NCBI RefSeq assembly: GCF_944324935.1
Contig: NZ_CALUYG010000014.1
Span: forward strand, 1-58,492
Direction: 5' to 3'
DNA: 58,492 nt
Source of the DNA: an uncultured Desulfovibrio sp.
GTDB lineage: Bacteria; Desulfobacterota; Desulfovibrionia; Desulfovibrionales; Desulfovibrionaceae
Position numbers and translations under genes: made by a program. The notes under the pieces are model-generated. The model saw only the letters and a program-made list of their open reading frames with translations. It had not been told where the DNA came from and searched no databases. Position 1 is the first letter of the stretch, and each line of letters begins with the position of its first letter. Shown here piece after piece: positions 1 to 58,492 of this stretch.

Positions 1-62
1 GAGTAGACATGGTAACCTCCGTCTCCATACCTACTCTTTTTTGAAGCGTATGGAAATAATGA

Positions 63-206
63 GTCCTGACCCTAGTGTTCCTGTATCTGCGCGCTCGTAG
101 CTTGCGTCGTATCGCCTTGCTCTTTATGCTGCTTTCCTTATGGCTGATCTTGCTGCCTTGGATGATGGAAGCCTGCTTTTGGACAATTTACTACTTCCGA
201 AACTGA
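63..206 (+). pseudogene. C-terminal fragment of an orphan membrane immunity-like gene
   Basis: This open stretch encodes the last ~47 residues of a membrane protein nearly identical to the C-terminus of the intact gene at 1632-1979: both share LRRIALL and end in YYFRN followed by TGA. An in-frame TGA at 60-62 closes the frame just upstream, and homology to the intact copy stops at about 69, so the N-terminal half including two of three membrane spans is missing. No start codon with a ribosome-binding site is visible. It lies immediately before the displaced VgrG/toxin gene. I infer a leftover immunity gene from an earlier effector cassette; the duplication is seen directly, the immunity role is inferred. 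Confidence 0.7.
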
Positions 207-240
207 TGCCCTTGATTGTGTGTAGACGCCCGACCGCGGC

Positions 241-1638
241 ATGACCTATGCGGCCAGCCTGACGGCCATCCCGGAGACGACCCGCTCCGTCCTCCGAAGC
301 ATGTCCACCCCTGGCGCGGAAGGCCCGCGCGGCTTCAACGAGCTGCGTATCGAAGACAAGGCAGGCGCGGAGGAGATCTACCTCCATGCGGAAAAGGACG
401 TGGAGGCCCATGTCAAGAACGACTGGCGGGAGCATGTCCTGCGCGACAAAAACCGCACCGTCGATGGGCTGACCCTCATCCACACGCTCAAGGAGACGCA
501 CGAGAAGCTGATCAGCCCTCGCAAGACGGAACTGCACGCCAATGACAACCTCGTCGTCCACGCGGCAAGCCATACCGCCGTCAAGAAATGCTGGCTGCGC
601 CGCATCGGTGCGGAAACGCACCTCTACGCCGGAGAGAACGCCGTGTTCGAGGCCAAAGAAACGGCGACCCTCAAAGGCGGCGGATCGTGGATCAACCTCG
701 ACGCTTCCGGCGTCGCCGTGGGCGGGGCCCGCATCATGCTGGGCGGCGGCGTCACGGGCGCGGCACGAAAGGCCCCCTCGCCTCAGTTGCCGGAGGTATC
801 CCCGACATATGAAGACGATTTCACCATCCAGTGGGGGGATCGCCCGAAAGATCTTTCCCCCAAGGAGCGCCTGCTCCTCTGCCTGCCGGAAATCGCGGCG
901 GCGGAGGCGGAACGCCAGGACAGGAAGGAAGACAAACAGGGCTGGCTCTACCTGCGCGAAATGTTCTTGCGCTGGTTCTCGAGTCGTACCGACACTGGTA
1001 TCCAGCCCTACGGCGGATCGCCCTTTTGGATCGACTGGGATTGGGTCATGGCCTACCCCTATGCGCACACGCGCTACAAAGTGTTCACCAATTCTCTGTA
1101 TGAGGCTACGCCACATATTCTCAATGCGGCTGCCCGGCAAAAGTTGGGGGATATCCTCAAACGGGAGGGATACCTGCGGGATGAGCGCACGAATTTTGAC
1201 TTTATCTCAACGCCGTGGGAAGATTGGGAGCGTTTATATCACACTCTTATCTCTATACCACGCCGAAGGAAGGTGGACGGTCTCATGGCAGCGCTGGCCG
1301 GTTTCACTTTGCGTGCGCTGGCCGCAGGATACACCCAGCCGCTTGGCGGGGGACGTTGGCGCATTACGGTAACAAAAGTATCCGTTTTCGCACATGACAA
1401 GTTCAATTTTGCAGACGATGCTGGTCTCGGTAATTTTCTCGGCTATTGGAGCTGCAAGGAACTCAAAGGGGCCCGGGCTGACCCTCTAGTAGAAAAACCG
1501 TATAATTATATTGGGCTCACGAACGAGGATTTCCGAGCTTTTCGAGAAAAACGGAAACATGGCGTCGACTTTCTGGTATTATCCAAGGCGCATCCTGTCA
1601 CGTCTTTTTCTAAAAGGAGCTATGAATACCCATGCTGA
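241..1638 (+). CDS. Displaced VgrG C-terminus fused to a toxin-like domain (DUF6402-like)
   Basis: 465 residues. Residues ~15-175 match the C-terminal beta-helix of the full VgrG at 5442-7475 (shared GFNEL, HVKNDW, RTVDG, ANDNL). The gp27-like head and OB fold are absent, so it cannot form a spike alone. Residues ~195-465 form a separate domain with PFWIDWDWVM, FDFISTPWEDWERLYHTL and a GLMAALAGFTLRALA helix, which I recall as the DUF6402 type found with T6SS VgrG genes (moderate certainty). The start at 241 has no clear Shine-Dalgarno sequence, so expression is doubtful. The stop overlaps the start of the membrane protein at 1632, an effector-immunity arrangement. Likely a specialised VgrG whose front was lost, or a silent donor cassette for recombination with the intact vgrG. 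Confidence 0.6.
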   Translation: MTYAASLTAIPETTRSVLRSMSTPGAEGPRGFNELRIEDKAGAEEIYLHAEKDVEAHVKNDWREHVLRDKNRTVDGLTLIHTLKETHEKLISPRKTELHANDNLVVHAASHTAVKKCWLRRIGAETHLYAGENAVFEAKETATLKGGGSWINLDASGVAVGGARIMLGGGVTGAARKAPSPQLPEVSPTYEDDFTIQWGDRPKDLSPKERLLLCLPEIAAAEAERQDRKEDKQGWLYLREMFLRWFSSRTDTGIQPYGGSPFWIDWDWVMAYPYAHTRYKVFTNSLYEATPHILNAAARQKLGDILKREGYLRDERTNFDFISTPWEDWERLYHTLISIPRRRKVDGLMAALAGFTLRALAAGYTQPLGGGRWRITVTKVSVFAHDKFNFADDAGLGNFLGYWSCKELKGARADPLVEKPYNYIGLTNEDFRAFREKRKHGVDFLVLSKAHPVTSFSKRSYEYPC

Positions 1639-1979
1639 TACCTCTACGTACCCTTTGGCATGGCGCGGTGAAACTGCTGCTGCTCTGTCCAGCTCTTCTT
1701 GCCTCAGCCTGGCTGTATATGCGGGAGGCCAATGGAGAACAAGTAACGATACAGGGTGTTATTAGATTCTGGCCAATCCTGACTTCCGTTCTCACCTCAC
1801 ACATGAAGCTAGTTGCTATACCGTTACTGGGAGGATGTGCGGCCCTACTGTTCGTGTACTTGCGTGCCCATAACCTGCGTCGTATCGCCTTGCTCTTGAT
1901 GCTGCTTTCCTTATGGCTGATCTTGCTGCCTTGGATGATGCAAGCCTGCTTTTGGTCAATTTACTACTTCCGAAACTGA
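1632..1979 (+). CDS. Small three-span membrane protein, candidate immunity protein
   Basis: 115 residues with three hydrophobic segments at ~13-30, 60-78 and 85-107, ending in an aromatic tail. No family is recognised. The ATG lies inside the last codons of the toxin-like gene (7-nt overlap) about 12 nt after AGGAG, so the two are translationally coupled. Membrane immunity proteins next to T6SS toxins usually protect against periplasmic or membrane-acting effectors; position and topology support that reading but do not prove it. A C-terminal duplicate lies at 63-206, so this family has been duplicated in this zone. An alternative is a small accessory membrane protein unrelated to immunity. 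Confidence 0.6.
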   Translation: MLIPLRTLWHGAVKLLLLCPALLASAWLYMREANGEQVTIQGVIRFWPILTSVLTSHMKLVAIPLLGGCAALLFVYLRAHNLRRIALLLMLLSLWLILLPWMMQACFWSIYYFRN

Positions 1980-2039
1980 TGCCCTCGATGAAAGGGGTAA
2001 GTTTCTTGCCATTGGGCGCGAAGCGGCTGAACGGAAGTT

Positions 2040-2468
2040 ATGATGCCTTTGCGAACAACTTTTTTTCTTATCGTGTGCATGATGCCCTTACTATCCCTTG
2101 CGGTCGTCCAGAGCGGCGCGGCGGATCCCGAACCGTCAGCGGTCGCCTGCAAGGAAAAGCAATGTGCCAGCAAACAGCCCATGACGAAAGCGGAAGCAAA
2201 AGAGCGCGTTCGGCAACGCCTGTCGCGTGAGATTGATGAAAACACCCCTTCTTTCCGCGTTGGCGAAATTGTTGCCGAAACAGACGATGCTTTTATCATA
2301 AGAGGATACTTCTCTTCCAAAGGATCCAACGCTGAGGAAGGTTGTTATTGCGCCGTCCATAAGACGTCGGGAAAATGCGGAATTATATTTCCCCCACCAG
2401 GCTTCAGACTTACAAAAGAGCTTTTTATCGACTGTTTTTCTTGGGAAACCTGGCCAATACTGTTCTAG
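2040..2468 (+). CDS. Small exported protein of unknown function
   Basis: 142 residues. The first ~25 form a signal peptide: a short basic start, hydrophobic core FFLIVCMMPLLSLAVV, then a small-residue cleavage region before GAADPEP. The mature part has a charged helix (KAEAKERVRQRL) and a small beta-like segment with paired cysteines (GCYCAV, KCGII), consistent with an oxidised periplasmic fold. I recognise no family. It sits between the toxin/immunity pair and the PAAR gene, so an immunity role in the periplasm is possible. There are two adjacent ATGs at the start and only a weak purine run upstream, so the exact start is uncertain by a codon. Confidence 0.5.
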   Translation: MMPLRTTFFLIVCMMPLLSLAVVQSGAADPEPSAVACKEKQCASKQPMTKAEAKERVRQRLSREIDENTPSFRVGEIVAETDDAFIIRGYFSSKGSNAEEGCYCAVHKTSGKCGIIFPPPGFRLTKELFIDCFSWETWPILF

Positions 2469-2551
2469 TATGCCTGCCCCTCCCCTTCCGGGGCGTTGCT
2501 TGCTGGAGTCTGCTCATGCCGGCTTGCTCGGAGGCTGGCCCACATTTCCGC

Positions 2552-2580
2552 TTGTATACCTTGAAGAAAAATACTATTAT
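2552..2580 (+). promoter_or_regulatory. Putative sigma70 promoter of the PAAR gene
   Basis: TTGTAT (2552-2557), a 17-bp spacer, then TATTAT (2575-2580), in a locally AT-rich patch 58 nt before the PAAR start. Pattern match only. Confidence 0.45.
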
Positions 2581-2638
2581 AGCATATCCTATTTTAGACC
2601 ATCAGCTATGGCCATCCTATCGCGCAAAGGAGCTTCAC

Positions 2639-2959
2639 ATGGCAAAACCCGCCTGCCGCCTGGGGGACAGGGCAAACTGCCCCATTGATGTACATGGCAA
2701 GACCTGTTGCCCTCATAATGTCACCGGCCCGGCCATTTCGGCTTCACCTGATGTCTTCATCAATGGCAAGCCCGCGCTGCGGGTAGGCGACAAAGGCGTC
2801 CATGCCTTGTGCTGCGGCACCAATTCCTGGGAATGTGTCGAGGGCAGCTCCAAGGTGATGGTGAACGGCATCCCGCTGGTTCGCCTGGGCGATGCCACAC
2901 GCCACTGTGGCGGTATGGGAAAAATGATCGACGCCAGCAGTGACGTCTTTGGAGCTTAG
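2639..2959 (+). CDS. PAAR-domain T6SS spike-tip protein
   Basis: 106 residues, the usual size for a stand-alone PAAR protein. PAAR proteins cap the VgrG trimer as a sharp cone and can carry effectors. The sequence shows the glycine-rich beta repeats of the family (DVFINGKPALRVGD and VMVNGIPLVRLGDATRH) and metal-ligand candidates in CPIDVHGKTCCPH and HALCCG. The start at 2639 is chosen because AGGAG lies 7 nt upstream and the domain begins at once; the frame is open further upstream but that part resembles nothing. No C-terminal toxin extension is present, so it probably works with the VgrG at 5442 and a separately encoded effector. Confidence 0.85.
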   Translation: MAKPACRLGDRANCPIDVHGKTCCPHNVTGPAISASPDVFINGKPALRVGDKGVHALCCGTNSWECVEGSSKVMVNGIPLVRLGDATRHCGGMGKMIDASSDVFGA

Positions 2960-3104
2960 CGGCAACCAGCCGTTTTTGCCGAAACGGTGCTGCGTACCCG
3001 GCGGGGTCTGTCCGTCAGGGAGCGTCTGCGCCCTCCCCGTCCTGTGCTTCATCACGCGTATGCGGCGCAGCTGATGCGTGCCATTTTTGCGGTTGTGCCG
3101 GTCC

Positions 3105-3250
3105 AGAGCATGTTCAGTTTGAAACGCTTTGCGTTTCAAACCATACGGCCTGTCGTTTCGTCGGAAAAACGCGGCTTTTCCGCTTACTTTGGGCCGGGCG
3201 GCGCGGTGTCGCCACCTCGTATTTTGCGTTTTTCAACAGCAAAATGCTCT
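3105..3250 (+). repeat. 146-bp structured repeat, copy A
   Basis: Begins AGAGCAT and ends ATGCTCT, a 7-bp terminal inverted repeat. Inside are a perfect 11-bp stem (GTTTGAAACGC / GCGTTTCAAAC with a TTT loop), a GGAAAA...TTTTCC stem, a GGCG...CGCC stem and an ATTTTGC...GCAAAAT stem. Copies B (5014-5160) and C (35987-36132, inverted) share the layout at nearly the same length. The gene-free stretch 2960-3280 otherwise shows nothing recognisable. MITE-like or REP-like; no coding capacity. Confidence 0.75.
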
Positions 3251-3280
3251 ATGGCCCTGCTGAAACTGGATGGTGGCAAA

Positions 3281-3624
3281 ATGAGCATGAGGGTCGGTCA
3301 TCTTTGCGTCGGCATATACGCTTTCGGACGTATCCTCTGGGCCAGCTTTTGCGGGTTTGCGGCATGGTGCTGGGGGGGGTGGTCCTGCTCGACCAGCTCA
3401 ACCCCTCACGCTATGCCAACTTTGTGGAATATGCCAGAATGTCAGGCTGTGAACCGCCTATCACGTATGAAGCCAGCCTTGCGCTGGGCTGGTTTTTTAT
3501 GGCGTGGATGCTTCTCGGCTTGCTGCTGTGCCTGCTCACCTTTTCCGGCAGGCGCAAAAGCGTCATCGCCCATGTCCTGCTGACGTTCGCGCTGCTCATG
3601 GGCACCCAATACATTTTTCCGTAG
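3281..3624 (+). pseudogene. Frameshifted orphan copy of the Tlde1-type immunity gene
   Basis: A duplicate of the membrane protein gene at 4644-4997. The frame starting ATG at 3281 matches the first span (GRILWASFCGFAAW). It then shifts, and the rest (VVLLDQLNPSRYANFVEYAR to TQYIFP) continues in another frame to the stop at 3624. Relative to the intact copy one G is missing from a GGG run at about 3367, and a G-to-A difference turns GGGGGAGG into an eight-G tract at 3372-3379. Adding one G in that tract would restore the full reading frame. No effector gene precedes it, so it looks like an orphan immunity gene left after its effector was lost. Confidence 0.75.
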
Positions 3625-3745
3625 CCGCTTGTCATCAAATAAAATTTTTGGAAAACCAGCTTGGGGCCGGCACTTTTCCGCCTATGGCGTCTTCCGTCCG
3701 TTTCTGTGACGGCCTGATGCATCCAGCCTCCTTCCTTTCGGAGAC
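3625..3745 (+). repeat. Direct repeat spacer upstream of effector promoter, copy A
   Basis: From the immunity copy's stop through CGCTTGTCATCAAATA and TTTTTGGAAAACC to CCTTCCTTTCGG, this segment matches 4998-5013 plus 5161-5265 downstream of the intact immunity gene. In copy B the 146-bp repeat sits between the two halves. It is part of a larger duplication of immunity tail, spacer and promoter. Confidence 0.65.
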
Positions 3746-3764
3746 ATGTTGCGCCCGCGTGCGC

Positions 3765-3793
3765 TTGCCTTTGATTGTTATTTTTTATATAAA
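3765..3793 (+). promoter_or_regulatory. Putative promoter of the Tlde1-like effector
   Basis: TTGCCT (3765-3770), a 17-bp spacer, TATAAA (3788-3793). It occupies the same place after the duplicated spacer as the vgrG promoter at 5281-5309. The rest of the 3746-4006 leader shows no other signal; the Shine-Dalgarno GGAGG lies just before the ATG at 4007. Confidence 0.5.
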
Positions 3794-4006
3794 AAAATAA
3801 TTAAAATGTGCTTTTTTCTGGAAACGAGTAAAGCGGACGGGATGCGTCCGGTAAGCCGGGTACAACAAGTCTATCCGGCAGCGTACGGGAAAGTGTGTCG
3901 GCAAGTGAAGCTTTATCGCCGGCGATACACATTTGCGCCGTTGACATCTGAGTACATCATCCCGTCTTGCCGCGCCAATCAAATGTTGTTGACCGGAGGC
4001 CGGATC

Positions 4007-4654
4007 ATGTCAACGCCCCTTGATTTTTTTTCACGAGAGCAGATGCTTGCCATTTATTTTCTGGCAAGAAATAGAGGCATGCCCATAGAAAGCATGCGCC
4101 TGGACGACGTTATCGCGGAACTCCGGGAAACTGCCTCCGCGGCCCAGAGCGTGATCAGTGAGTTGCGGCCGGATATCATCTTCGGCTATGCACCATCGAA
4201 GACGGAAAATGCATCGCTCCTATTTGACGGAAGGAGCCTGCACTGGTGTGACAGCAGCAACCCGATGTCATGGGAAGCCCGCTCAGGGAATGAAAAATAT
4301 TTCAATGATTTCAGCATAGAAGCGCAAAAAACCAAGAACGCCGGTCCGATTCCTGAAGGCCTGTATATTGTAGCGCAGGACGCTTTGGAAAAACGTTCTT
4401 CCCCGCGAGGATGGATTTTACGTTTTTTCTCCAGCCGCTGGGAGTACAATCCCGTTGCTTGGGGGGAGTACCGCATATTTCTTAAACCGGAAAGCGGCAC
4501 AAACACTTATGGCAGGGACGGATTTTTCATTCATGGCGGGGAATTCTTTGGCTCGAATGGCTGCATCGATCTTGCCGGCAATATGGCTACTTTTGCCGAA
4601 CGTTTTGAAGAATATGAAAAAGATATGCGCCTTGAGGTGAAATATGCCACGTAA
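4007..4654 (+). CDS. Tlde1-like L,D-transpeptidase T6SS effector (DUF2778 type)
   Basis: 215 residues. The C-terminal half carries the DUF2778/Tlde1 pattern: FDGRSLHWCD near 75, GPIPEGLYIV, then FFIHGG at ~173-178 and GSNGCIDL at 182-189. His176 and Cys186 fit the catalytic His and Cys of YkuD-like enzymes. Tlde1 effectors act in the target periplasm, cutting or exchanging tetrapeptide stems so that the wall is weakened. The ATG at 4007 follows GGAGG; an upstream open extension is AT-rich leader and is rejected. There is no signal peptide, as expected for T6SS delivery. The last 11 nt overlap the membrane gene at 4644, a classic effector-immunity pair. The N-terminal ~70 residues resemble nothing I know and may be the loading region. 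Confidence 0.8.
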   Translation: MSTPLDFFSREQMLAIYFLARNRGMPIESMRLDDVIAELRETASAAQSVISELRPDIIFGYAPSKTENASLLFDGRSLHWCDSSNPMSWEARSGNEKYFNDFSIEAQKTKNAGPIPEGLYIVAQDALEKRSSPRGWILRFFSSRWEYNPVAWGEYRIFLKPESGTNTYGRDGFFIHGGEFFGSNGCIDLAGNMATFAERFEEYEKDMRLEVKYAT

Positions 4655-4997
4655 GCACGGCGTCCGGGCACACTGTCTGCCGGTCATATGCGCTCTCGGA
4701 CGTATCCTCTGGGCCGGCTTTTGCGGGTTTGCGGCATGGGTGCTGGGGGAGGTGGTCCTGCTCGACCAGCTCAACCCCTCACGCTATGCCAACTTTGTGG
4801 AACATGCCAGAATGTCAGGCTGTGAACCGCCTATCCCGTATGAAGCCAGCCTTGCGCTGGGCTGGTTTTTTGTGGCGTGGATGCTTCTCGGCTTGCTGCT
4901 GTGCCTGCTCTCCTTTTCCGGCAGGCGCAAAAGCGTCATCACCCATGTCCTGCTGACGTTCGCGCTGCTCATGGGCATCCAATACATTTTTCCGTAG
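4644..4997 (+). CDS. Membrane protein, candidate immunity to the Tlde1-like effector
   Basis: 117 residues with three hydrophobic stretches: ~17-40 (RILWAGFCGFAAWVLGEVVL), ~68-90 (LGWFFVAWMLLGLLLCLL) and ~97-116. A loop between the first two carries ARMSGCEPPIPYE, probably periplasmic where a wall-acting effector would be met. Its ATG lies inside the effector gene, so translation is coupled. Known Tlde1 immunity proteins (Tldi1) are inner-membrane proteins facing the periplasm, which agrees; sequence kinship to Tldi1 is not something I can confirm. A frameshifted duplicate lies at 3281-3624. Confidence 0.7.
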   Translation: MPRKHGVRAHCLPVICALGRILWAGFCGFAAWVLGEVVLLDQLNPSRYANFVEHARMSGCEPPIPYEASLALGWFFVAWMLLGLLLCLLSFSGRRKSVITHVLLTFALLMGIQYIFP

Positions 4998-5013
4998 CCG
5001 CTTGTCATCAAAT

Positions 5014-5160
5014 AGAGCATGCTCAGTTTGAAACGCTTTGCCTTCCAAAACCACACGGCCTGGCGTTTCGTCGAAAAAACGCGGCTTTTCCGCTCACTTT
5101 GGGCCGGGCAGCGCGGTGTCGCCGCCTTTCGTTTCACCTTTTTCAAAGGTGAAAGGCTCT
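5014..5160 (+). repeat. 146-bp structured repeat, copy B
   Basis: Starts AGAGCATGCTC and ends AAGGCTCT. Same order as copy A, but the last stem is a different 10-bp perfect hairpin (TTTCACCTTT ttc AAAGGTGAAA), so pairing is kept while sequence changes. It is inserted in the spacer after the immunity gene; copy A's spacer lacks an insertion at this point. The 5'-most stem has mismatches here. Confidence 0.75.
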
Positions 5161-5265
5161 GAAAATTTTTGGAAAACCATCCAAGGGCCGGCACTCTTCC
5201 GCCTATGGCGCCTTTGGCCCGTTTCCGCAACAGCCTGACGCATCCATCCCCCTCCCTTCCGGCGC
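5161..5265 (+). repeat. Direct repeat spacer upstream of vgrG promoter, copy B
   Basis: Matches the right part of 3625-3745 (TTTTTGGAAAACC, GGCCGGCAC, TTCCGCCTATGGCG, GCATCCA, CCTTCCGG). With the promoter that follows, it makes a cassette repeated in front of the effector and in front of vgrG. Confidence 0.6.
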
Positions 5266-5280
5266 ATATGGCGGCGCGAC

Positions 5281-5309
5281 TTGCTTTCACGGCAAATTAC
5301 ATATATAAA
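5281..5309 (+). promoter_or_regulatory. Putative promoter of the vgrG effector operon
   Basis: TTGCTT (5281-5286), 17-bp spacer, TATAAA (5304-5309), followed by AT-rich DNA. The leader to the vgrG ATG is about 130 nt and ends in GAAGGAGACACGAC. It parallels the promoter at 3765-3793. No sigma54-type GG/GC element is evident here. Confidence 0.5.
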
Positions 5310-5441
5310 AATAAATATCAATTTGGCGTTTCCAGTCCCAGGACATTTCCCTGCCCGGGAAGAGGCGGCTGGCTGCAAGCGTACGAGCACACGGCGCTCA
5401 GCCGTCGTTTCCTTCCTTTTTTTGCATGAAGGAGACACGAC

Positions 5442-7475
5442 ATGCCCTCTCCCGCCGCCCTCCCCCGCTTTGATCTCACCCTTGACGGGCGCGACGATTT
5501 TTCCGTCTACGCCTTCAACGGGCGCGAAGCCGTCAGCGAGCCGTATGAATTCCAGCTGGAGCTGGTCCATCGCCATGCCGGCCTGAAACTTGCTCCCTTT
5601 ATCGGAGCGCCGGCCCGGCTCGTCATACGGGACATATCCGGCACGCCGCGCTATGTGCATGGCCTCGTGCGGGAGATGCGCCGCCTGCACAAGAGCAATG
5701 CCTTCACCCACTACCAGTGCATTCTGGTCCCCCGGCTCTGGTTTCTGAGCCAGAACCGTAATCATCGCATCTTCCAGCGGGTGAGCGTACCGGACATCAT
5801 CCGCCAGCTCCTCGAACAACAGGGCTTCGCGCCGGAGACCTTCGCCTTCAAGTGCTTCGCCAAGTATGCGCCACGCGAGTACTGCGTGCAGTACGGGGAG
5901 TCCGACCTCTATTTCATTTCCCGCCTTTGCGAGGAGGAAGGCATATACTACTACTTTGAGCACACGGCGGACGGGCAGTGCCTGTGTTTCTCCGACATGC
6001 CCGGCGGACCGGACATCCCCGGCGGCTCCCCCCTGCTCTATCGTTTTGCGGCGGGCATGCGCGGGGATGCGGCCGTCTTTTCCGACGTGCGCTACCATGT
6101 GGCGGCCCGGGGCAATGCCGTTGCCTTTCGCGAATGGAATTTTGAAAAGTACTGGACAACGCTCCCCGTCAGCGCGGACGAGCCGGATCAGCAGGCCGCT
6201 CCCGTCCCGCCCGGCATGCTGCTGGAAGACTACCGCTACCCCCACCTGTACCAGATCAGCGAAGCGGGCCAGAACTACGCAAAGATCCAGCTCCAGCGCG
6301 AGCTGACCTTCAGCCGCTGGATCGAGGGCAACGCGGACGTGGCGCGCCTGCTGCCCGGCTTCACGTTTGCGCTGGCCCGCCATCCCCGCCCTGAACTCAA
6401 TGACCGCTGGTGGATGACGGCCTGCCTGCACCGGGGCGAGCAGCCGCAGGCGCTGGAACACGAGGCCCCGGAACGGGGCGCGATCTACCACGCCTCCTGC
6501 CAGGCCATTCCGGCAACCACCCGTTTCGTGCCGGCCGAGCGGCATCCCAAGGTCCGCATCCCCTGCAAGCAGACAGCGCTTGTGGCCGGGCCCGCGAAGG
6601 AGGAGATCCATACGGACAAGTACGGTCGGGTGAAGCTGCGCTTTTTCTGGGATCGCCGGGACACGGGGGACGAGAACGCCTCCTGCTGGGTGCGCGTGGC
6701 GCAGGGCTGGGCCGGCCCCGGCTACGGCTGCATGGCCATCCCCCGCATCGGTCAGGAGGTCATCGTCTCCTTTCTGGAGGGCGACCCGGACCGCCCGCTC
6801 GTCACCGGCCGGGTCTACAATGGCGCCAATCCCACGCCGTATGAACTGCCGGCCCATAAAACGCGCACGGTCCTGCGCAGCCGCTCCACCCCCGGCCAAG
6901 AGGGCCCCGCCGGCTTCAACGAGCTGCATCTGGAGGACGCGCGGGGCAGGGAAAAGATCTTCCTTCAGGCGCAGAAGGACGCGGAGCTGCACGTCAAGAA
7001 CGACTGGACGGAGCATATCCTCCACGACCGGCATCGCACGGTGGACGGCTCCACCTTTCAGCGCACGGGGGAGGAAACGCGCGAACGCCTGCACGGCCAG
7101 CGCCGGACCGAGCTTTTCGCCAACGACAACCTTACCGTGCATGGCGACAGCCACGGCCACATCAGCGGATCATGGCTGGGCGAGGCGGGGCGCGAACTGC
7201 ATCTTGAGTCCGGCATCAAGATCGTCCTGGAAGCCGGCGCGGAGCTTACGCTCCGGGTCGCCGGGTCGAGCGTGGTGCTGAACGATGACGGCGTCTTCAT
7301 CAATGGCCCCGCCATCAATCTCAACAGCGGCGGCTCCCCCGGCAGCGCCACCCCGGCCGACCCGCTGCTGCCGAAAGGAAGCCTGCCGGAGCCGCCGCCC
7401 CTGCCGCCCTGTCTCCACTGCCTCAAGGCCGCCGCCAAGGGGCAGCGCCCCTTTGTGCTGGATGAGGGAGCATAA
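5442..7475 (+). CDS. vgrG: VgrG spike protein (TssI)
   Basis: 677 residues, normal for VgrG. VgrG trimers form the T6SS spike, mounted on the Hcp tube and tipped by PAAR. Residues 1-380 are the gp27/gp44-like head (SEPYEFQLELVHRHAGL, AQYGES-type motif at YCVQYGESDLYF, EEEGIYYYFEH). Residues ~386-465 are the gp5 OB fold (TDKYGRVKLRFFWDR, SCWVRVAQGWAG, PRIGQEVIVSFLEGDPD). Residues ~480-640 are the DUF2345 beta-helix. There is no toxin extension; the C-terminus is proline-rich with PPCLHC. GGAGA precedes the ATG. The stop is one base before the DUF4123 adaptor gene, so the neighbours are loaded on this spike. Its C-terminal segment is homologous to 290-770, giving a possible recombination site. 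Confidence 0.95.
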   Translation: MPSPAALPRFDLTLDGRDDFSVYAFNGREAVSEPYEFQLELVHRHAGLKLAPFIGAPARLVIRDISGTPRYVHGLVREMRRLHKSNAFTHYQCILVPRLWFLSQNRNHRIFQRVSVPDIIRQLLEQQGFAPETFAFKCFAKYAPREYCVQYGESDLYFISRLCEEEGIYYYFEHTADGQCLCFSDMPGGPDIPGGSPLLYRFAAGMRGDAAVFSDVRYHVAARGNAVAFREWNFEKYWTTLPVSADEPDQQAAPVPPGMLLEDYRYPHLYQISEAGQNYAKIQLQRELTFSRWIEGNADVARLLPGFTFALARHPRPELNDRWWMTACLHRGEQPQALEHEAPERGAIYHASCQAIPATTRFVPAERHPKVRIPCKQTALVAGPAKEEIHTDKYGRVKLRFFWDRRDTGDENASCWVRVAQGWAGPGYGCMAIPRIGQEVIVSFLEGDPDRPLVTGRVYNGANPTPYELPAHKTRTVLRSRSTPGQEGPAGFNELHLEDARGREKIFLQAQKDAELHVKNDWTEHILHDRHRTVDGSTFQRTGEETRERLHGQRRTELFANDNLTVHGDSHGHISGSWLGEAGRELHLESGIKIVLEAGAELTLRVAGSSVVLNDDGVFINGPAINLNSGGSPGSATPADPLLPKGSLPEPPPLPPCLHCLKAAAKGQRPFVLDEGA

Positions 7476-7476
7476 C

Positions 7477-8382
7477 ATGCCAACGCCGCAACACAACGAA
7501 AACAGGGAAGCCTCGGCCATCGAATCGCTGAGATCGGCGCTGTGGGAAGACAAGAAAGCCGAAAACGAGCTGCACTACGCTGTCGTGCTCGATCCCTTGT
7601 CCTGGCCAGGATTGCATCAGCGGTTGGCAAGTGAAAGCTCCGCATACCGCATATACTCCGGCAGCATCGATCGGGAGCATGCCGCCATCATGCCACGGTG
7701 CGCGCGGCTTGGCCCCGCCTCCGCCCTCACAGACTGGCTTGCGCCCCGTGTAGTCAGCAATGGCGGAGTGTTTTTCGGCTGGGGCACGACATGCGAAAAA
7801 GACCCGATGGCTTCTTTGGCCGTCATGCTCGCACGCGCAAACAGAGTATGGCTCCCTGATGGACGCAGCGCCTGGTTTCGCTGGTATGATCCGATAATCC
7901 TGTGCGATTTTTTGCCTATAGCGGACGAGGACCAGCAAGCTTTTTTCTTTGGCGACTGGATAGACGACATCCGCATTTTCCATCCCCTCAAGAAGGAATG
8001 GATGCGCTTCCCCAGAAAGCAAAAACGGCGGACGACCCGGCCGCTGTGCATTGACGCGGAGCAGTTGGAACGCATGGGCGAAAAAAGTTTTGAGCGCTTT
8101 ATCCGCCGACTGACGGAGATGCTGCGACCGGAGCAGCCGCGATTGACGCCCGGGATGCTGGAAGATCGCGTACGGCATTCGGTGGCGCTGGCCGAAGATC
8201 ACGGCATATCCAGCGAAAACGACCTGATCGCATTCGTCCGCCTGGACGTGAAATCCGGCTGGGCCTTGCGCGGCGACAGGGAGGCTCTGGCCCTGTTGCA
8301 TGTCCCCAATGCCTGCATGATGGAAAAAATGGAAAAGCTTGAATCATTTATCAATAAACAGTACAAGAGGAAATGCCCATGA
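7477..8382 (+). CDS. DUF4123 T6SS effector adaptor/chaperone (Tap/Tec, VasW-like)
   Basis: 301 residues. DUF4123 proteins load a specific effector onto its cognate VgrG. Family traits seen are an N-terminal YAVVLDPLSWPGL segment, the DWLAPRV region, and the WFRWYDPIILCDFLPIADEDQQAFFFGDW block typical of the family (W-R-W/YDP). The C-terminal ~100 residues hold the helical arm (MLEDRVRHSVALAEDHGI). The start at 7477 follows GGGAG one base after the vgrG stop, and the gene overlaps the next by ATGA. The order VgrG, DUF4123, VasX-like toxin copies the VgrG2-VasW-VasX arrangement of Vibrio cholerae, implying that this protein is the chaperone of the next gene's product. Confidence 0.85.
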   Translation: MPTPQHNENREASAIESLRSALWEDKKAENELHYAVVLDPLSWPGLHQRLASESSAYRIYSGSIDREHAAIMPRCARLGPASALTDWLAPRVVSNGGVFFGWGTTCEKDPMASLAVMLARANRVWLPDGRSAWFRWYDPIILCDFLPIADEDQQAFFFGDWIDDIRIFHPLKKEWMRFPRKQKRRTTRPLCIDAEQLERMGEKSFERFIRRLTEMLRPEQPRLTPGMLEDRVRHSVALAEDHGISSENDLIAFVRLDVKSGWALRGDREALALLHVPNACMMEKMEKLESFINKQYKRKCP

Positions 8383-11114
8383 GCAGGGCGCGCTTTGCCG
8401 TACAGGATTGCGAGTACCACCACCTTTATATCGTCAGATATGCGCTGACCCATGAAAAAAACAAGACCTTTGCATCCTATCCCCTTCTCGGAAAAAGAGG
8501 AGGCATCATAAAGGACACCGTACCCAACTGTCCGTGGGATTTTCACTATACGCTCCGCGCGCTGCGCAAGGGATTCATCTATGTCTATAATGACGGCGTA
8601 TGGGGCGAGTTTACTGTGGCCGAGATGGAGGCCGTCCGCCAAACGCCCTTCCGCATCAAGGTCAATCCGGATTGGCGGCAACTCCACATCGCCTACTCGG
8701 AACTGAGCTGGAGCGAGGACTACCGGGCCTACCTGCTGTCCCATCCTGAAATAATGGCTCAGCGCATGCAGCTTGTCAAATTGCAGGGCGATCCGAAAGG
8801 CAATGAGCATTCCGCCAATGTGGATGATTACTCCGCCCTTGTGGAAGAATATCGGGAAAGACCAGGCTGCCTGAAGTCGCTGAGCGCTTTTTTGCCCCGC
8901 CTCTTCCAGCCGCTGGATCTGTCATACAGTGGCGACAAGAGTCGTTATCCAGATGAGGTGGGCCGGCGCTGGCGGTGCAGCGCCATTCCCTTCGGCACAT
9001 TCGACAAACGGCATCCGCTTGAGGTCATCCCGCAAGAGATGCGCTATGACAGGACACTCCCGGAAGTTGGCAAGAAGCCCTACCAGCAAGACTCGCTCCT
9101 GAAACCGGCTGCATGGACATTGCCGCCCGCGCAAAAAAAATCCCCGCCGATCCACCCCTTCATTATTGCCGTCGAGGACCCGCTGGGAGAAGCGCGAGAC
9201 CTGAACATGGTCTATCAGTACAGCCTCGAAGATATTGAAACATATATGGACTATTACTATTATGCACTCTTGCTGGCAAACTTTTTTGAAGAGCTGCATA
9301 TTAGTGAAGAAAAAAATAAATTTTCTTCAGATTTTTATAACAACAGGGGGATGGATGAGCGTACACGGAGGCCGCCCCGCGAGATGTTGAGATCCGGCAC
9401 GCCGCATCAGCGGATTCATTTTTTGCCGGAGAATAGGCTGGATAAGTATGTGCCGGGGCATCCCTGGTTTGCGTTCCTGAAAAAATATGAGCGGGAAACC
9501 AGGGAAATGTATGCGGCAATGGCGGCGTATGTAAAACCCTGGACCAAATGGCTCACTGAGGAGGGAGCAGCCACCGTCAGGGCGCTGCGGCCGGACTTTT
9601 CCCTCGATCCGCCCCGGGAAGACGCTGACTTCAAAGAACCCTGCGAAGGGATCATGGCCGCCATGCTGCACGGCATGGGGGATATCCCGGAATCGGCTTC
9701 CGACTTGGAAAAACTATTTACAAACTTTGGCTGGAATAAATTTTTTCAGCCCTGCCTGCTCACAACGCATGGCGCGACGCAGGACACGGCAGTGCTTCTT
9801 GAGGTGCTGGCCAAGGCGGCGGCCGCCCTCATCGCGCAGGACAAGGGCAATGACATCGCTGACTACAAGACGAAGATCCACAACAGGATAGCGGAAAAAC
9901 TGCCCCGCCTCAGCCCCATCCGCAAGGTCGACCAATTGGAGGACGCGCCCCTCTCCTCCATGAAAGCCGAGGAGATCATCCCCTATATCTCTGAATACAC
10001 AGTCCCCCAACAGCCTTGGCAGACATACAAGCTCGACGACTTTGAAGTGTACCTGAGCCTGGACAAGTACGCGGAATATTTTTCCGGCGCCTGCGACGTA
10101 TCAAAGGACATTCTTGTCCCCGTCAGGGAGGGGATGACCATCACTGAACGGCGCATACGGATCATCATGAACAGCGTGGTGGTTCTGTTCTTTGTTTGTA
10201 AATCCACAAAGTTGAGCATAGAGCTGGCGGAAAAGGAAGAAAAGAACCCTCTGAAAAAAGTAAAAAAAATCGCGGAGACCTCCAACGCCATCGCGGGACT
10301 TTGCGTTGCGGCCGTCGCGTACGGAAATCTCCCCAGGCTGACCATTGCCACGAAGTGTTTCGCTTTTGTTTGTACAGTACTCGAGGGCGTACTGAATATT
10401 ACTGATAGCTTATGGGAGAAAAAATATGCGTTAGCCCCCATTGATGCTGCCAGTCTTGCCATTTCTGCCGTGGCAACCATGCCAAAGCTACCTCTTCCAC
10501 CTCACGTCGCACTTATTTTATACATGATTTCAACTTTTCTTTCCATAGTTAAAGAAATTTATGGACAGGAAGAGGCTCTAAGAAAATATCTCTGCGAATC
10601 TTTCTGGAAAAAAGGCATGCCGACGCCATTTTCCTATGACAGACTCTTCAGGATGAGAAACGATAACTCCATGAGCATTGCCCTGCCGACAGATAAAGAT
10701 ATACAATTCTTTATTGAGAAAATGAACAAGCCGGTCGCTGTCAGGGGAAAATCCATCGTGATGTATGGATATACCAAACCAGTGAAAATAGTATTTACTA
10801 TTGATTGCTTTCCTCTGCTCATCAAGAGTGACAGCATCAAAATAAAAATCGAAGAAAGCCTGGGCGATCCGAAAAATTATTGTCAGTTCTCCGCCCTGAC
10901 TTCAAGGTCGGCAACCTGCACAACAAATAAGGAAGAGGGAACCATACAATTCACCATTTACATACAAGCGGACAATCTTTCAAGGGAATTGAAGGAGAAA
11001 TATGGTTCAGATAAAGCGCATGCCCTTTATACACGCCTGAGCGTCGAGTATCAGGACATAGTCGACTCATCCGTCAAAACGATCCGCGCGGAGATGCTCA
11101 ATAACGTCCACTAA
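8379..11114 (+). CDS. VasX-like T6SS effector, probable pore former
   Basis: 911 residues from the ATG at 8379, which overlaps the upstream TGA as ATGA and has AGAGG 8 nt before it; an ATG two codons earlier is too close to that site. Residues ~5-100 fit the VasX N-terminal region (HLYIVRYAL, YTLRALRKGFIYVYND), which binds the adaptor and spike. The middle is long and mixed. Around residues 590-735 lie several hydrophobic helices (RIIMNSVVVLFFVC, IAGLCVAAVAYG, CFAFVCTVLEGVLNI, HVALILYMISTFLSIV), as expected for a colicin-like membrane-disrupting toxin. The last ~180 residues are charged and partly AT-rich. Pore formation is inferred from the family and helices, not shown. Immunity candidates are the lipoproteins downstream. 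Confidence 0.75.
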   Translation: MSRARFAVQDCEYHHLYIVRYALTHEKNKTFASYPLLGKRGGIIKDTVPNCPWDFHYTLRALRKGFIYVYNDGVWGEFTVAEMEAVRQTPFRIKVNPDWRQLHIAYSELSWSEDYRAYLLSHPEIMAQRMQLVKLQGDPKGNEHSANVDDYSALVEEYRERPGCLKSLSAFLPRLFQPLDLSYSGDKSRYPDEVGRRWRCSAIPFGTFDKRHPLEVIPQEMRYDRTLPEVGKKPYQQDSLLKPAAWTLPPAQKKSPPIHPFIIAVEDPLGEARDLNMVYQYSLEDIETYMDYYYYALLLANFFEELHISEEKNKFSSDFYNNRGMDERTRRPPREMLRSGTPHQRIHFLPENRLDKYVPGHPWFAFLKKYERETREMYAAMAAYVKPWTKWLTEEGAATVRALRPDFSLDPPREDADFKEPCEGIMAAMLHGMGDIPESASDLEKLFTNFGWNKFFQPCLLTTHGATQDTAVLLEVLAKAAAALIAQDKGNDIADYKTKIHNRIAEKLPRLSPIRKVDQLEDAPLSSMKAEEIIPYISEYTVPQQPWQTYKLDDFEVYLSLDKYAEYFSGACDVSKDILVPVREGMTITERRIRIIMNSVVVLFFVCKSTKLSIELAEKEEKNPLKKVKKIAETSNAIAGLCVAAVAYGNLPRLTIATKCFAFVCTVLEGVLNITDSLWEKKYALAPIDAASLAISAVATMPKLPLPPHVALILYMISTFLSIVKEIYGQEEALRKYLCESFWKKGMPTPFSYDRLFRMRNDNSMSIALPTDKDIQFFIEKMNKPVAVRGKSIVMYGYTKPVKIVFTIDCFPLLIKSDSIKIKIEESLGDPKNYCQFSALTSRSATCTTNKEEGTIQFTIYIQADNLSRELKEKYGSDKAHALYTRLSVEYQDIVDSSVKTIRAEMLNNVH

Positions 11115-11161
11115 ACCATCGTCATCCTTGCAAACGTACACCTTTTGCCAAGTGAGGTCCC

Positions 11162-12886
11162 ATGCCCGTCCATCCCCTTTCCTCCCCTTCGCGACAGGCC
11201 ATGCGCCTGTGGCTGCCGCTCCTGCTGCTCTGCCTTGCGCTGACCGGCTGCGAAATCGAAGAAGACATCTCCGAGATCATGCGCGACCAAAAGGCCAGAC
11301 TGGCGACGATCACCTATGCCAACGGCGCCACCCGGCTTATCGCCGTGGACGATGCGCTTGAAGGCAAATTGAAGAAAAAGGATCCCTACAGGCTCTATCC
11401 CCCCTTCGCGCTTACCGATCCCTTTGCCGGCCAGATCTACTACGGTGCTACCGTGGATGCCTTCCCGGCCAGCCCCTGGTGGTATGCCCTGTATCGCATC
11501 GTCAACAGGCCGGACGAATGCGATGACGACTTCTTCACCTCCGTCTTTGCCGCCGAAGATCCCCCCATCCGCTGGGAGGCCGAACCCATCCCCTTCTTCC
11601 CGGCCGGCCGCCGGCCCACGGAAGAAGAGATCCAGGCGGAACGAGAGCGTATGCGCGCCTACTGGAAAGCCCAGAGCGTCAAACTCTGGGGCTCGGAGAG
11701 CGTCCCCCTGCTCCGCAAGGCGTTTAAGGGATACTTTACCACCTTTTGCGACTTCAACACCACCATCCTGCTTGATACCGGCTGGAAAGAGTCGGAAGAA
11801 CTGCTCGCCCGCGCCGCAAAACTGGGGGGGGCCGATGCCGCCTACCTGCACATACAGGCCATCCTGTGCCATGTAGCCGCCGCATGGAACCCATGGGGAA
11901 AGACTAAATATAAGGAATATTCCCGCAAATTCAAGGGCGGCCTGCTGGGCCGTCTGGAGGAGGTCGCCCAAAGCGGCTCGCCGGAGGCAACGCTCCATCT
12001 GGCCAGATGCTTCTATTTCGGGAATATCCGCGGTAACGACGAAAGTCCCAGCAACAAGATGGCCTACCTTCCCCGGGATCTGGCCAGATCCGCCCAGCTT
12101 GCCGAACGCAGCCTGCAAATGGGCTGCATCGACAGCCTGCCTTTTCTGAACACCATCTATGCCGATCCCGAAGCGCCCTGCTTCGACCTGCGCAAGGCCC
12201 ATGCCGCCTTCATCGCTCATGAGGGCCTCAAGCAGCATTACCGCATCTCCCAGCATTATTTTCGTGATGAGAAGGAATCCGAATGGAGGATGGATGATCC
12301 CTTCGATGCTCGTTCCGTCCCCGTAAAGCCCGGCATCCTGCGCGGCTATGCGGACAAACTCAGCCCCGAGGAGGTCAGATCCGCCGAGGAAGAGGGACAG
12401 GCCCTCATCAAGACCCATCTCCCCGCCCTTGAGGCCAAAAAAAAGGACAAGCTGAAGCGCTATGCCCGCTGGCGCGTCGCCCTCATGCGGGACATCGATA
12501 AGGACATGTCCTGGCTGCGCTTCCTCCTCCTGCCCAAAAACATGACCGAGGATCTCCGGGATCGCATGTACGTCTGGGCCGTGGAAAAGGGCCTTGCCGA
12601 AAAGACCGGCCCCCGAAAGGAGGACATCAGGCTCAAGCGCGCTTTGACCTGGGACGATTATGTGGCCATGGATCAGGAATACCGCATGCAAAAGTGGAAC
12701 GACATCTCCTTCCTTTTCCGTTGGCGCTACCCCAAGCCCGGGGAAGTAAAGCCCAACTTTGTCTTGTGGGCCAACTGGACCCCGCAGATGGAACAGGATT
12801 TCCGCGACCTTATCCGCGAGGCCGAGCAAGAACTGGCGGCGGAGTCCGCCCCCGCTGACCGGCCCTCCGACAAGGCGTCACAATAA
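11162..12886 (+). CDS. Sel1-like lipoprotein, first of a tandem pair; candidate immunity/accessory
   Basis: 574 residues. A type II signal peptide (LWLPLLLLCLALTGC) gives lipid attachment at Cys30 with Glu at +2. Residues ~250-380 hold helical repeats reminiscent of Sel1/TPR (EELLARAAKLGGADAAYL, SPEATLHLARCFYFGN, LARSAQLAERSLQMGC). Repeat-rich lipoproteins often follow DUF4123/toxin genes, so an immunity role in the periplasm is plausible, although a pore former would more usually meet an inner-membrane immunity protein. An eight-G run lies at 11824-11831. The gene is almost identical to the next; differences cluster in the lipobox region, around residues 375-390 and near the end. No specific family is assigned. 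Confidence 0.65.
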   Translation: MPVHPLSSPSRQAMRLWLPLLLLCLALTGCEIEEDISEIMRDQKARLATITYANGATRLIAVDDALEGKLKKKDPYRLYPPFALTDPFAGQIYYGATVDAFPASPWWYALYRIVNRPDECDDDFFTSVFAAEDPPIRWEAEPIPFFPAGRRPTEEEIQAERERMRAYWKAQSVKLWGSESVPLLRKAFKGYFTTFCDFNTTILLDTGWKESEELLARAAKLGGADAAYLHIQAILCHVAAAWNPWGKTKYKEYSRKFKGGLLGRLEEVAQSGSPEATLHLARCFYFGNIRGNDESPSNKMAYLPRDLARSAQLAERSLQMGCIDSLPFLNTIYADPEAPCFDLRKAHAAFIAHEGLKQHYRISQHYFRDEKESEWRMDDPFDARSVPVKPGILRGYADKLSPEEVRSAEEEGQALIKTHLPALEAKKKDKLKRYARWRVALMRDIDKDMSWLRFLLLPKNMTEDLRDRMYVWAVEKGLAEKTGPRKEDIRLKRALTWDDYVAMDQEYRMQKWNDISFLFRWRYPKPGEVKPNFVLWANWTPQMEQDFRDLIREAEQELAAESAPADRPSDKASQ

Positions 12887-12907
12887 GCTCTTTCCATGAG
12901 GTCCCCC

Positions 12908-14605
12908 ATGCCCGTCCATCCCCTTTCCTCCCCTTCGCGGCAGGCCATGCGCCAGTGGCTGCCGCTCCTGCTGCTCTGCCTTGCGCTGACCGGCTGCAAA
13001 ACCGAAGCGGAAGACATCTCCGAGATCATGCGCGACCAAAACGCCAGGCTGGCGACGATCACCTATGCCAACGGCGCCACCCGGCTTGTCGCCGTGGACG
13101 ATGCGCTTGAAGGCAAATTGAAGAAAAGGGATCCCTACAGGCTCTATCCCCCCTTCGCGCTTACCGATCCCTTTGTCGGCCAGATCTACTACGGTGCTAC
13201 CGTGGATGCCTTCCCGGCCAGCCCCTGGTGGTATGCCCTGTATCGCATCGTCAACAGGCCGGACGAATGCGATGACGACTTCTTCACCTCCGTCTTTGCC
13301 GCCGAAGATCCCCCCATCCGCTGGGAGGCCGAACCCATCCCCTTCTTCCCGGCCGGCCGCCGGCCCACGGAAGAAGAGATCCAGGCGGAACGAGAGCGTA
13401 TGCGCGCCTACTGGAAAGCCCAGAGCGTCAAACTCTGGGGCTCGGAGAGCGTCCCCCTGCTCCGCAAGGCGTTTAAGGGATACTTTACCACCTTTTGCGA
13501 CTTCAACACCACCATCCTGCTTGATACCGGCTGGAAAGAGTCGGAAGAACTGCTCGCCCGCGCCGCAAAACTGGGGGGGGCCGATGCCGCCTACCTGCAC
13601 ATACAGGCCATCCTGTGCCATGTAGCCGCCGCATGGAACCCATGGGGAAAGACTAAATATAAGGAATATTCCCGCAAATTCAAGGGCGGCCTGCTGGGCC
13701 GTCTGGAGGAGGTCGCCCAAAGCGGCTCGCCGGAGGCAACGCTCCATCTGGCCAGATGCTTCTATTTCGGGAATATCCGCGGTAACGACGAAAGTCCCAG
13801 CAACAAGATGGCCTACCTTCCCCGGGATCTGGCCAGATCCGCCCAGCTTGCCGAACGCAGCCTGCAAATGGGCTGCATCGACAGCCTGCCTTTTCTGAAC
13901 ACCATCTATGCCGATCCCGAAGCGCCCTGCTTCGACCTGCGCAAGGCCCATGCCGCCTTCATCGCCCATGAGGGCCTCAAGCAGCATTACCGCATCTCCG
14001 CGCACTACTTTCGCGATGAGCAGAAGTCCGAACTGCGTACTCCCTATGAAGGTTCCACCCCCGTAAAGCCCGTCATCCTGCGCGGCTATGCGGACAAACT
14101 CAGCCCCGAGGAGGTCAGGTCCGCCGAGGAAGAGGGACAGGCCCTCATCAAGACCCATCTTCCCGCCCTTGAGGCCAAAAAACGCGACAAGCTGAAGCGC
14201 TATGCCCGCTGGCGCGTCGCCCTCATGCGGGACATCGATAAGGACATGTCCTGGCTGCGCTTCCTCCTCCTGCCCAAAAACATGACCGAGGATCTCCGGG
14301 ACCGCATGTACGTCTGGGCCGTGGAAAAGGGCCTTGCCGAAAAGACCGGCCCACGAAAGGAAGACATCAGGCTCAAGCGCGCCCTGACCTGGGACGATTA
14401 TGCGGCCATGGATCAGGAATACCGCATGCAAAAGTGGAACGACATTTCCTTCCTTTTACGCTGGCGCTACCCCAAACCCGGGGAAGTAAAGCCCAACTTC
14501 GTCCTGTGGGCCAACTGGACCCCGCGGATGGAACAGGATTTCCGCGATCTTATCCGCGAGGCCGAGCAAGAGCTGGCGGCGGAGTCCGCCCCCGCTCAGC
14601 GCTGA
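12908..14605 (+). CDS. Sel1-like lipoprotein, second copy of the tandem pair
   Basis: 565 residues from the ATG that matches the first copy's start; an in-frame ATG four codons earlier is less likely. The signal peptide is LWLPLL-like with lipobox LTGC, but +2 is Lys and an extra residue follows. From about 13140 to 13970 the two genes are identical or nearly so, including silent positions, which points to recent duplication or gene conversion. A divergent patch (SAHYFRDEQKSELRTPYEG against SQHYFRDEKESEWRMDD) near residue 375 may mark specificity. An eight-G tract occurs at 13573-13580. The C-terminus ends AESAPAQR where the first copy continues with DRPSDKASQ. Confidence 0.65.
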   Translation: MPVHPLSSPSRQAMRQWLPLLLLCLALTGCKTEAEDISEIMRDQNARLATITYANGATRLVAVDDALEGKLKKRDPYRLYPPFALTDPFVGQIYYGATVDAFPASPWWYALYRIVNRPDECDDDFFTSVFAAEDPPIRWEAEPIPFFPAGRRPTEEEIQAERERMRAYWKAQSVKLWGSESVPLLRKAFKGYFTTFCDFNTTILLDTGWKESEELLARAAKLGGADAAYLHIQAILCHVAAAWNPWGKTKYKEYSRKFKGGLLGRLEEVAQSGSPEATLHLARCFYFGNIRGNDESPSNKMAYLPRDLARSAQLAERSLQMGCIDSLPFLNTIYADPEAPCFDLRKAHAAFIAHEGLKQHYRISAHYFRDEQKSELRTPYEGSTPVKPVILRGYADKLSPEEVRSAEEEGQALIKTHLPALEAKKRDKLKRYARWRVALMRDIDKDMSWLRFLLLPKNMTEDLRDRMYVWAVEKGLAEKTGPRKEDIRLKRALTWDDYAAMDQEYRMQKWNDISFLLRWRYPKPGEVKPNFVLWANWTPRMEQDFRDLIREAEQELAAESAPAQR

Positions 14606-14641
14606 GCGGCCACCGGCTCTCTCCTCCCTCAAGATGGCGAC

Positions 14642-14679
14642 AAAAAGCGGCTTCAGGCGACCCTGAGGCCACTTTTTTT
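14642..14679 (+). terminator. Rho-independent terminator of the vgrG effector operon
   Basis: A 15-bp imperfect stem with a CGAC loop (GGCTTCAGG/CCTGAGGCC core), preceded by an A run and followed by seven T. It lies 37 nt after the second lipoprotein stop. The A/T flanks could also serve the opposite strand, but no gene points this way. Confidence 0.8.
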
Positions 14680-14825
14680 GCCGCCATACGCATGCCGGAC
14701 TATTACTCCAGGGCGGATTCGCATTGAAATTGTGTCGAATTTTCATGCTGACGCTGCCCTCATGCTACGGAAAAAGCGTGGTTCTTCCGTGTGTTTGGTT
14801 GCGGGCAGTCGCTCTCGCGGCTACC

Positions 14826-14859
14826 AGAGCAATCCCCATTTTCCATGTGGAATTGCTCT
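14826..14859 (+). repeat. 34-bp inverted repeat with AGAGC ends
   Basis: AGAGCAAT followed by a CCCC-rich loop and closed by GGAATTGCTCT; the arms pair over about 11 bp. Its outer bases match the ends of the 146-bp repeat. The gene-free stretch 14680-15268 otherwise shows only an AT-rich patch near 15050-15150. Confidence 0.45.
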
Positions 14860-15109
14860 ATCAGCGGCAAAGCGGCCTTTCCGCCGCATGGCGACGCTTC
14901 CTGAGTATATCGGGTGGTATGCCGTTGCAGATCGCCTCCCTTCCCCGCGCCTCGTCCGCAAAAAATCCCGCTTCCCGCGGATGCTGTCCTCACACTGCCC
15001 AGTGAAGAGCGGGCAAAAAAACAGGCAGGCCTCCCGGTCCTGCATGTTTTTGTATCATATTATATTTATTCTATGGTTTATTTTTTCCCCTTCTCCTGCC
15101 GCTTCCCTC

Positions 15110-15136
15110 TTGCAAACAAAAGCATCTTGATATAAA
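15110..15136 (+). promoter_or_regulatory. Possible promoter of the T6SS core operon
   Basis: TTGCAA (15110-15115) and TATAAA (15131-15136) are separated by only 15 bp; shifting the second hexamer to TAAATA gives 17. It is the best sigma70-like candidate in the 660-bp gap before tssA. I found no convincing sigma54 site although an activator is encoded in the operon. Confidence 0.3.
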
Positions 15137-15268
15137 TAAAACTATATTTGTGACGGCGCGCCGGCAAGGCCGCATCATCGACGTGACATCCGCGAGGATA
15201 GCCTGAACGACGTTGAGCCGGGCGAAAGCGGAAAGGTCATTGCCGCATCCGCGGTAACAGGAAAATCT

Positions 15269-16807
15269 ATGCGCTGGTTTGAAGGGTGGAAAACAACGTT
15301 GCCTGACGGCACAGCCTGTGGTGGGGAGGACATCCTCTTCGACCCCGCTTTCGAGGCGCTGCAAGCCGAGGTCAACAAGAACGACGGTCTGCAACCGGAC
15401 ATGCGGACCGACTGGGGACTTGTCCTTGAAATGGCGACAAACCTGCTGTCGACCAGGGTCAAGGACCTCTGGGTCTTTTGCTATGGGTGTCGGGCCGTCT
15501 ATGAACAGAGCGGCATTTCCGGCCTTTCGGCAGCTATCGAGATCACCACCCAGTACGTCGCGACCTGCTGGGGCGAGCTGTACCCGGCGGCCACACGTCC
15601 CGCACGCCGGGCCGCGCCCTTTCTCTGGCTGGTGGGCAAGCTTGAAATCCTCATGCCCGCCGGGAGCTTTCCCGTGGAGCGGCAGGAGGCCTACGAGGCA
15701 TTGCGGCAGTCCCTGTCGGCCCTGCAGGAGGAACTGGATGCGCGCATGGGAGAAGCCGCCCCCTCATTTCGTAACATCCTGCGTGCCATCCCGGTCAAAA
15801 AGGAAACGCCGCCCGCCAGGCCCGCCGCTCCTGCCGTGCCCACACAGGCCCCGGCCCCCGTCCTTCCGCCGGAGAACGCCCGCATGGTGGCCAATCTGGA
15901 CGGGGACGGCCGTGTCCCTGATTCCATCTTGCCGCAGCTTTTGCGGGCCACCATCGAGCAGACCCAGCAACTGGGCATGCATTACCTCAGTCAGGATATC
16001 CGGGACTGGCGCGTCTATCTTCTGCACCGGACGGCACTGTGGACGACGGTCGTCCAGCTGCCGCCCGCCAATGGCGAAAAAGTCACCCAGCTGCGGATGG
16101 TTGTGCCGCAGGACAAGGCCCTGGCCTACAGTTCAGCCGTGAGCAGCAAGCAGTATGAAAGCGTGCTCCCCCAGCTGGAGCGCACCATGCGCAAGGCCCC
16201 TTTCTGGTTCGACGGCCACCATCTCGTGGTGCAATGCCTTGACGCGCTGGGGATACATGATGCGCGGGACATCGTCTGTCAGATACTGCGATGCTTCCTG
16301 CAACGGTATCCCGAGCTGCTCGGCTACAAGTTCCATGACGGAACGCCCTTCGCCTCTCCCGCCACGGTCCAGTGGCTGGAGACCCTGCGCAACAGGATAC
16401 CCACCGAAGAAGAGAAGAAGGTTTCCCCGCAGCCCGGCGATGCGGAACAGGCGCTGCGGGAAGACAGGCTGCTCAGTCAGGCCGTGGCTGTCGCGGAAGA
16501 ACAGAATTTCGAGCGTGGTCTTGCCTCGCTCGGGCCCGGGGTCTCCGGCAAAAGCCGGCAGGCGATCCTTCATGGCCTGCTGCTTGCGCGCTACTGCCTG
16601 CGAGCGGGGCGTCCCAGGGCGGGCCGGGAGCTTTTGCAGGAGCTGTATGCCCGGCTGGAAGAGTGGGGGTTGCTGGACTGGGAGCCGGAACTGGGCGCGA
16701 AGATCCTGGCCCTGCTCGTACAGTCCGGCGGAGGCAAGGGGCAAGAGGCCATGCGACGCCGCCTCTATTCCCTGCGGGCTGAAGCCGCCATCAAATTGTT
16801 TGAATGA
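15269..16807 (+). CDS. tssA: TssA (ImpA/VasJ type), T6SS cap/priming protein
   Basis: 512 residues. TssA primes and caps sheath/tube polymerisation at the baseplate. Residues ~15-140 match the ImpA N-terminal domain (CGGEDILFDPAFEALQAEV, WGLVLEMATNLLSTRVKDL, GLSAAIE, CWGELYPA). A Pro/Ala linker follows at ~180-205. The C-terminal half fits the VasJ (VCA0119) form (WRVYLLHRTALWTTV, LERTMRKAPFWFDGHHLV, CQILRCFLQRYPELL). It opens the core operon and is followed by tssB after 16 nt. The start at 15269 has a weak purine-rich upstream run (ACAGGAAAA); no better start exists because the frame is closed by a stop further up. Confidence 0.88.
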   Translation: MRWFEGWKTTLPDGTACGGEDILFDPAFEALQAEVNKNDGLQPDMRTDWGLVLEMATNLLSTRVKDLWVFCYGCRAVYEQSGISGLSAAIEITTQYVATCWGELYPAATRPARRAAPFLWLVGKLEILMPAGSFPVERQEAYEALRQSLSALQEELDARMGEAAPSFRNILRAIPVKKETPPARPAAPAVPTQAPAPVLPPENARMVANLDGDGRVPDSILPQLLRATIEQTQQLGMHYLSQDIRDWRVYLLHRTALWTTVVQLPPANGEKVTQLRMVVPQDKALAYSSAVSSKQYESVLPQLERTMRKAPFWFDGHHLVVQCLDALGIHDARDIVCQILRCFLQRYPELLGYKFHDGTPFASPATVQWLETLRNRIPTEEEKKVSPQPGDAEQALREDRLLSQAVAVAEEQNFERGLASLGPGVSGKSRQAILHGLLLARYCLRAGRPRAGRELLQELYARLEEWGLLDWEPELGAKILALLVQSGGGKGQEAMRRRLYSLRAEAAIKLFE

Positions 16808-16823
16808 ACAAACGGAGGAATCA

Positions 16824-17393
16824 ATGGCCAAAGACTCGTCCATCGCTCCCAAGGAGCGGATCAACGTGACCTTCCGCCCCGCTACCGGTGGCGCGCAGGA
16901 AGAAATAGAACTGCCGCTCAAGGTCATGGTCGTGGGCGATTTTCTGCAGCGCCATGACGGCAGGCCGCTTATCGACAGAAAGCCCGTAAGCGTCAACAAG
17001 AACAATTTTGCCGACGTGATGGCAAAACAGAATCTGGAAGTACGGCTTGCGGTGCGTAACAGACTGACGGACAGCGAGGATCCCGGCGACTTGCCGGTCA
17101 CCCTTTCTTTCCAGAGCCTGCGCGACTTCGAGCCGGAGGGCGTGGCCCGTCAGATCCCCGAGATGAACAGCCTGCTCAAGCTGCGGGACGCGCTGATCTC
17201 GCTCAAGGGGCCCCTCGGCAATGCTCCCGCCTTTCGCGCCGCGCTGGAGGACGCCTTGCATGATGAACGCCAGCGCCGCCAGATCATGGAGGAACTCAAT
17301 CTTTCCCTTTCTGACGGGGAGTCCGGCAAGGGTTCCGCTCAACCGGGCGAGGATGCGTCCGGGGACGCCCCCTCCGGCGATAACGACAAATAA
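16824..17393 (+). CDS. tssB: TssB (VipA), contractile sheath small subunit
   Basis: 189 residues. TssB pairs with TssC to build the sheath that drives the tube outward. Family features are RINVTFRPATGG, the ELPLKVMVVGDF strand, RKPVSVNKNNFADVM, and the LRDFEPEGVARQIPE...LLKLRDAL helix; the VipA motif used by ClpV-type systems sits in this region. The charged Gly/Asp-rich tail is longer than usual. GGAGG lies 5 nt before the ATG. It precedes tssC by 26 nt. Confidence 0.95.
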   Translation: MAKDSSIAPKERINVTFRPATGGAQEEIELPLKVMVVGDFLQRHDGRPLIDRKPVSVNKNNFADVMAKQNLEVRLAVRNRLTDSEDPGDLPVTLSFQSLRDFEPEGVARQIPEMNSLLKLRDALISLKGPLGNAPAFRAALEDALHDERQRRQIMEELNLSLSDGESGKGSAQPGEDASGDAPSGDNDK

Positions 17394-17419
17394 CGGACGC
17401 CGCCAAGGAGCATGAACGC

Positions 17420-18895
17420 ATGAGCCAGTTGCAGGAGCAAACAAGCCAGTCCACAGGGTCTTCGCTGCTTGATTCCATCATCAGCCAGACCTCTCTGACG
17501 CCCGAGGACGAAGGATACGAGGCCGCCCGGCTGGGCATCAGCGCCTTCATCGAGGAGATGCTGAAGCCTGTCCACGCCGGCGAGAAAGTCCGCAAGGCGG
17601 CCGTTGACCACATGATCGCGGAGATCGACCGCCGTCTGTCCGCCCAGATGGACGAAGTGCTGCACGACAAGGTCTTTCAGGAAATGGAATCCGCCTGGCG
17701 CGGCCTGAAGCTGCTGGTGGACCGTACGGACTTCCGGGAAAACATCACCGTCGAGATGCTCAACATCACCAAGGACGAGCTTCTTGACGACTTTATCGAC
17801 TCGCCCGAGATCGCCCAGTCCAGCCTGTACAAGCAGATATACACGGCGGAATACGGCCAGTTCGGCGGGCATCCGGTAGGCGCCATCATCGGCAATTACT
17901 ATTTCACCCCCACCGCCATGGACATGCGCCTGCTCCAGAGCGTGGCCAGCGTGGCCACCATGGCGCACGCCCCCTTCATAGCTGCGGCCGCACCTTCCTT
18001 TTTCGGCCTGGGGGACGGCTCCTTCCAGCGCCTGCCCGCGCTCAAGGATCTTCAGGATATCTTCACCAGCCCCGCGTACACGAAGTGGAACGCCTTCCGC
18101 GAGTCGGAGGATTCCCGCTATGTGGGCCTGACCGTGCCCCGCTTTCTCCTGCGCCAGCCCTACGACCCGGAGGAAAACCCGGTCCGGGCCTTTGTCTACA
18201 AGGAGACCGTGGACGACAACCACACCAATTTCCTCTGGGGCAACACGGCCTTCGCCTTCGCCACGCGCCTTACCGACAGCTTCGCCCGTTACCGCTGGTG
18301 CGCCAACATCATCGGCCCCCGCTCCGGCGGCGCGGTGGAGGACCTGCCCATCCACCTCTACGAGAGCCTCGGCGACATCGAGATGAAGATTCCCACCGAA
18401 GTCCTCATTTCCGACCGTCGCGAATACGAACTGGCCGAACAGGGCTTCATTGCGCTGACCATGCGCAAGGGCTCGGACAATGCGGCTTTCTTCTCCGCCA
18501 ACTCCTGCCAGAAGCCCAAGTATTTCGGCATTTCCGAGGAAGGCAAGAACGCCGAGCTCAACTACCGTCTGGGCACGCAGCTGCCTTACCTGTTCATCAT
18601 TTCCCGCCTTGCCCACTACATCAAGGTGCTGCAGCGCGAAAACATCGGCTCGTGGAAGGAACGCTCGGATCTGGAAAGGGAGCTGAACACCTGGATCCGG
18701 CAATACGTCGCCGACCAGGAGAATCCCAGCGCCGATACCCGCAGCCGCCGTCCCCTGCGTGATGCGCGCATCGTGGTCTCGGACGTCGAAGGGGACCCGG
18801 GCTGGTATCGCGTCTCCTTGAGCGTGCGCCCGCACTTCAAGTATATGGGAGCCTACTTCACCCTTTCCCTCGTGGGCAAGCTGGAGAAGGAATAG
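17420..18895 (+). CDS. tssC: TssC (VipB), contractile sheath large subunit
   Basis: 491 residues, typical of the family. Its N-terminus interacts with ClpV after contraction. Seen are the VDHMIAEIDRRLSAQMDEVLH helix, the WRGLKLLVDRTDF motif, EYGQFGGHPVGAIIGNYYF, FIAAAAPSFFGL, PRFLLRQPYDPE and the C-terminal DPGWYRVSLSVRPHFKYMG. The signature is unambiguous and no key region is missing. Confidence 0.97.
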   Translation: MSQLQEQTSQSTGSSLLDSIISQTSLTPEDEGYEAARLGISAFIEEMLKPVHAGEKVRKAAVDHMIAEIDRRLSAQMDEVLHDKVFQEMESAWRGLKLLVDRTDFRENITVEMLNITKDELLDDFIDSPEIAQSSLYKQIYTAEYGQFGGHPVGAIIGNYYFTPTAMDMRLLQSVASVATMAHAPFIAAAAPSFFGLGDGSFQRLPALKDLQDIFTSPAYTKWNAFRESEDSRYVGLTVPRFLLRQPYDPEENPVRAFVYKETVDDNHTNFLWGNTAFAFATRLTDSFARYRWCANIIGPRSGGAVEDLPIHLYESLGDIEMKIPTEVLISDRREYELAEQGFIALTMRKGSDNAAFFSANSCQKPKYFGISEEGKNAELNYRLGTQLPYLFIISRLAHYIKVLQRENIGSWKERSDLERELNTWIRQYVADQENPSADTRSRRPLRDARIVVSDVEGDPGWYRVSLSVRPHFKYMGAYFTLSLVGKLEKE

Positions 18896-18896
18896 C

Positions 18897-19289
18897 ATGG
18901 CGGGGAGTCTGTTTGAACGGCTGACCCTGGGACAGGCCGGGGCGGACATGAGCGAGGACGAATCCATCCGCGGCAATCTGTCCCGCGTCCTCGGCGCGCG
19001 TCAGGGGGCCGTCCAGGCCCTGCCTTCTTACGGACTCCCCGACATCAATGATCTCACCCTGTCACGCTGCGAGCTGCAAAGCATGCTCAGCGCCGCCATC
19101 GAACGGCTTGTCGCCGATTATGAACCGCGCCTCCGCAATCCCCGCGTCGTCAGTCTGCCCATGCGGGAGGACGCGCCCTTTACGCTGTTCTTTTCCATCC
19201 AGGCGGAAAAGATACGGCATGACGGCCGCCTTGAACCCTGGACATGGACGGTATCCGTGGACGAGGGCAAATGCCGGAGCAGGACATGA
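18897..19289 (+). CDS. tssE: TssE, baseplate gp25-like protein
   Basis: 130 residues, homologous to phage T4 gp25, which nucleates the sheath. Visible motifs are SLFERLTLG at the start, NLSRVLGARQG, YGLPDIND and EPRLRNPRV; residues 75-130 form the compact gp25 fold (FTLFFSIQAEKI). It starts one base after the tssC stop and its TGA overlaps the tssF start (ATGA). Confidence 0.93.
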   Translation: MAGSLFERLTLGQAGADMSEDESIRGNLSRVLGARQGAVQALPSYGLPDINDLTLSRCELQSMLSAAIERLVADYEPRLRNPRVVSLPMREDAPFTLFFSIQAEKIRHDGRLEPWTWTVSVDEGKCRSRT

Positions 19290-21046
19290 GCATCAACCAC
19301 TATTATGAAAGGGAGCTGATCGCCCTGCGGACCCTGGGGCGGGAATTTGCCGCGAGCAACCCCGCTCTTGCGCCTTTTTTCAATACGCCCGGCAGGGACC
19401 CGGACGTGGAGCGCATCCTTGAGGGGGTCGCCTTTCTTACCGGCCGCCTGCGCGAAAAGCTGGACGACGAACTGCCGGAGATCACCTATACCCTGTTCAA
19501 TCTGCTCTGGCCCAACTATCTGCGGCAGCTGCCCGCCTGCAGCGTCATCCAGTTCCAGCCGTCGGAAGGGCTCTCCCGAAGCTCCTTCATCCCCCGGGGG
19601 GCCGCTGTGCTGTCGGAAGCCGTGGAGGGCACGCCATGCACGTTTCGCACGGCCTATGACACGGAAGTCATGCCCCTTGAGCTTGCCGAACTTTCCTTCA
19701 CCACACGGGACGGCGAGTCGGTCATGGCCTTGCGCTTTCGCAGCGAGAGCGCCACGCTGGACCAGATCGCGCCGCGCCGGCTGCGCCTTTTCCTGACCGG
19801 CGAGACGAGCATCGTGCATACCCTCTACTACATGCTTGTGCGCCGGCTGCGCTGCCTGCGCGTCCATGCCGTGGACGAGACGGGAAAGGACACGCGCCTT
19901 GCGGAATGGGAGCCCAACGTGCGCCCTGTGGGCTTCGCGCATGACGAGGTGCTCTATCCCTATCCGCCCAATTCCTTTCCCGGCTATCGCATCCTGCAGG
20001 AATATTTCTGTTTTCCCGAAAAATTCCATTTTCTCGACATCGACTTCGGCGAGAGCTTTACGGGAGACAACCTGAGCCGGGCCGGGAGCTGCCGGGAATT
20101 TGTCCTGCACTGCGTGCTGGAAGAGCTGCCGCCGAATTTTGAATCCTACTCCCGGGAAAACGTGCGCCTGTTCTGCACGCCCGTCATCAATCTCTTTGCC
20201 CGCTCCGCCTCGCCGCTCACCTGGGATCACAGGCAGACGGAATACCGCATCGTGCCCGACCCGAGGTTCCCCTATCATTATGCGGTTCACAGCGTCACGC
20301 ATGTGGAAAGCTGGGACACGGCGGGCAAGCGCCACAGGGAGTATCAGCCGTTCGAGTCCTTCGAGCACAAGCGGGGCGGCGGCAAGTCCGCCTATTACCG
20401 GCTGCGCGTCCAGCCCTCGGCCACGGACGAAAGCGTGGAAACCTATATTTCCCTCGTTGCCGATGACGATGGCGAATTGCCGCAAAGCGCCACCCTGTCC
20501 ATGGAGCTTGTCTGCACGAACCGCATGCTGCCCCTGCGGCTGGGCGTGGGCGACATCTGCCGCCCGTCGGACAGCGGCGATGCGGCCATACCCTTCACGA
20601 ACATCATCCCCGTCACCCCGCCTTTCGCGCCGCCGCTGGAAGGCGACGCCCTCTGGCGTCTCCTCTCCAACATGGCGCTCAACTATCTTCCGCTGACCAA
20701 CATCAACGCGCTGCGCGGCATCGTGGCCACCTACGATTTCCGCGCCCTGCATGACAGCCGCAGGGCGCGCGTGCTGGAAAGGATACTGGACGGCATGACC
20801 GGCATCCGCATGCAGGAGACGGACCGCATCCATGAAGGGCTCCCCCTGCGCGGCGCCATGACGGAACTTTCGCTTATGCTGCGCAGTTTTTCCTGTGAGG
20901 GGGAAATGTTCCTGTTCGCCTCCGCGCTCAATGAATTTCTGGCTCTCTACGCCACGGTGAACAGCTTCCACCAGCTCATCGTGCGCGAGGAAAAAAGCGG
21001 AGAAAGGTACATATGGCCGCCACGACTGGGCAAGCAGACGCTGTGA
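19286..21046 (+). CDS. tssF: TssF, baseplate wedge protein
   Basis: 586 residues. TssF with TssG forms the T6SS wedge (gp6-like). The start MSINHYYERELIAL is chosen because it overlaps the tssE stop and has GGAG upstream; earlier in-frame ATGs precede the conserved YYERELxxL start. Conserved FARSNPALAP-like (FAASNPALAPFFNTP), DPDVERILEGVAFLTGRLREKLDDE, LLWPNYLRQLPA and the C-terminal FLFASALNEFLALYATVNSFHQL are present. Confidence 0.95.
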   Translation: MSINHYYERELIALRTLGREFAASNPALAPFFNTPGRDPDVERILEGVAFLTGRLREKLDDELPEITYTLFNLLWPNYLRQLPACSVIQFQPSEGLSRSSFIPRGAAVLSEAVEGTPCTFRTAYDTEVMPLELAELSFTTRDGESVMALRFRSESATLDQIAPRRLRLFLTGETSIVHTLYYMLVRRLRCLRVHAVDETGKDTRLAEWEPNVRPVGFAHDEVLYPYPPNSFPGYRILQEYFCFPEKFHFLDIDFGESFTGDNLSRAGSCREFVLHCVLEELPPNFESYSRENVRLFCTPVINLFARSASPLTWDHRQTEYRIVPDPRFPYHYAVHSVTHVESWDTAGKRHREYQPFESFEHKRGGGKSAYYRLRVQPSATDESVETYISLVADDDGELPQSATLSMELVCTNRMLPLRLGVGDICRPSDSGDAAIPFTNIIPVTPPFAPPLEGDALWRLLSNMALNYLPLTNINALRGIVATYDFRALHDSRRARVLERILDGMTGIRMQETDRIHEGLPLRGAMTELSLMLRSFSCEGEMFLFASALNEFLALYATVNSFHQLIVREEKSGERYIWPPRLGKQTL

Positions 21047-22068
21047 TGGCGCCGGCGGCCATCCCCGCCCGTCAGCGAAAGGGAAAAACCGCCGTCTACA
21101 GCAGGCTTGAGGAATCTCCCGGCAGCTTCGCCTTTGCCCAGGCCGTGCGCATGGTGCGCCGCTATCTGGCCGGCCAGGGGGTCGGCGCGCCGGAAAAGGC
21201 CCTGCGCTTTCGCGTCAATCCCAATCTCTCCTTTCCGCCGGGAGACATGGAAAGCCTGACTTTCAGCGGGCAGGGCGAGGACACACGGGCCATACTGACG
21301 CTCAACCTCATGGGGCTGCATGGCGCGGCGTCTCCGCTGCCCGTCCATTTTTCCGAACATGTGGCCCAGCACCAGGATGATGCCGATGCGCTGCGGGATT
21401 TTTTCGACATCTTCAACCATGAGTTCATCGACATCCTGTATGGCGCATGGTGCAAGTACCGCTATTACCTGCAATATCAGGACGGCGCGACGGATGCGCT
21501 CTCGCGACGCTTCCTCGGCTTCATCGGCATGGGCTACGAGCAGCTGCGCGGGAAGGAAGGGCTCAACTGGTCGCGTCTGCTGGCCTATATGGGGCTTATC
21601 GCCTTCAAGAGCGATGCGGCCGGCTCGCTGGAAAGCACCCTGCGCCACTATTTTTCCCACGAGGCGGTGCATGTGGTCCAATGCATACGCCGCACCGTGC
21701 GCATCCCCGAAGATCAGCTCTGCCGCCTCGGCACAGCCAATTGCCGTCTGGAAGGGGACTGCCTGCTGGGCGAATATGTTGCCGATCAGACGGGCAAGTT
21801 CCGCATCCTCATTGCCGACCTCTCGTGGCAGCGATTCAATGCCTTTCTGCCGGATCAGGCCATTTTCGCCGAGCTCGCCATGCTGGTGAAGATGGTCCTG
21901 CGCTCCCGCCTGCAATTTGACGTCGAGTTGCGCCTGCGTCCAGAGGAGATCCGTCCTCTCACCATCGGCGATGCCTCGGAAACGCGGCTCGGCTGGTCCT
22001 CCTGGCTGGGAGACGGCGGCGACGGCATCGTGATTCTGGAACCGGGCTATCAGGAGAACCTATGGTAA
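21013..22068 (+). CDS. tssG: TssG, baseplate wedge protein
   Basis: 351 residues. It partners TssF in the wedge. Motifs are SFAFAQAVRMVRRYL, LRFRVNPNLSFPPGDM, LNLMGLHGAASPLPVHFSE, DFFDIFNHEFIDILY, and the C-terminal RLGWSSWLG. The first ATG, with AGAAAGG before it, lies inside the end of tssF (34-nt overlap). The C-terminus overlaps the ClpV start by 7 nt. Confidence 0.94.
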   Translation: MAATTGQADAVMAPAAIPARQRKGKTAVYSRLEESPGSFAFAQAVRMVRRYLAGQGVGAPEKALRFRVNPNLSFPPGDMESLTFSGQGEDTRAILTLNLMGLHGAASPLPVHFSEHVAQHQDDADALRDFFDIFNHEFIDILYGAWCKYRYYLQYQDGATDALSRRFLGFIGMGYEQLRGKEGLNWSRLLAYMGLIAFKSDAAGSLESTLRHYFSHEAVHVVQCIRRTVRIPEDQLCRLGTANCRLEGDCLLGEYVADQTGKFRILIADLSWQRFNAFLPDQAIFAELAMLVKMVLRSRLQFDVELRLRPEEIRPLTIGDASETRLGWSSWLGDGGDGIVILEPGYQENLW

Positions 22069-24725
22069 ACATGAATCTTTCCGCGTTGATCACAGCTCTC
22101 GACGCCACCTGTCGCGATGCGCTGGAGGATGCCGCCGCCCTGTGCGTCAGCCGGGGCGGGCACGAAATCGGTCTGGAAGACTATCTGGAGAAACTGCTCG
22201 ACACGCGCGAGATGCGCGATCTGGCCGCCCAGTTCGACCTGTCCCTCGACCGTCGCTCCCTGGCCGGCGGCAGACGTCCGCCGGAAAAGCCGCAGGGCCG
22301 GTCAGCGCCGGTTTTCGCGCCCCTGCTGATCGGGTTCATCCAGGAGGCCTACCTCATAGCCAGTCTTGAACTGGGCCGCGAACAGATCGACGTTTTTACC
22401 CTTGTGCTGGCGCTGCTGGTCAATCCGGCGCGTTACGGCATGCTGCCCTGTTTCCGCGAACTGAGCAACATCCCCGCCGATGCGCTGAAGCGCCTCATGG
22501 CGGGCCTGGGCGAGGCCTCCTCCGGCCGGCCGGCCGGGGCTTCCGCACCGCGCGGCGAGAGCTTCTTGCAAAAATACGCGACGGACTTCACGGAAGAAGC
22601 GCGCCGGCGGCACATCGACCCCGTCTTCGCCCGCGGCCCGCAGATCCGGCAGATGGTCGACATCCTTACCCGCCGCCGCAAGAACAATCCCATCCTCGTG
22701 GGCGATCCGGGCGTGGGCAAGACCGCCGTGGTCGAGGGACTGGCGCTGAAGATCGTTCAGGGCGACATGCCTGATGCCCTGGCGGGGACGCGCCTTGTCG
22801 GGCTGGACATGGGACGATTGCAGGCCGGAGCTTCCGTCAAGGGCGAATTTGAAAAACGCCTCAAGGGCGTCATTGACGAGATCAGGTCGTCCGAAACGCC
22901 CACCATCCTTTTCATCGATGAAGCGCATACCCTCGTCGGCTCGGGCAATGCCGCGGGCGGTGCCGATGGCGCCAATCTGCTCAAGCCCGCGCTGGCCAGA
23001 GGCGAAATGCGGACCATCGCCGCCACCACCTGGAGTGAATACAAAAAATATTTTGAAAAGGATGCGGCGCTGGCCCGGCGCTTCCAGCTCGTTCGTCTTG
23101 ATCAGCCCACACAGGAGGAGACGCTTGCCATCCTGCGCGGCCTGGTCCCCCATTACGAGCAGGCCCATCACGTCTATATCCGCGATGACGCCGTACGCGG
23201 CATAGCGGAACTCTCCACCCGCTACATCAGCGGCCGCCAGCAGCCGGACAAGGCGGTCGACCTGCTGGATACCGCCTGCGCCCGCGTCAAGGTCAGCCTG
23301 GGAGCGAAGCCGGCCCTCCTGAGCGCGCTGGAAGAAGAGCTGGCGGTCATCCAGCGCGAATTGCGGGCCCTGGAGCGCGACCAGAGCCACGGCGTCATAT
23401 CCGGCGATACTGAGGAGAGCGCCGCCCGCCATGCCCGCCTGAGAGGACAGGCCGCCCGGCTGACGGAGCGCATCGAGTCCCTATCTTCCCGCTGGAAGCG
23501 GGAAAAAGAGCTGGTAACGGCCATCCTGGCGCGGAGAAAGGCCGTGTTTGAGGCCGCTGAGACGTCGGAGACCGCCGAGCCGGACAGGCCGAAGGAACAG
23601 GCCGGAGAGACGCCCGCCGCCCCGGCTGAAGCGGTCTCCCCGGACGAGCTTGCCGCCCGCCTGCGGGACGAGCAGGGCGAGTCCCCTCTGGTCTTTTATG
23701 AGGTGACGCCCCAGCTGGTGGCCGAGATCGTGGCCGAATGGACGGGCATCCCGCTGGGCAAGCTGACGGAAGATGCGGCCAGCCGGCTCTCCCATCTCAA
23801 AAGCCACCTCATGCGCCGTATCCGCGGGCAGGATCACACCCTGGAGATGCTGGAAAAGGCCGTCCTTACCGCCCGCACCGGCCTGAACAATCCCCATGCG
23901 CCCACCGCCATTTTCCTGCTTGTGGGCCCCTCCGGGGTCGGCAAGACGGAGACCGCCCTGGCGATCGCCGATGAGCTTTATGGCGGCGAAGACATGCTGA
24001 TCAGCATCAATATGTCGGAATTTCAGGAAAAGCACACCATCTCCCGCCTTATCGGCTCGCCCCCGGGCTATGTGGGCTACGGCGAAGGCGGCAGACTCAC
24101 GGAAGCCGTACGCCGTCAGCCCTATTCCGTCGTGCTGTTCGACGAGGTGGAGAAGGCCCATCCCGATGTCCTCAATCTTTTTTATCAGATGTTCGACAAG
24201 GGCGTCCTCGTCGATGGAGAAGGCAGGGAAACGGATTTTCGCAATACGATGATCTTTCTGACCTCGAACCTGGGCAGCGACATCGTGGCGGCCCTGTGCG
24301 AAGGGGAGACGCCCCCGGACCCCGCCACGCTGGCGGAGGCCCTGCGCCCTGCCCTGACGCAGTTCTTTCGGCCCGCCCTGCTCGGTCGCATGACCATAGT
24401 GCCGTATGTGTCGCTGCGGCCGGACATCATGCGGGAACTTGTGGATATGAAGATCTCCCGCATCGCCGACCGCCTTTTCGCCCAGCACCGTATCCCCCTG
24501 CGCTGGAGCGGCGACGTCACCGCCTCCATTGCGGCAAGCTGCACGGTGACGGAGGCCGGCGCGCGCAATATCGATCACATCATCAACGCCTCCCTGCTGC
24601 CCAGGGTCGCCTCGGCGCTGCTTGCCGGCAGGGGGCGTCCCGGACATGCGCGGATATGTGTTGACCTGGACCAGGAGCGGGGAGGTTTCGTCTGCTCCAT
24701 GACGGGAAATGAGGGACGGGAATGA
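22062..24725 (+). CDS. tssH: TssH/ClpV AAA+ ATPase, sheath recycling
   Basis: 887 residues. ClpV disassembles contracted sheaths using ATP. An N-terminal Clp-N domain (~1-165) is followed by AAA1 with Walker A GDPGVGKT near 213 and Walker B ILFIDEAH, a coiled middle domain (~420-520), a Glu/Pro-rich linker, and AAA2 with GPSGVGKTE near 620 and VVLFDEVEKAHPDV. The sensor region TEAGARNIDHII fits ClpV/ClpB. Both nucleotide sites look intact. It overlaps tssG and the activator gene downstream (ATGA). A second ClpV lies at 46241. Confidence 0.95.
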   Translation: MVNMNLSALITALDATCRDALEDAAALCVSRGGHEIGLEDYLEKLLDTREMRDLAAQFDLSLDRRSLAGGRRPPEKPQGRSAPVFAPLLIGFIQEAYLIASLELGREQIDVFTLVLALLVNPARYGMLPCFRELSNIPADALKRLMAGLGEASSGRPAGASAPRGESFLQKYATDFTEEARRRHIDPVFARGPQIRQMVDILTRRRKNNPILVGDPGVGKTAVVEGLALKIVQGDMPDALAGTRLVGLDMGRLQAGASVKGEFEKRLKGVIDEIRSSETPTILFIDEAHTLVGSGNAAGGADGANLLKPALARGEMRTIAATTWSEYKKYFEKDAALARRFQLVRLDQPTQEETLAILRGLVPHYEQAHHVYIRDDAVRGIAELSTRYISGRQQPDKAVDLLDTACARVKVSLGAKPALLSALEEELAVIQRELRALERDQSHGVISGDTEESAARHARLRGQAARLTERIESLSSRWKREKELVTAILARRKAVFEAAETSETAEPDRPKEQAGETPAAPAEAVSPDELAARLRDEQGESPLVFYEVTPQLVAEIVAEWTGIPLGKLTEDAASRLSHLKSHLMRRIRGQDHTLEMLEKAVLTARTGLNNPHAPTAIFLLVGPSGVGKTETALAIADELYGGEDMLISINMSEFQEKHTISRLIGSPPGYVGYGEGGRLTEAVRRQPYSVVLFDEVEKAHPDVLNLFYQMFDKGVLVDGEGRETDFRNTMIFLTSNLGSDIVAALCEGETPPDPATLAEALRPALTQFFRPALLGRMTIVPYVSLRPDIMRELVDMKISRIADRLFAQHRIPLRWSGDVTASIAASCTVTEAGARNIDHIINASLLPRVASALLAGRGRPGHARICVDLDQERGGFVCSMTGNEGRE

Positions 24726-26200
24726 AGCCTCCGCTTCTGCTCTCCCTGTGTCAGCGCCTGCGGGAACAGGCCGGGGATCACGTCGCCATTTCCCGCGTGC
24801 TGGCGGAAAGCGTCCGCGAGCTGGAGGGCGCGCTGGCGGCGGGCGTCTATCTGCGGGACTACGCGGGCGAAACGCTGTTCCTTGCCGGCCAGTTCCCCGA
24901 AAGCGCCATTGGCGAGGACCCCCCCCGCCTCTCCGCCGAGAACTGGGACGATCCGCTCTGCTACTGCCTGCATACCGGCATGCCCGCCTCCTTCGCGCTG
25001 ACGGACGAGCTGCCCGAATCTGTACGGAACGTCTCCGCCTCCCCGGACATCCGCTCCTGTGGCGTCTACCCTGTTCCCGAGCTGGGTTCCGGCGGCATGG
25101 GGTGCGTGCTGGTTCTGTACCGCAGCCCGTCGCGCACATGCCGGACGGCCTGTCAGTATCTGTGCCTGTACGCCGGCGCGCTGCTCGAACTGGCGCGCGG
25201 CCGCAAGCAAAGCGGCTATGCCCTGCAAAGCCTGGAAAGAGAGATCAGACAACTGAAGGCGGACAAGAGCGCCAGACACGACCAGATGCTTGCCGGGAGC
25301 GGCCCCGCGGCGCGCAGCCTGTGCGAGGCCGTAGCCCGCGTGGGCGCATCCTCCGCTCCCCTGCTCATCACGGGCGAGACGGGCACGGGCAAAAGCCTGC
25401 TGGCCCGCATGGTGCATGACGCCGGCAACCGCCGCAACGGCCCCTTTCTCGCCATCAACTGCGGCGCGCTGACGGCAAGCCTTCTGGAGAGCGAGCTCTT
25501 CGGCCATGTCAAGGGCGCGTTCAGCGGAGCCGTCGCCTATCACAAGGGGCTTTTGCGAAGCGCCGACGGCGGGACGGTCTTTCTGGACGAGATCGGCGAA
25601 ATGCCGCCCTCTCTCCAGGTCGCGTTGCTTCAGGTCCTGCAGGACCACAAGGTACGGCCGGTGGGGGGCGCGACGTTCCACCCCGTCAATATGCGCATCA
25701 TCGCCGCCACGAACCGCGATCTGGAAGAAGCCATGAACGCGAACGCATTTCGCCGCGATCTCTATCACCGCCTGGCCGTCCTCACGATACACGTCCCTCC
25801 CCTGCGGGAACGCCGGGAGGATATCCTCGAACTCGCCTCACTGTTCCTCGAACGCGGCTGCGCCAAAGCCGGCCGGCCCACGCTGCGCCTGTCGCCGGAA
25901 GCCTGTCTTCTGCTGCTCGGCTATGGCTATCCCGGCAATATCCGCGAACTGGAAGCCATGATCGAGCAGGCGATCAACGCCACTCCTGCTGATTGCGTCG
26001 AACTGGGTGCCGACGATCTCGTCTCCCGGACAGGACGTGCGCTGCATCCCCTCTCCCTGTCGCATTTCCGGGAGATGCAGGAACGGTGGTTCATCCAGCA
26101 GACCATGAAACTTTACGATGGAGATATTCAGGCATGTTCCAGGGCCCTTGATGTTCACCCGCGCACCATTCGCCGCCGTTTGTCCTCCCTTCACCCTTGA
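24722..26200 (+). CDS. Sigma54-dependent transcriptional activator (VasH-like)
   Basis: 492 residues. Residues ~1-165 are a GAF-like sensor domain, ~195-425 the AAA+ domain and ~455-490 a Fis-type helix-turn-helix (QACSRALDVHPRTIRRRL). Walker A GETGTGKS lies near 217 and Walker B VFLDEIGEM near 283. The sigma54-contact loop, normally GAFTGA, reads GAFSGA at ~264-269, a conservative change at the residue that touches sigma54. VasH-type activators switch on T6SS genes, often hcp and vgrG units, with RpoN. It sits inside the operon, overlapping clpV. No clear -24/-12 site was seen in the window, so the targets may lie elsewhere. Confidence 0.9.
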   Translation: MKPPLLLSLCQRLREQAGDHVAISRVLAESVRELEGALAAGVYLRDYAGETLFLAGQFPESAIGEDPPRLSAENWDDPLCYCLHTGMPASFALTDELPESVRNVSASPDIRSCGVYPVPELGSGGMGCVLVLYRSPSRTCRTACQYLCLYAGALLELARGRKQSGYALQSLEREIRQLKADKSARHDQMLAGSGPAARSLCEAVARVGASSAPLLITGETGTGKSLLARMVHDAGNRRNGPFLAINCGALTASLLESELFGHVKGAFSGAVAYHKGLLRSADGGTVFLDEIGEMPPSLQVALLQVLQDHKVRPVGGATFHPVNMRIIAATNRDLEEAMNANAFRRDLYHRLAVLTIHVPPLRERREDILELASLFLERGCAKAGRPTLRLSPEACLLLLGYGYPGNIRELEAMIEQAINATPADCVELGADDLVSRTGRALHPLSLSHFREMQERWFIQQTMKLYDGDIQACSRALDVHPRTIRRRLSSLHP

Positions 26201-26240
26201 TGAAGGCCTTGCGGCAATGTGGACATAAAGGAGGATATTC

Positions 26241-27557
26241 ATGGAGCTCATGCTGGAAATCATCAGCAGACAAAAATTTTCTCTTCACCAGAGCAATGTG
26301 CAGCATGTCTTCCGCGAAGTCGGAGGATACATCGGGCGTGACAAGGAATGCGAATGGGTGCTCCTTGACAAGACGAAGCAGATCTCGCGCCGGCATGCCC
26401 TTGTCAGTTTCGAGCATGCCGCGTTCTTCATTGAGGATCTGAGCACCAACGGCATCTACAACGCCCTGGGCAGAGATCGGCTCGCCAAGGGGCAGAAATA
26501 CCGCATCGAACACGGGAACACCTATGTCATAGGCGAATACAGCATACAGGCCAGAGTCCTGCACGAGCCGGGCTCCTGTCTTTCCGGGCAGAGTCTCCAG
26601 AGCGGGGAGATCATCCCCGCCGGCGAGCTCCTGGCGGAGGACCCCCTGATCGCCATGGAGCAACAGGACGAACTCAATGCCCGGGAACGGCTCGGGCTCT
26701 ATAATGACCTTCTGGGCGCGACGCCTGAAAAAAAGCTGCATCAGGCAGATCATACGGAGGCCTCGCTCGGCGCCATGCCCCAAGTGACGCTCGTCCCGGA
26801 GGACTGGAACGAGGAGGATGACGACGCGGCGCCCCTCCCCGCTCCTGCGCCGTCGCCCCGGCCGGATGCGCGCTCCGCCGCTCCCGCCGCCCCGCCTGTT
26901 CCGTCTGTCCCGGAGGACGTCCCGCCACCCCCGCTCGCGGATGATCCCGAGGCGCCGTCTCCTGAAGTGGAGGCCTTCTTCCGGGCCCTGGGATTTGCCG
27001 CCCCGCCCGCTTCCCGCGAGGAACGGGAGCGCGTCATGCTGCGAACGGCGGAACTGACGGCCGCCGCGGTGGAGGGCATGCTCCAGGCTCTGCGCAACAG
27101 AGCCGACAGCAAGAACGAACTGCGGCTGCCCGTGACCACCATGACGCTGGCCAGCAACAATCCCCTGAAATTTTCGCCCACCGGCAAGGTCGCCCTCAAT
27201 TATCTGCTGGCCCCGCCACAGGACGGCTTCCTGCCGCCGGCCCAGGCCATGCTGAACGGCTTTGACGACCTGCACAGCCATAATCTGGGCCTGATCGCCG
27301 GGGCGCGCGCCGTGGCGCAGGCCATACTGACGCGCATCAGCCCCGAGGCCGTCGCTTCCCGCCTGGATGCGACGGGCACGGTGCGTTTCGCCCGCATGCG
27401 GCGTTTGTGGAGCGCCTTTGCCAGACTCCACGCGAGCCTGCGGGACGATGACAACGGTTTCGCCTCCTTTTTTCTGGATGATTTTGCCCGAGCCTATGAG
27501 ATGCAGGTCAGAACGCTCAATCCGGCCTGCCTGAACCGCCAAGGAGACCTTGAATGA
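26241..27557 (+). CDS. FHA-domain T6SS regulator (TagH/Fha)
   Basis: 438 residues. FHA proteins bind phosphothreonine and link the Ser/Thr kinase to T6SS assembly. Residues ~10-105 form the FHA fold with conserved YIGRDKEC, ISRRHALVS and LSTNGIYNA. A long Pro/Ala/Asp linker (~185-240) precedes a C-terminal TagH-type domain (FFRALGF, NNPLKFSPTGKVALNYLL). GGAGG lies 8 nt before the ATG. It overlaps tssJ by 4 nt. The kinase and phosphatase genes at 36145 and 35245 complete the phosphorylation pathway known from Pseudomonas (PpkA/PppA/Fha1); here the link is by synteny. Confidence 0.9.
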   Translation: MELMLEIISRQKFSLHQSNVQHVFREVGGYIGRDKECEWVLLDKTKQISRRHALVSFEHAAFFIEDLSTNGIYNALGRDRLAKGQKYRIEHGNTYVIGEYSIQARVLHEPGSCLSGQSLQSGEIIPAGELLAEDPLIAMEQQDELNARERLGLYNDLLGATPEKKLHQADHTEASLGAMPQVTLVPEDWNEEDDDAAPLPAPAPSPRPDARSAAPAAPPVPSVPEDVPPPPLADDPEAPSPEVEAFFRALGFAAPPASREERERVMLRTAELTAAAVEGMLQALRNRADSKNELRLPVTTMTLASNNPLKFSPTGKVALNYLLAPPQDGFLPPAQAMLNGFDDLHSHNLGLIAGARAVAQAILTRISPEAVASRLDATGTVRFARMRRLWSAFARLHASLRDDDNGFASFFLDDFARAYEMQVRTLNPACLNRQGDLE

Positions 27558-28213
27558 ACTTCCGCCCCCTCTTCATGCTGCTGGTACTGCCGGCGCTGAT
27601 GCTGCTGAACGGCTGCTCCTCTCCCCGCATCGGTCTTGAGGTCGCCAGCCTGCCCAACGTGAATCCCGACAGCTCCAGCCGGCCCTCTCCCGTCATCGTC
27701 AAGATATACGAGATGCGTAATGATCTGGCGTTCCGGCAGGGAGATTTCCAGACGCTTTTCATGGAACCCATGAAGGTGCTGGGGGCCGATCTGGTGGCCG
27801 CGGACGAGCTGACCTTCGTCCCGGGCGAGGCCCGCACCATCGCCTATTCGCCCATGCCGGAAACGCGCCATGTCGGCATACTGGCCGGTTTCCGGCAGAT
27901 GGAGCGCGCCAGGTGGCGGGCGACGCTCCCCGTCGTGCCCGAGGAGGACAATCTGATCCGCATCGAGCTCAACGACACGTCCCTGCTGGTCATCGAGGCG
28001 GACGCCGACTGGTCGTCGGAGGAGCGCGTTCGCAGCTATCAGGAACGCACGGGGAAGGCCGAACGCCCCGGGAAAACCGGCGGCGAAGAACGGCCGGAAG
28101 CCAAGCCCGCCCCCACCGAACCCGGGCAGGAGGCGCAGCCGTCGCCCGAACAGGAGGCCCCGTCCGCTCCCGGCACTCCCCTGCCCAGATCCCGGCAAAT
28201 AAGCGATAAGTGA
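27554..28213 (+). CDS. tssJ: TssJ, outer-membrane lipoprotein of the membrane complex
   Basis: 219 residues. The signal peptide ends in lipobox LLNGC (Cys21), with Ser at +2. The SPVIVKIYEMRNDLAFRQGDFQTLF and FVPGEARTIAYSPMPETRHVGILAGFR motifs are typical TssJ; it anchors TssM at the outer membrane. The last ~60 residues are an unusually long Pro/Glu/Lys tail (PEAKPAPTEPGQEAQPSPEQ), probably disordered, not part of the core fold. Confidence 0.93.
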   Translation: MNFRPLFMLLVLPALMLLNGCSSPRIGLEVASLPNVNPDSSSRPSPVIVKIYEMRNDLAFRQGDFQTLFMEPMKVLGADLVAADELTFVPGEARTIAYSPMPETRHVGILAGFRQMERARWRATLPVVPEEDNLIRIELNDTSLLVIEADADWSSEERVRSYQERTGKAERPGKTGGEERPEAKPAPTEPGQEAQPSPEQEAPSAPGTPLPRSRQISDK

Positions 28214-28222
28214 GGACGCGCC

Positions 28223-29554
28223 ATGTTGACTGAACGTGTCGTCTGGACGGAAGGTCTCCAGCTTTGTCCCGTGCATTTCCAGCAGCAGGACAGGTATACC
28301 GAATCCCAGCTGGCGCAGCGGAACCTTTTGCTGCCCCGCTACGGCTGGGGCTTCACCGAATTCGTCATCGACGAGCAGTACCTCAATCTGGGCAAGGTGG
28401 TTCTCAGCAAGGCTCAGGGCATCCTGCCTGACGGGAGCCTGTTCGAGATAGGGCATGGTCAGGAGGGCCTGTCGCTCGACGTCGAACCCGGGGTCATGAA
28501 TCGCCAGGTCGTGCTGGCGCTCCCCATCGCCCTGGAGGGATCGTCGGAGATCCGGGAGGAAAAGAATACGGGCCTTTCGACCCGCTATGTCGCGCATGCG
28601 GTGACCGTGCGTTCCAACATCGCGGCGGACACGCGCGAACGCGCCATACAGTGCGCCAGACCCGACCTGAAGCTGATGTTCGCGGACGACGTCAGCCAGA
28701 GCGGCTACGTCATCCTGCCGATCCTGCATATCGTGGAATGCCGCCCGGACAAATCCATCCTGGCGGACAAGGATTTTACCCCGACCTTCATGCACATCGG
28801 GGCATCGCCGCTGCTGTCCGGCTATCTGCGCGAGATCATCGGCCTCATCAGCCATCGGGCCGATCAGCTCGCCCGCCGCATCAGCAGCGCCGGCAGCACG
28901 GGCACGGCCGAGATCGCCGATTTCATGCTTCTCCAGTGCCTGAACAGGGCCGAACCGGTCTTCAAACATCTGGACACCACCCCCAACGTCACCCCGGAGG
29001 ACTGTTACGTCCAGCTCCTTTCCCTGGTGGGCGAGCTCGCCTCCTATGCCGAGGCGGGCAAACGTCCGGGCGACCTGCCCAGGTACAATCACCGGGCGCA
29101 GCACCAGTGTTTCACCGATCTCATGGAGCTGGCGCGCTTTGCGCTCAGCATGGTGCTTGAGCAGCATGCGGTCGAACTGCCCATGCAGCAGCGCAAGTAC
29201 GGCATCACCGTTTCCCCCATCCACGACCGCAACCTCCTTACCGCCGCCAGCTTCATCCTTGTGGCCGCCGCCGACATGGATCAGGAGGCCTTGCGGACCT
29301 CGCTGCCGCGCCAGCTGAAGATCGGCACGGTGGAAAACATCCGCGACCTCGTCAACCGGCAGCTCCCGGGCATCCGCATCGCCGCCCTCGCCGTTGCGCC
29401 GCGCCAGATCCCCTTCCATGCCGGCAAAAGCTATTTCCATCTGGAGTTCACGTCGGAAGAGCTGGCGCAAATGGAGCTCTCCGGCGGCTTCGCCTTTTAT
29501 GTTTCGGGGACCTTCCCGGGACTCCAGCTGCAGTTCTGGGCCATCAAGGAGTAA
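28223..29554 (+). CDS. tssK: TssK, baseplate-membrane complex connector
   Basis: 443 residues. TssK trimers join the wedge to the membrane complex. Characteristic WTEGLQLCPVHFQQQDRY at the start, LPRYGWGFTEFVID, and the C-terminal PFHAGKSYFHLEF. GGACG lies 7 nt upstream of the ATG. It is followed by tssL after 3 nt. Confidence 0.95.
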   Translation: MLTERVVWTEGLQLCPVHFQQQDRYTESQLAQRNLLLPRYGWGFTEFVIDEQYLNLGKVVLSKAQGILPDGSLFEIGHGQEGLSLDVEPGVMNRQVVLALPIALEGSSEIREEKNTGLSTRYVAHAVTVRSNIAADTRERAIQCARPDLKLMFADDVSQSGYVILPILHIVECRPDKSILADKDFTPTFMHIGASPLLSGYLREIIGLISHRADQLARRISSAGSTGTAEIADFMLLQCLNRAEPVFKHLDTTPNVTPEDCYVQLLSLVGELASYAEAGKRPGDLPRYNHRAQHQCFTDLMELARFALSMVLEQHAVELPMQQRKYGITVSPIHDRNLLTAASFILVAAADMDQEALRTSLPRQLKIGTVENIRDLVNRQLPGIRIAALAVAPRQIPFHAGKSYFHLEFTSEELAQMELSGGFAFYVSGTFPGLQLQFWAIKE

Positions 29555-29557
29555 ACC

Positions 29558-30457
29558 ATGAAACAGGCGGACATCGATCAGACCGTCTTCCTGAACAAGG
29601 GGGAGCCCGCACCGGAGCTGCCCCCTTCCTTCCGAAGGGTAACGACGCCGGCCATGAAAGAGACGCACAGCGCCATCCCCTATGTGGCGCAACAGACCTC
29701 CGTCATCCCCGGCGTGGCCGGTCTCAATCCGCTGGTCAGCGCCGCCTCGGAGCTGCTGCTGGCCATCGTGCGCATCCGCGCAACGCGCCAGCCGTCGTCC
29801 TATGCCCCCGGGGAGTCGTCCTTCCCGGAAGGCCACGAGGATATCGAACACCTCCGCGCGGGACTGGAAGCGGAGATCCGCGCCTTTGAAGGGCGCGCTC
29901 TGGCTTCTTCCGATATAGAACAGGCCCAGATCATCGCTTCCCGCTATGTGCTGTGCACCGCTGTGGACGAGGCCGTCTCCACGTCGCTGCCCGGGGAAAA
30001 TGGCGAATGGAGCCGGCATGGCCTGCTTTCCACCTTCCACAATGAAACCTGGGGCGGCGAGAAGTTCTTCCAGATCCTGGATCGCTGCATGCAGCAGCCC
30101 GCGCGCAATCTGTATATCCTCGAGCTCATGTATCTTCTCCTGAGCCTCGGCTTTGAAGGGAAATTCGGCGTCCGCGAACGCGGCCCCATCGCCCTCGAAG
30201 CCCTGCGCGACAAGGTCTACAAACAGATCCGCCTCCTGCGCGGCGAACCGCCGCAAGACTTGTCCCCGGGGGTGGAGCAGCCCGCGGGGCGGCATCATAT
30301 CCATGCCTATATCCCGGTATGGCTGGTGCTTGCCGTTTTCCTCTTTGCCATCGGCGTCACCTTTGCCGGTTTTTCCCTCATTCTGGAAAGGCAGACGCTG
30401 CCCCTGCTTGACAGCATGTCCGCCCTTTCCGGCTCCCCCCGGGAGGTATTGCCATGA
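29558..30457 (+). CDS. tssL: TssL (DotU/IcmH), inner-membrane complex protein
   Basis: 299 residues. The cytoplasmic domain (~50-240) contains NPLVSAASELLLAIVRI, YVLCTAVDEAV and the WGGEKFF motif of the DotU family. One span near 250-272 (WLVLAVFLFAIGVTFAGFSL) and ~25 following residues give a C-tail anchor. No OmpA/peptidoglycan-binding domain is attached, so wall anchoring must come from elsewhere. Overlaps tssM by ATGA. Confidence 0.94.
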   Translation: MKQADIDQTVFLNKGEPAPELPPSFRRVTTPAMKETHSAIPYVAQQTSVIPGVAGLNPLVSAASELLLAIVRIRATRQPSSYAPGESSFPEGHEDIEHLRAGLEAEIRAFEGRALASSDIEQAQIIASRYVLCTAVDEAVSTSLPGENGEWSRHGLLSTFHNETWGGEKFFQILDRCMQQPARNLYILELMYLLLSLGFEGKFGVRERGPIALEALRDKVYKQIRLLRGEPPQDLSPGVEQPAGRHHIHAYIPVWLVLAVFLFAIGVTFAGFSLILERQTLPLLDSMSALSGSPREVLP

Positions 30458-33400
30458 GAGCCTTTTTCCGGGCTGTCGCCAACGCGTTGAGCGTTCCCTG
30501 GGTGCTTGCCCTTGCGGTGACGCTCAGCCTTGTCCTGTGCGTCTGGTTTTGCGGGCCCTATGTGGCCATAGCGGACCACAAGATCCTGGAGAGCCTCGTC
30601 TCCCGGCTGGTGGCGACCCTGCTGCTGGTTTTCCTCTGGGGCTTGTTCGTCGCCCTGTCCACCTCCCGCCGCAGGAAGCGGGAGCTTGCCGATCCCGACA
30701 AGGCGGCCGCCGCCGAACAGGTGAGGCGGCAGCGCCTCACGGTGCGCGAGGAACGCGACTACCTCAGGGACAAAATCCGGCAGGCCCTCCGCATCGTCAC
30801 GCGCTCCAATTTCTATGGCGGCAAGCGGTCCCGCTATTCCCTGCCCTGGTTTCTGGTCATTGGGCCGGAAAATTGCGGCAAGACCTCGTTCCTGCTCAAT
30901 TCCGGGCTGCAATTCCCGCTGAATGAACAGGCGGACCGCCATCTCTACCAGCTCAAGGCGACGACGCGCTGCGAAACGATGTTCGCCAATCAGGCCGTGT
31001 TCATCGACACGCCCGGGCCCTATACGGACGCGCAGCGGGAAAGCGGGCCGCACGCGCTCTGGCGTCTGCTTCTGAAACGTCTGTTCCAGTCCCGTCCCGC
31101 CCGTCCGGCCAACGGCATCATCGTATGCGTCAGCATGCGCGACATGCGGGATGACGACGCGCCCCGACGCGAGCACCTTGCCCGCACCATCCGGGAAAGA
31201 CTGAGCGAGGCCCTCCAGACGCTGAAAACCCACGTCCCCGTCTTTCTGGTCTTCACGAAATGCGACGTCATCCCCGGCTTTGCCCAATTCTTCGCCCAGT
31301 TGCCGCGCGCGGAGCGCGAACAGATTTTCGGCTGTCCCACGGGCGACGGGATCGACATGGACATGAGCAGGCTGCGCGAGGAAACGGGAGAGATGCTCCA
31401 GACCCTCAACGCGCAGATCGTCGCCAAAATCCATCAGGAACGCGACCTCGCGGCGCGGGGCGAGATATTCCGCTTCCCGCAGGAACTGGCCGCGCTTGGC
31501 CCCACCATCGAGGATTTCATCGCCGAGGCCTTCGGGCCCTCGCGCTATCACCGGCCTGTCATGTTTAGGGGCTTTTTCTTCACCAGCGCCCTGTCCTCGC
31601 AAGATGTCCTCAAATCCGCCGCACGCGGCGGCGAACTGGCTTTCCAGACCGGCTTTCAGCCCTCTCAGGGCGATTACGCCAAGGGCTTTTTCATCCACCG
31701 CCTCCTCCAGGACTGCGTGATCCCGGAGGCGCGTCTGGCCGGAGCGGACAAGGAACATCCCTGGGCCCTGCGTTTGCGCCGCCACGGGCTGCAACTGGCC
31801 GCCGCCGGCCTCTTCCTTTTTCTGGCGACCTTTCTGGGCATCAGCTTCATGAACAACTACATGGGCGTGGAGTCCGTCGCCGGCATCCATGCGGCCTTTG
31901 AAAAGCAGCGCGACGCCCTCCCGCTGCCGTCGGACGCCAAGGCCGTGCTGCCGGAACTGGACACGCTGGAAAAGACCCTGCATGTCTTTTCCCCGGAAGA
32001 AGACTCCGACATTGCCTACGGCCTCGGCCTCTACCAGGGGGATACCGTGGAGCAGGCCGCGCGGACGGCCTATCTGGACGAGCTCAATGACCGCCTGCTC
32101 CCGCAGGTGCGCCGCACGGCCGCGCAGAAGATCGAACAGTCGCTGACCAGCGTCGGGGAGCTGAAACCGGCCCTGCGCGCCTATCTCATGCTCTGCGAGC
32201 CCAAACGCCTCAGGCGGGATTTCATGTCCGAATGGCTCGGCCGCCAGTGGTCCGCCCAGTTCATGGGAGATGCGACGACGCAGCGCGAGCTTGCCCGGCA
32301 TATGGATTACGCCATGCGCCACGGCATCCGCCCTGTCGCCCCTGATGAGGCCCTGCTGGAAAAGGCGCGCCAGGCCCTGCTGAAGATCCCGCTGGCCGAG
32401 CTGGCCTATCAGCAGCTTCAGGAAGAAGCGCAGGAAAGCGGCAAGCCGCCCTTCACCTTCCGGGCCAGTCTGGGAGAGAACATGTCGCCCTTTGACGGCG
32501 ACACCCATCCCATCCCCTATCTTTATACCCGGAAGGGCTATGAGGAGTATTGCGTGGAGCGCTGCCCCGCCATCATCCGCAGCCTGACCGACGACAGCTG
32601 GATCTTCGGCTCCAGCCCGCTCACGCTCAGCTCGCTGGACATGGACCGCATCTACAAGGACGTCCGGGCCATGTATTTTCGCGACTATACGCGCTACTGG
32701 ACGGAAGCCGTGCGCAAACTCGACGTGCCCTCCCCACGGACGCTGTCCGCCGCCGCCAGCACGGCGGAACGGCTGACCTCGGGCATATCCCCGGTGACGC
32801 TGGTGCTGCGGGAGGTGCGCGACAATACCGACCTCATCCTTGCCGAGACCGAAGCGGAACCCGTGGCCGACGCCCTGGAAGCGCAGGCCCGGAAAAAGGC
32901 TTCCCGCAAGGCCGGGAGCGTCCTCGGCGCACAGGCCGGCAAAGCCGTGACCGGGAGCGCCGCCGACAAGCTGGCCGCCGCCCGCGCCAGGGCGCGGGAC
33001 GAGGCCCAAAAGGACGCTCGCGCCGTGCGCCAGTATTTCCTCCCGCTTGTCAGCCTCATAGATGCCGACGGCAACGCCGCCCCGGCGCTCAAGGCCGCAC
33101 ACGACGCCATGACGGACACGGGAGCGTACCTGACGAAGCTGCACGGCAGCGATGACCCCGCCCAGCGCATCTTTGCCGCGCTGCTGGAGATTGCGGACGG
33201 CAAGGATGAGACCCTGCGGGAACTGGAACATGCGGCAGGAAAGCTGCCTTCGCCCGTGCGGGGCTGGTACGAAAGCGTCTCCTCCGGCGCTTTGCGGCGC
33301 ATGCTCTACCTTGCCGCGGAGCATATCAACCAGGCTTATACGCAGCGCGTCGTCCAGGTCCATGAGCGCGATCTCAGCCCATACTATCCCTTTGACAGCA

Positions 33401-33999
33401 AAAGCGGCAGGGACGTCAGCCTTGAGGCCTTCAGCGCCTTCTTCCGCTCCGGCGGCACGCTGGACAGCTTCTACGACGCCTATCTGCGTCCCTTCGTCAA
33501 TGGCAACGGCACGCTTCGCAGCATCATGGGCAGGACGCTGCCGCTTTCTCCCCAGGCGCTGACCCAGCTTACCCGTGCCAACCGCGTACAAAGCGCCTTC
33601 TTCTCCTCCGGCCGGGATCTGGGCATCTCGTTCACGCTGGAGCCCTACGCGCTCGATGCCGCCCTGAAGCGGGTGACGTTCGCCGTGGATAACGAGACCG
33701 TAAGCTACTGGCACGGCATGGTGCAGGGGAAAAACTTCTCATGGCCCGGCGACCACAGCCGCGCATGGCTGGAGATGACGGACCTCAACGGCATTGCCAA
33801 GCGCGGCGATGCCCGCGGCAGCTGGGCGATCTTCCGCATCCTGCAGACAGGCGTCATCAAGAAGCAGGAAAACAACACCTGTCTCATCGAAATACGGCAA
33901 AACGGCAGCTGGGCCCAGTTCCTGATCCAGTTCCGAAACCGCCTCAACCCCTTTGATCCGGCCGTGTGTTCCTTCACCCTGCCGGCCTCGTTGCAGTGA
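30454..33999 (+). CDS. tssM: TssM (IcmF/VasK), core of the membrane complex
   Basis: 1181 residues. Two N-terminal spans (~10-34 and ~45-66) and a third near 447-466 (AAAGLFLFLATFLGISF) match the IcmF topology: a cytoplasmic NTPase-like domain between spans 2 and 3, then a large periplasmic part that meets TssJ. The nucleotide site GPENCGKTSF near 136 is kept; IDTPGPY near 190 and VFTKCDV follow. Residues ~830-870 contain a Lys/Ala-rich helix. The C-terminus ends in a beta-rich domain (VCSFTLPASL). The gene is full length. Confidence 0.95.
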   Translation: MRAFFRAVANALSVPWVLALAVTLSLVLCVWFCGPYVAIADHKILESLVSRLVATLLLVFLWGLFVALSTSRRRKRELADPDKAAAAEQVRRQRLTVREERDYLRDKIRQALRIVTRSNFYGGKRSRYSLPWFLVIGPENCGKTSFLLNSGLQFPLNEQADRHLYQLKATTRCETMFANQAVFIDTPGPYTDAQRESGPHALWRLLLKRLFQSRPARPANGIIVCVSMRDMRDDDAPRREHLARTIRERLSEALQTLKTHVPVFLVFTKCDVIPGFAQFFAQLPRAEREQIFGCPTGDGIDMDMSRLREETGEMLQTLNAQIVAKIHQERDLAARGEIFRFPQELAALGPTIEDFIAEAFGPSRYHRPVMFRGFFFTSALSSQDVLKSAARGGELAFQTGFQPSQGDYAKGFFIHRLLQDCVIPEARLAGADKEHPWALRLRRHGLQLAAAGLFLFLATFLGISFMNNYMGVESVAGIHAAFEKQRDALPLPSDAKAVLPELDTLEKTLHVFSPEEDSDIAYGLGLYQGDTVEQAARTAYLDELNDRLLPQVRRTAAQKIEQSLTSVGELKPALRAYLMLCEPKRLRRDFMSEWLGRQWSAQFMGDATTQRELARHMDYAMRHGIRPVAPDEALLEKARQALLKIPLAELAYQQLQEEAQESGKPPFTFRASLGENMSPFDGDTHPIPYLYTRKGYEEYCVERCPAIIRSLTDDSWIFGSSPLTLSSLDMDRIYKDVRAMYFRDYTRYWTEAVRKLDVPSPRTLSAAASTAERLTSGISPVTLVLREVRDNTDLILAETEAEPVADALEAQARKKASRKAGSVLGAQAGKAVTGSAADKLAAARARARDEAQKDARAVRQYFLPLVSLIDADGNAAPALKAAHDAMTDTGAYLTKLHGSDDPAQRIFAALLEIADGKDETLRELEHAAGKLPSPVRGWYESVSSGALRRMLYLAAEHINQAYTQRVVQVHERDLSPYYPFDSKSGRDVSLEAFSAFFRSGGTLDSFYDAYLRPFVNGNGTLRSIMGRTLPLSPQALTQLTRANRVQSAFFSSGRDLGISFTLEPYALDAALKRVTFAVDNETVSYWHGMVQGKNFSWPGDHSRAWLEMTDLNGIAKRGDARGSWAIFRILQTGVIKKQENNTCLIEIRQNGSWAQFLIQFRNRLNPFDPAVCSFTLPASLQ

Positions 34000-34198
34000 T
34001 GTCCGGCCCATCCCGTCCGCATATCCCGCAACGGGAACGCCGCCATATGGCGGGGCGGGGATGGACCGCCCGCCGGCGGCTCCGCGCGCCGCGGGGAGTC
34101 TTCCGCCCCTCTTGCGGAAGCCTTCCCGCACGCGCCCGGCGGGAACGGCGCGAAGCCCCGGACGGTCTTTGCGCGAAACGCGCCGCAAGGAATGACTG

Positions 34199-35248
34199 AT
34201 GTTCGTCCCGTTCCGCGTCCGTTTGCCGCGGCCCTGCCTCCCTCCGCACAGGTCCCCCGTTCCGCTGTGCATGTTCTGCGGGCTTTTGTGGCTTGCCGTC
34301 CTCACGGGCTGCACGGCCGGCATGACGCCGGAAGGACGCGGCATACCGGCTTCGCGCGCCGTCACGCTCCGCCGGGAGTATCTTCCTCCCTTCGGCGGTC
34401 AGACCATCCGGCCGCCGCAACGCATGGCCGATGTGGCCACGCTCTGGATGCCGCTTACCCGCGAGGAGCAAATCCGGCTTGCCGCCTATGACGACGTCTC
34501 TGCCTGCGCGCCCCCGGCGGCGTGCTTTTCCGCCGCCGCGTGGCTGCCGCCCTCGGAACAGGGACTCATGCGGGAATATGTCTACCGCCTCACCGTCAGC
34601 CAGAAGACGGTGACCGGCAGGGTGCTGGCCCGGGCGGCCCGTCTGCTGCCCATGATCGCCGCCATCCTGAAGGAACAGTCCCTGCCGCCGGAGCTGGCCG
34701 CCCTGCCGCTCGTGGAAAGCGCCTTTGAACCTCAGGCGGTCTCTCCGGCCGGGGCCGCCGGACTATGGCAGCTCATGCCGGCCACGGCCCGACGTTTCGG
34801 ACTGACGGTCGATGCGTCATGCGACGAGCGCTTCGACCCCCGCCGCTCCACGGAAGCCGCGGCCCGCTACCTGCGCTGGCTCAATGGGCATTTTCGGGAC
34901 TGGCCGCTGGCGCTTGCCGCCTACAACTGCGGCGAAGGGGCCATGACCGGCTTTCTGCGCCAGTGCGGGGCACGCAGTCTGGGGGAATTGTCCGTTGCCG
35001 GTCGCGACATCGTGCCACAGGAGACCCTGTGCTTTGTCCCCAAATTCGTTGCGGCGGCCTCCATCATGCTGGCGGGCGGCCATATATCGCAGGGCAATAC
35101 GACTGCGCCGGGCCCGTCGCCCCGACCGTCAGACCGGCAGGCGCATCCTGTCTCTTCCCAGAAAAAGGCCCCGCTCCCTGCCCGGCCGTCCGGGAAGGAC
35201 GGAGCGCCCATCCCAAAGGTTCCCGCCATGCGGAGGATATCCCGATGA
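34199..35248 (+). CDS. Lytic transglycosylase (SLT/MltD-like), T6SS-linked lipoprotein
   Basis: 349 residues. A signal peptide with lipobox LTGC ends near residue 38, with Thr at +2. Residues ~165-290 carry the SLT fold: LPLVESAFEPQAVSPAGAAG with catalytic Glu173, LWQLMPATARRFGL and ALAAYNCGEGAM. The enzyme cleaves glycan strands between MurNAc and GlcNAc. Cell-wall hydrolases encoded inside T6SS operons open the wall for the TssJLM complex, and the gene follows tssM directly. The C-terminal Ser/Pro-rich tail looks unstructured. The long Arg-rich segment before the hydrophobic core makes the first ATG uncertain; an internal ATG 24 codons later lacks a basic n-region. Overlaps the phosphatase gene (ATGA). 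Confidence 0.85.
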   Translation: MFVPFRVRLPRPCLPPHRSPVPLCMFCGLLWLAVLTGCTAGMTPEGRGIPASRAVTLRREYLPPFGGQTIRPPQRMADVATLWMPLTREEQIRLAAYDDVSACAPPAACFSAAAWLPPSEQGLMREYVYRLTVSQKTVTGRVLARAARLLPMIAAILKEQSLPPELAALPLVESAFEPQAVSPAGAAGLWQLMPATARRFGLTVDASCDERFDPRRSTEAAARYLRWLNGHFRDWPLALAAYNCGEGAMTGFLRQCGARSLGELSVAGRDIVPQETLCFVPKFVAAASIMLAGGHISQGNTTAPGPSPRPSDRQAHPVSSQKKAPLPARPSGKDGAPIPKVPAMRRISR

Positions 35249-35988
35249 ACAGCTTTCCCCCATCCCGGCCGGCTCCCTGCGCCGCCCCCCAGCTCAACTC
35301 CTGGGGATGGTCGCGGCCGGGAGAACGCGGAACGGAAAATGAAGACGCCTTCCTCAACTGGCCGGAACGCCGTTGCTGGGCCGTGGCGGATGGCGTGGGA
35401 AGCAGCGCCTACGGCGGCAATGCCAGTCGTCTGCTTGTGGAAAAACTCATGCACATCCCCGAAGCCGCCTCGCTGGACAGTCACGTCCGCAATGCCCGCG
35501 CCTGTCTGGAGGAAGCCAATACGCTCCTTGCCTCGCATGCCTTGTGGCCCGGCACGGCGGCCAGCACCATCGTCGCCCTGCTCGCGCACGGGGAACAGGC
35601 CGCCTGCCTCTGGTCGGGCGACAGCCGCTGCTATCTGCTGCGCCGCGACGTTTTGTACCAGTGCACACGCGATCATACGCTGCGTCAGGAAAAGATCGAC
35701 AAGGGGGAACTCACCGTCCCGGAGGCCTATCGCATGGTGCGGGGAAACATCATCACCCAGGCCATCGGGGCATCCGCCGCCAGGATAGATGAAGTGCGCT
35801 TCACCCTTTGTCCCGGTGACCGCCTTCTGCTGTGCTCCGACGGGCTGACCGGCATCCTGGACGAAACGACGCTCGCCGCGCTGCTGCGCCAGGGCACTGC
35901 CCGCGCCTGCGCCGAGCGCATCCGGGACAGCCTGTCCTCCTGCTCCCAGCCGGATGACGTGACCCTGATCACCCTTGTCTGGTCATAG
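35245..35988 (+). CDS. pppA: PP2C-family protein phosphatase (PppA-like)
   Basis: 247 residues. Metal-dependent Ser/Thr phosphatase signatures are present: ENEDAF (31-36), VADGVGS (47-53), GDSRCYLL, DRLLLCSDGLTG and PDDVTLIT near the C-terminus, giving the usual Asp ligands. No membrane span. PppA reverses kinase phosphorylation of the FHA protein and sets T6SS firing in Pseudomonas; the kinase lies next door. Start chosen by the ATGA overlap and GGAGG 9 nt upstream. Confidence 0.9.
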   Translation: MNSFPPSRPAPCAAPQLNSWGWSRPGERGTENEDAFLNWPERRCWAVADGVGSSAYGGNASRLLVEKLMHIPEAASLDSHVRNARACLEEANTLLASHALWPGTAASTIVALLAHGEQAACLWSGDSRCYLLRRDVLYQCTRDHTLRQEKIDKGELTVPEAYRMVRGNIITQAIGASAARIDEVRFTLCPGDRLLLCSDGLTGILDETTLAALLRQGTARACAERIRDSLSSCSQPDDVTLITLVWS

Positions 35989-36132
35989 CGCATGTTGCCT
36001 TTGCAAAAGATGACATGCGCGGTGGCGGCACAGCGCCGCCCGGCCCAAAGCGAGCGGAAAAACCGCGTTTTTTCCGCGAAACGGCAGGCCGTATGGTTTG
36101 AAACGCAGTGCGTCTCAAACAGAGGTTGCTCG
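35987..36132 (-). repeat. 146-bp structured repeat, copy C (inverted)
   Basis: On the minus strand it reads GAGCAACCTC..., GTTTGAGACGC act GCGTTTCAAAC, GGAAAAAACGCGG...TTTTTCC, GGGCCGGGCGGCGC, CTTTTGCAAAG and ends ATGCGCT. Stems are kept with one G-U-type change. It fills the gap between the phosphatase and kinase genes, so it lies inside an operon. Confidence 0.7.
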
Positions 36133-36144
36133 AGAGGAAACGGC

Positions 36145-37119
36145 ATGCGCACCAGAAAAAAAACCTCCCCCCCACGGCGCGATCAGGAATCGGCACAGGC
36201 CGGAGACGGCGTCCGCACGGTGCGCGCCGGCGGGGAACACGCCTCCCTGCGCTTCCTGCCGGAACGCCGGCTCGGCGTCGGGGGGCTGTGCGAAGTCCAT
36301 GCCGCCAGAGATCTGCTCAGGCTGGAATACGACGACGGCTTTCCGCAGGTCGCCGTAAAATGCCTGCGTGCGGAATTTGCCCATTCGCCCGTGGCGCGCC
36401 GCCTTCTGGCCCGGGAATTTTTCGTTGTCCGCCATGTGTCGCATCCCGGCGTGGTGCGCGTCCATGACCTGCACGAGGAAAAAGGCCGGCTGTGCCTCAG
36501 CATGGAGCTCCTGTCGGGCCGAACGCTGTACGACCTGCTGGGTCGGCATCAGGCGGGACTGGGGACGGCGGCCATCCCCCTTGCGCGGCAGCTGTTCCGC
36601 TCGCTGGCCCTGCTGCATGGTCTGGGCATAGCGCATGGCGACGTGAAGCCAGCCAACCTCATGCTGGAACGGGACGACCGCCTTGTCCTGCTCGATTTCA
36701 ACACGGCGGAAGTCCTCCCCCAGCCGGGACGCGCTGCCTCCCCCATCAGCCAGAGCCTGCGCTCCCATCTCGGCCTGACGACCTACAGCCTGCTGCACGC
36801 GTCGCCGGAACGCCTCGAAGGCGGCCCGCCATCCTTTGCCGACGACGTCTTTTCCGCCTGCTGCACCGTCGTTGAACTGCTCGACGGCGTCCACCCCTTT
36901 GCCCGCCGCTCGGCGCTGGAAGCCAGAAACAGCGGCATGCCCCGGCCGCGCCTGTCCATCGGCGGCACGCAGGAAGGCAAACTGCTGCTGCGCGGCCTTG
37001 ACTTTTCCCCATCACGGCGTCCTCCGGCCCAGGAGCTGGAAGATGCCTTTCTTTCCCGAAATTTTGCCGCCAGGTGTTTCGCCACCCTGCGCGCTCATCT
37101 GACAACAAAGGAGTTCTGA
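36145..37119 (+). CDS. Ser/Thr protein kinase of the T6SS pathway (PpkA-like)
   Basis: 324 residues. The fold spans ~30-300: glycine loop RRLGVGGLCEV near 39-50, VAVK with catalytic Lys73, catalytic loop HGDVKPANLML (Asp166, Lys168), DFN at 184-186, and SPERLEGG (APE-like). Two deviations stand out: His-Gly-Asp in place of HRD, common in some bacterial kinases, and Asn for Gly in DFG, which is rare and could change Mg binding or activity. There is no membrane span or periplasmic sensor, unlike classic PpkA. The start after GAGAGGAAACGGC is preferred; the open frame upstream is copy C of the repeat. Confidence 0.85.
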   Translation: MRTRKKTSPPRRDQESAQAGDGVRTVRAGGEHASLRFLPERRLGVGGLCEVHAARDLLRLEYDDGFPQVAVKCLRAEFAHSPVARRLLAREFFVVRHVSHPGVVRVHDLHEEKGRLCLSMELLSGRTLYDLLGRHQAGLGTAAIPLARQLFRSLALLHGLGIAHGDVKPANLMLERDDRLVLLDFNTAEVLPQPGRAASPISQSLRSHLGLTTYSLLHASPERLEGGPPSFADDVFSACCTVVELLDGVHPFARRSALEARNSGMPRPRLSIGGTQEGKLLLRGLDFSPSRRPPAQELEDAFLSRNFAARCFATLRAHLTTKEF

Positions 37120-37121
37120 TC

Positions 37122-37898
37122 ATGCCCCTGACCAAAGCCTTGCTCTGCGTTCTGGGAAAAGCCTCCGCCCGGGAGGAGGAAAGCCAACTGCGACAGGCGG
37201 GGTTCGCTACCGCCGTCCTGCGCTGGGAGGAACTTGTCGGCCGGACACAGGACTGGATGCAGCTTTCTGAAATTCTTGATGACCCCGCCGTACAGGCCTG
37301 GGTGATGGTCGGCGAGCCGGAGGCCTTCGGCCCGGATGTGCTGAGCATGACGAGCCTGCTTGCGCTTTCGCTGCTGCGGGAGACCCAGCCCGGCATGGCC
37401 TTTGTCCTCCACGGTCAGGGCCCAATGCCCGCGCTGCCGCCGCTCATGCGCCATGCGAAAGTTTGCCCGGCACATGCCCCCTTTGCGGCCCAGCTCATGG
37501 CCGCCCGGTTCCGGCCGGGCGCGACGCTCGCCACGCCCTTTCCTGTGCGGGCTGTTCTCAGTCCCCTGATCGGCTTGTGGCTGGAGATCGCCCCCGCCGA
37601 TGGGCGGCAGGAAGGCTTCACCATCGGCGCTCTGGAAGCGGAGATAAGCGCCTTTGGGGTGGGGCCGCGCGGCGCGGTTCCGCAAAAAAGCCGGCTTGAC
37701 CATCCCGTATCGGGCATACAGGGGACCATGAACGACATCCCCTTCTCCGCCTGTGCGGCCCGCAATGCCATAGGGGAAAACGAGGCCTGCTACTGCAAGG
37801 TGGAGGGCATCCCCCGTGGCGTATTTCTCGGCGACTATCTGCCGGAGACGGCGCAGGACGGGGAGGTGGAGCTTATCCCCTTCGCCATCGACCGGTAG
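37122..37898 (+). CDS. T6SS-associated protein of unknown function, paralogue of 48928
   Basis: 258 residues, no signal peptide or span. I do not recognise the family. It shares a pattern with the gene at 48928-49722: an N-terminal strand-helix part, W(V/L)(M/I)xGE...F with a leucine-rich helix at ~62-85, then GLWLE..P near 165, GVGPRGAVPQ near 190, a conserved His, and an acidic C-terminus. The Rossmann-like first half and a compact second half suggest two domains. It is the last gene of the core operon, two bases after the kinase. AAGGAG precedes its ATG. Function unknown. Confidence 0.6.
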   Translation: MPLTKALLCVLGKASAREEESQLRQAGFATAVLRWEELVGRTQDWMQLSEILDDPAVQAWVMVGEPEAFGPDVLSMTSLLALSLLRETQPGMAFVLHGQGPMPALPPLMRHAKVCPAHAPFAAQLMAARFRPGATLATPFPVRAVLSPLIGLWLEIAPADGRQEGFTIGALEAEISAFGVGPRGAVPQKSRLDHPVSGIQGTMNDIPFSACAARNAIGENEACYCKVEGIPRGVFLGDYLPETAQDGEVELIPFAIDR

Positions 37899-37935
37899 CC
37901 AGACTCGCGGCGCACGGAAAAGGGGAGTTCCGCCA

Positions 37936-38190
37936 TTGATGGCAGATTGTCAAACGAAAGTTGGCACAAAGAATACCCCGTCTTCCCTTATTTTTCCACA
38001 GTTGTCCTGTAACCGGACTTTTTGCGCGGGCGGTGGGTTATGAAGGCCACCGCCCGCGCCATCTCTTGCTCCCAAGGTCCTGACGTTTCGGATGCGGGGG
38101 AAATATTGCCGGAGCAGTCCGTTTGTCTGCTCATTGAGCCACCGCTCACCGGACAGCCGCCGTGGCAGATAGCGCGTGTGGCGCAAAAAT
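37936..38190 (-). pseudogene. IS30-family transposase C-terminal remnant
   Basis: On the minus strand one frame gives ERWLNEQTNGLLRQYFPR, the IS30 C-terminal catalytic motif (NExTNGLLRQYFPK), and a shifted frame gives INHRPRK-like ITHRPRKKSGYRTTVE. At least one frameshift separates them and the front of the gene is missing, so it is dead. It lies just after the T6SS core operon and marks a boundary. A 13-bp hairpin at 38024-38059 is part of this remnant. Confidence 0.75.
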
Positions 38191-38671
38191 GCCTGTCTGT
38201 CTGTTTGTCGCGTTGCTGTCGATCCCCATAAGGCCCCTTCGTCACCTACCGGGCGGCCTGCGGCCGCCCTCGGGTCGCTGCCGGAGCGGGATCGCCCAAC
38301 CTTTCCGCAGCGGAGCGGGAAAAGGCGTTCTCGTCATCTTTTCCCCAGGTTCCCCATCTCGCCCCCAACGCGCGTTTGCCGGGGGAACGTCAGGGACACG
38401 AGCCCCCCAAGGCAAGCGGAGCGTGTACAGTTTACATGTCTTATCTGGTAAAATCATTTGCAAAATTTGTGTTGACAGACCCTAATTGGGGATATGATCG
38501 CCGTTTCGGCTGCGTTCCCCTGAAATGGCCGCCGGGCTGGAGCCAAAACTGGCGGCAATGTTTCTGAGATCTTTTTCCCCACAGGGCCGCTCCGGGTGCT
38601 CTGGTCCACGAGGTAAGCGGAGGTAAGCGTCGTCTATTGCCGTCCCTTCCCCCCTGCCGCCTTCCACGCGC
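38191..38671. other. Gene-free stretch, no clear feature
   Basis: 481 bp between the IS30 remnant and the HsdM-like gene. TTGACA (38472-38477) and TATGAT (38493-38498) occur on the plus strand, but with a 15-bp spacer and no gene downstream. Nothing else is recognised; it may be decayed mobile-element DNA. Confidence 0.4.
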
Positions 38672-40120
38672 TCATGCCAGGTGGCGCATGGCCGCCAGCT
38701 TGTCCAGCAGCGCATCCACCCTGCTTTCCACCGCATGCAGGTCGTTCTCTATGGCGGCGCGCCGACCGGCGAGCCGGCGGATGCCTTCACTGGAGCTTGG
38801 CGCGGCCTGCACCAAATAGCGGGCGGGCAGCCAGACGTTATGGCGCAGCACTTCCGCGCGCGGCACACGGCGGCTGATGCCGGGCACTTCTTCCCGCCGT
38901 TCCCTGTACGCCGCTATCTTTTCCAGCTCCCCGGCATCCAGCTGAACCTGCATCCCGCTCCGGCGGCCCCAGCCTGACAGGTCAAGCATGAAGATGTCCT
39001 CCTCCGCCTGTCGGACGCCCCCGGCTTTGCGCCGGCGGTCAAAGAGCAGCAGGGCGCGGGCGGTGGTATCGCCCAGCATGATGTTGCCCGGCAGCAGGAT
39101 GACGGCATCCAGCAGGTTCCTGCTGACCAGATCGCTCCGGCGAGCGGCGTCCTCATCTTCCCGGAACAACAGGCGCATGTGCGCCAGCAGCACGGCGCGT
39201 CCGTTGTCCAGATCGAGCTCGTTGAGATGGCGGTAGACGATGTGCATGGCGTCGTCCCTCGCGGCTGTCCCGGCGCTGATGGCGACATCCTGTCCCGGAT
39301 CGGGCGAGCCGCAAAGCACCCTGTCGGCAAGGGAAAAAGAGGCTGCATAGTCCGGCATGCCGCGCTCGGGCGGAAGGTCGGCCAGCGGATCGCTTGTGAG
39401 GGCGACCACCCCGCTCAGATACGGCAGCAGGATGCCGAGCGGTGAATCCCCGCCCTGCCCGGAACAGCGCAGACGCTCGGCCACCGGCAGCGTGAGGGCT
39501 GTCTCCGCCAGCAGGTTACCGTAGCCCATTGAGGGATCACACACCGTTTCTCCGGGCGCGACAGCGGCAAGGCGTATCATCAGGCGGGCGAGCCAGCGCG
39601 GCACGATGGGCTGTGGCAGGGATTTGCCGCGCGAAACGGCATGATCGGCCAGTTTGTCCAGCAGCAGATGCGTGGCCAGATCCCGGTCCAGCAGGGGCAT
39701 GTCCGCAAAGGCGGCGAGCCGGGCGCGCAGGGCTGCCGGGTCGGGGAGGTGGGCCGGGCAGAAAAGGCAGTCCCGCCGGCGGCCCAGCGCCGTGCGGATC
39801 AGGACGGCCAGCAGGGGCCATTCGGCCTCCTCCCACGGTTCGTGCGGTTCGGCATCGGCGTTGCGCGCGGGAGCGGAAGCCTGCCGCGTGTCGATCTGCC
39901 GGATGAGCTTGTGGAAAAAACCGGGCGGGCAGAGCTGCGAGAGCGCAAAAAAGCCTAGCGTGGCCTCCACTTCCCTCAGGTAGGCATAGGCCTCCCCGAA
40001 CCGGCGTGTGCAGGGATGCGCGTCGAACCAGTCATGCGCCGTGGCGCAGCATGCGCTGACGCTCCGCTGCCACTGGCGGTATTCCTCACTGCCGGGGAGA
40101 GTGACGAAAGGGGTGTCCAT
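38672..40120 (-). CDS. HsdM-like N6-adenine methylase homologue, motif IV degenerate
   Basis: 482 residues. It follows the type I M-subunit plan: an N-terminal helical domain (~1-170), AdoMet motif I VCDPSMGYGNLLAE near 194, and a C-terminal part with LLPGNIMLGDTTARALLLFDR, matching the LP..lF..T..a...l pattern of HsdM. The catalytic NPPF/Y motif is replaced by GSPD in VLCGSPDPGQD near 270, so methyl transfer is probably lost while AdoMet or DNA binding may remain. The start is MDTPFV, with TAAGGAG upstream, 10 nt after the HsdS-like stop. No hsdR gene is in the window, so this is not a complete restriction system. Confidence 0.7.
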   Translation of the reverse strand: MDTPFVTLPGSEEYRQWQRSVSACCATAHDWFDAHPCTRRFGEAYAYLREVEATLGFFALSQLCPPGFFHKLIRQIDTRQASAPARNADAEPHEPWEEAEWPLLAVLIRTALGRRRDCLFCPAHLPDPAALRARLAAFADMPLLDRDLATHLLLDKLADHAVSRGKSLPQPIVPRWLARLMIRLAAVAPGETVCDPSMGYGNLLAETALTLPVAERLRCSGQGGDSPLGILLPYLSGVVALTSDPLADLPPERGMPDYAASFSLADRVLCGSPDPGQDVAISAGTAARDDAMHIVYRHLNELDLDNGRAVLLAHMRLLFREDEDAARRSDLVSRNLLDAVILLPGNIMLGDTTARALLLFDRRRKAGGVRQAEEDIFMLDLSGWGRRSGMQVQLDAGELEKIAAYRERREEVPGISRRVPRAEVLRHNVWLPARYLVQAAPSSSEGIRRLAGRRAAIENDLHAVESRVDALLDKLAAMRHLA

Positions 40121-40130
40121 ACGCGGCTCC

Positions 40131-40958
40131 TTACGGGCAGATGCCGGTATCGTCGGCAAGATCGGCCATGAGCGTTTCCAGCTCAGCCGCGGCCGTGCGG
40201 GCATCCGGCCTGAACGGCGGTTCCGGCGCGACGTCGCTGCACGAAACGTCTCCTTCTTCCTCCTGCTCGCACAGGGACGGCATGTCCGGCGCATCCTGCG
40301 ACCGTTCATAAAAGGCCGTATCGATGTGCCGGGCATGGTGGAGCAGCGCATCTTCCACCATCGTCCGCCGGTCCTCGATGAGCTGCCGGCGGTAGCGGAG
40401 CTCCTGATGCAGCAGGGCCGCCGTCTCCATGATCAGCGCCTGAGCTTCACGCGGCGGCAGGGGTATGGGCAGGTCGCTCAGGTCGCCCTTGCGAAGCACC
40501 TCGGCATTGTCGCCGGTGCTGCGCGAGCGCAACTGGCTTTGCGTCCGGGGATGGTTGAGCAGCCAGTGCAGGTAGGCCGCCGAAGCGGCTGGCGACGTGG
40601 GAGGAAGGTCGAGCTTTTTGCGGATGGATGCCTCCAGCACCTGCCGCGGCCGTATGATGATGATGGGAGCGGCCGCCACAAGGCGCTTCACCCCCGACGG
40701 CAGTTTGGGAGGCGCATCCAGCAGCGTGGCGTCGTTGACCATGCTCCGGGAACGAAAAAGGATGTCATGCCGGCGAAGATGAAAATGCGGCTTGACGTCC
40801 GTCAGATGCACGCGGGTCAGCTTGTCCGTGTGCAGCGTCTCGCCGCTGAGGTCGGAAAGTTGCACGATCGCCGTTTCCCCTTGCGGGTCCGGAACGACGC
40901 GGGTGCGAAAGGGATAGCCGACACGGAGCTCGGCCAGAGCCTGGAGAGGGACTTCCAT
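40131..40958 (-). CDS. HsdS-like specificity protein with one target-recognition domain
   Basis: 275 residues, about half the size of a normal HsdS with two recognition domains. The order is one TRD (LRVGYPFRTRVV..., IVQLSDLS, DILFRSRS...) and a C-terminal conserved helix with LSDLPIPLPPREAQALI, the usual IP.PPL..Q..I signature, followed by a coil and an acidic tail (~225-275) absent from normal HsdS. Half-size S subunits can dimerise to recognise palindromic bipartite sites. Cotranscribed with the HsdM-like gene. GTGAGG lies 8 nt before the start. Confidence 0.7.
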   Translation of the reverse strand: MEVPLQALAELRVGYPFRTRVVPDPQGETAIVQLSDLSGETLHTDKLTRVHLTDVKPHFHLRRHDILFRSRSMVNDATLLDAPPKLPSGVKRLVAAAPIIIIRPRQVLEASIRKKLDLPPTSPAASAAYLHWLLNHPRTQSQLRSRSTGDNAEVLRKGDLSDLPIPLPPREAQALIMETAALLHQELRYRRQLIEDRRTMVEDALLHHARHIDTAFYERSQDAPDMPSLCEQEEEGDVSCSDVAPEPPFRPDARTAAAELETLMADLADDTGICP

Positions 40959-41306
40959 TGAGCAGCCTCACAAAATAATAATGGCAATTATAGAAAAATT
41001 TTCTCCCGGGCACAAGCGCTTTCCTTTTCACCACCTTTTCCCTTCACTGCCAGCCGCCGCACAGGCCGTGGACAGGTATGCCTCTTCGAGACTATCGTAT
41101 AACATATTAAATTTACTTGCTATATTTTTTATAAAAAATAGTATTAATAAAACTATTAAAAATATTCATTATGTAGAAATAAAATTACTTTACACAGTCT
41201 CGCTGTTTGGCTAGGTTTGCTTCGTGAACAGCAGCGACGCGTCACGGTCGCTGGCCCGTCATGGGCGACATTTATTTTTATAAATAATATTACAACAGGA
41301 GGACAT
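40959..41306. promoter_or_regulatory. AT-rich divergent promoter region with an 18-bp palindrome
   Basis: 348 bp between the HsdS-like gene and the ATPase gene, far more AT-rich than flanking coding DNA. A perfect 18-bp palindrome, TATTTTTTATAAAAAATA, lies at 41123-41140. Many TATAAT-like hexamers make the exact promoters ambiguous. AGGAGG stands before the ATPase ATG. Confidence 0.5.
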
Positions 41307-42914
41307 ATGGCATCCATCTCCACGAACACCTCCGGCGAACGTCGCATCGGCTTCCTGACCACGCCGCACCCCGTCCCTGCCGCCACGCCGCAGCGAGCCC
41401 ACGACCCTGCCGCCCTGCTCCAGTTCGACGACGGCGAGGTCGTCAATTTCGAGGACGCCCGCCATAATTGCCTCGTGCTGGGCACGACCGGCAGCGGCAA
41501 GACCGCCTCCATCATCCTGCCCGCGGCGGAACGGCTCATCGCGGCGGGCTTCGGGGGCTTCGTCGTGGACATCAAGGGCAATTTCACCGATCAGATCCGT
41601 GCCATTGCCCGCGCTCACGGTCGGAAACGGGACATCCTCGAACTGGGGACCAGCCCGCAGGCCCGCAAGGTCAACCTTCTTGCCGGCGCGTCCGCCCAGC
41701 GCATGCACGACATCCTCCAGCAATTCATGTCATGCAGCGCCGCGCCGGATGATCACAACAGAGCTTTCCACCTGCGCGGCCTGCGCTGTGTCGTCGATGC
41801 CCTGCTCATGCTGCACATGATGGCCGAACGGGGAAAGCTGCCCATGCATCTGTGCGTTTTGGAGCGTCTGATGAATGATGAGGAATACGCGCGTGACTGC
41901 TTGAAGCGTTTTTGCCGGAGCATCCAGGACGAGGACGACCCCGAGGCACATGATCTGGTGAAGCGCATCAAGGGTGATCAGTTCCACTTCATCTCGGAAG
42001 GAGTGCCCAAGGATATGCACACCACATGGCAGGAGCAGGTCGGGTATCGGCTTGGCGTCATCCGAACGACCCTGCAACTGCTGCATCAGTCGCGCAATCT
42101 CATGGATCAATTCTTTGCGCCCGGCAAGCCGGCGCCAAACATGGCCCGGGCCATTCACCGACAGCGCAAGATCGTCGTCCTGCGCCTTGCGGCGGACTGC
42201 GGGGAACTGGGCGCCGTGCTGGCCCGCACGCTGCTACGGGACTATTACGCCTCCGTTTACGCGCATGGCCTCCAGCTCCCCGAGGGCCAGTACACCTTCT
42301 GCATCACTGATGAAGCGCAGGACTTCATTTCAGTGAACAGGCTGGATCAGTACAACGACAACTCCTTTCTGGCCCGCAACCGCGAGTTCCGCAATATCAG
42401 CATCATGGGCACACAGTCCGTGGCGGCGCTGGTGGCCCGCACCCACGATGCCGAAGCCGTGGAGGCCATGCTGAACAATTTCAATGTGCGCGTGTTCTTT
42501 TATTCGGATGATCCGCTGACCCAGCGGCTGGCGGATATGCACGACCAGACGCCGCTGACCGCCTACAGAAGGGGCGAGGGGCTGCTCGTCAGGATTGATG
42601 CCGCAGCCGGGCGGCGTGTCGTGGGGCGGGTCAGCGTGCAAGCCATGCACGATGCCTTGCAGGGGATCCTGACGGCCCACAGAGGCCGCTGTGTCAGCGC
42701 GGCCCTGCCCTGCCGCGCCCCTTCCCGGCGGCAGATGCTGCACAAGGCGCAACGGGAACGCGCGCTGGAAGAAGCCTACCTGCACATGACGCCGCAGCCG
42801 AGGCAGCGCCTGGTCTTTCCCCGCCAGGGGCCGTTCCCCGCGCAGGCGGAAGCGGAAAGCAGGTTTGCGGCGCACCTGGTGGAGCAACTGCCCTTCGGCC
42901 CCAATAACGAGTAG
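41307..42914 (+). CDS. VirD4/TraG-like DNA-translocating ATPase, soluble
   Basis: 535 residues. Walker A GTTGSGKT at 59-66 with VVDIKGNF (VirD4 Walker-like strand), Walker B CITDEAQDFI near 331-340, and the TraM-recognition-type end (NISIMGTQSVAALV, LNNFNVRVFFYSDDPLT). Coupling ATPases of conjugation normally carry N-terminal membrane spans; none is present, so the protein is cytosolic. No relaxase or type IV secretion gene is in the window. It is divergent from the HsdM/HsdS-like pair. A role as a motor of a DNA-processing or defence module is inference; an alternative is a relic of an integrative conjugative element. AGGAGG precedes the ATG at 41307; an in-frame TTG further up is rejected. 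Confidence 0.7.
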   Translation: MASISTNTSGERRIGFLTTPHPVPAATPQRAHDPAALLQFDDGEVVNFEDARHNCLVLGTTGSGKTASIILPAAERLIAAGFGGFVVDIKGNFTDQIRAIARAHGRKRDILELGTSPQARKVNLLAGASAQRMHDILQQFMSCSAAPDDHNRAFHLRGLRCVVDALLMLHMMAERGKLPMHLCVLERLMNDEEYARDCLKRFCRSIQDEDDPEAHDLVKRIKGDQFHFISEGVPKDMHTTWQEQVGYRLGVIRTTLQLLHQSRNLMDQFFAPGKPAPNMARAIHRQRKIVVLRLAADCGELGAVLARTLLRDYYASVYAHGLQLPEGQYTFCITDEAQDFISVNRLDQYNDNSFLARNREFRNISIMGTQSVAALVARTHDAEAVEAMLNNFNVRVFFYSDDPLTQRLADMHDQTPLTAYRRGEGLLVRIDAAAGRRVVGRVSVQAMHDALQGILTAHRGRCVSAALPCRAPSRRQMLHKAQRERALEEAYLHMTPQPRQRLVFPRQGPFPAQAEAESRFAAHLVEQLPFGPNNE

Positions 42915-42964
42915 GGAGGATCGCGCGGCGCGTCCGCCATGCGGGGGGCGCGTCGCTGACGGGA

Positions 42965-43246
42965 TCAGCGGGGGCGGGGGGAGCGCGTCTGTTCCGGCTC
43001 CTCCAGCCCCTGTTCCCGCAGCCGGGCGGCATAGAGGGCAAACAGCTCCCCGGGAGCGATGGCAAGCGCATCCGCCAGCCGGATCAATGTCCGCGCGCGC
43101 GGCTCGAAGACGCCGTGTTCCAGATAACTCAGGTAGCGCTCGCTGATGCCGGAGGTGCGGGCAAGGGCATACTGGCTTATGCCGCGTTCCTTACGCAGGG
43201 ACACCAGCATGTCGCCAAAAGGGCATGGCGGGGAATTCTTGCTCAT
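42965..43246 (-). CDS. XRE-family transcriptional regulator
   Basis: 93 residues. HTH_3 domain at ~10-68: LVSLRKERGISQYALARTSG, ISERYLSYLEHG, PRARTLIRLADALAIAPGELF. The remaining tail is short and basic. It is divergent from the phosphoethanolamine transferase gene across 177 bp that holds two matching palindromes, so autorepression and control of that gene are likely. It converges on the ATPase gene. Confidence 0.85.
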   Translation of the reverse strand: MSKNSPPCPFGDMLVSLRKERGISQYALARTSGISERYLSYLEHGVFEPRARTLIRLADALAIAPGELFALYAARLREQGLEEPEQTRSPRPR

Positions 43247-43279
43247 CTTACGATGCTAGCCCAGTTCGGCCAAAAAAAT

Positions 43280-43301
43280 TACCCGCTAAATTCAGCGGTT
43301 A
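43280..43301. promoter_or_regulatory. Candidate operator 1 for the XRE regulator
   Basis: 22-bp palindrome with two mismatched pairs, core CCGCTAAATTCAGCGG. It lies just downstream of a minus-strand TTGACG (43309-43314), where it would block the regulator's own promoter. Confidence 0.6.
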
Positions 43302-43356
43302 TGTTACACGTCAACACCCTGAAATGCTTGACTTGACACGCCCCCTCTCCTTCCTG

Positions 43357-43378
43357 TACCTGCTGAATTCAGCGGGTA
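43357..43378. promoter_or_regulatory. Candidate operator 2 for the XRE regulator
   Basis: 22-bp palindrome with one mismatch, core CTGCTGAATTCAGCGG, same half-sites as operator 1 with 55 bp between them. It lies downstream of a plus-strand TTGACA (43333-43338) and 46 bp before the transferase ATG. Confidence 0.6.
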
Positions 43379-43423
43379 TATATGATCCCGTATCCACCCC
43401 CACAAGCTCCCGGGAGAGTACAC

Positions 43424-45082
43424 ATGAGATTCCCCTCCATAAGGCAGGTCCTGCACCAAACAGGCATGGGCAAAATACTGTCCGTCACGCTATTCTGTCT
43501 GTATTTTACGTTCTGCATCACGTTGATCTCGGCCTTTTCGTATCCCAATTACGCCATAAAATATCTTTTGACAGCGATCTGCCCTGCAAGTTTGTTCATC
43601 CTCGTCCTTTCCATCGCTCGGGGCAGGCTGTTCACGACGCTTGTCGTGATCCAAGCGGCATATCTTTCGTTTATCAATATTTTTTTGATCTATCATACCG
43701 CCCTGAATGGTGTTCCTGTCGCGAATGAAGGCTTCTTCGTTATTTTTGAAGCCTTCTCGCAAGAGAATATTCATGAAAATTGGGGATGGATAAAATCAAA
43801 CTTTTCCATTATGGGGATAGCGCTTATCATCCTCTCCATTTCAGTATTTATTATTGTCACAAAAAAAAGCTTGCGATACAGCAGACAGAGGGTGAATATC
43901 CCCTTTGTAGTCTGCATCACTGCGCTCCTGCTTGCTGTCGGCCTCTATAAATATAAGGATATTGCGGAATTGCTGAGCAAATATCAGCAATCGGCGATCC
44001 CTATACACTATGTCAGATACCAAAATGTCATTGCGTCGATGAAAGACATCAAAAAGTATACGGACAGCATAGCATTCACCGCCGCCTGCCGTGATATGGA
44101 CAAAAATCCGTTATACATAATCGTTATCGGTGAGTCCGCCACGCGTCACCACTGGGGACTCTATGGATATGAACGGGATACGACGCCGCTGATCAGCAAA
44201 AAAAATAATGTATTCGTCTTCAAGGATGCCGTCGCAACATCTTCCGCCACACTCATGTCATTGACCAGCAGCCTTGCCGTGGACACTGCCGATGGCAAAA
44301 AAATTTCCCTTGCGGATTTTTTTGTGGCAGCGGGATTCCGCACGGAGCTTTACTCCAACCAGCCCGCAGGCGGACGCCATGATACTGCTCTTGGCTATCT
44401 GTTCAACAATATCGAATGGAAATACCACGCATCAAAATTTGGACAGTATGCCCAATATGATCAAATCATTGTTGCAAAAGCGATCGACGCCATAAAAAAG
44501 AATGATGTGCCGACGGCGATATTCATCCATTTGCTTGGATCGCATGTCGACTTTTGCGACAGATACCCAAAAGAGTTCGCCCGATTCACATCAGACGATG
44601 TCATCCGCGACAAGCCGTATATCCCACAAGGAAAAAGAATATCTGCCGCACAGCGCATCAACTGCTACGATAATTCGATATATTATACCGATCATCTTCT
44701 TGATAGGATCATAGATGCCGCGAAGGATAGCGGACGATACGGCTTTGTGCTGTATTTTTCCGATCATGGGGAAGAAAATTTTGAGTTCAGGGACCATTTT
44801 GGGCGCGGTGGACTCAATTCGACGATAGTTTACGATATTCCCATGATCATATGGACATCAGAAGATTTTTTGCGTGAGCATGCTGAGATGCTGACTCCCG
44901 CCATATTGCGGCAGCCTGTCTGGATGAAGAACCTCCTCCCTTCGCTTGCCGATCTTGCCGGGATACGTTCCGAGCATATCGACATAAGCAAAAGCTTTTT
45001 CCGGCCGCATGCCGCCGGAGAAGTACGCCTGTGTGACGACAAGCCCTATGAGTCTCTGGCAGGCCATGCGCGCATGCCCTGA
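43424..45082 (+). CDS. Phosphoethanolamine transferase (EptA/sulfatase superfamily)
   Basis: 552 residues. An N-terminal membrane domain of about five spans (to ~200) is followed by a periplasmic sulfatase-like domain. Signatures: GESATRHHWGLYGY near 236 (metal-binding Glu237), TSSATLMSL near 275 (candidate nucleophile Thr), FIHLLGSHVDF, YFSDHGEE and DHFGRG (metal ligands). Such enzymes add phosphoethanolamine to lipid A or other surface sugars, lowering negative charge and often raising polymyxin resistance. The gene is clearly more AT-rich than its neighbours, a sign of transfer. The start is MRFPSIR, after GGGAGAG. An upstream in-frame start would sit inside the operator. Confidence 0.85.
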   Translation: MRFPSIRQVLHQTGMGKILSVTLFCLYFTFCITLISAFSYPNYAIKYLLTAICPASLFILVLSIARGRLFTTLVVIQAAYLSFINIFLIYHTALNGVPVANEGFFVIFEAFSQENIHENWGWIKSNFSIMGIALIILSISVFIIVTKKSLRYSRQRVNIPFVVCITALLLAVGLYKYKDIAELLSKYQQSAIPIHYVRYQNVIASMKDIKKYTDSIAFTAACRDMDKNPLYIIVIGESATRHHWGLYGYERDTTPLISKKNNVFVFKDAVATSSATLMSLTSSLAVDTADGKKISLADFFVAAGFRTELYSNQPAGGRHDTALGYLFNNIEWKYHASKFGQYAQYDQIIVAKAIDAIKKNDVPTAIFIHLLGSHVDFCDRYPKEFARFTSDDVIRDKPYIPQGKRISAAQRINCYDNSIYYTDHLLDRIIDAAKDSGRYGFVLYFSDHGEENFEFRDHFGRGGLNSTIVYDIPMIIWTSEDFLREHAEMLTPAILRQPVWMKNLLPSLADLAGIRSEHIDISKSFFRPHAAGEVRLCDDKPYESLAGHARMP

Positions 45083-45398
45083 ACGCTTTTCGCGTATCCC
45101 GTGTGCGGGCAAATGTGCGTGGTGTCCTGACGCACCATCCTTTCCCCTATGCGCCCGTGCCGGGAAGGAGGCGGAGCATGCGCCATGCGCCCTCCAGCAA
45201 GTATGCAGAGCGCATGCAGATATGCTCAACAAGCGAAAATCATGGGAAAAGCGGATAACAGGCCCTGGCGGTGCAGGGAGCGTGCGGCGCGCCGGCAATC
45301 CCGGAGTGCGGCGGGAGAGGACGCCGAAGGCGATGAGGCGGCGGGCGGCCTCATCCTGAGCGGGAGCGTTTGCGGCGATCGCCGCCGAAGGAGGGAGC
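45083..45398. other. Gene-free stretch with hairpins
   Basis: 316 bp between convergent genes. An 8-bp hairpin (GATGAGGC / GCCTCATC, 45332-45355) and a 14-bp palindrome GCGGCGATCGCCGC (45372-45385) are present, neither with a T run on a strand that would make a standard terminator. Either could end transcription of apt or the transferase. Confidence 0.35.
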
Positions 45399-45911
45399 CT
45401 ACACGTGCAGGAGCACGGACAGGGGCACGCCATCCAGCACGCGACGGCCGTTGAGGGCGTCCAGCTCCATGAGCATGCAGCAGCCGGCAACGGTGGCGCC
45501 GCTCTGACGCACCAGCTCCAGCATGGCCCCGATGGTGCCTCCCGTGGCCAGCACATCATCCACGATCAGCACGCGATCCTCCTTGTGCAGGGCATCCTTG
45601 TGCAGACAGAGCGCGTTGGAGCCGTATTCAAGGTCGTAGCTGACGGAAAAAACGGCGCGCGGCAGCTTGCCGGGCTTGCGGACGGGAGCCAGGCCGATGC
45701 CGAGACGCAGGGCCAGGGGCGCCGCCAGCAGGAAACCCCGGGCCTCGGGAGCCATGATCATGGTGGGGCGCAGGGGGCGTGCCGCGTCGGCCATCCGTTC
45801 GATAACGCCGCCAAAGGCTTCGGGGGAAGCCAGCAGCGGCGTGATGTCGTAAAAGAGGATGCCGGGCTTGGGATAATCGGGAACCTGTCGGATGAAAGCG
45901 CTGATGTCCAT
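45399..45911 (-). CDS. apt: Adenine phosphoribosyltransferase
   Basis: 170 residues. The enzyme joins adenine and PRPP to AMP in purine salvage. Start MDISAFIRQVPDYPKPGILFYDIT; APEARGF contacts the base and VLIVDDVLATGGT (114-126) is the PRPP loop with both acidic residues. AAGGAT lies upstream. A housekeeping gene next to T6SS locus 2, on the opposite strand. Confidence 0.93.
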   Translation of the reverse strand: MDISAFIRQVPDYPKPGILFYDITPLLASPEAFGGVIERMADAARPLRPTMIMAPEARGFLLAAPLALRLGIGLAPVRKPGKLPRAVFSVSYDLEYGSNALCLHKDALHKEDRVLIVDDVLATGGTIGAMLELVRQSGATVAGCCMLMELDALNGRRVLDGVPLSVLLHV

Positions 45912-46240
45912 GACGATCCTTGCGTGCGGGAAAGGGGTCGATAGCGGGCCGGCGACAAAGACGGCGCATCGTTTCCACCATAGCATGGCGCGGCCCGGCC
46001 GTAAAGCCGTCATCGCCGTTCGGCCCGGCGCTCCCCTTCCGTGATGCGGCCCCGCCGCATGGCGGCACGCCGGCTTTCCGTATCACTTTGAGACTTGACA
46101 GCCATCGGGAAGAGTTCCTACAGAGGAAGAAAGAGCGGACTCGCGGCTGGCGCAACGGGACGGCCCGGACAGACAGGCGCACGCCTGGATGCTGCCCGTG
46201 TGCGCTGCCTCACGGATCAGGTCGGCAGCAAGGAGTTTCC
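45912..46240. other. Divergent intergenic region before T6SS locus 2
   Basis: 329 bp. TTGACA at 46095-46100 is the best -35 match, with only a poor -10 near 46119. No repeat or RNA is seen. A Shine-Dalgarno AAGGAG sits before the ClpV ATG. Confidence 0.3.
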
Positions 46241-48931
46241 ATGATCGGCGTTGATATGAAAGGGCTTATCGACAGGTGCGATACGCTGTGCACGCAGGCC
46301 TTGCATGCCGCGGCGGGCCTTACCGTCAACCGTGAGCAGTATGAGGTGACGGTCGAACACTTCCTGCTCTCCTGCCTTGAGGAGGAACGCAGCGACGCAG
46401 CCCTGATCCTGACGCGTTCCGGCATCGAAAAGGCCGTTCTCCAGCGGGAGTTGCAACGCAGCCTTTCCCTCCTGCGCAGCGGCAATACCGGGCGTCCCGT
46501 CTTCTCGCCGACGTTGCAGGACGTGCTGGAGGCCGGCTGGCTGGTATCCTCCGTCGATCTGGGCGCAACGGCCATCCGCTCCGGCGGCGTGCTGCTGGCC
46601 TTTCTCCGGCGGCCGGGTTTTTACGCTCAGGGCGATTATCCCGCCCTGCTCCGCGACCTTGACGGGGACGCCCTCCTGCGGGAGTTCGCCCGCCTGACCG
46701 CGGATTCCTGCGAAGCGGACGCCTGCCTGCCCGCGGGACATGCGGACGCTGCCGCCCGGAGCGAGGCCGCGCAGGGCGGCGAGAGCTTTCTTGCCCGCTT
46801 TTGCGAGGACTTCACCGCCAAGGCCCGCGCCGGGAAGCTGGACCCCGTCTTTGGCCGGGATCAGGAGATACGGCAGATGGTGGACATCCTTGCCCGGCGG
46901 CGCAAGAACAATCCCATCCTCGTGGGCGATCCCGGCGTGGGCAAGACGGCCGTCATGGAAGGACTTGCCCTGCGCATCAGTGAAGGCGACGTGCCGGAGA
47001 CCCTGCGCGACACGACCCTGCTGGGGCTGGACATCGGTCTGCTGGAAGCGGGCGCGTCCGTCAAGGGAGAATTCGAACGCCGCCTCAAGGGCGTGCTGGA
47101 CGAGATCCGAGCGTCGGAAAAGTCCATCATCCTGTTCATCGACGAAGCCCATCTGCTCGTCGGCGCGGGCAACGGGGCCGGCGGGGCGGACGCCGCCAAC
47201 CTTATGAAACCCGCGCTGGCCCGTGGCGAGATCCGTACGTGTGCCGCCACCACCTGGAAGGAATACAAGAAATATTTTGAAAAGGATGCCGCGCTGGCCC
47301 GCCGCTTCCAGCTCGTCCGGCTGGATGAGCCCTCGGTGGAAACGACGGCCCTCATCCTGCGCGGCCTGCGCGCCGGCTACGAAGCCTCCCACAAGGTGCT
47401 GGTGCGCGACGAGGCCCTGCAGGCGGCCGCCGATTACGCGGGGCGCTACATCAGCGGCCGTTTCCTGCCGGACAAGGCCGTTGACCTGCTCGATACGGCC
47501 TGCGCCCGCGTCAAGGTCTCCCTCGTGGCCAGGCCGGGCCCGCTGGAAGATGCCCAGCGCCGGGCACAGGCCTGCCGCCGCCAGCTCGACGCCCTTGAGC
47601 GCGATGCCGCCGAGGGCGCCAGCGTGGATGCCGATCGCTGCGCCGCCCTGCGCGAGGCCATAGCGGCGGCCACGACGGAAGCCGCGGCGCTGGAGGCCCG
47701 CTGGCAGGAGGAGAAGGATCTGGCCCAGGCCGTTCTGGATGCCCGCGCCGCCCTGAGCGCCGCCCGCGCCGCCGAGGCGACGGGATCTTCGGACGACGGC
47801 CCGACGACGGACGGGGATGCCGCCTCCGCCGGCGAGGCCCTGCGGGCCGCCCGCGAGGCGCTGGCCGCCCGTCAGGCCGGCTCGCCGCTGGTCAGCGTGG
47901 AAGTGACGGCCGACGTGGTGGCGCAGGTGGTCTCCGACTGGACGGGCATCCCCGTGGGCAAGGTTGCACGGGATCAGGCCGCCCAGATCGCCGACCTCGA
48001 CCGCACGCTCTCCGCCCGCATCCAGGGGCAGACGGCGGCGCTGCGGGCCGTGGTGGAAGGCATACAGGCAGGCAAGGCCGGTCTGCGCGCGCCGGAACAG
48101 CCGCTGGGGGTCTTCCTGCTGGTGGGGCCGTCCGGCGTGGGCAAGACGGAGACCGGTCTGGCCCTGGCCGATGCCCTTTTCGGGGACGAGCGCTCCGTCA
48201 TCACGGTCAACATGAGCGAATTTCAGGAAAAGCATACGGTCTCCCGCCTTGTGGGCTCCCCGCCCGGCTATGTGGGCTACGGCGAAGGCGGCCTGCTGAC
48301 CGAGGCCGTGCGCCGGCGGCCCTATTCCGTCGTGCTGCTGGACGAGGTGGAAAAGGCGCATCCCGATGTCATGCAGCTGTTCTATCAGGTCTTCGACAAG
48401 GGGACGCTGACCGACGGCGAAGGGACCGAAGTCAGCTTCCGCAATACGGTCATCATGCTGACCTCCAACCTCGGCTCGGAGATCACGCAGGCCCTCTGCG
48501 AGGACCCGGACGATCCCCCGGCGGCCGATGTCGTGTCCGCGGCCCTGCGACCGCTGCTTTCCCGACACTTTCAACCGGCGCTGCTGGCCCGCATGCGCGT
48601 GGTCCCCTATGTCAGTCTGGGGCCTGCGGCCCTCGAGTCCATCGCCGCCCTCAAGCTGGGGGCGCTGGCCCGCCGTCTGGCGGCCAACAACGGCATGCGC
48701 TGCGCCTGGAGCGACGAGGTCCCCCGCTGGCTGGCCTCCCGCTGCACGGAGACCGAGACAGGCGCCCGCAACATCGACTATGTGCTCGCCGGCACCGTCC
48801 TGCCCCGCCTGGCCCGCAGCATCCTGGCGCACATGGCCGAGGAGCGCCCGCCGCAGCATGTGCGGCTGGACATCCAGGAGAATGAACTCGTCATGCTGTT
48901 TGCGGACGCCGCACAGGAGGCTTCGGCATGA
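46241..48931 (+). CDS. tssH: Second TssH/ClpV ATPase
   Basis: 896 residues. Same plan as the ClpV at 22062: Clp-N (~1-165), AAA1 with GDPGVGKT near 228 and ILFIDEAH, an Ala-rich middle domain, AAA2 with GPSGVGKTE near 628 and VVLLDEVEKAHPDV. The N domain is only distantly similar to the first copy, so the two serve different sheaths. It heads T6SS locus 2. The start MIGVDMKGL follows AAGGAG; an open extension upstream is rejected. It overlaps the next gene by ATGA. Confidence 0.93.
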   Translation: MIGVDMKGLIDRCDTLCTQALHAAAGLTVNREQYEVTVEHFLLSCLEEERSDAALILTRSGIEKAVLQRELQRSLSLLRSGNTGRPVFSPTLQDVLEAGWLVSSVDLGATAIRSGGVLLAFLRRPGFYAQGDYPALLRDLDGDALLREFARLTADSCEADACLPAGHADAAARSEAAQGGESFLARFCEDFTAKARAGKLDPVFGRDQEIRQMVDILARRRKNNPILVGDPGVGKTAVMEGLALRISEGDVPETLRDTTLLGLDIGLLEAGASVKGEFERRLKGVLDEIRASEKSIILFIDEAHLLVGAGNGAGGADAANLMKPALARGEIRTCAATTWKEYKKYFEKDAALARRFQLVRLDEPSVETTALILRGLRAGYEASHKVLVRDEALQAAADYAGRYISGRFLPDKAVDLLDTACARVKVSLVARPGPLEDAQRRAQACRRQLDALERDAAEGASVDADRCAALREAIAAATTEAAALEARWQEEKDLAQAVLDARAALSAARAAEATGSSDDGPTTDGDAASAGEALRAAREALAARQAGSPLVSVEVTADVVAQVVSDWTGIPVGKVARDQAAQIADLDRTLSARIQGQTAALRAVVEGIQAGKAGLRAPEQPLGVFLLVGPSGVGKTETGLALADALFGDERSVITVNMSEFQEKHTVSRLVGSPPGYVGYGEGGLLTEAVRRRPYSVVLLDEVEKAHPDVMQLFYQVFDKGTLTDGEGTEVSFRNTVIMLTSNLGSEITQALCEDPDDPPAADVVSAALRPLLSRHFQPALLARMRVVPYVSLGPAALESIAALKLGALARRLAANNGMRCAWSDEVPRWLASRCTETETGARNIDYVLAGTVLPRLARSILAHMAEERPPQHVRLDIQENELVMLFADAAQEASA

Positions 48932-49722
48932 GCAAGCGTCCCGCCGTCCTGCTGACCCTGCTGGAAGAGAATCCCGCGCTGGCCAGCACGCTGGGTGAGG
49001 AGCTTTCCCGTCTCGGCGCCGACTGCCGGGCCCATTTCTGGACGCACGACCAGGATGTGCAGGCCCTGGCCCCCCTGCTGGCCGAGGTCTGCCAGCCCGA
49101 TCACGGGGCTTGGCTCATCGCCGGTGAAGCCCGTACCTTTGCCCGGCCGGACATGCTGCGTGGCCTTGCGCTGGCCGCCCTGGCCGCCCGGGCCACGCGG
49201 CAGCAGACAGGAGGGACCGCCCTGCCGATACTGCTTGCGCCGTCCGGCGGCGATCTGCCCCCCCTGCCCACGCCCCTGCAAGACGCCGACATCGTGGTGC
49301 GGGGGATCGGCGCCAAGACCATCGCCCGCCTGTTCACGCCGGGCACGGTCGGCACGCCGCCCTACCGGCTTGCGCTCCATGCCCGGCCCGGCCTCGGCCT
49401 CTGGCTGGAATGCGGCCCCACTGACGACCCGTGGGAGGGGGTATTGCTCGGCGCGAGCGGCTGCGCGCCGGATGCGCACGGCGTCGGCCCGGCCGGCGTC
49501 ATCCCGCAGCGCTGCACCCTGCATCACTCCTTGCGGGGGGTGCGGCTCACCGCGGGAGGAAGGGAATTTACCGCCTGGGGCACAGGCAATCACCTTTCTC
49601 CGGCGGAAAGTTATTTCGTCCGGCTGGACGGCCTGCCCGATGCCCTGGTGTTCGGTCCGCTGCCAGGCGAGGACGCGGCGGAACTCTTCGTGCTTTCGCT
49701 CCACCCGCAGCAGGAGGCATGA
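48928..49722 (+). CDS. T6SS-associated protein of unknown function, paralogue of 37122
   Basis: 264 residues, cytoplasmic. Shares with 37122-37898 the AWL(I/V)xGE...RxDxL pattern, a long Leu/Ala helix, PPLPTPL, GLWLECGPTDDPWEG, GVGPAGVIPQRC and HHSLRGV. No known domain recognised. Here it is coupled to ClpV2 by an ATGA overlap and followed by VgrG2, while the other copy ends the core operon, so it seems a T6SS-linked family not tied to one neighbour. Function unknown. Confidence 0.6.
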   Translation: MSKRPAVLLTLLEENPALASTLGEELSRLGADCRAHFWTHDQDVQALAPLLAEVCQPDHGAWLIAGEARTFARPDMLRGLALAALAARATRQQTGGTALPILLAPSGGDLPPLPTPLQDADIVVRGIGAKTIARLFTPGTVGTPPYRLALHARPGLGLWLECGPTDDPWEGVLLGASGCAPDAHGVGPAGVIPQRCTLHHSLRGVRLTAGGREFTAWGTGNHLSPAESYFVRLDGLPDALVFGPLPGEDAAELFVLSLHPQQEA

Positions 49723-49867
49723 GCCGGCATCGCATGCCGTCCATGCCGCCCGCCGCTTGCGCCCCGCCGTCGTCCCGCGGGCCGGCTGACCCAATGTGCC
49801 GCCCTTGTTCCTGACCATCGCGTCCGGTCGGGGCGTTTCCTCTCGTGTCCGACCTCAAGGATCCCAC

Positions 49868-52800
49868 ATGGCCTCCCCTCTCACTGAGCGTTTTCGTTTT
49901 TTCTCTCCGGCACAGGACAAGGAACCTTTCCACGTCATCGGCTTTCGCGGCGAAGAGGGGCTGCACCGGCTCTTCGACTTCCAGATCGATCTTGTCTGCG
50001 CCGATGCCGCCGTGGATACCGGGGCGCTGCTGGCCTCTCCCTGCCGCTTTGAGGTGATGCGGGATGGCGACGCCGATCCCGCCGTCTTTTCCGGCTATCC
50101 CGCGGCGGTGGAGCAGCGGGGCTTTTTCAACGGCTATGCCTACTATGCCGTACGGCTGCGCCCGACCTTCTGGAAATTGAGTCAGATACGACAAAGCGCC
50201 ATTTTTCTGGACAAAAAGCTGGAAGACGTGCTGCGCGAGCTGATGGCCTCGCAGCCCTTTTTCAGCTTCCCTCATGAATTCCGCCTGACGGCCCAGGACT
50301 ATCCCGTGCCCGAATTCGCCATGCAGTATCAGGAAACGCTCTATGACTACATGTGCTGGCGCATGGAGGAGCAGGGGGCCTATTTTTATTTTGAGGAAAA
50401 GAACGGCACGGATACGGTCATTTTTGCCGATGCGCCGCAGTCCCATTCCACGGCTGATGCGCCGCGGCTTTCCTACTCGCCCGCGTCCGGGCTGGAAGGC
50501 GATCTGCGGGAGGAGGTCATCGTCTCCTTTGCGCTGACCCAGACGCCGCTGCCGCGCCGGGTGGTGCTGCGCAGTTACGACTGGCGCAATCCCAACAAGC
50601 CGGTGGTGGGCATGGCTGATGTGGACGCCAACGGCCTTGGCGACGTCTACCTGAGCAACGAATATGTGGAAAACGACAATGAGGCCAATCGTCTGGCCGC
50701 CATCCGCGCGCAGGAGCTCCGCTGCCGGGGCCGCCTCTTCCATGGCGCAAGCTCAGCGCCTGTCTTGCGGCCGGGCCGCATCTTCCGGCTGGAGCGTCAT
50801 TACGGCGAGCCGTTCAATCGTGACTATCTGGTGACGACAATCACCCATGAAGGCCGGCAGGACGCCTTCCTGTCCCTGGGTCTGGGCATCCCCCTGCGCG
50901 AGCCTGGCGAACGCCTCTACTACCGCAATACCTTTACCTGCATGGAAGCGGACGTGCCCTACCGCCCGGCGCGCACGGCGCCGCGCACCCACATCCCCGG
51001 CGTGCTGCGGGCCTTTGTGGCCGGGGACAGCAGCGGGGCACGGGCGGAGATGGACGAATACGGCCGCTACAAGCTTACCTTCCCCTTCGACGTGTCCGGC
51101 CGGTCGGGCGGTAACGCAAGCTGCTGGATACGTCGCGCCCAGGCGCAGGTGGGCAAGGACAGCGGCCTCGGCCTGCCCCTGCTGCCGGGGACGGAAGTGC
51201 TCGTCTCCTTCGTGGACGGCAATCCCGATCTGCCGGTCATCGGCGGCGCGCTGGCCAACGGCGAGACGGGCAGCATCTCCGGCGCGGGCAACGCCAACTT
51301 CCAGGGCCTGCGCAGCCCCGGCGGCAACCAGATCACCATCAATGATACGGACAAGAAGCAGGGCATATCCCTCTCCACGCCGACGGGCAGCGGACTGACC
51401 ATCGCCGCCGGCTCCACGGAAAGCGCCCTGCTCCACTCCGGGCAATTGGCCGAGGCGGCGGGGACAGGCTTTACGCAGCTGGCCAGCTTCGGCCTGTCCC
51501 AGTTCAGTGGCTTCAAGACCAGCAGCGGAGCATACCGCTTTGACCATAAAGCCTACTGGCCTGCCTTCATCGCGGCACTGAGCAGCACCGCCTCGTCCGT
51601 CATGGACACCCTGGCCGACGGCGCCTGCAAGAAGGACGAGAACAAACTGAAATGGGAGGCCAGCGGCGTCAAGACGCTTGCCACGGCGCTAAATGCGCTT
51701 GGCGACCTGCTCGTGGGGCTTGATACCCCTCCGCTGGCCTACGGCGGGGCCATGCTGGCGCAGGATGACCTTGCCAAGACCCTGTTGCAGGTCTCCCCCA
51801 GCAGCGGCGAGATGCTTTCCGCCGCGCTGCCCTATTTCAGCGCGCGGCTGGGCTCCCTGGCCAGCAATAGCGTAGAAGTCGCCAAGAAGAGCAAGGCCGC
51901 CGACGCGAGCGACGAAAAAAGAGATTCCTACATCGATGCCCTGAGAAGCGCCATGGCGGCGCTTTACGCAGCGGACCAAACTACCTATGCGACGTATGAA
52001 CAGCCGGATACGTCCGAAGCCTGCAGCAAATACGAGACCGTGGACGGCCAGCTTGAGACGGCCATCGGGACCTGCGCTCCCCGGCCTGGCGACACGGAAG
52101 ATGAAGCGGCAAAGAAAAGCGGCACAAAGGAAAATCTGGAAAACTGCCGCCAAACGCTTAAAAGTACCTACGCAAACTTCTGCACCGATGAAAATATCAA
52201 GGAAGAAGGCGAAAACTATTACGATAACCAAAAAAATACGGCGGGGCGCTCCTATCTCGTGGAAACGGCCGGAGGGCTCATCCCTGAGATCGTTTCGCTC
52301 ATCCTGTTCTACAGGGGGTATCTCAAGAAAAAGCGCCTCGGCGGTATCCTGCTGCGCGCCAAGGACCGCAACATCACCATGACGGCACAGGATGCCATCG
52401 CCATGCATGCCCAGCGCGGCATGCTGCGCAACACGCGCGATCTGCCGCGCGCTGACGCCACATTGACGACAGAGGCCATGGGGGCACAAGAACAATACGC
52501 GGCTTCGGACAGATCTACCGAGGATATCGGTGTGATCTCCCCCTATGGGCAGGGAATGGACGGGGCGAACAGCTGGGGCGTGCAGGTCGCCACGAACGCC
52601 CATGCCACGGACTTCATGCGGGAAATAGACGCGCTGAGCTGGCACATCAAGACAGATGATACGCCGCAACGCGGCGACTACATCCGCAAACGGGCCACCT
52701 TCCTTGCCGACACCACGGAACTGGAGTTCAGGCGCAACCGCTGGTCCTACCAGCGCAGCGAGGAAAATGCCCGCATCACGGCCGACAGGCAGCTCACCTT

Positions 52801-53395
52801 TACCAGCGGGCCCGCCACCGTCACCTTGCGGAAAACGACAAACGCGAAAAAGATCGCCCTGCTGCTGGGAACGCGGGATCAACAGAGTCAGATCGTCCTG
52901 CGCAGCCAAACGCAGGCCAAGAACGCCGCCGTCACGCAGGCGGCCTTCGCCCCCTCCTGCCTTTCCGTGACCTGCAAGCCCGCCAACGGGCAAAAGCCGA
53001 CGGCGCGTCTTGCCATGAAGGACAGCCTTGCGGCGCTCACCGTACCGGAGGCGTTTTTGCTCCTCTCGAATGGACAGGCCGCTCTTTCCGGAAAAAAATC
53101 CAGAGTCGTCTGTTCCGACGCGGGCATTTCCCTGGAACCCCAGACGGGCAAGGTTACGCTGGCGGATATAGAGGTCTCCGGCAACCAGATCGCCGGTACA
53201 AAGGACGGCATTTTGACGCTCGGCAACGGAGCCATCAAGATAACGGGCGTCAGCGCAACCATCACCGCGCGGGGCGAAGAGTCCGCCCGGGAGACGGCGC
53301 AGCTTGAGAGCCAGCAGGATACGGAGTTTTCGGAAAGCGACATGGCCAATGCCATGCAGGCATTGTTTGGGGAGGAGATGTCGCATGGAACATAA
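49868..53395 (+). CDS. vgrG: VgrG with a long C-terminal extension and internal helical insertion
   Basis: 1175 residues, nearly twice a usual VgrG. Residues 1-390 are the head (ERFRFFSPAQDKEPFHVIGFRGEEGLHRLFDF, QYQETLYDYMCWRMEEQGAYFYFEE), 393-469 the OB fold (DEYGRYKLTFPF, CWIRRAQAQVG, LPGTEVLVSFVDGNPDLPVIGG), then 473-515 beta repeats (GGNQITINDTDKKQGISLST). From ~520 to ~825 a helical, Lys/Ala/Asp-rich segment with cysteines is inserted, including one hydrophobic stretch (LIPEIVSLILFYRG). Beta-type repeats resume (ITMTAQDAIAMHAQRGM) to the end. The insertion could be a toxin or a structural domain; no catalytic motif is visible. AAGGAT precedes the ATG. Confidence 0.85.
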   Translation: MASPLTERFRFFSPAQDKEPFHVIGFRGEEGLHRLFDFQIDLVCADAAVDTGALLASPCRFEVMRDGDADPAVFSGYPAAVEQRGFFNGYAYYAVRLRPTFWKLSQIRQSAIFLDKKLEDVLRELMASQPFFSFPHEFRLTAQDYPVPEFAMQYQETLYDYMCWRMEEQGAYFYFEEKNGTDTVIFADAPQSHSTADAPRLSYSPASGLEGDLREEVIVSFALTQTPLPRRVVLRSYDWRNPNKPVVGMADVDANGLGDVYLSNEYVENDNEANRLAAIRAQELRCRGRLFHGASSAPVLRPGRIFRLERHYGEPFNRDYLVTTITHEGRQDAFLSLGLGIPLREPGERLYYRNTFTCMEADVPYRPARTAPRTHIPGVLRAFVAGDSSGARAEMDEYGRYKLTFPFDVSGRSGGNASCWIRRAQAQVGKDSGLGLPLLPGTEVLVSFVDGNPDLPVIGGALANGETGSISGAGNANFQGLRSPGGNQITINDTDKKQGISLSTPTGSGLTIAAGSTESALLHSGQLAEAAGTGFTQLASFGLSQFSGFKTSSGAYRFDHKAYWPAFIAALSSTASSVMDTLADGACKKDENKLKWEASGVKTLATALNALGDLLVGLDTPPLAYGGAMLAQDDLAKTLLQVSPSSGEMLSAALPYFSARLGSLASNSVEVAKKSKAADASDEKRDSYIDALRSAMAALYAADQTTYATYEQPDTSEACSKYETVDGQLETAIGTCAPRPGDTEDEAAKKSGTKENLENCRQTLKSTYANFCTDENIKEEGENYYDNQKNTAGRSYLVETAGGLIPEIVSLILFYRGYLKKKRLGGILLRAKDRNITMTAQDAIAMHAQRGMLRNTRDLPRADATLTTEAMGAQEQYAASDRSTEDIGVISPYGQGMDGANSWGVQVATNAHATDFMREIDALSWHIKTDDTPQRGDYIRKRATFLADTTELEFRRNRWSYQRSEENARITADRQLTFTSGPATVTLRKTTNAKKIALLLGTRDQQSQIVLRSQTQAKNAAVTQAAFAPSCLSVTCKPANGQKPTARLAMKDSLAALTVPEAFLLLSNGQAALSGKKSRVVCSDAGISLEPQTGKVTLADIEVSGNQIAGTKDGILTLGNGAIKITGVSATITARGEESARETAQLESQQDTEFSESDMANAMQALFGEEMSHGT

Positions 53396-53975
53396 ATCCC
53401 GCTTTTGCGGCATGATGTGCGTACTTTGGCTCTCCACCGCCCTGCCCGTCCAGGCGGCGGACGCACCACCGCCCGCGCCAGCCGTTTTCGGCATCCGGCT
53501 GGGCGATCAGGCGTCCGCCGTGCATGCCCGCATGCGCGAGGCCGGCTACCATTCGCGGGAGATGCTCCTGGACGGGGGCTGCGTCGTGGAGCGCTTCGAA
53601 CACGTCTCGCCGGATGTGGCCATGCGCCGGACGGACATCCGGCTGTGCGGCCCTGAACGCCGCGTCGCCGCCTGGGAGATCGAAGGCCCCGCGGGGGAGG
53701 CCTTTTATACCGCGGCCAGAAAGCGCTTCGGCCTGGGGCCCATGCAGCGGCAGGGCGACCCCGTGGGGGCGGGCTTCGGCAACTACGCGCGTCAGTTCGC
53801 CGGGGGCGTGCGCCTGACCATGACCAACACGCGCGGCACGGCACGGCTGCGGCTGGAAGATCCCGCCGCCCTGCACAAAAGCGCCGTCGCGCAACAACAG
53901 GACGAGCAGCATCTCGACGAGACCGCCGCCGCACAGGAACGGGCGCGGCGCACGCAACAGGAAGCCTTTTTTTGA
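53385..53975 (+). CDS. Small exported protein between VgrG and TssF
   Basis: 196 residues. A signal peptide (FCGMMCVLWLSTALPVQA, cleavage after ~24) precedes a domain with FGIRLGDQASAVHARMREAGYHSREM, a two-cysteine stretch, and FGLGP...QFAGGVRLTM. The C-terminus is a long Gln/Ala/Glu helix (QQQDEQHLDETAAAQER), probably a coiled coil. Family not recognised. It overlaps vgrG by 11 nt, so it could be periplasmic immunity to a toxin within VgrG2 or an accessory of the membrane complex. GGAGG lies upstream. Confidence 0.55.
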   Translation: MEHKSRFCGMMCVLWLSTALPVQAADAPPPAPAVFGIRLGDQASAVHARMREAGYHSREMLLDGGCVVERFEHVSPDVAMRRTDIRLCGPERRVAAWEIEGPAGEAFYTAARKRFGLGPMQRQGDPVGAGFGNYARQFAGGVRLTMTNTRGTARLRLEDPAALHKSAVAQQQDEQHLDETAAAQERARRTQQEAFF

Positions 53976-53981
53976 GACAGC

Positions 53982-55697
53982 ATGGATACCTACTACCAGA
54001 AAGAACTCTCCGTCCTGCGTGAGGACGCCCAGGCCTTCGGACGGCGCTACCCCGCGCTTGCCCCCATGATGCAGCCCGGCTCGGACCCCGATGTGGAGCG
54101 CATCCTCGAGGGCGTGGCCTATCTCTGCGGGCGCATCCGGCAACGGCTGGACCAGACGGCCCCGGAACTGCTGCAAACCCTGTTGCGGCTGACCTTTCCC
54201 CATGCCGTCCTGCCGACCCCGTCCACGACGCTCATGGCCTTCGCCCCCCGTGCGGATGTGCGCGAGCTCCTGTCCCTGCGTCGCGGGACGGAACTCGCTT
54301 CCCGCCCCGTCAACGGCGTTCCCTGCCTCTATACGCTGGATGACGATGCGGCGTTGCTGCCCATGCAGGTCCTCAACATCGCCTTTGACCGGCATAATGA
54401 CACCACCGGCATCCTGTCCCTGCATCTGCGCAGCGCCATCCCCCTTGCCGCGCTGGGGTCGACGCCCCTGCGCCTGCATCTGGCGGCCCCCTATGCCGAA
54501 GCCGTGCAGCAGTATTATGCGCTGCGGCAGGGGCTGGTCAGCATGGAGATTCTGGCCGGCAAGCGCTCCTGGCATCTCGACGCCAGCGCCCTGAAGCCGG
54601 CCGTCCTTCCCGCCCACGACCGGCGTCTTGCGGCCGGACGGGGACTGGCCCGGGCCTACATGACGCTGCACCGCTACTTCCTCCAGCCACAGCAGCTGCT
54701 TTTCTTCCAGCTCCACGGTCTGGATCGCCTGCCGCTGCCCGACGAAGCCGGAGGATACGAACTGCGCTTCCATCTGCGGGGGGAGGCCGTCCGCGGCGTG
54801 ACGTTCCGGGACGACGCCTTCCTGCTCAACGTCTTTCCCGCCAGCAACATTTGCCGTGTCGCCTCCGAGCCGGTCAACATCACCCATATGCAGGAGGAAT
54901 ACGTCCTGCGCCCACAGGACGGCGTGCGCCGCTCGCTGGACATCCTTTCCGTGGAACAGGCGACGGCCCTCTTTGCCGGCGGCCGCACGGAGGAGTTCAC
55001 GACGTTCGAAAACAGCGATCCGCAGCAAGACGGCGGGGTCTATCAGCTGCGCTGCCGGCCATCCCCCGTCAGCGGACAGCCGGAACACCTGATCATGCCC
55101 CTGTACCGCTCCGACAAGGTCCTGAGCACGCAGCCGTACACGCTGGCCCTGCGTCTGCGCTGCTGCAATACGACCCAGCCGGCCCAGCTGCAAGTGGGAG
55201 ACATCTGCGAAAGCACGGACAGCTCCCCGGCGCTGGCGACCTTCCGCAACATACTCGCCCCCACGCCTACCCTGCCCCGGCCCGCCGACGAATCGCTGCT
55301 CTGGCGTTTTGTCGGGCATATCAATGCCAACCTGCTCTCGCTGGCCTCGCCCCGGGCGCTGCGCGATCTGCTCGCGCTCTATCTGCCGCCGCCGGAGAGC
55401 GCTCAGGAACTTTTTCTGGCCAACCGCCGCCGCTGCGATGCCATCAGCGAATTCTCCTCCGTGCCGACCGAACGCCTTTTTCGTGGCCGGCTCTTCCGGG
55501 GCTATGAGCTGCGCCTTGCCCTGCGGCGGGAAGGATTCACCTCGGCAGGGGACGCCTACCTGTTCTGCGGGGCGCTGGACGACCTGCTCGCCGAATTTTC
55601 CCTGCTCAACAACTATACCCAGCTGCATGCCAGGCTGGCGAACGAATACGGATCATGGTCATGGACGCCGCATCTGGGCACACGCCCGCTGATCTGA
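53982..55697 (+). CDS. tssF: TssF, baseplate wedge protein of T6SS locus 2
   Basis: 571 residues. Same pattern as tssF at 19286: MDTYYQKELSVLREDAQAF, RYPALAPMMQPGSDPDVERI, LEGVAYLCGRIRQRLDQT, and C-terminal YLFCGALDDLLAEFSLLNNYTQL. Only moderately similar to the first copy, so it belongs to a different T6SS. Overlaps tssG. Confidence 0.92.
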   Translation: MDTYYQKELSVLREDAQAFGRRYPALAPMMQPGSDPDVERILEGVAYLCGRIRQRLDQTAPELLQTLLRLTFPHAVLPTPSTTLMAFAPRADVRELLSLRRGTELASRPVNGVPCLYTLDDDAALLPMQVLNIAFDRHNDTTGILSLHLRSAIPLAALGSTPLRLHLAAPYAEAVQQYYALRQGLVSMEILAGKRSWHLDASALKPAVLPAHDRRLAAGRGLARAYMTLHRYFLQPQQLLFFQLHGLDRLPLPDEAGGYELRFHLRGEAVRGVTFRDDAFLLNVFPASNICRVASEPVNITHMQEEYVLRPQDGVRRSLDILSVEQATALFAGGRTEEFTTFENSDPQQDGGVYQLRCRPSPVSGQPEHLIMPLYRSDKVLSTQPYTLALRLRCCNTTQPAQLQVGDICESTDSSPALATFRNILAPTPTLPRPADESLLWRFVGHINANLLSLASPRALRDLLALYLPPPESAQELFLANRRRCDAISEFSSVPTERLFRGRLFRGYELRLALRREGFTSAGDAYLFCGALDDLLAEFSLLNNYTQLHARLANEYGSWSWTPHLGTRPLI

Positions 55698-56671
55698 TCG
55701 CCCTGCTGCGCGAGCATGCGCCGGAGATCACGCTCGGGCAGGCGCTGCGCCTGCTGGAACGCGCCCATGCCGACGCCCCGCATCTGCCGCCGTTCGCCCG
55801 GGATGTGCAGATCCGGCCGCATCTTTCCCTGGCCTTTCCCGCGGCGGACATCGTGGACGTGCAGACGCCGGAAGGCGATCAGCCCGTCCCCCCGCCGGCA
55901 TGGCGGCTGACGACCACCCTGCTGGGGCTGTACGGCACCATGGGGCCGCTGCCGACCTTCTATACCGAAGAGCTCCTGGAGGAAGCCCGCAATGATGAAA
56001 GCGTAAGCCGGGATTTCCTCGATATCCTCAACAACCGCCTCTACCATCTGCTGTATGCGGCGGAGCGCCAGAACCGCCTGCCGCGACGTCTGGCGGAAAA
56101 CCGGGATCTTCCGGCGGCGCATCTGCTCCACTGCCTCATGAGCCGCCCGGAACACGGCCCGGACATGCCGCCCGTGGCCATGACGGAGCTGCTCGTCTGC
56201 CGTCACCGTTCGGCCTTGCGTCTGCAACGCTCGCTTGTCGCCCTGCTGCGGCGTGCTGACGTCCGCGTGGAGGAATGCGTGGAACGGCGCGTCGCCATCG
56301 CCCCGGAACAGCGGTGCCGTCCGGGTATGGTCAATGCCGCGCTGGGGAAAACGGCCGTGCTCGGCAGCGAAGTACGCGACAGCACGGGCCTGTTCCGCAT
56401 CCACTTCATGGCCGTCCGTGCGGAGGATATCAACGACTTCTTGCCCGGCGGCCGCTCATGCCGGCGCATCCTGGAACATGTGCGGGGCTATGTGCGGCAT
56501 TCGCTGGACTGCGAACTCGTGCTGCATCCTTCCCCCGGACCGGCCGAACGGGTCGCGCTGGGGCGCAACAGCCGCCTTGGCTTCTTTCTTGGCGAGACGC
56601 GCCGACGCGCGACGGTCACGGTACGGCAGGCTCGCGCAACAGATCGAAAGGACCTTGCCTCATGGACATAG
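55655..56671 (+). CDS. tssG: TssG, baseplate wedge protein of T6SS locus 2
   Basis: 338 residues. ITLGQALRLLERAH, LSLAFPAADIVDVQ, TTLLGLYGTMGPLPTFYTEEL, DFLDILNNRLYHLLY and the ending SRLGFFLGE support TssG. The N-terminus overlaps tssF by 43 nt; an ATG two codons later is an alternative start. It overlaps the DUF2169 gene by 10 nt. Confidence 0.9.
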   Translation: MVMDAASGHTPADLIALLREHAPEITLGQALRLLERAHADAPHLPPFARDVQIRPHLSLAFPAADIVDVQTPEGDQPVPPPAWRLTTTLLGLYGTMGPLPTFYTEELLEEARNDESVSRDFLDILNNRLYHLLYAAERQNRLPRRLAENRDLPAAHLLHCLMSRPEHGPDMPPVAMTELLVCRHRSALRLQRSLVALLRRADVRVEECVERRVAIAPEQRCRPGMVNAALGKTAVLGSEVRDSTGLFRIHFMAVRAEDINDFLPGGRSCRRILEHVRGYVRHSLDCELVLHPSPGPAERVALGRNSRLGFFLGETRRRATVTVRQARATDRKDLASWT

Positions 56672-58492
56672 AAAAGCCGGATACGCTGTATTGCGCCGCA
56701 CAGCCGCTGGACTGGCGAGGCGCGCCGCATCACGCCTTAAGCGCCCTGCTGGGCATCGATCTGCGTACAGGGGAAGCCCTGGCCGCCGAGGCCGCGCTGG
56801 CCGCCGCCATGTCCGCCCTGCCGCCGGGCTGCCGGCTTGATGCGGGCATCCCCAAGCAGGACGCGGAATGGCTGCTGGCCGGGGCGGTGACGCCGCGAAC
56901 CCGCGACGGCAGCGTGGTGGAGATCCGGGTGGGCAGGAGCCGGCGTCGCTTTTTGGTCATGCCGTCGCCGGAGGGAGGCCCCGTGCCCCTGAGCTGGGAA
57001 ATGACGGCCTTTGACCCGGCAGGCAATCCCCTGGGCGACAAGCGTGCGCCGCTCGTCCTCGATCCCGCTCTGGCGCACGGCGCGCCCGCCTGCCCGCTGC
57101 CGCTGGGCCCGTGGCCCTGCCGCATGAAAAACATGGGCACATACGATGGCCGCTGGCTGCAAACACGCTGGCCCGGACTGCCCGATGACGCGGACTGGCA
57201 TTTTTTCAACGAGGCCCAGCCTCAGCAGCGTCTGCCCGACGGCCTGCGCGGGGATGAGGAGATCTTTCTCTCCGCCTTCGGACCGGAGATCCCCGAACAC
57301 AACATCCGTCTGCCCGGCGCGCGTCTGCGGCTGGATGTGCTGCGCGCGGGCGAAAGCGACTGGAAAGCCCATGCCGTCGCCGCGGACACGCTCTGGCTTT
57401 TCCCCGGGGAGCACACGGCGCTCCTCTGCTGGCATGCCCTTGTCCCCTGCGCGGACGAAAAGCCGTCCGACATTGCCGCCGTACGCTTCCGGCTGCACCC
57501 CGAAACCCTGACAAGCCCGCCGCCCGCGCCGGCCGGGGACTTGCCCAAGGCCACGCCGCCGGCTCCCGCTCCCTCCCCGGTCGTCCCCCGGCCGGAAGCG
57601 GCTGCGGCAACAGCCGCGGCCGCCACTGCCGCCGGCATGACCGCCTCCACGGCGTCCGCCACGGCCGCCGCGGACGAAGCGGCGGCATCTCCCCTCCCCA
57701 CGGCGGCGGAGATGACGGCGAACCTTCAGGCCAATCTGGCGGAAAGTCTGCCGGAGATAGATGCGGCGCTGGCTCAGGCCGGTCTGCCCCCGCTTTCGCC
57801 GGCCCAGACGGAAGAAGTCAAACAGCGTCTCGCGGCATTGTGCGCGGCGGTCGAGGAGGTGCAAAACACGCCTCCGCCGCCGCTGGAAGAGCAATTGCGG
57901 CAGGCCGGCCTTTCCGAAGAGCGCATCGCCGCCGTCAATGGCGCGCTGGATCTGGAGTTGCCTGATCCCACGCTCCATGCCGATGCCGCATCATGGCAGG
58001 CCGCCAGCGACGCTTTTCTTGCACGGTTTTCCTCGCTGATGCAGCCGTCGGACAGTCTTACCGACTCCATGTCGCAGATGCTGCGGCTCATGGGGCCGGG
58101 AGGCGATCAGGAACTCCGCGCCCTGAGCAACGATCTGGCGGCCCCCCCTTCCATCCTGCTGCAACAGGCGGGCATGAGCCCGACCCATGCCGAGAATCTG
58201 CTGACCATGCTGGATGACGTGCCGGACGATCCCGATGCGCTGGGAGACTTTGCACACCGGCTGGAGGCGCAGGCCGGCTTTCCCGCCGGTTCCGTCGCCG
58301 ACCGCCTGGAATCCTATCAGGCGGCCCTGAAACAACTGATGGGCGATGCCGCCCCGGCCGCCGCTGCCGGTCCGCCCGAGATGCCTGCTGCCGCAGCCGC
58401 CACGGGAACGGCCGCGCAGATGAACACGCAGATAAACACGCAGATGAGCGCGCAGACGGTCGCGGAAACCGCCGCGCCGGATGCGTCAGTTA
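56662..58492 (+). CDS. DUF2169-domain protein, T6SS adaptor-like, cut by the window end
   Basis: At least 610 residues; open to the last base. Residues ~1-290 are DUF2169-like: the GTYDGRWLQTRWPGLPDDAD motif, WHFFNEAQPQQRLPD, and FGPEIPEHNIRLPGARLRL, the layout of the family found beside VgrG/PAAR genes and shown in some Vibrio systems to tether effectors to the spike. After ~300 it turns into Pro/Ala-rich linkers and a repeated alpha-helical region (EEQLRQAGLSEERIAAV), with a Gln/Thr/Met repeat near the end (QMNTQINTQMSAQ). Many DUF2169 proteins continue into pentapeptide repeats; that part would lie beyond the window. The gene follows tssG at an ATG overlap. Confidence 0.75.
   Translation, partial: MDIEKPDTLYCAAQPLDWRGAPHHALSALLGIDLRTGEALAAEAALAAAMSALPPGCRLDAGIPKQDAEWLLAGAVTPRTRDGSVVEIRVGRSRRRFLVMPSPEGGPVPLSWEMTAFDPAGNPLGDKRAPLVLDPALAHGAPACPLPLGPWPCRMKNMGTYDGRWLQTRWPGLPDDADWHFFNEAQPQQRLPDGLRGDEEIFLSAFGPEIPEHNIRLPGARLRLDVLRAGESDWKAHAVAADTLWLFPGEHTALLCWHALVPCADEKPSDIAAVRFRLHPETLTSPPPAPAGDLPKATPPAPAPSPVVPRPEAAAATAAAATAAGMTASTASATAAADEAAASPLPTAAEMTANLQANLAESLPEIDAALAQAGLPPLSPAQTEEVKQRLAALCAAVEEVQNTPPPPLEEQLRQAGLSEERIAAVNGALDLELPDPTLHADAASWQAASDAFLARFSSLMQPSDSLTDSMSQMLRLMGPGGDQELRALSNDLAAPPSILLQQAGMSPTHAENLLTMLDDVPDDPDALGDFAHRLEAQAGFPAGSVADRLESYQAALKQLMGDAAPAAAAGPPEMPAAAAATGTAAQMNTQINTQMSAQTVAETAAPDASV

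Follow-up and report, generated by a model that had tools for sequence, protein, structure and literature searches.

A half-size HsdS-like protein, an HsdM-like protein lacking motif IV, and a soluble VirD4/HerA-like ATPase in an uncultured Desulfovibrio: a candidate DNA-handling or defence module with exchangeable partners

Type I-like recognition complexes guide both methylation and HsdR restriction. The Type 1½ gamma methyltransferases (M.AhdI, M.BsaBI, and M.PshAI) have a separate M protein and an S protein with a single recognition domain, and a 2M+2S composition is reported for M.AhdI (PMC3874165). A recognition domain, an inactive adenine methyltransferase, and a HerA/FtsK-class motor are also joined in one machinery in DndH and the 'HerA-FtsK capture' systems; DndH is one long protein whose nuclease domain is described as keeping its key residues (PMC10853773). 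MADS (cited in PMC12904381) contains the same three kinds of protein as the module presented below (mad2, mad5, and mad8) among a larger number of components, its PADLOC models running up to mads_8.

Our study concerns a stretch of 58,492 nucleotides from an uncultured Desulfovibrio sp. (contig NZ_CALUYG010000014.1), hereafter the window, in which an earlier note had proposed a DNA-processing module of three open reading frames, all of which are present where it placed them. The first gene of the S-M pair (40131..40958, minus strand) encodes a half-size HsdS-like specificity protein of 275 aa that Pfam nearly misses (E 0.11). This protein has, as had been claimed, one recognition domain and an acidic tail, residues 211-275 containing 17 D/E versus 3 K/R; the HsdS of Type I R-M systems has two recognition domains, and two specificity stretches are seen in each of the other HsdS frames of this genome (contigs 9 and 11). 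The second gene (38672..40120, minus strand) encodes an HsdM-like protein of 482 aa (Pfam N6_Mtase, E 2e-16), whose start we correct to 40120 from the longer ORF start of the first reading. In 9/9 pair loci the gene immediately upstream of M is S, with a dispersed repeat between the two in G070:C93. A separate M encoded together with a single-domain S, as in the Type 1½ enzymes, is thus found in all nine; in contrast to those enzymes, motif IV is found in none of them and the pair is accompanied by a gene for an ATPase or a radical-SAM protein. The absence of HsdR also held, none being recognised among the neighbouring genes of the window (ORFs by eye; kinase, XRE, and phosphoethanolamine transferase by families), nor did the window show a cognate restriction enzyme.

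The HsdM-like protein keeps motif I as DPSMGYG, although this motif is variable across the group, where D-x3-G-x-G occurs in 8/9. A pattern search found NPP(F/Y/W) to be absent from all nine members found, the other eight of which share 31-82% identity with the window protein. The earlier note was right about the missing NPPF/Y but mistaken in placing GSPD at the motif IV position: GSPD (residues 271-274) is missing from the relative with 82% identity, and the aligned position in the window protein reads SAGTA (residues 282-286). Other members have SAAPAF or similar there, and the replacement letters vary between branches of the group. As controls, the genome's two strong HsdM proteins (PF02384, 238 and 233 bits) both have NPPF. 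One of these two control proteins did not fit the motif I pattern used. Judged from its sequence, the HsdM-like protein is probably catalytically dead. At E 1e-20, the group occurs in 7 of 288 genomes of the family and 1 of its 44 genera, and a scan of viral contigs confirmed no relatives. Structure predictions were unsuccessful, with a mean pLDDT of 35.5 for the HsdM-like protein alone and of 34.9 for the ATPase together with two distant relatives.

The third gene (41307..42914, plus strand) encodes a soluble VirD4/TraG- and HerA-like ATPase of 535 aa, with Walker A GTTGSGKT from residue 59 and Walker B DEAQ within residues 332-339, in agreement with its previous description as a divergent soluble ATPase carrying both motifs. 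We take its P-loop, its DE Walker B, and the TQS stretch that follows to resemble those of Type IV coupling proteins (VirD4/TraG, DotL). Unlike these, it is paired with an HsdS-like protein and has no clear membrane anchor, at the N-terminus or elsewhere: its best 19-residue hydropathy is 1.66, at residue 69, just past the P-loop, and hydropathy revealed no clear anchor in any of the 23 ATPases examined. The motor class rests on weak profile matches (Pfam HerA_C 0.002, FtsK 0.08). A recognition domain and a probably inactive methyltransferase, as in HerA/FtsK capture, are present by sequence. The associated nuclease of those systems was not found: no nuclease or other killing domain appears in the three window proteins among families listed at E up to 1. 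The module also differs from DndH in being made of separate proteins, with type I-like M and S and a motor that weak matches place nearer VirD4, and the accessible part of the PMC10853773 account of HerA-FtsK capture systems makes no mention of a VirD4/half-HsdS arrangement. Some ATPase relatives have a Zn-ribbon-like C-terminus (CxxC pairs, by eye), which we considered as an HNH nuclease and rejected, the needed histidines not being conserved. In a phylum-wide sample of 395 genomes, at least 3 have the ATPase at E 1e-20 (best three candidates per genome scored), all three of this genus; a scan of genome contigs gave at least two distant loci, no relatives were confirmed in viral contigs, and none were found in phage records.

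An XRE-type regulator of 93 aa (42965..43246, minus strand), resembling R-M controllers and other XRE proteins, flanks the module as previously reported, and its gene adjoins the ATPase in G070 too (91% identical). Upstream of it, two near-palindromic boxes, CCGCTAAATTCAGCGG and CTGCTGAATTCAGCGG (43283..43375), are a possible operator; the box pattern was derived from these same sites, 9 of 100 shuffles had as many matches, and we claim no significance for it. The divergent S and ATPase genes are separated by an AT-rich intergenic region (40959..41306). Three of the six promoter-like matches in 37900-43450 lie wholly inside it, on the plus strand; shuffles give an expectation of 0.9 for the whole of 37900-43450. 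These matches are not evidence of function. To the left, outside the module, lies an element (37941..38210, plus strand) that is likely part of an IS, since it is multi-copy in the genome, and five of the assembly's contigs start inside it. The IS remnant of the earlier note survives in this form, with no transposase identified. Judged from its ORFs, the window is mainly a type VI secretion (T6SS) region, which the first reading left unmentioned, and the module sits in this region and not in a defence island. A link between the module and T6SS was considered and set aside: beyond the window only G012 hints at one, its contig also containing a 72-residue kinase match, and the 8.9-kb G070 contig has no T6SS match.

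Co-conservation of the ATPase with the pair had been put forward as a check whose failure would refute the earlier proposal, and its outcome is mixed. Of 21 ATPase loci, 12 have an adjoining half-HsdS; these twelve span four genera, and nine of them have the divergent arrangement. No half-S is present at the remaining nine ATPase loci. In the 19 genomes searched there are 48 Pfam specificity stretches in total (0-4 each), so adjacency of an ATPase and a half-S by chance should be rare. On the ATPase tree, which carries a long-branch warning, the half-S label requires 3 changes versus a shuffled mean of 7.0, and 0/500 shuffles were as low. At the HsdM-HsdS pair loci, on the other hand, the ATPase is found in only three of nine, and a radical-SAM gene lies upstream of the pair in the other six, the two partners being exclusive in the stretches scanned. 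The proposal of a DNA-recognition pair lying with a motor is supported, and the association between ATPase and HsdS-like protein is conserved; by the earlier note's own refuting condition, however, the trio is no obligatory unit, the radical-SAM gene standing in for the ATPase at most pair loci. Of 79 genomes of the genus, six have this radical-SAM gene, and they are the six with the radical-SAM pair loci; the link is known from a single genus and may be due in part to common ancestry. The organisation S, M, ATPase is repeated in G070, and the dN/dS values relative to it (M 0.27, S 0.29, ATPase 0.34, and XRE 0.12) indicate that the genes are kept and not decaying; they are real genes under purifying selection. 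The exchange of partners between loci suggests an undescribed, interchangeable DNA-handling or defence system.

Fusions occur as well. When aligned together, the N-terminal domains of the fused proteins of G093 and G044 give an hhalign match to the HsdM-like group (probability 92, E 8e-7); that of G093 alone passes Pfam N6_Mtase and that of G044 alone does not. In the fused proteins of G030, G028, G074, and G183 the in-register match to the HsdM-like group is weak (probability 2, E 0.02), and an HsdM origin is therefore not established for them. The radical-SAM profile has no match to the HsdM-like profile. Regarding the surroundings, defence genes lie within about 5 kb at three half-S/ATPase loci: DISARM (G183), BREX (G259), and, in G262, an XhoI-type R-M with a CBASS cyclase and NucC. 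PADLOC was applied to some neighbours at 7 of the 21 ATPase loci (the window, G012, G093, G183, G257, G259, and G262), and there were no matches at G012 and G093, where few neighbours were scanned. A defence role is, from these neighbour genes, probable.

Four other explanations have to be weighed. We consider it unlikely that the module serves mobilisation, with the ATPase as a soluble VirD4-like coupling protein, the half-HsdS helping to recognise a transfer origin, and the window a stranded remnant. Such a role would fit the VirD4-like similarity of the ATPase (NCBIfam conju_CD1115, E 2e-6, but 27 bits versus a cut-off of 250; Dot/Icm coupling protein DotL, profile comparison E 2e-7), the Rep_1 replication gene near G001, and the relaxase-like genes near the ATPase at four loci (G257, G259, G262, and G023). 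Three of these loci also have the half-S, the relaxase gene lying downstream of it on the same strand at 1.2 kb (G257) and 2.1 kb (G259), and at 0.3 kb in G262. However, the window (read mostly by eye), G070 (one protein scanned), and G012 (three) yielded no recognisable relaxase, nor were transfer genes recognised at the window; the ATPases lack a clear membrane anchor, and the HsdM-like parts are hard to explain at a transfer origin. Defence cargo is common on mobile elements, so the relaxases do not settle the matter. An ordinary methyltransferase, solitary or Type 1½, whose motif IV is unusual and which methylates host DNA beside a merely adjacent ATPase would account for the retention of motif I in 8/9 and for the order and sizes of M and S, which are as in M.AhdI, M.BsaBI, and M.PshAI (PMC3874165); the loss of NPP(F/Y/W) in 9/9, with replacement letters differing between branches, makes it improbable.

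A similarly slim chance is left for a reduced or divergent MADS, in which HsdM, HsdS, and the ATPase would be mad2, mad5, and mad8, and a nearby kinase mad6. PADLOC does return mad8 as the best match of 12/12 ATPases scanned (2e-6 in the window, 2e-5 to 2e-10 in relatives) and mad5 as that of the S protein (2e-8, followed by many type I specificity models, the best at 1e-7), and M matches mad2 at 2e-7, behind generic type I models. The kinase (36145-37116) matches mad6 at 4e-35 but PD-T4-6 better (5e-43), and it adjoins the T6SS region's genes for PP2C and TssM. The NCBIfam cut-offs are missed by far (MADS5, 16 bits versus 400; MADS6, 64 versus 460), and no mad1, 3, 4, or 7 is among the matches listed for six window proteins (the best 25 families for two of them). 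No NCBIfam MADS8 match for the window ATPase is listed up to E 1; NF047743, considered as the MAD8 family, is the accession of a different family. A decaying, functionless type I R-M remnant would explain why no HsdR was recognised, why the catalytic motif is lost, and why one flank bears IS-like sequence, and yet it is very improbable: the dN/dS values of the three genes (0.27-0.34), their intact frames, and the organisation shared with G070 speak against decay, and the motif loss is common to all nine proteins at the divergence given above.

We give about an even chance to a different reading, namely that a dead Type 1½ methyltransferase recognises a DNA sequence and docks one of several exchangeable partners there, in this case a motor, with invading DNA as the probable target. 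S and M would form a complex of the 2M+2S type, derived from an adenine methyltransferase of the Type 1½ class, that would still bind a specific DNA sequence but no longer methylate it; since S has a single recognition domain, the site is presumably an interrupted palindrome. As a docking platform, the complex would bring its partner to that site. In the window the partner is a putative ring-forming, soluble DNA motor of the VirD4/HerA kind, and sister loci have a radical-SAM enzyme in its place. With invading DNA as its most likely target, the motor form may load at the recognised site and then displace, pull, or block that DNA. More tentatively, and with some doubt, the module may belong to a modular family in which the dead M-S complex is a protein-only, sequence-programmed docking platform whose effector is either a VirD4/HerA-type motor or a radical-SAM enzyme, the latter perhaps acting to modify DNA or a protein bound to it, with half-HsdS and motor as an older core found in several genera, in some cases in defence islands.

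The combination of half-HsdS and motor offers a minimal setting for asking how invading DNA might be acted on by a ring ATPase that has no recognised nuclease, and the sister loci raise an unexpected question, that of the role of a radical-SAM enzyme on a DNA-reading complex. If the docking-platform reading is true, the recognition part could be re-targetable by domain swap, and if a dead version of such a complex has been reused in this way, many 'orphan' HsdM/HsdS proteins annotated as methyltransferases may act otherwise.

The window is part of contig 14 of a 2.7-Mb genome, and the three genes of the module (38672-42914) are all intact in it. The HsdS-like gene (40131-40958, reverse strand) is the first of a pair and the HsdM-like gene (38672-40120, reverse strand) the second; the ATPase gene (41307-42914, forward strand) is divergent from this pair, and an XRE gene (42965-43246, reverse strand) follows in convergent orientation. 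We identified the same four genes in identical order on contig C93 of a relative genome, G070, where DNA matches cover window positions 38653-40136, 40142-42783, and 42958-43302, with right-hand similarity ending there; the left flank is not comparable, as C93 starts just 0.4 kb before the match. The gap between the pair's genes in G070 is about 0.3 kb and has a dispersed-repeat copy inside. Together they resemble a cassette some 4.6 kb long, and the dN/dS values of the four genes between the two genomes (HsdM-like 0.27, HsdS-like 0.29, ATPase 0.34, XRE 0.12) indicate that all of them have been kept.

Across the 79 genus genomes searched, nine loci encode an HsdM-like protein of this group, a count that leaves out the distant, partial resemblances to ordinary HsdM seen in many genomes; the other eight members share 31-82% identity with the window protein. 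Motif IV of adenine methyltransferases, NPP(F/Y/W), is missing in all nine; NPPF is present in both strong HsdM proteins of the window's genome. The motif I pattern D-x3-G-x-G is kept in eight of the nine, and the C-terminal half aligns to HsdM structures (7VRU, E 5e-14; EcoR124 M, E 1e-13). Because motif IV is missing throughout while the C-terminal similarity remains, the sequence points to a relative of HsdM whose catalytic activity has very probably been lost. The earlier note had proposed GSPD as the motif IV replacement, an assignment that does not hold: GSPD sits 11 residues before the aligned position, which reads SAGTA in the window protein and SAAPAF or similar in the others, and it is absent from the 82%-identical relative. 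The single recognition domain and acidic tail that the same note described in the HsdS-like protein are both confirmed; a single recognition domain is likewise found in the specificity protein of Type 1½ enzymes, according to PMC3874165. The HsdS-like gene lies directly upstream of the HsdM-like gene at all nine pair loci, where the two occur together.

The ATPase is weakly similar to motors of the VirD4-like, HerA, and related kinds, and mad8 is the top PADLOC family for all 12 of the proteins scanned. No convincing membrane segment was found in the 23 ATPases checked, the top hydropathy value (2.09, in G074a) falling immediately after the P-loop. Of the 288 genomes in a family-wide search at E 1e-20, 20 had the ATPase, at 23 places in all; dropping two fragments (one in G045, the other an extra piece in G030) leaves 21 loci. 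In G030, a second partial copy of the ATPase N-terminus, read in a different frame, lies upstream of the ATPase gene (fetched stretch L073:3052-3279). A half-HsdS adjoins the ATPase, as a protein of its own or as the C-terminal portion of a larger one, at 12 loci (G000, G070, G012, G030, G028, G074 contig 71, G044, G183, G257, G262, G259, and G093), divergently as in the window at nine of them; it was not found in the stretches fetched at the other nine (G023, G001, G074 contig 78, which is close to a contig end, G226, two in G227, G236, G252, and G241). Among the 12, the HsdM part is separate in three, fused and HsdM-like by profile in two, and missing in three; in the other four its place is taken by an N-terminal domain whose origin is unclear. 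On the ATPase tree, which has long branches and on which near-copies cluster of themselves, the half-HsdS label changes three times, against a shuffled mean of 7.0, and none of 500 shuffles was as low. Given this adjacency and clustering, half-HsdS plus ATPase seems to be the older core.

More distant ATPases occur on a Desulfohalobium plasmid and on enterobacterial plasmids, and no half-HsdS was found in two stretches fetched around them. Six stretches from genus g37 (L120-L125) carry ATPase relatives without half-HsdS and have two small ORFs in common downstream (of 142-174 aa and 198-215 aa in our own gene calls); Pfam identifies the second as a serine resolvase in L120. Here the same motor has a different setting, one that is probably mobile.

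The co-conservation of ATPase and pair, on which the earlier note's three-gene system depended, stands in part, for the half-HsdS at the ATPase loci; from the side of the pair, only three of nine loci have the ATPase. At the remaining six (G000:C32, G070:C54, G009, G066, G011, and G068, where the gene is divided between two contigs), a radical-SAM gene lies immediately upstream of the HsdS-like gene on the same strand. At E 1e-60, this protein was found in 6 of 79 genus genomes, exactly those with these six loci; at E 1e-25, the 288 family genomes added one distant partial match, in G129, whose surroundings look by eye like a sugar cluster and where no HsdM-like or HsdS-like gene was found in the 14 kb fetched. 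The six genomes are related, and shared descent accounts for part of the link. No pair locus had both partners in the stretches scanned (0/9), and G000, seemingly the window's own genome, and G070 each have one pair of either type. The radical-SAM protein has a CxxxCxxC motif, scores below every NCBIfam cut-off among those listed, and matches pVip weakly at best (2e-5, in one of the two proteins scanned). The trio of radical-SAM, half-HsdS, and dead HsdM is conserved across the six genomes (L072:3342-6960 and sister loci L067-L071).

The window module is surrounded by what we take, from its ORFs, to be a type VI secretion region, to which a kinase gene (36145-37116) belongs by position; its MADS6 score is far below the cut-off. 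A dispersed repeat of about 145 bp (35987-36131) has at least 39 further matches in the genome (best 40 of 102 candidates scored) and recurs in the relatives' stretches L065, L066, and L069, once between the paired genes of G070; since it covers the listed start of the kinase ORF, the true start is probably near 36145. Two distinct multi-copy sequences (37941-38210 and 38208-38487) form the module's left flank, and five assembly contigs start within the former, as at an IS. A low-GC gene at 43382-45082 (45-50% in 1-kb windows versus about 65% around it), with a phosphoethanolamine transferase-like product, was likely acquired separately. In G012, about 10 kb from the three module genes, the stretch L135:699-1548 (contig 136) contains an XRE gene of 78% identity and part of a type VI-type kinase (match over 72 residues), so the XRE and kinase neighbourhood recurs.

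Defence islands at ATPase loci suggest a defence outcome. DISARM genes (DrmD, DrmMI, DrmA) lie 2.3 kb beyond the end of the fused half-HsdS gene in G183; BREX genes (BrxF, BrxC, PglXI, BrxHI) start about 5 kb from the half-HsdS gene in G259, with a relaxase between; and an XhoI-type restriction-modification system starts, together with a CBASS cyclase and NucC, 0.5 kb past the ATPase in G262. Fic genes are near the G257 and G023 loci. PADLOC covered some neighbours at 7 of the 21 loci, and no matches were found among those tested in G012 (two proteins) and G093 (one). Relaxase-like genes near the G257, G259, G262, and G023 loci would allow mobilisation, rather than defence, as the outcome, which we consider unlikely; the defence-motor reading as a whole we regard as evenly poised.

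Among the matches listed, the titles and abstract openings of the open literature describe neither a half-HsdS/VirD4-ATPase nor an HsdM-HsdS/radical-SAM system. We propose that a dead HsdM-HsdS complex would read DNA sequence and position a partner, which would be a motor ring at the window and a radical-SAM enzyme at other loci. This logic resembles that proposed for DndH, which according to PMC10853773 combines a HerA/FtsK motor and a nuclease with recognition domains and an adenine methyltransferase that is inactive; similar ideas appear in PMC12839542. The present module is built of other parts, has no recognised nuclease, and exchanges its partners between loci; the radical-SAM trio may possibly be a system in its own right.
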